IMG/VR virus record: IMGVR_UViG_3300034980_000567
Location: 1 to 24,170 of that record
DNA length: 24,170 nucleotides
DNA from: a virus
Reading direction: 5' to 3' (one strand)
The notes under the pieces are model-generated. The model did not search any database. It was not told where the DNA came from and worked only from the letters and a program-made list of their open reading frames with translations. Within the stretch, counting starts at the first letter, position 1. Every line of letters starts with the position of its first letter. Positions 1 to 24,170 of the stretch are shown here, one piece after another. The position numbers and the translations under genes were made by a program.

Positions 1-1978
1 TCTTATTGTCCGTAATTATCACGTTCTTCGGATTAATCTGCCTAGCCTCATAGGCTAAATCTGCGACCAGAGACGACTCATTGTTCAACCCGACCTCAAT
101 CTTGTCAAACAAACGATACCATCCACTGTCTAAATCAGAATTCCTCCATGCAAGATGGTAGGAGATAGCTTCTTTAACCTCTGGAGCCATCAGATTGCCG
201 ACTTCTTGCCCAATCCAATCGTTAAAACTTACCCAATTAGGATTGTCCCTCACCTTATCAATCCACGCACTCTTCACTCCGTAGATAGTGGGGACTCTAA
301 CCCCGAGTAGTTTGAGGTGACTAAAGACGTCATCATAGAAATGGACTTTCCTCTCGTAACCATCGGCCATCACCATATACCTATCGATATGTAGATAAAC
401 ACCGCTATCTTGGTCTAAATCAACAGAGACCGCTTCCCAATGGTCAGACTGAACGTTACAGGAACACCCAACTCCCTCAGTTATCAACTTAACGATCTTA
501 GTGTTATTCCTACGCCTCGTTTCCTTACTGGTGGAACTGGAAGTGTTGGACTGCCATTGAGAAATATCTCGTTCCGGTAATTCGGAGAGCAGAGAAAACG
601 GCCCGTCATAAGAACACGTTTCCTTAAGTCGTTTCGCATACTCGTTTGTTGTCTTGCCTTTGAGGGCTCCGTTATCGCCATCCCAAAAAGTGATCATATT
701 AACGGTTCTCTCATCCTCTTTCTCTAAGTGGAGAACACGCTTCATCGCCCCACGATTATGACCATAATCATTTACTATGAAAATATGTCCATCGTTATCA
801 ACTCTTAGCACATTGCGGTACTGCTCCTTGAACTTGCTTCTCTTCCTCCCGTCTTTGATTCCGTGAACTACTGCATCTTCATCATGTATCTTGAATTCCG
901 CATCATTTATCGGTTGATTGCCGACGTAAAGTTTGTCGTTAAGCAAATTACGAAAACTATAGAAAGGGCCATCAGTGGCAAACGTTTTAGACCACAACAC
1001 TTTCGCTGCATAAATGGTATCAGATTCCCCGAATTTATTCAGAATAGAGTCAACGATTTGACCAGCTACACTCTTTAATCTCTCAAGGATCGCTTTCTTC
1101 GTAGCGTCAGTGTACTGCAAACTTTCGCGGTTCGCTGAAATCTCGACTTCCCCTATCGTAACCTCAACAGTCAAGTGACCACTGAGAATTGCTTGAACGT
1201 CCTCATCAATATCGCCCAGCAAGTGTCGTTTAATAGGATAGGCGACATTACCCATAATTAAGACGGGATCACCATCAGAACTCTCTTTAGAATTAAACTC
1301 CCAGCCCTCTCCAGAGAGAATCACCTCACGACCTTCTAAGTAATAATCCTTATTGGTATCGTCTGGATTAACAATATCTGGAGTAACCTTATAGTGCTGG
1401 AATATCTCGTAAGCTTTGTCACGAAAATCTTCAACGTCATCTCCCTTTACGGCGACCTCAATTTCGACCCCGTTAGGCTCATCAGTCTCTTCTTCGTGAA
1501 TCTTAGCAATAACACCGCGCCGAGATGGATCAATGTAAGCATTGTAAACAGTCTTAGTTCCGTCTTTGAAAGTCGAGATTAGGAAGTTATCCCCGTAAGC
1601 AAACGCCGACTTGGAGCCTATGCCCAGCATCCCAATATAGTCGTTGGAATGGCGTTTCGTACTCCTGCCGTACTTCGAGTAGATTTCGAAAACCTCATCG
1701 TGAGTAAGGCCAAGACCGAAATCACGAATTTTAAAAACCTCTTGAAGAGCAGTAGGGAGAGTGACCTTGATCGGCTTATCCCCGATCCCAGCCTCCACGT
1801 TTGCATCCACTGCATTACAGGAATACTCCCGAATGACAGCCCCGATTTTGTCACTGTATAGTGAATCTCGGAGGACTGAGAGAATATGAGACATATCCTC
1901 TTCTTCGATCCCGAACTTAGTGGAATCTTGAATGCCTTTTTCTATATAATTACCGACGTTAATTTCTTGAGTTTTCAT
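1..1978 (-). CDS. rIIA: rIIA-like GHKL ATPase (3' end beyond window)
   Basis: An open frame of 659 codons starts at the ATG at 1976-1978 and has no stop before the left edge, so the C-terminus is missing. The N-terminal ATPase motifs of the GHKL (Hsp90/MutL/gyrase) fold are visible: the N box with E51, N55 and D58 (IREYSCNAVD), DFGLGLT at 86-92 (DxGxG) and GMLGIGSKSAF at 116-126. The block YSDKxxAVIREYSCNAxDA followed by GIGSKS is typical of phage T4 rIIA and its relatives, which are about 700 residues long and membrane-associated. In T4 the protein affects lysis inhibition and exclusion by lambda Rex; its biochemical role is not settled. A GGAGAG ribosome binding site lies 8 bases before the ATG, and a TTGACG-N17-TACTAT promoter lies at 2007-2035. 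No rIIB is visible here. The family call is firm; the function is inferred by analogy. Confidence 0.85.
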   Translation of the reverse strand, partial: MKTQEINVGNYIEKGIQDSTKFGIEEEDMSHILSVLRDSLYSDKIGAVIREYSCNAVDANVEAGIGDKPIKVTLPTALQEVFKIRDFGLGLTHDEVFEIYSKYGRSTKRHSNDYIGMLGIGSKSAFAYGDNFLISTFKDGTKTVYNAYIDPSRRGVIAKIHEEETDEPNGVEIEVAVKGDDVEDFRDKAYEIFQHYKVTPDIVNPDDTNKDYYLEGREVILSGEGWEFNSKESSDGDPVLIMGNVAYPIKRHLLGDIDEDVQAILSGHLTVEVTIGEVEISANRESLQYTDATKKAILERLKSVAGQIVDSILNKFGESDTIYAAKVLWSKTFATDGPFYSFRNLLNDKLYVGNQPINDAEFKIHDEDAVVHGIKDGRKRSKFKEQYRNVLRVDNDGHIFIVNDYGHNRGAMKRVLHLEKEDERTVNMITFWDGDNGALKGKTTNEYAKRLKETCSYDGPFSLLSELPERDISQWQSNTSSSTSKETRRRNNTKIVKLITEGVGCSCNVQSDHWEAVSVDLDQDSGVYLHIDRYMVMADGYERKVHFYDDVFSHLKLLGVRVPTIYGVKSAWIDKVRDNPNWVSFNDWIGQEVGNLMAPEVKEAISYHLAWRNSDLDSGWYRLFDKIEVGLNNESSLVADLAYEARQINPKNVIITDNK

Positions 1979-2006
1979 GTTTGTTGCTCTCCATCAATCT
2001 GTTCCC

Positions 2007-2035
2007 ATAGTAATGGAGAGTTGTGTAAACGTCAA
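2007..2035 (-). promoter_or_regulatory. sigma-70-type promoter for the rIIA-like gene
   Basis: On the minus strand TTGACG (2030-2035) is followed after exactly 17 bases by TACTAT (2007-2012). Transcription should begin near 2000, leaving a leader of about 22 bases that contains the GGAGAG ribosome binding site. The -35 box overlaps the stop codon of the upstream gene (2032-2034), so the promoter separates the rIIA-like gene from the operon above it. Confidence 0.7.
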
Positions 2036-2622
2036 GAACTTTTTCTAACTTTTTCTATAATAGAGTCATAAACGCCCATATCGAGTGAAGAACCTTCGTG
2101 AAACATTTCGCACCATTGTAAAAACTTTCTGCAATCTGTGTCCTTCCAATGAAGTTTACGCCTTCCGCGTTGGTGCTTGTATTGCCCCCTAGTGTAAAAC
2201 CCAACTTCTTTTTTCCACTCATACTCCTTGACTCTCCGAATACTCTGAAACCAACCAGCCTCACACGCTTCACTGTTCCTTCGCCAACAGTTATAAAGCG
2301 GTACAGCATCGCTCTTGTTACCGACCCTAACTGAAATCCCTAATCCTTCTAAAGTAGCACCAGCAGCGCGAACAGTGTTGATGTAGTGCTGTTCTTGAAA
2401 ATTATTAGCCAACTCTTGATCGTAAGGGAACTCGTAACTTTCGACCTCGTGCGTTCCCACAACCTCAATCTCAGATTTCCTCACTCTAATACTACCACGG
2501 TCAAATCTATACCCTCCTGTGAATCGCTGTCTTAACTCTCTCTGGGTTATCCCAGCGTAAAAAACAAATTCGTATCGAGTGGTATCCCTTGGTCTGCTTA
2601 CCCATACGTAAGCCGTTTTCAT
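2032..2622 (-). CDS. possible divergent GIY-YIG-like protein
   Basis: This 196-residue protein is unrecognised overall. Its N-terminus has YVWV (5-8) and then FYAGIT (21-26), a spacing like the GIY...YIG core, followed by arginines at about 28-33 (RELRQRF). Further on, NFQEQHYINTVRAAGATLEG resembles the GIY-YIG segment that carries the catalytic glutamate (LExxxI...). The C-terminal half is rich in W, R and K (RGQYKHQRGRRKLHWKD) and could bind nucleic acid. Its ATG overlaps the stop of the upstream nucleotidyltransferase by four bases (ATGA), so translation is probably coupled. If the assignment holds, it is a nuclease or a decayed homing-type enzyme. The match is weak and rests only on motif spacing. 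Confidence 0.4.
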   Translation of the reverse strand: MKTAYVWVSRPRDTTRYEFVFYAGITQRELRQRFTGGYRFDRGSIRVRKSEIEVVGTHEVESYEFPYDQELANNFQEQHYINTVRAAGATLEGLGISVRVGNKSDAVPLYNCWRRNSEACEAGWFQSIRRVKEYEWKKEVGFYTRGQYKHQRGRRKLHWKDTDCRKFLQWCEMFHEGSSLDMGVYDSIIEKVRKSS

Positions 2623-3056
2623 TCCGCAGAACCTTTCAAGCCTGTGAAATCTGAAGAAGAGCGAATCTTATCACCCATACCATCTACTATCTCAATGCCG
2701 AACTTCTTACAAATGAAGGCTTCTGGGATTTCCTCATTTTTGCGATCTCCCCCATTGGCAAAAATGGATGGCTTGGGGGTGGTAAAGTGCGCCAAATAAG
2801 ACAAGCTAGCGCAAACCGTCTTGTCCTTATCTACCGAAAGAAAAACATTATCAACTCCTTGTATTTTGGAGACAATCTTAGCCCTGTCTTCCTCGGGCAT
2901 GAAAGGCTCGCCCTTCTTGAGACGAGCTTGGTGATCGTTGTTTACAATCACTGTTAAAATATCCCCTAGCTTCGAGGCATTCTCTATCATTTCTAAATGC
3001 CCGACGTGGATGGGGTCAAAATAACCGCTAACTACGACTACCTTAAGAGTATTCAT
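2619..3056 (-). CDS. HIGH-motif nucleotidyltransferase (cytidylyltransferase-like)
   Basis: A 145-residue single-domain protein of the cytidylyltransferase-like superfamily, which joins a nucleotide to a phosphorylated sugar, alcohol or cofactor precursor. The nucleotide-binding motif GYFDPIHVGHLEM is at 11-23, with H17 and H20 as the HxGH pair. NGGDRKNEEIPEAF and IRSSSDF near the C-terminus resemble the GGDR and (I/T)xSSS signatures of the family. It resembles the adenylyltransferase half of HldE and glycerol-3-phosphate cytidylyltransferase, but the substrate cannot be read from sequence. A second, different family member lies at 16973-17422 and an HldE-type kinase at 6765-7532. The gene ends in an ATGA overlap with the next gene; no ribosome binding site is obvious before its ATG. 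Confidence 0.8.
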   Translation of the reverse strand: MNTLKVVVVSGYFDPIHVGHLEMIENASKLGDILTVIVNNDHQARLKKGEPFMPEEDRAKIVSKIQGVDNVFLSVDKDKTVCASLSYLAHFTTPKPSIFANGGDRKNEEIPEAFICKKFGIEIVDGMGDKIRSSSDFTGLKGSAE

Positions 3057-3069
3057 GTTTAAAAAGCTT

Positions 3070-3663
3070 TTAAAACATTTCCCAAGACCAAGGGACGAAA
3101 GGATTAAGTTCCGCTACTGGCAACAAATGAGCCCCGTTAAAGACACTGGAGTCATCATCCAAAGGTTCGTCTGGGAAAGACGTACCCTTTGCCCACCCGA
3201 GTAGATGTGCATACCACTTCGTATTATTTACAGAAATCAAACCGAAACAATAGATATGACTCCGATGCATCTCGTAGGGTCTAACCGGAGCCCTGTGCTT
3301 AATCATTGGTAGGGTGGTTCTTAGAAAGCTGCCTTTAAAATCGACATTCAACCTGAGGATGTCATAGCCCATATCACTGACTTGTTTTGTCCCTCTCTTA
3401 TCTCTTATTTCGGGAAATTTATTTGAAACCCAGTAAGCATCAAGATACTTTCCAACTCCCTCCTGACCAAAAAAATGACGACAAAAAGCATAATGTATCA
3501 GATTGCCTGTCATGTTGTCCTCGATGACGGTATCACCTCTATCGTCGATATGACGCATGTGGCTGGGTGTATCAGCCTCTTTAAACTCAAAAGAGTTTTT
3601 CTCTGACAATTGGACAACCCAAGGAGGAAGTTGGAAAGTAATGATGTCTTCTTCTGAAATCAT
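3070..3663 (-). CDS. unknown protein, possible PD-(D/E)XK nuclease fold
   Basis: I do not recognise this 197-residue protein with confidence. Residues 97-111 (SDMGYDILRLNVDFKG region) have a D-x(6)-DxK arrangement, with D101, D108 and K110, as in PD-(D/E)XK nucleases. It is followed by a strand-rich stretch ending in HIYCFGLIS and HLLGWAKG. That order, an acidic-lysine strand then a reading/export strand and a conserved LGW, recurs in small phage and restriction-type PD-(D/E)XK proteins. An upstream acidic helix (GNLIHYAFCRHFFG, 53-66) could be helix 1, although its usual glutamate is missing. Start and stop overlap neighbours tightly: ATGA with the upstream gene at 3660. The fold call is a guess from spacing. 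Confidence 0.4.
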   Translation of the reverse strand: MISEEDIITFQLPPWVVQLSEKNSFEFKEADTPSHMRHIDDRGDTVIEDNMTGNLIHYAFCRHFFGQEGVGKYLDAYWVSNKFPEIRDKRGTKQVSDMGYDILRLNVDFKGSFLRTTLPMIKHRAPVRPYEMHRSHIYCFGLISVNNTKWYAHLLGWAKGTSFPDEPLDDDSSVFNGAHLLPVAELNPFVPWSWEMF

Positions 3664-3986
3664 TTATTTTCGAAATGTTCAACGACTTCATTAGCCAAAC
3701 TAGGCTGGCCAGCGTTAATTAATACGTTATCTGTGAGATTAACAATGGTATACCTCCACTGATCTTCTTCTTCCATCTTTGAATGATGAACATCCATAGC
3801 TGTTATGAACTGAGAAAATCTGATCCCAGAATCACCGGATTTGTATTTCTTGACCTTCCGTTCTAATGCCCTCGTCATAGCTTCAGTGGCCATGTCGAAA
3901 TAACTACTGAACTTATCGTTTTCTATCTTTACCGTCTCAGCCCAATCACATTCCACTATGAATGTCGTATACTTGTTTTTTTTCAT
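3660..3986 (-). CDS. hypothetical phage protein
   Basis: A soluble 108-residue protein of unknown function. It begins MKKNKYTTFIVECDW and is predicted mixed alpha/beta, with a lysine/arginine-rich middle (RALERKVKKYKSGDSG) and an acidic C-terminus. There is no signal peptide or membrane segment. GGGAGA lies about 13 bases before the ATG, a long spacing for a ribosome binding site. The stop overlaps the start of the next gene (ATGA at 3660-3663), so the two are probably co-translated. It sits directly downstream of the sigma factor gene after a 36-base gap without an evident terminator, so it is likely part of the same transcript. Confidence 0.65.
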   Translation of the reverse strand: MKKNKYTTFIVECDWAETVKIENDKFSSYFDMATEAMTRALERKVKKYKSGDSGIRFSQFITAMDVHHSKMEEEDQWRYTIVNLTDNVLINAGQPSLANEVVEHFENK

Positions 3987-4022
3987 ATTTTATTATTTTC
4001 TCCCTGTTTTTCATTTTTGCTT

Positions 4023-4838
4023 TCAAAGCTTAATTGCATGGTCTCCGTTGATCAGTCTCTTAAGCTTACGAAATATTATATTCTCTATTTGGCGGACACG
4101 CTCGCGAGTTATGTTCAACTCGTTACCGATTTGCTCTAAGGTCTCCTTATCGTGTCCATCTAACCCAAACCTACGGACAATGATGTACCTCTCTCTTTTA
4201 TTTAGAGAATCGACGTATTTCATTAACGTCTCGAAATCGCTGGCTTTAAGAACTGTGAGGGAAGGGGAGGGCGTTTTTTTATCCTCTATTATATCCCCGA
4301 AAGACCGAGAGTCTTGAGAATCATCGAATTTCTGATCGAGATTTACGATAACCCGCTTTGCTGCGTAAATCTTTTTTAACTGGACACTCGTGACTTTGAA
4401 ACGATTGCAAAGATGCTCAATAGAAGGCTCTTCGTTTTGGCGTTCCCTATACAAGCTCACATATTTGAAAATGCTGTATTGTTTTTGATCGAGATAAACG
4501 GGAAGTCTAATCAACTTTCCTTTTTCACTAAGGGCTCTAGTTATTTTTTGCTTGATCCAGTAACTCGCGTAGGTGGAGAACTTCGTCCCTGCCGTAGGAT
4601 CGAATTTGGTCACCGCAGTCATTAACCCAATGTTCCCTTCGTTTACCATATCGTCGATGTCCAATCCGCACCCCCTGTAATCACCAGCTATCTTTATTAC
4701 TAGCCTTAGATTTGCCTTTATAAATCTTTCGCGAGCTTTAGAGCCTTTCTTTCCTCCTTTCTGAATTAAGAAAGAAAGTTCCCTCTCTTCCTTCCTTGAA
4801 AGAAGAGGTTCATCACCTGTAAAGATTTTCTCGTTCAT
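4023..4838 (-). CDS. RNA polymerase sigma-70 family factor
   Basis: A 271-residue group 2/3-sized sigma factor that directs host RNA polymerase to promoters. Region 2 spans about 35-105, with the core-binding stretch ANLRLVIKIAGDY and the -10 reading helix YASYWIKQKITRAL (90-103). Q97 and T100 sit where E. coli sigma-70 has Q437 and T440. Region 3 is about 115-165. Region 4 is about 205-262, with the helix-turn-helix TLEQIGNELNITRERVRQIE; TRERVRQIE keeps the -35 contact residues of RpoD. Region 1.1 and the non-conserved region are absent. It therefore looks able to read TTGACA/TATAAT-like promoters, several of which occur in this window. Its start codon follows a strongly folded leader (4839-4885). 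The family is certain; the regulon is inferred. Confidence 0.93.
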   Translation of the reverse strand: MNEKIFTGDEPLLSRKEERELSFLIQKGGKKGSKARERFIKANLRLVIKIAGDYRGCGLDIDDMVNEGNIGLMTAVTKFDPTAGTKFSTYASYWIKQKITRALSEKGKLIRLPVYLDQKQYSIFKYVSLYRERQNEEPSIEHLCNRFKVTSVQLKKIYAAKRVIVNLDQKFDDSQDSRSFGDIIEDKKTPSPSLTVLKASDFETLMKYVDSLNKRERYIIVRRFGLDGHDKETLEQIGNELNITRERVRQIENIIFRKLKRLINGDHAIKL

Positions 4839-4885
4839 GACCCTGCCCGAGAACGGGTGCTGCTCCTTAGCGCAGATGTAGGGTC
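4839..4885 (-). promoter_or_regulatory. folded leader directly before the sigma factor start codon
   Basis: On the minus strand the 47 bases before the ATG can form a three-way junction. The closing stem is GACCCT/AGGGTC (4880-4885 with 4839-4844). One hairpin is CTGC/GCAG (4872-4875 with 4860-4863) with loop GCTAAGGA, and another is CCCG-TTCT-CGGG (4854-4857 with 4846-4849). The only good Shine-Dalgarno core, AAGGAG, lies in the first hairpin about 25 bases from the ATG, too far unless the fold brings it closer. TTGACT lies upstream at 4905-4910, without a convincing -10 box. No known riboswitch class was recognised. Confidence 0.55.
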
Positions 4886-4936
4886 ACATAAGTTTGTACA
4901 TTAAGTCAAGAAGAAAACCTCCACAATTAATACCAT

Positions 4937-5200
4937 TTAAAATCCTTTATGAAACCATTTGTAATTCACCCAATCCTCAACCATCTTTTCTGATCCCCAA
5001 GCTCTAAATGGAGCTTCATGGATAAGATAATTGACTACCTCCGATATGGATGATCTCCTCTTGTCGTCGGAATCTGTATACGCCTCGAAAAGGCGATTGC
5101 ATAAAATAGAATAAACGAAAGTATTCGGAGGAATACCTTCGTCTATGTATTTGCTGATTTCTCTCTCTGTCTCAGCGGGTATTTTGTAGCCCTTCGTCAT
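4937..5200 (-). CDS. small conserved phage protein, unknown function
   Basis: An 87-residue soluble protein. Its pattern, an IP-x-T/E-x(2)-E-x(3)-Y-x(3)-G-I-P start, then PNTFVYSILCNRLFEAYTDSDD, then IHEAPFRAWGSEKMVEDWV, matches a common small protein of tailed phages annotated only as hypothetical: (I)P..T...L..Y...G.P.G.F...VL.NDL..A...AD..N, then a short helix and W(G)S....WL. The function is unknown in all cases I know. The ATG at 5198-5200 has no clear ribosome binding site. The 97 bases downstream hold the sigma factor leader. Confidence 0.7.
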   Translation of the reverse strand: MTKGYKIPAETEREISKYIDEGIPPNTFVYSILCNRLFEAYTDSDDKRRSSISEVVNYLIHEAPFRAWGSEKMVEDWVNYKWFHKGF

Positions 5201-5253
5201 CAGCAGATGATGGCAAGGGTTTGGCTTGAGAAAAAGCTAAAGTTCTTCCCACC

Positions 5254-5688
5254 CTATTCGCCGTTTGTTGACTCGTGTTCGGCGATCTCAGTAGCGAAAT
5301 CAGACATAATATCACGATATCGAACCAATTTAGCCAGAAACTTGCCCTTTTGCTTGTCGTTCATGGCATCGTATTTATTGCGAGCATTAGAAACCACATT
5401 GGCATCTCGACGATCACGGTAGTATTCACGCTTGCGCTTCAAATCCGCATCTTTCTCAGAACCTGAGAGCTTCTTGACTACTTGGTTGCTTCGATATCCT
5501 TTCTGCTTCTCGCTATACTCTTTCTTCTCTGCATCAGACATATTTGCGTAGTTGTCAGCAGCTTTTTTCAACTTCGCATCCCGATACTCTTTGTCTTTCC
5601 AGTAACGCTTTTTTTGCCATTCGGCTTGGTACTCTCGGCGACTTTTTTTCGGGGTTTTTTCTTCTGTCATGGTATTTTCGTCGTTCAT
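5254..5688 (-). CDS. basic protein with two tandem repeats, unknown
   Basis: A highly charged, Lys/Arg/Tyr-rich, helical 144-residue protein with no enzyme motif. It contains two related units, about residues 18-66 and 87-127. Each runs from an REY(Q/Y) start to an NxY(A/D)xM(S/N)Dx(E/Q)K block and ends in a YR pair, which suggests an internal duplication. The basic, coiled-coil-like composition fits a nucleic-acid- or polymerase-binding role, but this is a guess. A shorter protein at 22126-22311 has a similar composition (DRRDLERRRKQKRDYMRRKR). The gene has its own TTGACG-N17-TAATAT promoter with the predicted start site about 3 bases before the ATG and no ribosome binding site, so it may be translated from a leaderless message. 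Confidence 0.65.
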   Translation of the reverse strand: MNDENTMTEEKTPKKSRREYQAEWQKKRYWKDKEYRDAKLKKAADNYANMSDAEKKEYSEKQKGYRSNQVVKKLSGSEKDADLKRKREYYRDRRDANVVSNARNKYDAMNDKQKGKFLAKLVRYRDIMSDFATEIAEHESTNGE

Positions 5689-5697
5689 GATGTTTTT

Positions 5698-5726
5698 ATA
5701 TTAGCCGAGTTTTTCTTTACCGTCAA
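5698..5726 (-). promoter_or_regulatory. sigma-70-type promoter, probably leaderless
   Basis: On the minus strand TTGACG (5721-5726), 17 bases, then TAATAT (5698-5703). Nine bases separate the -10 box from the ATG at 5686-5688, so transcription should begin within about 3 bases of the start codon. No Shine-Dalgarno sequence is present. Confidence 0.7.
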
Positions 5727-5768
5727 GAAAAAAATGGCCTTTTTATTTGGGGTTGTTAAAAAAGCTTT

Positions 5769-6467
5769 TTAAACTACTCCTTCAAGGGTTTTCCACTCGG
5801 CCCATCCTAAAGCTTTGCTTGTATCAGGGAATTCCTGCATAAAGATATCTTTGACTGCGTTAGCGACATCTCGATGTTCCTTCTGCGTGTTTTCTTCTGT
5901 CCTCAAACTGATGTAGTGAATCCAACTACGAACTGTCCCATTCATGTAGATGGTTGTCTCCGTTCCTAAAGGCAAAATCATTCTGGCACATTCCTTCGCT
6001 ACTCCTTCTCTAATAAGCTCGTCATAAAGTTTCTTGCTCCTTAAAAAGTGGTCACTAACTGCTGCATCTGCGGTGATGTTCTTATGATCCTCGGATAAAA
6101 GAGGGTTCGTCCTGTCCTCGCTACTTTGTCTATTCTTCTCCGCTTTTGCCCTCAATTCCACACTCTCAAACTCTGTAGCCTCACTGTACCTCTGGCTGAA
6201 TTCTTGAAAGCTGAAACTTCTATGCCTTAGTATTTGCGCTGCTATTGCTCTGCTTGTCTTTATCTCGACACACATACCCGCAAGTTCGAAAGGACTCCAG
6301 TGTTTGTGCTTTATTAAGAACTTGATGAGGTTAGGGGCCGTCTTCTTGTTCATCTGATTCTTCGGATTGGAAACCCTAGCGCAAAAGGCAATAAGGTCTT
6401 CCGCCGTTTTGGGCGAGTCGAACATCGGACGGAAGGGCTGCGTAATTGAGATTAGCTCAACATTCAT
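5769..6467 (-). CDS. thyX: flavin-dependent thymidylate synthase ThyX
   Basis: ThyX methylates dUMP to dTMP using methylenetetrahydrofolate, NADPH and FAD, supplying thymidylate for phage DNA synthesis. The 232-residue length is normal for the family. The diagnostic motif RHRxxSxxExSxR is present at 81-93 (RHRSFSFQEFSQR), with Q88 in place of the usual Asn. HWSPFELAG (56-64) matches the conserved HxSxxEH-like segment, although the final histidine is absent. RMILPLGTETTIYMNG followed by WIHYISLRTEENTQKEHRDVA is the C-terminal substrate-binding region. GGAG lies 9 bases before the ATG. It overlaps the upstream small gene by 11 bases. With the dUTPase at the right edge it forms a dUTP-to-dTMP supply route. 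Confidence 0.92.
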   Translation of the reverse strand: MNVELISITQPFRPMFDSPKTAEDLIAFCARVSNPKNQMNKKTAPNLIKFLIKHKHWSPFELAGMCVEIKTSRAIAAQILRHRSFSFQEFSQRYSEATEFESVELRAKAEKNRQSSEDRTNPLLSEDHKNITADAAVSDHFLRSKKLYDELIREGVAKECARMILPLGTETTIYMNGTVRSWIHYISLRTEENTQKEHRDVANAVKDIFMQEFPDTSKALGWAEWKTLEGVV

Positions 6468-6756
6468 GTTGTATCACTCCATCTACTATTTCCATAGTTT
6501 CAACAAAGATAGGGGTATTCGGGCCGTAGTATGCATCTTCCGTATTGAAGCTAAAAAATTCTTCAGCTTCTTCATGGCTCCACTTATTATTAGACATTAA
6601 GATATCGATACAGGTATCTCTATCGTATACGGCACAAAAAGGGCCTCCTTTCTGCCGACCTATACCTAGGAATGCATCAAAATACTCGTCATAAAGTTTT
6701 ATTTCTTCGTCTGGATGGAATTCCTCAATGTAGTCTGATATCTGGTTTATGGTCAT
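6457..6756 (-). CDS. small conserved phage protein, unknown function
   Basis: A 99-residue acidic protein. The ATG at 6754-6756 (MTINQISDYI) is preferred over an in-frame GTG at 6808-6810, which would overlap the kinase gene by 46 bases. The block YDEYFDAFLGIGRQKGGPFC, then AVYDRDTCIDILM, then HEEAEEFFSFNTEDAYYGPNTPIFV, matches a small protein seen in many phages: (F)D.AF.G...R.......YD...C...L...G...EEA.E...FN...A..G..TP.F. It is usually left as hypothetical. There is no known activity. It lies between the sugar kinase and ThyX genes and overlaps thyX by 11 bases. Confidence 0.75.
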   Translation of the reverse strand: MTINQISDYIEEFHPDEEIKLYDEYFDAFLGIGRQKGGPFCAVYDRDTCIDILMSNNKWSHEEAEEFFSFNTEDAYYGPNTPIFVETMEIVDGVIQHEC

Positions 6757-6764
6757 AACAAAAA

Positions 6765-7532
6765 TTAAATAGTGACGACTCCCCTTTTCTCTACCACCGT
6801 AGAAGCGCACTGGTTAGCGAACTTTAAAGAGTCATGTATAGTGACGCCACCTCTTGTCATCGATATAGCCAGAGCAGCAAAAAAAGTGTCTCCAGCACCT
6901 GACACATCCCTTACTTCCACTACTCGCTCAGGGGCATACATTCTGCCCATATATTTGCACCCCTTATTCCCGAAAGTAGCAACAATTTGATCTGGCCTGT
7001 TATAATGACAGCCACCATTCGTTTTCTGATCGGTAGCATGGGCAAAAGACCAATTGCTCTCAATTTCATATTGATTCACTTTCATCATCGACAAATTCAC
7101 GGGCAGATCATATTTCATTTCCCTCTTAGTGTCCCAAAAGACATTATCGTGATACTGGCACACATTCCTTATGCTGTGATTGTCTAAAAATCCCTTATCG
7201 TAGTCTGAGACTAATATCGCGTCGTACTTTTTGTAATGTATGTTTTTATAATCGAACTTCTCCACAGAAGTATCATCTTCGTCTACTCGGAGTAACATTT
7301 GGTTAGTTTTATCATCGACATACCTAGTTTTAAATATCTCGTTAGAATGAGTAATTAAATCGCACTCAACACCCAAAGCTTCTACGTTGGATTTAACATT
7401 TTTTGCCATACCTCCGTTCTCTGTCGAGTGAGAAGGATTAAAAACAGGCACGGGTGCTTCAGGGCAAATCCTTTCACAAGCACCATATATGAAACGGTCA
7501 GTGCAACTGTCCCCTATAACCAAGAAAGTCAT
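6765..7532 (-). CDS. PfkB-family sugar kinase, HldE (RfaE) kinase-domain type
   Basis: A ribokinase/PfkB-fold kinase of 255 residues. The N-terminus GDSCTDRFIYGACERICPEAPVPVF (7-31) is the signature of the kinase half of HldE, which phosphorylates D-glycero-beta-D-manno-heptose 7-phosphate at C1. GGMAKNV (40-46) and DVSGAGDTFFAAL (209-221) follow, with D215 as the catalytic base; ANQCASTVVEKRG is the usual C-terminal helix. The domain is shorter than the roughly 315 residues of the bacterial one, and the lid region between about 60 and 90 is trimmed. The nucleotidyltransferase half is not fused; a candidate partner lies at 16973-17422. It overlaps the oxygenase-like gene by four bases. Kinase family is sure; heptose as substrate is probable but not proven. 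Confidence 0.85.
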   Translation of the reverse strand: MTFLVIGDSCTDRFIYGACERICPEAPVPVFNPSHSTENGGMAKNVKSNVEALGVECDLITHSNEIFKTRYVDDKTNQMLLRVDEDDTSVEKFDYKNIHYKKYDAILVSDYDKGFLDNHSIRNVCQYHDNVFWDTKREMKYDLPVNLSMMKVNQYEIESNWSFAHATDQKTNGGCHYNRPDQIVATFGNKGCKYMGRMYAPERVVEVRDVSGAGDTFFAALAISMTRGGVTIHDSLKFANQCASTVVEKRGVVTI

Positions 7533-8170
7533 TGCTGAAAGAAAAATGCTTGGTTAATTCTATAGGCAGGACCAAAAAAAGTATCATCAATTATGTCCAT
7601 CCCGTGAGGGTACTTCTTACCGTTAAAAAAGACCAGTCTATTCACTTTGGATTCTAAAGAATAGACTACCTCTAGCTCTTCCTTATCTATCCAAGGCTTA
7701 TAATGTTCAGGAAAGTCTCGTCTTCCACTGAAAGACGGATTATACAGGTTAGTGCCAGCACCCTCAGAGAAATAAACGAGGCCATTCCAGCCATCGTCTC
7801 TATGAGGCCACCAATATTTTTTTCGGTAATCGTTAAATTCTTCTGCTATCTTGTTATCATTTTTGAACCTAGTAATATTTGTGGAAAGGCTCAACGGTTC
7901 CTTAACCTTACCATAAGCATGGGCACAAGGCTGTTGACCACAAAACGAGGACAACGAATAATAAGCGGGCTTTAAATCAAGGGCGGGTATCTCGTGCCTT
8001 AGGTCTTCGAAATGGATCATATTATACGAAGGACATTCCCAATGCTTCCATATTATGGGTTCGGTGTTTTCAATAAAGTCTAAAACCTCTCGAGGATTTT
8101 TATAAAAATCATCCATCAAGAAAACTTCGTTCCCGATCTCCTTAAGATTTAAATCATTCGTCTCAAACAT
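7529..8170 (-). CDS. 2OG-Fe(II) oxygenase-like protein (DUF6445-like)
   Basis: A 213-residue protein with a jelly-roll iron-site pattern: WWPHRDDGWNGLVYFSEGAGTNLY holds HxD (H123, D125), and NRLVFFNGKKYPHGM (177-191) holds the distal H189, followed by R204 in the last strand (YRINQAFFF). This H-x-D...H...R order fits 2-oxoglutarate/Fe(II) dioxygenases, and the spacing resembles small DUF6445-type proteins common in marine phages. The substrate is unknown; such enzymes hydroxylate proteins, nucleobases or small molecules. The ATG (8168-8170) lies downstream of the repeat element at 8181-8223 and lacks a close ribosome binding site. It is translationally coupled (ATGA) to the sugar kinase gene. 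Confidence 0.65.
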   Translation of the reverse strand: MFETNDLNLKEIGNEVFLMDDFYKNPREVLDFIENTEPIIWKHWECPSYNMIHFEDLRHEIPALDLKPAYYSLSSFCGQQPCAHAYGKVKEPLSLSTNITRFKNDNKIAEEFNDYRKKYWWPHRDDGWNGLVYFSEGAGTNLYNPSFSGRRDFPEHYKPWIDKEELEVVYSLESKVNRLVFFNGKKYPHGMDIIDDTFFGPAYRINQAFFFQQ

Positions 8171-8180
8171 ATTCAGTTAA

Positions 8181-8223
8181 GTCTATCGTCCACCCTAGAG
8201 CAAAAAACCCCGTCGGTTTCGAA
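8181..8223 (-). repeat. intergenic repeat, copy 1
   Basis: GTCTATCGTCCACC (8181-8194), a 13-base variable spacer, then CCCCGTCGGTTTCGAA (8208-8223), read on the plus strand. A second copy with the same two blocks, one base change and an identical 13-base spacer lies at 22312-22354. In both, on the minus strand, the CGAA...GGGG block follows the end of one gene and the GGTGGACGATAGAC block precedes the start of the next. Here the first block is part of a good terminator. Confidence 0.75.
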
Positions 8224-8234
8224 GCGGGTTTTTT
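8202..8234 (-). terminator. rho-independent terminator
   Basis: On the minus strand AAAAAACCCG (8225-8234) pairs with CGGGGTTTTTT (8202-8212), leaving one bulged base, around a TCG/CGA inner pair. The 3' arm ends in six T. It overlaps the stop codon of the small gene at 8234-8422 and should end that transcript. Because both arms carry A/T runs it may also act in the other direction. Confidence 0.75.
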
Positions 8235-8422
8235 CAATATTCTTCTGTTTCGCAAGGCTCTGAACTCTTACTGACCAGAAAACAAACTTTGTATTTTTTT
8301 TCGATGTCGTCTTCTGGAACTGACTCCCCCATAATATGCCACATGCCTTCAACCAGTTGTGCGACCGAAGAATTTTTCCCTCGTTTCTTCTCGACTATAT
8401 AGTAACCGTCCTCATAAATCAT
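8234..8422 (-). CDS. small hypothetical protein
   Basis: A 62-residue acidic protein (MIYEDGYYIVEKKRGKN...) with no recognised motif. YYIVEKK and YKVCFLVSK suggest a small beta-rich fold. It is bounded by its own promoter-like sequence at 8432-8460 and by a terminator at 8202-8234, so it may be a single-gene transcript. There is no Shine-Dalgarno sequence before the ATG, and the predicted transcription start lies about 3 bases upstream of it. The dedicated promoter and terminator favour a real gene despite its size. Confidence 0.6.
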   Translation of the reverse strand: MIYEDGYYIVEKKRGKNSSVAQLVEGMWHIMGESVPEDDIEKKYKVCFLVSKSSEPCETEEY

Positions 8423-8431
8423 AGCCCAGCG

Positions 8432-8460
8432 ACTAAACGCGAAGTGTAAGAAGTGGTCAA
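8432..8460 (-). promoter_or_regulatory. sigma-70-type promoter, probably leaderless
   Basis: TTGACC (8455-8460), a 17-base spacer, then TTTAGT (8432-8437) on the minus strand. Nine bases separate the -10 box from the ATG at 8420-8422, the same distance as at the promoter at 5698-5726. The -10 match is moderate (4 of 6). Confidence 0.5.
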
Positions 8461-8461
8461 G

Positions 8462-9130
8462 TCATAAAATCCATTGTTTAGAATTTTTTCTACTTTCTAC
8501 GCAGTAGCCCACTAACCTTGAAAGCATCGTCCTTCCTCTGACAAAATAGGAACTATAAGACATGAAAGCTATATCTGCGTCTATATTATCGTTGGAGACT
8601 AGCTCAAAAGGTAGCCCAATTCCCCTCGTCTGCTCTTCTAAACTGCGAAAAACTTCGACACTTTTATCTTTCGCTTCGTCACTGTAAAAAAACCTACCCG
8701 TGGTCTCGTCTGCTCCGAAATGCATCGCTGTGACCACAACTACTCTCGAAATATCTAAACCATCTATGTCTACTTTGTCATAAAAATTATCATACGCAGA
8801 AATGACATTCCTTACCTTTATTGCCTTGGGGATAACCATCACATCGCCAAGCCTCATATGAACAACTAAATCAAATCTATTAGCGACTTCATAACTATTC
8901 TTCTTCGCATGTTCACGGACGACATCTCTCCAGCAACTGAAATCTTTATGCTTTTTTTTGCGAGTTAGGTAATCCCTAAGAATTGTCCCTTCGTACTGAG
9001 GGTCACTTAGAATCAAAGCCTGATTTCTCTCCCACTGAGGCGGGGTTTCATCTCCTCTTTCATAAAACACATCAGAGATTCTGTATACTCTATTATTTTT
9101 GAGAATCTTTATTTTATCCGTATCAATCAT
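8462..9130 (-). CDS. fucosyltransferase-like glycosyltransferase (HxRxGD)
   Basis: A 222-residue protein with FDLVVHMRLGDVMVI (86-100), where H91, R93, G95 and D96 match the HxRxGD motif of alpha-1,2/alpha-1,6 fucosyltransferases (GT11/GT23 group), used to bind the GDP-sugar. Near the C-terminus DADIAFMSYSSYFVRGRTMLSRLVGY resembles the conserved D(F/I)..M......I.S.STFSWWAA segment, with an R-G-R-T-M-L-S variant. The protein is shorter than the roughly 290 residues of bacterial GT11 enzymes, so the acceptor domain is reduced. It has no membrane segment. It overlaps the DUF2283-like gene by eight bases. A role in phage or host glycan decoration fits the sugar genes nearby, but donor and acceptor are unknown. 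Confidence 0.6.
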   Translation of the reverse strand: MIDTDKIKILKNNRVYRISDVFYERGDETPPQWERNQALILSDPQYEGTILRDYLTRKKKHKDFSCWRDVVREHAKKNSYEVANRFDLVVHMRLGDVMVIPKAIKVRNVISAYDNFYDKVDIDGLDISRVVVVTAMHFGADETTGRFFYSDEAKDKSVEVFRSLEEQTRGIGLPFELVSNDNIDADIAFMSYSSYFVRGRTMLSRLVGYCVESRKNSKQWIL

Positions 9131-9524
9131 AAGTAGAGGAAATTATCATATTGACCCCGATGACTTCGATTCCGATGATGTTTCCTACTTCATTTCTATT
9201 AAACATTATCGCAATGTGTTTTTCTGTATCGCTCCAAATCAAGTCACGTCTAGGCGGGGAATCTTTATCCTCCTCGGTGAGATGTATGTATAGAGTATCT
9301 TCATTATCGCAATACCAAAAATCTCCCATCTCTGGAATGATTCCTTCTGAAACTTTATATAAGCCATGAATTTCCACACTCACTAACTGTCCGTTAGTGA
9401 GGCTTATATTCAATTCGACTAAGTCCCTTATCGGATCGAGAGAAAAAAGAGGCAGCTTGCTATCGTGTTTCTCTAGCTCAATACTCAATCGATCTGATTG
9501 CTCATCATAGAGTAAAATGCTCAA
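9123..9524 (-). CDS. DUF2283-like protein
   Basis: A 133-residue protein whose C-terminal half, from about YCDNEDTLYIHLTEED to HIAIMFNRNEVGNIIGIEVIGV, follows the DUF2283 pattern: YD...D.LYI.L..........V.....D..G.IVGIEI..A. The N-terminal half (YDEQSDRLSIELEK ... SVEIHGLYKVSEG) looks like a degenerate second copy, so the gene may hold two such domains. DUF2283 proteins are small beta-rich proteins of unknown function, often near toxin-antitoxin or mobile genes. It overlaps neighbours at both ends (four bases upstream, eight downstream), so it belongs to the same operon as the glycosyltransferase-like gene. Confidence 0.6.
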   Translation of the reverse strand: MSILLYDEQSDRLSIELEKHDSKLPLFSLDPIRDLVELNISLTNGQLVSVEIHGLYKVSEGIIPEMGDFWYCDNEDTLYIHLTEEDKDSPPRRDLIWSDTEKHIAIMFNRNEVGNIIGIEVIGVNMIISSTYD

Positions 9525-9784
9525 CGTTTCATCCTGTCCCTAATAAGGTTATAGCTTGCTAAAATATTTTCGATTCTAAAGACTAAATCATGATCATTGG
9601 ACTTAAAAATGATTTTCTCACACTCTGATATCACTTTATTTACACAGACCTTGTAAGAACTTTGTTGAGCAGCGCGATCACATCGCCACGGCTCGGGCTT
9701 TTCTCGAAGCTCTTGTGCAATTCTGGCACATTCTCCGATATGAAAACCTAGAGTCTTCAAATTAAGCTCTAGGTCTTCTTTCAT
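9521..9784 (-). CDS. small hypothetical protein
   Basis: An 87-residue mostly helical protein (MKEDLELNLKTLGFHIGECARIAQELREK...). The ATG at 9782-9784 is chosen; a longer frame from a TTG at 9794-9796 adds four residues and neither has a clear ribosome binding site. Three cysteines are scattered (GECAR, RCDRA, KVCVN, SECEK) with no paired CxxC. Amphipathic helices suggest an oligomer or partner-binding protein. It overlaps the PF10118 gene by 23 bases upstream and the DUF2283-like gene by four bases downstream. No homology recognised. Confidence 0.6.
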   Translation of the reverse strand: MKEDLELNLKTLGFHIGECARIAQELREKPEPWRCDRAAQQSSYKVCVNKVISECEKIIFKSNDHDLVFRIENILASYNLIRDRMKR

Positions 9785-10631
9785 GCGGAAGGTCAATATA
9801 TCGTGAATTCTCAGCAGCCCATTTATTTATGAGCGGAGAGTCATCCTTGTCCCAAGGGTGAAAGCTCGGCTTATGGTAAGCAATCATGTCTGGTATCATT
9901 TTAGTAAAAAACCCCCTAAACCCGAATAGGTAGCGCAAGCCTCTAAAATTGTCACCCCAACTGGTTAGTCGGCCATCTCTCTTTAACATATCATAAAGAA
10001 TACGAAAGGTAATGAAAATGATCATGAACCACGAGGGAAGGAAAGTGCTAATGCGCTTAAAGTAACCGCCATCTATAGTCTGATACACATCATGTGCGAC
10101 CGCTTTATGCTCAGTCTCTTCCGCACAGTGCCATTTCCAGAGTGCTTTTACCTCTGGATCAACGTTCTTAGTTACTTCAGTATTATTGAACCATTCTTCC
10201 GAAAAACCAGCCGTGAAATGCTCCAAGGCCATCGTAACGCACAATTGTCGTTCTGGAGACAGATGCTTTCGCAACTTGGCCAGACTTTTTTTCCAGTAAT
10301 TTCTCTCATAAAGATTGATAGGAAACCCATAACTAGCAGTAATCTCGTTTAAGATTTTATGCTGATGCGTATGATGAGCCTCTTGACGAATGAAAGCCTT
10401 AACTTCTCGTTTTAGTTTAGGGTCTGTGATTCGATCCTTAAAAAAGCTTACCGACTCCAAGAAAAACCTTTCCCCCTGTGGAAACGCTGTAGAAAAAGCA
10501 CACCAAAAATAGGTCAGAAACGGGCTATCATTATGCCAGAACTTAGGTGTGCCTTTTTCGGAAAGATTAAACTTCATTTTCCTAACAACCACACCAACGT
10601 TTTCTGGCCTCGGATTGTTTACCTTCGCCAT
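9762..10631 (-). CDS. PF10118-type predicted metal-dependent hydrolase (ferritin-like)
   Basis: A 289-residue protein matching the predicted metal-dependent hydrolase family PF10118. The helical metal-ligand set is visible: ERFFLE near 54-59, FIRQEAHHTHQH (about 85-96), ALEHFTA (about 135-141) and WHCAEETEHKAVAHDVY (about 168-184). The E...ExxH...E...ExxH order is that of ferritin-like di-iron proteins. The hydrophobic segment FLPSWFMIIFITFRILYDML (about 198-217) may associate with membrane. No biochemical activity is firmly known for the family; it occurs mainly in bacteria with lipid or hydrocarbon metabolism, so its presence in a phage is unusual. It has no close ribosome binding site. A strong promoter lies about 350 bases upstream behind a structured leader. 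Confidence 0.85.
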   Translation of the reverse strand: MAKVNNPRPENVGVVVRKMKFNLSEKGTPKFWHNDSPFLTYFWCAFSTAFPQGERFFLESVSFFKDRITDPKLKREVKAFIRQEAHHTHQHKILNEITASYGFPINLYERNYWKKSLAKLRKHLSPERQLCVTMALEHFTAGFSEEWFNNTEVTKNVDPEVKALWKWHCAEETEHKAVAHDVYQTIDGGYFKRISTFLPSWFMIIFITFRILYDMLKRDGRLTSWGDNFRGLRYLFGFRGFFTKMIPDMIAYHKPSFHPWDKDDSPLINKWAAENSRYIDLPHERRPRA

Positions 10632-11027
10632 TGATATAACTTATTACGAAAAACTTATTACGAAAAGAAGAAAATAAAAGACATTTTGACACAAAAACAG
10701 ACGACAACTGCCCAAGGAGGTGGGGGTGGAGAACCCCTCTGATGAAGACAGCCATCGCCTGAATTAAGATTTATGGAGAGTAGGATTGCTGCATTACCTA
10801 CAAAGCCAGCACACAATACAGTTCAGTTTACCAGCTTACCAAAAACATACATCTCATACGATTGCACTCTGGCGTATGTCCCTGCGCCTTACCCCTTATG
10901 ATGGAGGGTTATTCAGCCATCTCCTTTGTCCAGCCGTCACCGGACAAAATCCAAAAATTCTATATGTCTCAAAGAACTGAGATAATACTAGCTTCAGTTT
11001 ACACTGCTGTCAACATTTTTTTCGTCT
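10632..11027 (-). ncRNA. gene-free stretch: candidate structured RNA or long 5' leader
   Basis: This 396-base stretch has no convincing coding frame on either strand. Transcription from the promoter at 10985-11013 would give an RNA of about 345 bases before the PF10118 ATG. On the minus strand the RNA can form hairpins TCTCA/TGAGA (10967-10982), TTTGTCC/GGACAAA with a 10-base loop (10925-10948), GGCG/CGCC (10871-10888) and GGGGT/ACCCC (10723-10737). A tandem CTTATTACGAAAAA-type direct repeat lies near the ATG (10638-10666). The RNA class was not recognised; it could be a leader, an independent small RNA, or both. Confidence 0.4.
10985..11013 (-). promoter_or_regulatory. strong sigma-70-type promoter
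   Basis: A perfect TTGACA (11008-11013), 17 bases, then TAGTAT (10985-10990) on the minus strand; a start site near 10978 is expected. It follows the end of the gene at 11028-11591 by about 15 bases and drives the gene-free stretch and probably the genes downstream of it. Confidence 0.75.
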
Positions 11028-11591
11028 TTACCTTTTCTCTTTCTTCAATAGTCTCCATCTCTCCAATGACACCTGTTTTTCCCCTGAATTTATCCTACTG
11101 ATTTCTTCTATTATACTTTCTACGGAATCATAAAGACATTCGGGGGGAATTTGACCCATTATCCAATAAGGTGTTTTACTAATTCCTCCTTCTATAGAAA
11201 GAAAAATCGGTTTTTTCATCCTGACAGCCACCGCCAACTCTTCAGCAGAGCCCCAAGAAGCAATATTAGGGTAAAAATGACCAATTATGAAGTCGCTACG
11301 ATCAACTAGGTTAAGGTCAAAAGCTCTGATATTCTTCATCCTCCTGTAAACCTCCAGATATTGCCCATTCTCCATCTGTTCAGCCATTTCTTTAGCCACG
11401 TTCTCTCCTTCTTCTACGTCTGCTTCGAATGGTTTTTTTAAAGGATTAAAAACAGTAATGCCCATATCATTAAGTTTAGACTCAGCGAAATCACGCCAAG
11501 CCTTACCACTCATGTATTGCATATGACCTATTAAATAGACTTTAGTCTTTTCTAGAACTCCAGAACGACGGGAAGATAGGATTTTTGGCAT
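11028..11591 (-). CDS. nucleoside 2-deoxyribosyltransferase-like protein
   Basis: A 187-residue protein with the Rossmann-like pattern of nucleoside 2-deoxyribosyltransferases and related TIR-like folds. KVYLIGHMQYMSGKAWRDF (17-35) is the first strand and loop, GITVFNPL (44-51) the second strand, NLVDRSDFIIGHF (94-106) the third, and WGSAEELAVAVRMKKPIFL (113-131) the helix that carries the catalytic glutamate (E117 or E118). Family enzymes cut or swap the N-glycosidic bond of deoxynucleosides; related phage and bacterial proteins act on NAD or other nucleotides. GAGGT lies 4 bases before the ATG at 11589-11591. It overlaps the preceding gene by about 50 bases, longer than elsewhere here. Fold likely; reaction uncertain. 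Confidence 0.65.
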   Translation of the reverse strand: MPKILSSRRSGVLEKTKVYLIGHMQYMSGKAWRDFAESKLNDMGITVFNPLKKPFEADVEEGENVAKEMAEQMENGQYLEVYRRMKNIRAFDLNLVDRSDFIIGHFYPNIASWGSAEELAVAVRMKKPIFLSIEGGISKTPYWIMGQIPPECLYDSVESIIEEISRINSGEKQVSLERWRLLKKEKR

Positions 11592-11769
11592 TTTTACCTC
11601 TTTGATCAGCGAGCGAAGTTATCTCTTTTTCCAGTTCTTTTAGCACGAAAAGGGCGTGATGGGCGAACTTTCTTTCATGGTGACGAAAACTATTACTATC
11701 CCTTTGCTCTGCATATTTCTTGCGAAGCTTGGAGATTGCTAAATTTGCGTCTTCATATAGAGGTATCAC
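11542..11769 (-). CDS. small hypothetical protein (GTG start)
   Basis: A 75-residue charged helical protein. The only workable start is GTG at 11767-11769, just after the stop of the upstream gene (11779). Residues NLAISKLRKKYAEQ and RKFAHHALFVLKELEKEI form amphipathic helices, and the C-terminus is basic (SSRKD). Its last 50 bases overlap the start of the deoxyribosyltransferase-like gene in another frame, so its true end or existence is less secure than its neighbours. No family recognised. Confidence 0.5.
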   Translation of the reverse strand: MIPLYEDANLAISKLRKKYAEQRDSNSFRHHERKFAHHALFVLKELEKEITSLADQRGKNAKNPIFPSFWSSRKD

Positions 11770-11778
11770 TAATCATTT

Positions 11779-12228
11779 TTACACGCCTCGATGAGATTTA
11801 AGAACAAAATACCTTAGTTTCTTAGTAATACATATGTCACTACTGCTTAAAACACTTTCAGGGTTATACAAAATTACGCCATCTTTAAAAGAGATAAGTT
11901 CAACATCTGGCCTGTACTCATACCTTATACTCTTAAAACCTCCCCAAGAAAAGAAATCTACAGCTTTAGTGATTTTCCTTATCGCTTGAATACAATTCTT
12001 GAGATCGCGGAGTTTCTGCTTGGGGTTCTTAATTTTGCTTTTAAGGTATATTTTCTCTTTCTCTATCTCGTCAATCGCATTCAGAAGTCTTTCGCTCTTC
12101 AACCTATGAAAAGAATACTTCACTCTATTCTCATCGGGGGTGTTTTTCTCGTATCGGAAGAATAAGATTCCCCTCTTGGATGAGAAGAGGTAGGGCAAGC
12201 TCTTAACCCAAGTAGTTTTAATGGACAT
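11779..12228 (-). CDS. hypothetical protein
   Basis: A basic 149-residue protein, unrecognised. It starts MSIKTTWVKSLPYLF, has a long lysine-rich helix in the middle (about 50-90: LLNAIDEIEKEKIYLKSK...) and a beta-rich C-terminal third (SIRYEYRPDVELISF, GVILYNPES). The helix could be a short coiled coil. There is no signal peptide and no Cys/His metal site. It lies 3 bases downstream of the lysine-dehydrogenase-like gene and 9 bases upstream of the next gene, so it belongs to that operon. Confidence 0.6.
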   Translation of the reverse strand: MSIKTTWVKSLPYLFSSKRGILFFRYEKNTPDENRVKYSFHRLKSERLLNAIDEIEKEKIYLKSKIKNPKQKLRDLKNCIQAIRKITKAVDFFSWGGFKSIRYEYRPDVELISFKDGVILYNPESVLSSSDICITKKLRYFVLKSHRGV

Positions 12229-12231
12229 AGT

Positions 12232-13320
12232 CTATAATATCCCAAGATGACTCAAGCTGTCCTCGAATTTATCTTTAGGAACGTCCTTGTAAGAAAAAGA
12301 ATCTAAATGATCGAATTCGCCATTAGCCATCAAGCTAGCTACAGCAGAAATTGGGAACGCTGTTGCTTTCTGCATAGCACTGAATTTGTCATCCGCGTTG
12401 ACTACTACTTCTCTATTCGTAATATTCTGTTTTCCGTCCTTCTCAGACTCAACAGATACCTTCAGGATAACTACGTCTTTCCCGCCCCCAGAACAACCGA
12501 CTTGGAAGAGTTGCTTCAGGCAAGAATCAGGAAGGAAACAATCTCTTATAAGGAATCTAACCAAATCACAGTGGCCTTTGTATCTTAAGGTTTTATAACT
12601 ACACCCCTTAATCCCACGCTCGGACATAGACTTGATGCTATGGGAAGCACCTCCGCTAGTATAAAAACATTCTAGAGTCCCCAACTGAGTGTCTGTAGTC
12701 TCTAGCCCATCCATACCAGCTACCACTTTAGGATTGCCATCTTCTAAGATGACACAATCATCTCGATATTCGTTTATTAGCCCATCCACAGACCAAGTCA
12801 CATTATATTTAAATGGATTTCTAGGATCAGGTTCTTCAGGAAGACCACCTACCATCATCGTTACATTCTTTATCTCATGACCTTCTAACTCATCGCAGAT
12901 AAATTCAGAAATAATATTTACCCAACCCGGAGCAAGCCCAAGGTCTGTAGCCACAAGATTCTTATTAGGAAGGGCTGATTCATTAATCCTTTCGGAGACA
13001 TCTACGCGACCACCAAGATCGGCGTAACGGACCCCGTTATCAATGCAACTACGTGCCACCTTTTCTGTTTGATGATATGGCAAAGACGAAATGACTATGT
13101 CTGGCTTGTTTCCTACAAGATCACCCAAGTCTTTCTCAAAGGTAAGGGGGGATGACTGAAAGCAATCATATTCTAAAGTTGAGGGTATAATATGCCTAAG
13201 TTTCCCTAGCTGTTGCTTAGAAACATCGACGCACTCCAGCCTGAAGCCGAGTTCGTACATTGCGTGAGATATGGCTAGCCCCATATTACCGACGCCCAGA
13301 ATTAAAGCCTTCTTCTTCAT
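12232..13320 (-). CDS. saccharopine dehydrogenase family, lysine 6-dehydrogenase-like
   Basis: A 362-residue NAD(P)-dependent oxidoreductase. The Rossmann motif GVGNMG is at 9-14 from the chosen ATG. ATDLGLAPGWVNIISE, MMVGGLPEEPDP, then VTWSVDGLINEY and YKTLRYKGH are hallmarks of the lysine 6-dehydrogenase/saccharopine dehydrogenase group, which handles lysine-epsilon-imine or opine bonds and yields aminoadipate semialdehyde (cyclising to piperideine carboxylate). The ATG at 13318-13320 is preferred over a GTG at 13327-13329 because AAAGGTG stands 6 bases before it and it overlaps the preceding tiny gene as ATGA. The SpeD-like gene is two genes upstream and an aldehyde dehydrogenase is close by. 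A related family member, carboxy(nor)spermidine dehydrogenase, is an alternative, but the APG and YPGH-type motifs favour lysine dehydrogenase. Confidence 0.8.
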   Translation of the reverse strand: MKKKALILGVGNMGLAISHAMYELGFRLECVDVSKQQLGKLRHIIPSTLEYDCFQSSPLTFEKDLGDLVGNKPDIVISSLPYHQTEKVARSCIDNGVRYADLGGRVDVSERINESALPNKNLVATDLGLAPGWVNIISEFICDELEGHEIKNVTMMVGGLPEEPDPRNPFKYNVTWSVDGLINEYRDDCVILEDGNPKVVAGMDGLETTDTQLGTLECFYTSGGASHSIKSMSERGIKGCSYKTLRYKGHCDLVRFLIRDCFLPDSCLKQLFQVGCSGGGKDVVILKVSVESEKDGKQNITNREVVVNADDKFSAMQKATAFPISAVASLMANGEFDHLDSFSYKDVPKDKFEDSLSHLGIL

Positions 13321-13448
13321 TTTTTGCACCTTTTGCGTGGTCCCCCTTGACCTCTGTATTTCTTAATGTCTTTAGTATTCTCGCTCGCACCGCTACGTGT
13401 CTTCTTGCCTCTTGGTTTTGAGTACCCCTCTATATTTTTAGTTTTCAT
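13317..13448 (-). CDS. tiny basic protein, 43 residues
   Basis: An ATG at 13446-13448, one base after the stop of the SpeD-like gene, opens a 43-codon frame ending in a TGA that overlaps the ATG of the lysine-dehydrogenase-like gene (ATGA, 13317-13320). GGAAAG lies about 6 bases upstream. The product is Lys/Arg/Gly-rich (GYSKPRGKKTRSGASE ... GPRKRCKK) with no known family. The exact fit between two coupled genes is the main evidence; without it the gap would be 129 bases in an otherwise gapless operon. Confidence 0.6.
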   Translation of the reverse strand: MKTKNIEGYSKPRGKKTRSGASENTKDIKKYRGQGGPRKRCKK

Positions 13449-13449
13449 T

Positions 13450-13851
13450 CTATTCTTTCCAGCATAATCTGATTAATTGTTCGCCGAAGAACTCTTCGGT
13501 ATATCTAGCAGCATCCCAAGGATCGAAAGGCTTGCACGTATAAATGTCTATAGAGAAGAAAGGCGGTTTCCTGTCATCCCAAGCATAAATATGCATACCA
13601 CTCTCTTTCCAATGCATATATGCACACCACCCATACTGAGAATCAAAATTACATACGGGAGCAGTAACGGCGGTCATGTTTAAAACCTTCGTTACATCAA
13701 CACAGTACTCGGTCATTTGTTCTGGAGAGAATGGTGAATAGAGAGTCCCTTCTAATACTATACGCTGTCTACAAATATCAGGGGCCAAATCCAGCCATCC
13801 CGGTTTTCCTCTCTCTCCTTCTGGGCCTTTCGGACAACAAAATTCTTTCAT
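13450..13851 (-). CDS. speD: SpeD-like pyruvoyl decarboxylase (S-adenosylmethionine decarboxylase family)
   Basis: A 133-residue protein of the AdoMet decarboxylase (SpeD) family, whose members self-cleave at a Glu-Ser bond to make a pyruvoyl group. KESGMHIYAWDD (82-93) aligns with the ESHxSxHTWPE motif, with E83-S84 as the predicted cleavage site; SIDIYTC (100-106) aligns with (V/I)DVFTC, giving C106 as the conserved catalytic cysteine. The histidine expected five residues after the serine is Tyr89 here and two residues are inserted before IDIYTC, so activity may be altered. Some phage and bacterial SpeD homologues have been reported to decarboxylate ornithine or arginine instead. The usual product route is spermidine synthesis. 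Its ATG overlaps the HAD gene stop (ATGA). Confidence 0.7.
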   Translation of the reverse strand: MKEFCCPKGPEGERGKPGWLDLAPDICRQRIVLEGTLYSPFSPEQMTEYCVDVTKVLNMTAVTAPVCNFDSQYGWCAYMHWKESGMHIYAWDDRKPPFFSIDIYTCKPFDPWDAARYTEEFFGEQLIRLCWKE

Positions 13852-14243
13852 AACTCCTCGATCCTTTTCGCTTTATCATCTATTACTAAATCACATGGGG
13901 GTTTAATGTAGTTCCCCTTAGAACCAGTCGAAAGCTCATTGAACAAGCACCCCCAACTTAGTAACTGTCCATGAGTATAATCGTAATAACATCTGCCTTC
14001 AGCCTTAGACTTTTCGGAACCACCTCTAGCAGTCCAATAAATAACGTACCATCCCTCCGAGTATAACTTATTTATCTTAGCAATATTATCCTTATCCGGT
14101 TCAGCGAGGTCATATCTCCTTTTCTCTGGGTAAAAACAAATAGTCTCATCTATATCAACCAAAACAACTTTTTGGTCATCAGCTTCGAATCTTTTAGATT
14201 CATGAAAATCTTCATTTTGAGCATACTCTGGATGTTGATTCAT
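13848..14243 (-). CDS. HAD-superfamily phosphatase
   Basis: A 131-residue HAD-type protein. VVLVDIDETICFYP (26-39) holds motif I (DxD: D30, D32), WYVIYWTARGG is motif II with the threonine, and CDLVIDDKAKRIEEL at the C-terminus gives the motif III/IV lysine and acidic residues. The short length without a large cap resembles the small capsule- or polysaccharide-associated HAD phosphatases. The location beside the 4,6-dehydratase and within reach of kinase, nucleotidyltransferase and phosphomannomutase genes supports a sugar-phosphate substrate, but this is inference. It does not show the DRDG pattern of GmhB. AGGA precedes the ATG by about 6 bases. Confidence 0.7.
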   Translation of the reverse strand: MNQHPEYAQNEDFHESKRFEADDQKVVLVDIDETICFYPEKRRYDLAEPDKDNIAKINKLYSEGWYVIYWTARGGSEKSKAEGRCYYDYTHGQLLSWGCLFNELSTGSKGNYIKPPCDLVIDDKAKRIEEL

Positions 14244-14246
14244 TTT

Positions 14247-15155
14247 TTATCCTGTCACTAATTGTTTCATTTCGTTTTCAGACATTTTTTCGGCTGTTAA
14301 ACTAGACAGTTCTTCCGAAAGAGAGGGCAGTCTTGACTGCTTTGGTTTTTTCTCTTTATGTAAAAATATATATCCCTCTTCGTTTACCTCTGTACGAGAG
14401 ACTTCTCTCTCGGAGATTAAACTCTCATGGATTTTTTCCCCCGGTCTTAAACCAACTACCTCAATGTCATTAGAGATAACTTGAGCTAAGTCTAAAAGGT
14501 TTACCGATTTCATCATGCAAGAAAGAACAAAGCCCGATTTCCCAACCTCCGACAAGCTTACAGCATAATTGATAAGTTCTACTGCGTCTGATTTACTGAA
14601 CATTAAGCGAGTCATCTCGGGGTCTGTGACTTTGAGCTTTTTCCCCTCGTCCTTAAGCTTAGTCCAAAATGGGATAACGGAACCTTGGCTTTTCGCGACA
14701 TTTCCAAAACGACAGCAAGTGAAATTCGCATCAACAAACATTTTCTCCATCATCAATTTGGTATATCCATAAACATTGTCAGGGTTACATGCCTTGTCTG
14801 TGCTGATGCCGACCACTGTGCTTACGCCATTCTCTATTGCAGCTTTTATAATATTAAGACTTCCAATTACATTTACTTCAGTAGCTATCGAAGGCTGCTT
14901 CTCTGCTATATCTACGTGCTTAAGGGCTGCTGCATGAATGATAATGTCAGGACTAACTTTTGACATATGATAAAGGACAGAGCTACTATCCTCTACGCTC
15001 CCTAAAAGGATATCGACATCTGGGAGCCTTCTCTTTAGGGCCACTTGCATACTTTCATTTCTGCAATAACTGTAAAATTTGAAATAACCGTAGTACTTCT
15101 CGATGAACGTAGAGCCCACCGTTCCTGACCCACCTGTTATGAAAACCTTTCTCAT
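14247..15155 (-). CDS. nucleotide-sugar 4,6-dehydratase/epimerase (CapD/PseB-like)
   Basis: A 302-residue short-chain dehydrogenase of the CapD/FlaA1/PseB (Polysacc_synt_2) family, acting on UDP-N-acetylhexosamines. The NAD(P) motif GGSGTVG is at 8-14. IIHAAALKHVDIAE is the family block near 72-85, and STDKACNPDNVYGYTK (118-133) holds the Y129xxxK133 pair. CRFGNVAKSQGSVIPFW and GLRPGEKIHESLIS are further family hallmarks. PseB makes the first intermediate of pseudaminic acid; CapD/FnlA-type relatives make other UDP-sugars, so the product is not fixed. There are no N-terminal membrane helices, as in the short soluble forms. AAGGT precedes the ATG. Its start overlaps the aldehyde dehydrogenase stop (ATGA). 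Confidence 0.87.
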   Translation of the reverse strand: MRKVFITGGSGTVGSTFIEKYYGYFKFYSYCRNESMQVALKRRLPDVDILLGSVEDSSSVLYHMSKVSPDIIIHAAALKHVDIAEKQPSIATEVNVIGSLNIIKAAIENGVSTVVGISTDKACNPDNVYGYTKLMMEKMFVDANFTCCRFGNVAKSQGSVIPFWTKLKDEGKKLKVTDPEMTRLMFSKSDAVELINYAVSLSEVGKSGFVLSCMMKSVNLLDLAQVISNDIEVVGLRPGEKIHESLISEREVSRTEVNEEGYIFLHKEKKPKQSRLPSLSEELSSLTAEKMSENEMKQLVTG

Positions 15156-16684
15156 TTCATACCTTGAGGAAACTCAAGTGACCCTGCATGATTCACGGTC
15201 CATGATACTTCATGAGTAACCGCACGAAATGTCCGCGCTGCCGAAGGGAAGCCGTTGCCTGACTTTTTAACCCCCCCAAAGGCAAGATGCGATTCTGCTG
15301 CGATAGACCCACCATTCCAATAACACATGCCGAAATCGCAATTATCCCTACAATAACGAGCCTTCCTGAAGTCATCCGTTAAAATACCGACAGCAAGCCC
15401 ATACTCTGTGTCGTTATATATTCTGACTGCATCTTCTGTCTTGTCGAATGGAACAATGGCTACATGAGGACCAAACACTTCTCTAGTTAAATAAGGAACA
15501 TGTCTCCACTCTGACTTATATACGAAAGGAGACATAAAGTTCCCGTTTCCTCTATCTCCTCCATTGTAACAACCTCCATCCATTAATACCTCGGCCTCAG
15601 AATCTTTCCTCACCATGTCATTATACATGATTACTTTATCTACGCCTTGCTGGTTTATAAGAGGACCATACGTAACACTTTCATCTGGAACATATTCATC
15701 CCAAGCCACAGCTTCTGGCATCCCCGTGCTACGAGGAACCGCTTTAAATGGAGGGCCACACTTAACACCATCAAGTCTCTCAAGAAAAAGTTTAATGAAG
15801 TCATTATAAATTTTTCTCTGAACAATAAAGCGACCTGAAGAAACGCAACGCTGGCCAGAAAGCTTGAAAGCACTAGCCACACAGGCTTCCATCGATAAAT
15901 CTAAATTCGCATCATCAAATACAATACAGGCTGATTTGCTGCCCATCTCGCATGAAGTAGTCTTATGCCAACTTTTTGCAGCAACCTTTCTCACATGCAT
16001 ACCTACCTCTGCACTGCCAGTAAAACAGATATGGTCTACGTCCTCATTGATTAAAGCATCCCCTACTTCCCCATCCCCATGAATAACGTTGAACACTCCT
16101 TCAGGAAAACCAGCCTCATCGTAAATTTCAGCGCAAAGCTGGCTTGTGTACGGAGTATCTTCGCTGGGTTTTAGAATGACTGTATTACCTTCGACTATAG
16201 CTGGAGCAGCGCACCAAAAAGCTCCGATAGCTACCGGAAAATTAAAAGGAGATACTATCGCCACGACACCCTTAGGTTTTCGCAACATATAAGCATCTTT
16301 ATCAGCTATCTCAGAACATACTGCTTCCCCGATTGGTTGCCTCCCACTTCCGAAAGCGTACATAGACATATGTAATGCTTCATTTACTTCAGCTATGGAC
16401 TCATTGTACGTTTTCCCTGTCTCAAGAGAGATAGCTTTTGCCAGTTCCTCTCGTCGTCTCTCGATTATCTGACATACGTTATAGAAGTAATCCCCTCTTT
16501 TAACCCGACTGACCGCCTTCCATTTTCCAAAGGCATCTCTTGCTTCTATATAAGCCTGATGGACAAGGTGGGGTCCAGTTTGAGGAAATTTTCCTATCAC
16601 TTCCTGATTGCAGGGGTTCGTTTTATCAAAATAAGGGCCGAGATCATGGAACTCTCCCGCGATGTAGTTTTTACCTTGTAACAT
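15152..16684 (-). CDS. NAD(P)-dependent aldehyde dehydrogenase
   Basis: A full-length ALDH of about 510 residues that oxidises an aldehyde to a carboxylate. Counting from an upstream in-frame ATG at 16723, the landmarks are SPFNFP (N161), ILKPSE (K185), FTGSAEVG (234-241), the glutamate E259 in CEMGSKS and the nucleophile C293 in SGQRCVSSGR; all key residues are present. The ATG at 16682-16684 (MLQGKNYIAGEF) is preferred because AAAGGA stands 7 bases before it and the sequence matches usual ALDH N-termini; the ATG at 16723, overlapping the upstream stop as TAATG, would add 13 residues. EFPQGMK at the C-terminus is typical of soluble ALDHs. With the lysine-dehydrogenase-like gene nearby, aminoadipate semialdehyde is a plausible substrate, but specificity cannot be read. 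Confidence 0.9.
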   Translation of the reverse strand: MLQGKNYIAGEFHDLGPYFDKTNPCNQEVIGKFPQTGPHLVHQAYIEARDAFGKWKAVSRVKRGDYFYNVCQIIERRREELAKAISLETGKTYNESIAEVNEALHMSMYAFGSGRQPIGEAVCSEIADKDAYMLRKPKGVVAIVSPFNFPVAIGAFWCAAPAIVEGNTVILKPSEDTPYTSQLCAEIYDEAGFPEGVFNVIHGDGEVGDALINEDVDHICFTGSAEVGMHVRKVAAKSWHKTTSCEMGSKSACIVFDDANLDLSMEACVASAFKLSGQRCVSSGRFIVQRKIYNDFIKLFLERLDGVKCGPPFKAVPRSTGMPEAVAWDEYVPDESVTYGPLINQQGVDKVIMYNDMVRKDSEAEVLMDGGCYNGGDRGNGNFMSPFVYKSEWRHVPYLTREVFGPHVAIVPFDKTEDAVRIYNDTEYGLAVGILTDDFRKARYCRDNCDFGMCYWNGGSIAAESHLAFGGVKKSGNGFPSAARTFRAVTHEVSWTVNHAGSLEFPQGMK

Positions 16685-16722
16685 ACCAATTCCTTTTATC
16701 CATTTTAGTAAACCATCGAACA

Positions 16723-16995
16723 TTAATAATAGGTGTCATGAAGAGTCCGGTCTTCACTAGAAGATTTTTTCATCTTGGCCTTCGCCCTCTTCCCATTTGC
16801 ATTTTTAGGATAAAGGCCCTCCTTCTTTCTCCTCTCAACCTCTTCCCTTTCCCATTTTATATCTTTCTCCCATTTCTTTCTCTCTTCTGGGGATAGATGC
16901 TTCGGGATAGGGCTAAATCTTTCATGGGAATCATCAGACTCCTTACTAGACTTTGCGATTCTTGATTTAGATTTAGGAGATTTTTTCTTCTTCAT
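16723..16995 (-). CDS. small lysine-rich protein
   Basis: A basic, probably disordered protein of about 90 residues rich in Lys, Ser, Arg and Glu (MKKKKSPKSKSRIAKSS... then LSPEERKKWEKDIKWEREEVERRKK). The middle is a strong amphipathic helix. The ATG at 16993-16995 is used; an in-frame ATG at 17014-17016 would add seven residues and lengthen the overlap with the nucleotidyltransferase gene. Neither has a clear ribosome binding site. The stop overlaps an ATG of the aldehyde dehydrogenase frame. Function unknown; nucleic-acid or partner binding is a guess from composition. Confidence 0.55.
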   Translation of the reverse strand: MKKKKSPKSKSRIAKSSKESDDSHERFSPIPKHLSPEERKKWEKDIKWEREEVERRKKEGLYPKNANGKRAKAKMKKSSSEDRTLHDTYY

Positions 16996-17422
16996 GACTT
17001 CTACGTTTAGTTCCATCTATGCAAGCAGTAGAAGAATACCCTTCCACTCTACTAAAAAAAGCAACTTCCTCAGCCCACTCCGAACCGATCACCTCTTTGT
17101 CTCTGTAATCCGAACCAACCACCAAGTAACGAGGCGCGTATTTCTTAACCATCTCTCTCAATTCCTCATCACTCCCAAAACAAACCACCTCATCTATTGT
17201 TTCAATAGATTCAAGGACTGTCGCTCTGTCGTCTAGACTATTGATAGGTCTTTCAGGACCTTTCAACTCCTTGACTCTTTTATCAGTGTCTATCCCCACC
17301 ACTAGGTAATCCCCCAAATCTCTTGCATAACGAAACAACTCAATATGACCGCGATGGATTATATCAAAACACCCATTGCACCATATTACTTTCGGTTTCT
17401 TCTTGGAGCGAACCGTCTTCAC
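16973..17422 (-). CDS. nucleotidyltransferase, HldE (RfaE) C-domain type
   Basis: A 149-residue single-domain nucleotidyltransferase. NGCFDIIHRGHIELFRYAR (16-34) is the core motif with H23 and H26. GDYLVVGIDTDKRVKELKGPERP and the following NSLDDRATVLESI, then DEVVCFGSDEEL and YLVVGSDYRDKEVIGSE, match the adenylyltransferase half of HldE, which turns heptose-1-phosphate into ADP-heptose. The C-terminus keeps RVEGYSSTACID in place of the usual EGxSTTxxI. The start is GTG at 17420-17422, overlapping the upstream stop as GTGA. The matching kinase domain is a separate gene 9.4 kb away (6765-7532). Together they suggest a split HldE. The substrate could also be another sugar or an alcohol phosphate. 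Confidence 0.82.
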   Translation of the reverse strand: MKTVRSKKKPKVIWCNGCFDIIHRGHIELFRYARDLGDYLVVGIDTDKRVKELKGPERPINSLDDRATVLESIETIDEVVCFGSDEELREMVKKYAPRYLVVGSDYRDKEVIGSEWAEEVAFFSRVEGYSSTACIDGTKRRSHEEEKIS

Positions 17423-18081
17423 GACTTTAAAACATACCCATAAGCCTTTTTGGTTTCGCCTCGAATTAACTTATGGAAAGATCGGTACTTCTTGTGCGCT
17501 TCTTTGCTATCTAAATTTTTAGCAAAGACATTCCTAACCCAATGACAGACATTAGCTACCTCAATAGTATCTCCTTCTGGGGTGATGAGTTTCACTGGTT
17601 CAATATGGAGTTTCTTTCTTATGTTAACTTCCGAACCCTTTTTAAACCACCCCTTGCACTGCTTCATTGTGCCAGAATACAAAGACCAGACGACCCTAGG
17701 CTTAAATCCATTTTTCTCACAAAAGTCTATAGACTCCCCTCCCACAAGAGTAACGACATCTCCAGTGTAGTAATTCTCTAAGGTTATTTCTGTGTCCCAG
17801 ATTTTTTTCCATTTATTAGTGAGCTTTGAAAGCCTAACTTTTTCGAGGTCTGTCTCTGGAAGACAGTAACCTTGACAAGTAAGATGATTCTCGCTCGGTA
17901 AGTCATAGAAGAGATTCTTTATACCTGTATAACTCAGGTCTTTTTCCTGACAGTAATGGAAGAGGTTGGTGATTTCAACCAACTCTCCCGTATCTACCCT
18001 TTTAAGGATGACAGGCTTACAAGATCGATGTTTTCTTAAGTCTTTCACAATATGTAGAATTAGTGCCTGAAGATTATCCAA
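17419..18081 (-). CDS. three-repeat NUMOD-like DNA-binding protein
   Basis: A 220-residue protein made of three related modules, at about 21-78, 93-152 and 158-220. Each has a short beta unit with (T/P)(G/E)(E/D)xVE(I/V)xN, then an aromatic-rich helix (FHYCQEKDLS, IDFCEKNGFK, CHWVRNVFAK), a leucine/tyrosine stretch and a closing (C/A)xGY or CKGW. This is the pattern of NUMOD-type modules found as DNA-binding repeats in phage homing endonucleases, but no catalytic domain is attached. The start is uncertain: the frame opens with a TTG at 18079-18081 after an in-frame stop, and no ATG fits. It is coupled to the nucleotidyltransferase gene by GTGA. Confidence 0.6.
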   Translation of the reverse strand: MDNLQALILHIVKDLRKHRSCKPVILKRVDTGELVEITNLFHYCQEKDLSYTGIKNLFYDLPSENHLTCQGYCLPETDLEKVRLSKLTNKWKKIWDTEITLENYYTGDVVTLVGGESIDFCEKNGFKPRVVWSLYSGTMKQCKGWFKKGSEVNIRKKLHIEPVKLITPEGDTIEVANVCHWVRNVFAKNLDSKEAHKKYRSFHKLIRGETKKAYGYVLKS

Positions 18082-18119
18082 GAATCTTTAGACTTGTTCA
18101 ACTGAAATCTATATGAAAA

Positions 18120-18141
18120 TAGCCAAAAATTCAATCGGCTA
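18120..18141 (-). terminator. weak hairpin, possible terminator
   Basis: On the minus strand TAGCC (18137-18141) pairs with GGCTA (18120-18124) around a 12-base A/T-rich loop and is followed by TTTT. It stands in the 82-base gap after the phosphomannomutase gene. The stem is only five pairs, so this is a weak call. Confidence 0.3.
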
Positions 18142-18163
18142 ATTTAGAGGGCCCTTTTGAGGA

Positions 18164-18889
18164 TTAAGATATGCCCGCCAGTAAGCCCTGCGTTTCGTCT
18201 GGGCCACTAACTTGATGACATTCGCCATCACCGTTAGCTTCGATATCAGCGACGATATCATAATCGTTTCCGGGCTGCGTGCATTTGTCCCCGAAAAAGA
18301 CCATCTGACCACCCTTATTTTCCCTTATCCACTTACTGGCTAACGACTTATTATTCCCCTTGGGCTGGATATCAATACTAATTTGACCGCCTATCCTTAC
18401 TTCTATATCTGGAAACAAAGTCTCTAATTGCTCAGTAATAGAGGCTCTCTCTTGATTCTCATTATCCCAAGCAAAGTAAGCCTCTCTAGCAGCAGAATCC
18501 GCATCTCTCCCTATTACCGAGAAGTTAATCATCCCTGTCCTGCGATGTATAACTGGGCCAGTAGATGGCACGAACTCATTCTCTATATATTGGCTCATTC
18601 TCCTAAAACTGTATACACGATCTTGAATCTCCTGCGGTAGCTCCCAATCATTACTATAGACAAGGGAACCATCTTGCCACAACTCATTGGCCATAGAACA
18701 GAAAACGCCAGACACTCGAGAAAGCACACTAGAAGGAATTTGCTGATCGACGTAGTCTTTACTACTGCCAGCCACCAAATAAACATCTTTGTCATTCATC
18801 CAAGACAAGAAGTTAAGAGAAAATGACGAAGTCATAGGTTCCCTCGGAGGGGTTAAGGTTCCATCGACGTCAAATAAATAGCTTTTCAT
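18164..18889 (-). CDS. eukaryotic-type phosphomannomutase (HAD-IIB)
   Basis: This 241-residue protein matches the eukaryotic PMM1/PMM2 family (about 246 residues), which interconverts mannose 6-phosphate and mannose 1-phosphate for GDP-mannose synthesis. Motif I is LFDVDGTLTPPRE (5-17) with D7 and D9. VAGSSKDYVDQQI is motif II. RTGMINFSVIGR (117-128) matches the (N/R)GM(I/L)NxSxIGR substrate-binding block, GGQISIDIQPKG (167-178) matches GGQISFDVFPxGW, and FFGDKCTQPGNDYD (198-211) matches FFGDKTxPGGNDxE. All key residues are present. Most bacteria use an unrelated alpha-phosphohexomutase, so the family type is noteworthy. The final product here may be GDP-mannose, GDP-fucose or related sugars. 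It is directly downstream of a tiny gene. Confidence 0.9.
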   Translation of the reverse strand: MKSYLFDVDGTLTPPREPMTSSFSLNFLSWMNDKDVYLVAGSSKDYVDQQIPSSVLSRVSGVFCSMANELWQDGSLVYSNDWELPQEIQDRVYSFRRMSQYIENEFVPSTGPVIHRRTGMINFSVIGRDADSAAREAYFAWDNENQERASITEQLETLFPDIEVRIGGQISIDIQPKGNNKSLASKWIRENKGGQMVFFGDKCTQPGNDYDIVADIEANGDGECHQVSGPDETQGLLAGIS

Positions 18890-19081
18890 TTAATTTTCTC
18901 CATTACTTTCATTGAGTAGAGTCTTTAGAAGCTTAAGGTGAAATACATACCAATCATCTCCGACTGTGGCACTTCCCTTTCTCCCGACATTCTCCCTTTT
19001 ATGGCGGATGTCGTCTTCTATCGCCTTCTCTATGATCTGATCGAGAAGAACCGCAGCCTTTTCATTTTTCTCCTGAATCAT
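18890..19081 (-). CDS. small hypothetical protein
   Basis: A charged 63-residue helical protein (MIQEKNEKAAVLLDQIIEKAIEDDIRHK...). The C-terminal part DDWYVFHLKLLKTLLNE is amphipathic. No family recognised. Its ATG (19079-19081) overlaps the 3' end of the next small gene upstream by 20 bases and its stop is the base before the phosphomannomutase start, so it is packed in the same operon. There is no clear ribosome binding site; GGAGAAAA follows rather than precedes the ATG. Confidence 0.6.
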   Translation of the reverse strand: MIQEKNEKAAVLLDQIIEKAIEDDIRHKRENVGRKGSATVGDDWYVFHLKLLKTLLNESNGEN

Positions 19082-19220
19082 TTTTTTTAATTTCTTCTTT
19101 AAGATGATCTACTTGATTTCTCATAACGGGGTCAATTATATCATCTTCATCGATCTTATCTAGACCTTTCCCTATCTTCTTTAGGAAATCTACGTAATTA
19201 AATTCATAATCATCGCTCAT
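19062..19220 (-). CDS. tiny acidic protein, 52 residues
   Basis: An ATG at 19218-19220 overlaps the stop of the upstream zinc-site gene (ATGA, 19217-19220) and opens a 52-codon frame ending at 19062. The product is acidic and helical (MSDDYEFNYVDFLKKIGKG ... DKIDEDDIIDPVM). Without it there would be a 135-base hole in a gapless operon. No family recognised; its small size and the translational coupling are the evidence. Confidence 0.6.
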   Translation of the reverse strand: MSDDYEFNYVDFLKKIGKGLDKIDEDDIIDPVMRNQVDHLKEEIKKNDSGEK

Positions 19221-19483
19221 TGTCCCGCCCAATCTTCGAAATTAAATACCCAAAACATATCGCCATCTTTAACCATAACTTTTTGAGGGTCATTCTCGGA
19301 TTGAGACTCCGCTATGAGCCTACAAAAGCACTCATGACAAAATCTTTTCCTTTTAAACTGAAAATACACGAGTTTTTTGGCATCTTTCAGGAGCTTATAG
19401 TCTTTATGGGTATACTTTAATTCACATGCAGAGCATTTCACATGCCCTCTGGTCTTCGCTTGAACTACTTCTGCATTAAGCAT
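19217..19483 (-). CDS. small protein with a four-cysteine zinc-type site
   Basis: An 88-residue protein with a CxxC pair at C17/C20 (VKCSACELKY) and a second at C49/C52 plus C54 (RFCHECFC), separated by a basic stretch. This is a likely zinc-ribbon or treble-clef-like site. The C-terminal part (KDGDMFWVFNFEDW) is aromatic and acidic. Such small zinc proteins in phages often bind nucleic acid or host polymerase, but the target is unknown. TAAAAT stands 7 bases before the ATG (minus strand, gap 19484-19522), a possible -10 box, though no matching -35 is obvious. Confidence 0.6.
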   Translation of the reverse strand: MLNAEVVQAKTRGHVKCSACELKYTHKDYKLLKDAKKLVYFQFKRKRFCHECFCRLIAESQSENDPQKVMVKDGDMFWVFNFEDWAGQ

Positions 19484-19522
19484 CTAAAGTATTTTACACG
19501 TTTTGTATGAAAAGTCCGAAGA

Positions 19523-19723
19523 TTACTTCGAAGTGATATACAGTTCGTTCTTAGAGTTCTGAATCTTCTTCAAATATTTCTCTGCTAATTCTCTGCCCTC
19601 TTCAGAAAAGGGGAACGCTCCATACCTGTAGTCTTTCCTTTTACCAACGATCAAATAATACTTTTTCTTCCTCTTTTTAGAGGGAGTTTTCTTGGCTGGT
19701 TTTTTAGAGGTATTTCTGGGCAT
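19523..19723 (-). CDS. small basic protein
   Basis: A 66-residue protein with a very basic, likely disordered N-terminus (MPRNTSKKPAKKTPSKKRKKK) followed by a small domain (YYLIVGKRKDYRYGAF ... EEGRELAEKYLKKI). No family recognised. The lysine-rich tail resembles nucleic-acid-binding tails. It overlaps the upstream gene by 20 bases and is followed by a 39-base gap. Confidence 0.6.
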   Translation of the reverse strand: MPRNTSKKPAKKTPSKKRKKKYYLIVGKRKDYRYGAFPFSEEGRELAEKYLKKIQNSKNELYITSK

Positions 19724-20027
19724 CCTTCTCTATCCTATCCATTAGTTGAAATTCGAAATCTTTCTTACCAAAAAGATAAATTATCTTGCTTTCAGCCTCA
19801 TCATATCTTTCGTCGTGATCCGAGCTTTCTAGTCCCATTAATTTTTCTAGTTCTAGCTCATCAATCGTGTCTAAGTTTTTGAGCATTTCTGTTTCCCACC
19901 AGCCGATGGAAATGACCGCCATGTTATAGGCTTGCTCAGTCCTAAACCTTCTTAAGGCTCGAACACAAGCTCTCCCTAAAAGTCCCTCTAGGCTTCTATT
20001 AGGGCCATCCTTACCGTTATTACTCAT
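19704..20027 (-). CDS. hypothetical protein
   Basis: A 107-residue protein starting at the ATG at 20025-20027 (MSNNGKDGPNRSLE). GGGAG stands 4 to 5 bases upstream and decides this start over a longer frame from a TTG at 20084. LLGRACVRALRRFRTEQAYNMAVISIGWW is a helical stretch; the rest is acidic with charged helices (DELELEKLMGLESSDHDERYDEAESKI). No family recognised. It overlaps the gene upstream by eight bases and the one downstream by 20. Confidence 0.6.
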   Translation of the reverse strand: MSNNGKDGPNRSLEGLLGRACVRALRRFRTEQAYNMAVISIGWWETEMLKNLDTIDELELEKLMGLESSDHDERYDEAESKIIYLFGKKDFEFQLMDRIEKDAQKYL

Positions 20028-20175
20028 CGATCTCCCTGACGATTTCGCAATGCACAGCCTCGCATTTGATAAAACCCTCGTCAAATAAATACTTAACGAG
20101 AACCTCGGCCTCAGGAAAGGTCATTGTCTCTAATGGGTCCTTTATTACAACCCTTCGGGAAGTATTAGAAATCAT
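20020..20175 (-). CDS. small hypothetical protein, 51 residues
   Basis: The ATG at 20173-20175 (MISNTSRRVVIKDPLETM) has a near-ideal AAGGAG 8 bases upstream, so it is preferred over an in-frame ATG at 20212-20214. The product has an N-terminal beta unit and a helix FPEAEVLVKYLFDEGF. No family recognised. Its start codon is separated by one base from the divergent ATG of the plus-strand signal peptidase gene. It is the first gene of the long minus-strand block below. Confidence 0.6.
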   Translation of the reverse strand: MISNTSRRVVIKDPLETMTFPEAEVLVKYLFDEGFIKCEAVHCEIVREIDE

Positions 20176-20176
20176 T

Positions 20177-20695
20177 ATGTCCACTCCTTGCAATGTGATA
20201 TGCTTCACTATCATTAATTACACTAACATCGACAAGGATAAGGGAAGAAAGCTACTTAACTATCTCTGGAAGATAGCCTTCGTTTTGCTGTTTGTTTTCT
20301 TAATCTTCGGGTCCAAATACAAAATCCTATATAATAGTGGAGATAGCATGACGCCTACCATCGTTGATAGACAGATGATAGTCATGGAAAGATATTGGTC
20401 TGGGTGCTATCCAGACAGGATGGACATCGTTGTCATCAAATCTTCTGAAGATGGAGAGACTCTAAACAAGAGAATCCTTGGTATGCCTAATGAAATATTT
20501 GAGGCTAAGGAAGGAATAGTATACATCGACGGCAAAAGGATGAACGACCCTTATGTCACAACAACTAGAGAATTCTCAATAGAACCAATAAAAATCCCTA
20601 AAGACTGCTATTTTGTGATCGGGGATAATAGGGGAAATTCTCTCTACGGAATATTTCACCGTAGAGAGATTTGGGGTATAGTTATTTACTTTTGA
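20177..20695 (+). CDS. lepB: signal peptidase I
   Basis: The only plus-strand protein gene. The 172-residue product (ATG at 20177-20179) has a cytoplasmic N-terminus, one membrane helix at about 31-45 (WKIAFVLLFVFLIFG) and an outer catalytic domain. SGDSMTPT (54-61) holds the nucleophile S57; LNKRILGMPNE (96-106) holds the general base K98; VIGDNRGNS (147-155) is box E. This Ser-Lys dyad type is LepB (S26), which removes signal peptides from exported proteins. All catalytic boxes are intact, and the length is near the short bacterial forms. A longer frame from 20066 would overlap minus-strand genes and is not supported. Phage-encoded signal peptidases are rare. Its 3' end contains an 11-bp hairpin. 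Confidence 0.9.
   Translation: MSTPCNVICFTIINYTNIDKDKGRKLLNYLWKIAFVLLFVFLIFGSKYKILYNSGDSMTPTIVDRQMIVMERYWSGCYPDRMDIVVIKSSEDGETLNKRILGMPNEIFEAKEGIVYIDGKRMNDPYVTTTREFSIEPIKIPKDCYFVIGDNRGNSLYGIFHRREIWGIVIYF
20639..20669. terminator. perfect 11-bp inverted repeat inside the signal peptidase 3' end
   Basis: TCTCTCTACGG (20639-20649) and CCGTAGAGAGA (20659-20669) are exact inverted copies around a 9-base loop. It overlaps codons for the last residues of the signal peptidase and stands 13 bases past the stop of the convergent small membrane protein gene on the minus strand. It may terminate that minus-strand transcript or act on the peptidase message; the following T run is short on both strands. 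Confidence 0.5.
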
Positions 20696-20831
20696 CCGCC
20701 TTTTTCCTGCGGACAGGTTTTTTGGCTGCGACAAATCTTTTGGTTACTATCACTTCGTGAAGTATCCGGTTTCCTAGCCATAGACCATAGCCTATCGCTG
20801 ACATCATAAGGACAATCATTCCATATTCCAT
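20682..20831 (-). CDS. small single-pass membrane protein
   Basis: A 49-residue protein with an N-terminal membrane helix (MEYGMIVLMMSAIGYGLWLG) and a strongly basic tail (RFVAAKKPVRRKKAVKSK), so the C-terminus should be cytoplasmic. The ATG at 20829-20831 is chosen over one at 20862-20864 because AAGGGG precedes it by about 7 bases; that sequence lies in a hairpin (20839-20857). A different frame (20686-20868) is discarded. It converges on the signal peptidase gene with a 14-base overlap. Holin- or regulator-like roles are possible, but nothing specific is seen. Confidence 0.55.
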   Translation of the reverse strand: MEYGMIVLMMSAIGYGLWLGNRILHEVIVTKRFVAAKKPVRRKKAVKSK

Positions 20832-20838
20832 AACAAAT

Positions 20839-20857
20839 CCCCTTGTACTCCAAGGGG
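20839..20857 (-). promoter_or_regulatory. hairpin covering the ribosome binding site of the small membrane protein
   Basis: On the minus strand CCCCTTG (20851-20857) pairs with CAAGGGG (20839-20845) around a 5-base loop. The 3' arm is the Shine-Dalgarno sequence of the gene at 20682-20831, so folding should block translation until the stem opens. Confidence 0.55.
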
Positions 20858-20890
20858 GCAACATACATTACACAGGAAAACTAGGGTGTG

Positions 20891-20928
20891 AAAAAAAACG
20901 TAGCGAAGCCGAAAAGCCTCACTACGTT
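20891..20928 (-). terminator. rho-independent terminator
   Basis: On the minus strand AACGTAGTGAGGC (20916-20928) pairs with GCTTCGCTACGTT (20897-20909), a 13-bp stem with two G-U pairs and a 6-base loop, followed by a run of eight T. It stands 25 bases past the stop of the lipoprotein gene and should end the protease-lipoprotein transcript. Confidence 0.85.
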
Positions 20929-20953
20929 TATACGCAGGGTTGGTATGTGCCCC

Positions 20954-21103
20954 TCAAGAACTGCAAGAGCAGTCGCAGCCCTCTACGGAGCAAGAGCCAG
21001 AATCACAACATCCTGAATCACAAGCGCATTTTGGGCATTTTGAGTCCCCCCAATTACAGCCCACTAGAGCAACTACAGAGAATAAAAGAATAATTTTTTT
21101 CAT
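20954..21103 (-). CDS. small cysteine-rich lipoprotein
   Basis: An ATG at 21101-21103, preceded by GAGGT (about 5 bases), opens a 49-codon frame that ends at 20954. The N-terminus MKKIILLFSVVALVGC is a lipoprotein signal with the lipobox LVGC (13-16), so C16 should be lipidated and processed by signal peptidase II. The mature part of 34 residues has ten cysteines (C16, 23, 26, 28, 32, 33, 38, 43, 45, 47) in CxxC and CC patterns, which suggests metal binding or disulfides. It begins 2 bases after the protease stop and is followed by a strong terminator. No family recognised. Confidence 0.75.
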   Translation of the reverse strand: MKKIILLFSVVALVGCNWGDSKCPKCACDSGCCDSGSCSVEGCDCSCSS

Positions 21104-21105
21104 AT

Positions 21106-22053
21106 CTACCTCTTCTGAATGATGGTTTTAGTCGTCGGTTTATTTAAATCAATTACCCGAAGCTGGAATGGGAAAAGCTTTTTAGCTGCTTCCTTTTTCT
21201 CCTCATCCTTAGCACTGTCCTCTTCTTTAGGAGTGCTTTCGATAGGCATTTTCTTTAGTGCTTCTTCATTAGGCATTTCCTCTTTTCCGTCTAAGGCCCA
21301 CATAATCTTATGCCGTTTGCAATAATCATGGAGACGGCGTACAGGCACAATTAAATTGAACCCTTCTCCTGCTCCCCTAACCAACATTCCTACATATCTT
21401 GCATCAGATTTCAGATACACACCACCGCCAGAGCTTCCGGGAAAAGCTGTACAAGTCGTTTGGTCGAACACATGCTTATTAAGGTCTTTAATAATTCTAC
21501 CGTGTTGTGAGTAAATTCCATCTGTCATACTATTTGCACCTAGTTGGCCTAGCAGCGAACCGACATGCAGAAGGTCCGTACCCAAGGCGGGAATTTTTTT
21601 ATCAAGATAAAATGTTACGCTATCGGTAACGAAATTAAGTTTACGAATACGGAGTAGTGCAAGATCATGTCCATCATCTGCATCACTGTATTTCAGGACC
21701 TCCGCATCCATTTGAAGACGACCGACAGTTCTTCCATTCTGTCTAATCTCCTTAATAATTGTTGGGTCTTTGAATTCCACCAAAGTCCTTGGTGCGCCAT
21801 TAATTAAAATTTTCCTTTCGGAACGAAGATTATCTATGACATGTCCAGCAGTCCAAACTAGGTTTACGGAGTTCCCGTCTTTATCTTTTCGGGTAAAGAC
21901 CACACCGCTCCCTTCTCCTGCATTGTAACCGCTCTCTGCTCTAATAGTAACAGATACGTTTTGTAAGTGCTCGGCAGTAGAAGTCTTTTTCTCTGCGGAA
22001 GTTCCGGTAAAGCTAAGCATTACCGCCATTGTAAAAGCGATGAGTGTCTTCAT
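21106..22053 (-). CDS. exported trypsin-like serine protease
   Basis: A 315-residue secreted chymotrypsin-fold protease. A signal peptide is evident: MKTLIAFTMAVMLSFTGTSA with predicted cleavage after A20. The catalytic triad is H71 in TAGHV, D130 in GHDLALLRI and S208 in FPGSSGG (206-210). DKDGNSVNLVWTAGHVI and DGIYSQHGRI complete the family pattern. A charged, low-complexity C-terminal stretch (about 258-295: EEMPNEEALKKMPIES...) and a short beta tail (FQLRVIDLNKPT) follow; there is no PDZ domain, unlike DegP/HtrA. It lies in one transcript with the cysteine-rich lipoprotein and beside the signal peptidase gene. TATAGT stands a few bases upstream of the ATG, with no strong ribosome binding site. 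The target is unknown. Confidence 0.85.
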   Translation of the reverse strand: MKTLIAFTMAVMLSFTGTSAEKKTSTAEHLQNVSVTIRAESGYNAGEGSGVVFTRKDKDGNSVNLVWTAGHVIDNLRSERKILINGAPRTLVEFKDPTIIKEIRQNGRTVGRLQMDAEVLKYSDADDGHDLALLRIRKLNFVTDSVTFYLDKKIPALGTDLLHVGSLLGQLGANSMTDGIYSQHGRIIKDLNKHVFDQTTCTAFPGSSGGGVYLKSDARYVGMLVRGAGEGFNLIVPVRRLHDYCKRHKIMWALDGKEEMPNEEALKKMPIESTPKEEDSAKDEEKKEAAKKLFPFQLRVIDLNKPTTKTIIQKR

Positions 22054-22125
22054 AATTAACTATATCCCACTAGAAATTACACCTGTTAAATTCGTTTTTC
22101 CTAAACTTTCTAATACACTTGAGCC

Positions 22126-22311
22126 TCAGGCTGTGCCTTCTTTCTTATACCTCCAAGCATATCGATCTTCTTCCCTCTTCCTACGCATATAATCTCTTTT
22201 CTGTTTCCTTCTTCTCTCTAAGTCTCGTCTATCATATGCTTCTCCCGCAGACTTAATTGTGTCTTTGCCTCTTTCAGTCTTGGAATATTTTTCCTGCCTT
22301 TTGTTTTTCAT
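22126..22311 (-). CDS. small very basic protein
   Basis: A 61-residue protein, nearly all helix and about 45 percent Lys/Arg (KERGKDTIKSAG then RRDLERRRKQKRDYMRRKR). Its composition and Arg/Lys-Tyr spacing resemble the repeats of the protein at 5254-5688. No family recognised; nucleic-acid binding is likely from charge alone. AAGGTGG stands 9 bases before the ATG inside the second copy of the intergenic repeat (22312-22354). Confidence 0.6.
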   Translation of the reverse strand: MKNKRQEKYSKTERGKDTIKSAGEAYDRRDLERRRKQKRDYMRRKREEDRYAWRYKKEGTA

Positions 22312-22354
22312 GTCTATCGTCCACCTTGTTAAAATTTTCCCCGTCGGTTCCGAA
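22312..22354 (-). repeat. intergenic repeat, copy 2
   Basis: GTCTATCGTCCACC (22312-22325), a 13-base variable spacer, then CCCCGTCGGTTCCGAA (22339-22354). It matches copy 1 at 8181-8223 with one base difference in 30 conserved positions and the same spacer length. On the minus strand it lies between the stop of the HNH gene and the ATG of the next gene and supplies that gene's ribosome binding site. The terminator arm seen in copy 1 is degraded here (AAAACG in place of GCGGG), leaving only a T run. Confidence 0.75.
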
Positions 22355-22365
22355 AACGTTTTTTT

Positions 22366-22977
22366 TTACTTTTTCTTACTAACCTTAAATCCATTATGCT
22401 CTAAAACTTCACGGCAGAGAATAATAAATTGGCTAACGCTCATATTAGACTTCGCTGCGTTCGCGTTAGATGTGGATAGCCCCAAATTCGATAAGTCATT
22501 TGTCCCTCCTTTAGAAACTGGTTTGATATGATCAAAGTTATACAACTCGCCCTTCGCAAGGTCAATCTTCTTCCCTGTTAGATAGCAGATAGGATCATCG
22601 CCAATTTTTTTCATGACCTCTTTGTAGTTATAATCGACCTTGATATTGTTCACCTTGTGCTTCCCTTTAGTATTCTTCATCCTAGATTTAAATTGTTTCA
22701 CTTTGTTTCTGAACAAGTCATGAGGGGAAAGTTTCCCTGACCCTCTTTTAAACTTAACATTAGGGTACGGCTTTCTGTTCAAAAATACAGATAGTTTTAC
22801 GCGGACAAGACCATTCGCCTCCGCTGCCCATTTTCTTTTTCTTAACCTATGCTTTTCTTTCTGGCCATCGCCGATGTGAAAAGAAACTGTAGACTTGGCA
22901 CAACCTAATACGCCAACGATTTCATCGTAAGTCTTTCCCTCCTTTCTAAGCTTAATTATAGCTTCCTTCAGTACCAT
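22366..22977 (-). CDS. HNH endonuclease with N-terminal helix-turn-helix
   Basis: A 203-residue HNH nuclease. Residues 5-36 (EAIIKLRKEGKTYDEIVGVL, then GCAKSTVSFHI) form a helix-turn-helix. The HNH core is at 131-176: CYLTGKKIDL, then YNFDHIKPVSKGGTNDL with D149-H150, then SNLGLSTSNANAAKSNMS with N164, N171/N173 and K176. Only one zinc-type cysteine (C131) is seen. Such enzymes cut DNA; free-standing phage copies often act as homing endonucleases. The ATG at 22975-22977 lies four bases after the CCA end of the tRNA-Arg, and the only Shine-Dalgarno-like sequence (GGAAG) is the tRNA acceptor stem. Confidence 0.85.
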   Translation of the reverse strand: MVLKEAIIKLRKEGKTYDEIVGVLGCAKSTVSFHIGDGQKEKHRLRKRKWAAEANGLVRVKLSVFLNRKPYPNVKFKRGSGKLSPHDLFRNKVKQFKSRMKNTKGKHKVNNIKVDYNYKEVMKKIGDDPICYLTGKKIDLAKGELYNFDHIKPVSKGGTNDLSNLGLSTSNANAAKSNMSVSQFIILCREVLEHNGFKVSKKK

Positions 22978-22981
22978 AACT

Positions 22982-23058
22982 TGGCACTTCCGCTGGGACT
23001 CGAACCCAGAACCCTCGGTTTAGAAAACCGATGCTCTATCCAATTGAGCTACGGAAGC
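22982..23058 (-). tRNA. tRNA-Arg (anticodon UCU)
   Basis: A full 77-base cloverleaf on the minus strand: acceptor GCTTCCG/CGGAAGT (with a G1-U72 wobble), D stem GCTC/GAGC, anticodon stem TCGGT/ACCGA around loop TTTCTAA (anticodon TCT), T arm CTGGG-TTCGAGT-CCCAG, discriminator G73 and an encoded CCA end (22982-22984). It reads AGA/AGG, codons used often here and usually rare in hosts. It is the only tRNA in the window. Confidence 0.95.
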
Positions 23059-23059
23059 A

Positions 23060-23350
23060 CTATAACCGAAAAAGTCTTTCGGTATTATAGTACAACTCCA
23101 CGAAGTCTACGTCCAACTTTTCTTTGATGAGCTTTTTTTGAGGGGGAAGAATCCTAATGGGAATTTGGATGGCCAAAATAATCAACTCATCTTTGACTCG
23201 AGACCTATCACACTTACAGCAAACTTTATAAAAAGCGCATTTCTCTAGATAGTCATGAAGGACATCTCCAGTATCATAAAGATCAGGGTTGCTGTCGAGA
23301 AAGTCCCGAAAAGCCCCTATACTCTCGAATACATGGCCCTTTTTAATCAT
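23060..23350 (-). CDS. hypothetical protein
   Basis: A 96-residue protein with a helical N-terminus (FESIGAFRDFLDSNPDLYD) and a cysteine cluster CAFYKVCCKCDRS around 38-50 that could bind metal. The C-terminus is basic and hydrophobic. No family recognised. Its ATG overlaps the stop of the membrane protein upstream (ATGA, 23347-23350) and its own stop is one base from the 5' end of tRNA-Arg, so gene and tRNA share a transcript. Confidence 0.6.
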   Translation of the reverse strand: MIKKGHVFESIGAFRDFLDSNPDLYDTGDVLHDYLEKCAFYKVCCKCDRSRVKDELIILAIQIPIRILPPQKKLIKEKLDVDFVELYYNTERLFRL

Positions 23351-23700
23351 CTACTGAGTTTACACATAGAGAGGTAAACTAGTAGCGAGAGAATATATAT
23401 CATCGCCCACGAAACGAAGGGCAAACCTAAAAAAATACAGCAAATGACGGTAGACCAGAGCCCAATACAATAAGGGCATGAAATCAACTTGGTGTAAAAA
23501 CTCGGGTATCTTACTAAGAGATACTCTGGGTAATTTTTACACTTACCATCTAATTCGTAATCATCGTACTCGCACACGTCTATCAAGCCTCCCAAATGGA
23601 AAAAGTTGACATACTCCACAACAACATTAGTTTCGAACCATAAGACTAGAAAGGTAGTAACAAATCCTACTGAAAAAGCAATCTCCATTTCTGAAATCAT
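23347..23700 (-). CDS. membrane protein, DUF1360-like
   Basis: A 117-residue membrane protein with an N-terminal helix (about 7-24, AFSVGFVTTFLVLWFETN) and two C-terminal helices (about 74-112) beginning at SCPYCIGLW. The (S)CPYC(I/L)GxW motif after a hydrophobic segment is typical of DUF1360-type proteins, small membrane proteins of unknown function in phages and Gram-positive bacteria. A loop of about 30 residues (LGGLIDVCEYDDYELDG...) adds two cysteines. It is coupled by ATGA to the genes on either side. Function unknown; the CxxC could carry a disulfide or metal. Confidence 0.65.
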   Translation of the reverse strand: MISEMEIAFSVGFVTTFLVLWFETNVVVEYVNFFHLGGLIDVCEYDDYELDGKCKNYPEYLLVRYPSFYTKLISCPYCIGLWSTVICCIFLGLPFVSWAMIYILSLLVYLSMCKLSR

Positions 23701-24170
23701 CTCGTAGAAGAAACGCCAGACGATCCAAACCCTCCCTCACCCCTGCTCGAATCGGAAAGTTCTTCTTTTAAATCCCACTCCACCCTGTGACATTTCTCAA
23801 TTATTAATTGAGCAATCCTGTCGCCCGGATTAATAATAAAATCATTAGAGGAGCCGAACATCCCCCCAAATGCGTGATCTTCTACCAAAGGATTGAAATT
23901 AGATAACAAAACCATGACTTCGCCTCTGTAAGACGAGTCAATAACACCAGCCATAACATCTATCCCTTTCTTAACGGCAAGGCCACTTCTCGGAGCGATT
24001 CTTCCATAATAGCCATTCGGAATTTCCAATGCTATCCCAATACGAATCAACTTTCTCTCCATCGGGCCTATCTTTTCCCTAGTCACTGCGTATAAATCAT
24101 AACCAGCATCACCATCCTTGGCACTGAACGGTTCTACTGCTGATTCTCTCAGTTTTATGTAATTGATATT
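23697..24170 (-). CDS. dut: dUTPase (5' end beyond window)
   Basis: A trimeric-type dUTPase that converts dUTP to dUMP. The frame runs unbroken to the right edge (157 codons before the stop), so the start lies outside. All five motifs are visible: GDAGYDLYA (1, about residues 20-28 of the visible part), PRSGLAVK (2), GVIDSSYRGEV (3), INPGDRIAQLII (4) and RGEGGFGSSG (5). The GTG at 24084-24086 is a valine inside motif 1's neighbourhood, not a start. An insertion between motifs 3 and 4 (NPLVEDHAFGGMFGSSND) lengthens the usual form. The product dUMP feeds ThyX (5769-6467). The stop overlaps the next ATG (ATGA). Confidence 0.92.
   Translation of the reverse strand, partial: NINYIKLRESAVEPFSAKDGDAGYDLYAVTREKIGPMERKLIRIGIALEIPNGYYGRIAPRSGLAVKKGIDVMAGVIDSSYRGEVMVLLSNFNPLVEDHAFGGMFGSSNDFIINPGDRIAQLIIEKCHRVEWDLKEELSDSSRGEGGFGSSGVSSTR

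Follow-up and report, generated by a model that had tools for sequence, protein, structure and literature searches.

An uncultivated marine phage lineage encodes its own type I signal peptidase (SPase), a variant of the bacterial enzyme that keeps the Ser-Lys dyad; the same segment of box E is missing from all 55 distinct copies compared. The copy described here comes from a 24,170-base IMG/VR virus record (IMGVR_UViG_3300034980_000567, hereafter the window), and 62 of the lineage's 117 distinct records contain the gene at a score over the Pfam cut-off (36 of 50, 5 of 34 and 21 of 37 by record set). The reading that we favour, holding it in about even balance with doubt, is that the phage SPase would process the phage's own Sec-exported proteins, namely a lytic hydrolase and a protease. 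The features concerned are collected in Table 1.

Table 1. Features in and around the SPase and protease genes of the window.
Feature	Coordinates	Strand	Basis
Type I signal peptidase (SPase), 172 aa from first ATG, start uncertain	20177..20695	+	family, fold, S57/K98 dyad, one N-terminal TM helix, box E GDNRGNS without xDSR
Exported trypsin-like serine protease, 315 aa, triad H71/D130/S208	21106..22053	-	Trypsin_2 match, alignment
Predicted cleavable signal peptide of the protease, MKTLIAFTMAVMLSFTGTSA, then cleavage before EKK	21994..22053	-	sequence; n/h/c architecture kept in all complete relatives
Cys-rich mini-lipoprotein, 49 aa, lipobox LVGC, ten Cys	20954..21103	-	two-gene operon with protease, 2-nt gap
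Intrinsic terminator closing the protease-lipoprotein operon, 15-pair stem and T run	20896..20929	-	covarying stem
Small membrane protein, likely start 20831 (MEYGMIVLMMSAIGYGLWLGNRI...)	20682..20864	-	dN/dS 0.24-0.28
Conserved small protein, 51 aa, not membrane, head-to-head with SPase	20020..20175	-	AAGGAG ribosome site overlaps SPase start region

The family assignment of the SPase is firm. PF10502 matches with E=4e-22 (79.2 bits, cut-off 22.9) and NCBIfam TIGR02227 with 80.5 bits (cut-off 47); the catalytic Ser57 lies within GDSM and Lys98 within NKR, and Ser57, Met58, Lys98 and Arg99 are invariant across 27 phage homologues with 23-79% identity to the window copy. The predicted model (mean pLDDT 87.8) has a single N-terminal helix at residues 20-47, which would anchor the protein in the membrane, and its best structural match is S. 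aureus SpsB (TM 0.65), with EF3073 and LepB also among the top PDB matches. Residues 1-19 are modelled at low confidence, and codon 18 is ATG in close relatives and ATC in the window; the start codon is uncertain. The gene itself is real and kept by purifying selection, with dN/dS of 0.08-0.12 against two close relatives. An 11-pair perfect stem (TCTCTCTACGG...CCGTAGAGAGA, window 20639-20669, z -3.4) lies within the box E coding region.

A first-pass annotation of the window had described a complete LepB-type SPase with S57, K98 and box E. Family, fold and dyad bear this out, but box E is shortened. It reads GDNRGNSLYG in the window and GDNRxxSWYG or close variants in other phage copies, and the xDSR that follows GDNRxxS in five of five bacterial SPases from unrelated genomes (GDNRxxSxDSR) occurs in none of the 55 phage copies. 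In a quick tree that took in only these five bacterial SPases, all 55 phage copies lie on one side of a branch with 97% SH-aLRT. Because xDSR is absent from every phage copy, we regard the SPase as a separate phage branch and "complete" as too strong a word; since it departs from the full box E, we class it as a variant of type I signal peptidase (S26A). In the E. coli enzyme, Ser278 and Ala279 bond the ligand (PMC12984324) and Arg282 lines S3'/S4' (PMC2259416), contacts that would place the residues missing from the phage SPase on the mature-protein (primed) side. By this analogy the deletion should alter the primed side, and with a box E lacking the DSR segment the activity or specificity of the enzyme may differ.

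That lineage-wide loss invites the reading that the protein has an altered specificity or serves some purpose other than processing; it might act on a membrane protein of the host or be a helper like streptococcal SipA, in which an SPase fold serves without detectable peptidase activity (PMC4049620). However, SipA has atypical motifs at both catalytic sites, whereas Ser and Lys are invariant in the phage SPase, and the same genomes encode phage proteins that bear signal peptides; we consider a changed role improbable.

Phages were said in the first-pass annotation to carry signal peptidases rarely. This fits the annotated phage collection, in which no match covered >80% of the SPase query, but it is false inside this lineage. 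Literature searches turned up no description, under that name, of a signal peptidase encoded by a phage. Matches from a "phages" collection were set aside: they are unannotated and either resemble bacterial sequence under Listeria or Enterococcus phage names or are gut contigs. One might suppose that the SPase is host-derived cargo with no phage-specific role, as it is often a lone strand-reversed gene amid variable small genes and glycosyltransferases. Its purifying selection, its presence in at least 62 records and its separate phage branch make this very improbable.

Nearly all window genes lie on the minus strand, and the SPase, on the plus strand, opposes every other gene of the set in Table 1. 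Its neighbours in the window include an rIIA-like protein, a sigma-70 factor, a saccharopine dehydrogenase, an aldehyde dehydrogenase, a phosphomannomutase-like protein, an HNH endonuclease, a dUTPase and one tRNA (tRNA-Arg). Genes for sugar or envelope-polysaccharide functions (two cytidylyltransferases, a PfkB kinase and a Polysacc_synt_2 dehydratase) lie at 2619-3056, 6765-7532, 14247-15155 and 16973-17422. The terminase of a long relative has a best identity to isolated phages of about 24-27%, so no close isolated relative of the lineage was found. A search for the T4-type major capsid (PF07068) gave no match and was uninformative, the controls being equally blank. In an 89-kb close relative (G001), one open frame of 4,468 aa, probably a tail or fibre protein, occupies 48724-62130 of the minus strand, adjoined by other large frames.

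The protease matches Trypsin_2 (PF13365) with E=2e-11 (45.3 bits, cut-off 27.6), and its three triad columns are all invariant in a 23-row alignment. All complete copies retain a predicted signal peptide though its letters vary, signal peptides having been judged by inspection and a crude script rather than by a trained predictor. The description of an exported trypsin-like protease with an intact triad thus holds, and the signal peptide implies that the protease acts outside the cytoplasm. Granzyme, DegQ and V8 match its low-confidence model (mean pLDDT 63.6) at E ~1e-4, indicating fold class at most. The protease core is far more conserved than the other genes of these phages, with a mean column identity of 64% versus about 34% for the SPase, although its copies were retrieved by exact peptide patterns, which favours conserved ones; the SPase alignment was too divergent to serve such a pattern scan. 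The protease family is essentially viral: 448 viral stretches carry it, versus a total of six matches when about 85,000 species genomes were searched; five of these matches lie in MAG contigs, which may themselves be phage. No match was found among isolated phages. Distant copies (47-52%) occur in MAG contigs labelled Woesebacteria, Peregrinibacteria, Parcubacteria and SAR202 (L137-L141), possibly misbinned phage contigs.

The Cys-rich lipoprotein, with signal peptide and lipobox Cys MKKIILLFSVVALVGC, was placed by the first-pass annotation in the protease transcript, and we agree, given the 2-nt gap between the genes and the strong terminator that follows; the terminator stem is preserved by paired changes in two relatives (L002 and L003). 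The lipobox is retained in most aligned relatives and replaced in two (L028, L071). The lipoprotein directly follows the protease, mostly at -8 to +6 nt, in 31 of 95 distinct protease sequences (about a third), a set that may include alternative ORF lengths. The small membrane protein had been counted as a further member of the set. Its coding is supported, in close relatives only, but it stands outside the protease transcript, past the terminator, and shares 14 nt with the 3' end of the SPase gene; family searches with it gave no match. An overlapping frame at 20686-20868 was rejected as a gene (dN/dS 1.1-1.8, with a stop in L003). The small protein family that lies head-to-head with the SPase (window 20020-20214) was found in 68 loci.

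The first-pass annotation took the SPase to be paired with exported proteins; read as a dedicated pair, the peptidase would exist for maturing the secreted protease beside it. Thirty-six of 50 protease-bearing records have the SPase over the cut-off, and in 22 of these 36 the two genes lie within 3.5 kb of each other. This is closer than random placement gives: among 31 deduplicated records, 17 fall within 3.5 kb versus 4.4 expected (0 of 20,000 random placements; shared ancestry not removed). The SPase tree requires several changes of protease-adjacency state, with adjacency recurring in several of its parts, and in a crude census the protease is the sole convincing exported protein of the window and of G001.

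Against such a pair, the adjacent genes never share a strand (16 of the 22 are tail-to-tail and six head-to-head), and the set is no fixed unit, the SPase lying 11-18 kb upstream on the same strand in 11 of the 36 records and still farther away in three. The genes are thus at least 11 kb apart in 14 records, an outcome that the first-pass annotation had itself named as counting against its reading. The strong conservation of the protease also contrasts with the divergence of the SPase. Independent sampling by ribonucleotide reductase gave 66 tested records, of which 21 have both genes (one a truncated weak match), 15 the protease only, 21 the SPase only and nine neither; there is no positive association (p=0.44, odds ratio 0.6), and seven protease-bearing records in this sample show no SPase. 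Among long records, the 158-kb G081 and 142-kb G085 have the SPase and no Trypsin_2 match, and in the 170-kb G113 the protease is present and no SPase was found. The contigs are fragments, so gene absences are soft; the lack of positive association together with the long records holding one gene only nevertheless weakens the pairing, which we think has a small chance of being right.

If the protease is not the dedicated substrate, other exported phage proteins should be considered. When seven long records were screened crudely for exported proteins, a cell-wall hydrolase (PF07486) emerged. It scores over the cut-off in 14 of 47 records, the majority of them long, and by inspection each of the 14 begins with what looks like a signal peptide. 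Both G081, where it lies about 2.3 kb from the SPase, and G085 carry it, and no protease was detected in either; on its sequence it is a candidate substrate of SPase I even where the protease is missing. Neither the window nor G001, both fragments, yielded it, and some long SPase-bearing records (G030, 109 kb; G050, 100 kb) show none. Several SPase-negative records (G049, G051, G026, G029, G038) encode the hydrolase, and the host signal peptidase may therefore be enough to process it. The SPase thus shows no strict co-occurrence with any single candidate substrate. At 103994-104503 of G081, 18 nt from the SPase match and convergent with it, lies a 169-aa protein with the twin-arginine motif MNRRDFIK (PF10518, E 8e-4, below cut-off).

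Elsewhere in the lineage the SPase keeps other company. At 13 distinct loci it closes an operon of overlapping genes, X-Y-(Z)-SPase, most of whose overlaps measure 4 nt; here X has an N-terminal TM segment, a coiled coil and a Pro-rich tail, Y is tail-anchored and Z, often present, is an MSCFFP membrane protein. The SPase could accordingly belong functionally to a module of small membrane proteins that acts on the envelope or in lysis, and by cleaving X, Y or Z it would set the time of lysis or the disruption of the envelope. In at least five other records (G020, G006, G030, G013, G026) X-Y is followed, in the place of the SPase, by a C39-like lipoprotein, a label that comes from a motif and one sub-threshold Pfam match (E 0.0037). 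X is i-spanin-like in layout only, with a weak Rz-like match (phrog_739, E 0.015) that is insignificant, and the Cys-rich lipoprotein has another (phrog_16495, E 0.024). But Y was detected in only seven of 31 long records, and the operon is found neither in the window nor beside protease-adjacent SPases. The Z26-type proteins and the mini-lipoproteins, moreover, bear sites resembling a lipobox, the type of site cut by signal peptidase II. On balance such a module seems unlikely, if worth keeping in mind.

A related cluster lies about 5 kb from the terminase gene of the 178-kb G020 (L358, 150646-152316): a TM-coiled-coil protein, a tail-anchored protein, a C39-like lipoprotein and two mini-lipoproteins. 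It includes a homologue of the window's Cys-rich lipoprotein, which is placed away from the protease there. At several loci the same-strand neighbours of the SPase were rejected as partners by eye, being unrelated cargo (glycosyltransferase-like, sulfotransferase-like).

Of the wider proposal in the first-pass annotation, an export set that remodels the periplasm or envelope, we retain the export and envelope genes, their purifying selection and their linkage above chance, but not a dedicated SPase-protease pair. Receptor cleavage and superinfection exclusion find no support in this analysis. Lysis gains indirect support from the lineage, through the membrane-protein operon and the hydrolase with its signal peptide, but none from the window.

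We return to processing of the phage's own exports as the preferred reading. On this reading the plus-strand gene encodes a Ser-Lys type I signal peptidase that belongs to a phage-specific branch and is anchored in the membrane, and during infection this enzyme would supplement or partly replace that of the host. It would cut signal peptides off phage Sec-exported precursors, at least the protease in the window and the PF07486 hydrolase in long relatives, and the protease and Cys-rich lipoprotein form a separate operon that would use the same export route. Catalytic activity, substrates and a selection for extra processing capacity are what we infer from the computed family, fold, dyad, purifying selection, lineage-wide presence and signal peptides on candidate substrates.

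The usual view is that phages exporting their lytic enzymes depend on the signal peptidase of the host. A phage SPase that is present lineage-wide and whose copies share one box E deletion would put signal-peptide removal under phage control, and offers a natural variant for probing the job of the DSR segment. A bolder and fairly unlikely extension is an autonomous export-maturation arm, in which the deletion has remodelled the primed-side pocket so that the SPase prefers phage lytic and proteolytic precursors, and the phage, not the host, sets the moment at which the exported hydrolase and protease are released within the envelope. A second family of note is the secreted protease, essentially viral and very highly conserved, together with its coupled Cys-rich lipoprotein.

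Among known systems, the available passages on Lys44, the endolysin of Oenococcus phage fOg44, describe a Sec-exported and matured enzyme and mention no phage-encoded peptidase (PMC6116005); as a phage lytic enzyme with a cleavable signal peptide it resembles the PF07486 hydrolase of the long relatives, for which such a peptide is predicted. Kayvirus Tgl is described as a secreted phage lytic enzyme (PMC7150955). The phage protease shares with Trypsin_2 and HtrA-Deg-like proteases (PF13365) the triad, chymotrypsin-like fold matches (from a low-confidence model) and predicted export; it differs in that no PDZ domain was detected and in its almost exclusively viral distribution. The viral S26 proteins of Bacillus phage BCD7 (J9PV64) and Myoviridae ctZgq1 (A0A8S5LXF4) and the Pandoravirus signal peptidase I share the predicted SPase-like fold (E 1e-5 to 5e-3), at an identity to the phage SPase of only 14-18%, the comparison being by predicted fold. 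With bacterial type I SPases (LepB, SpsB, SipS; PF10502, TIGR02227, MEROPS S26A) the phage SPase has in common the Ser-Lys dyad, GxSM, KR, GDNRxxS, the N-terminal TM helix and the fold, while it is set apart by a box E without xDSR, a length of mostly 150-200 aa and a phage-only group in the tree.
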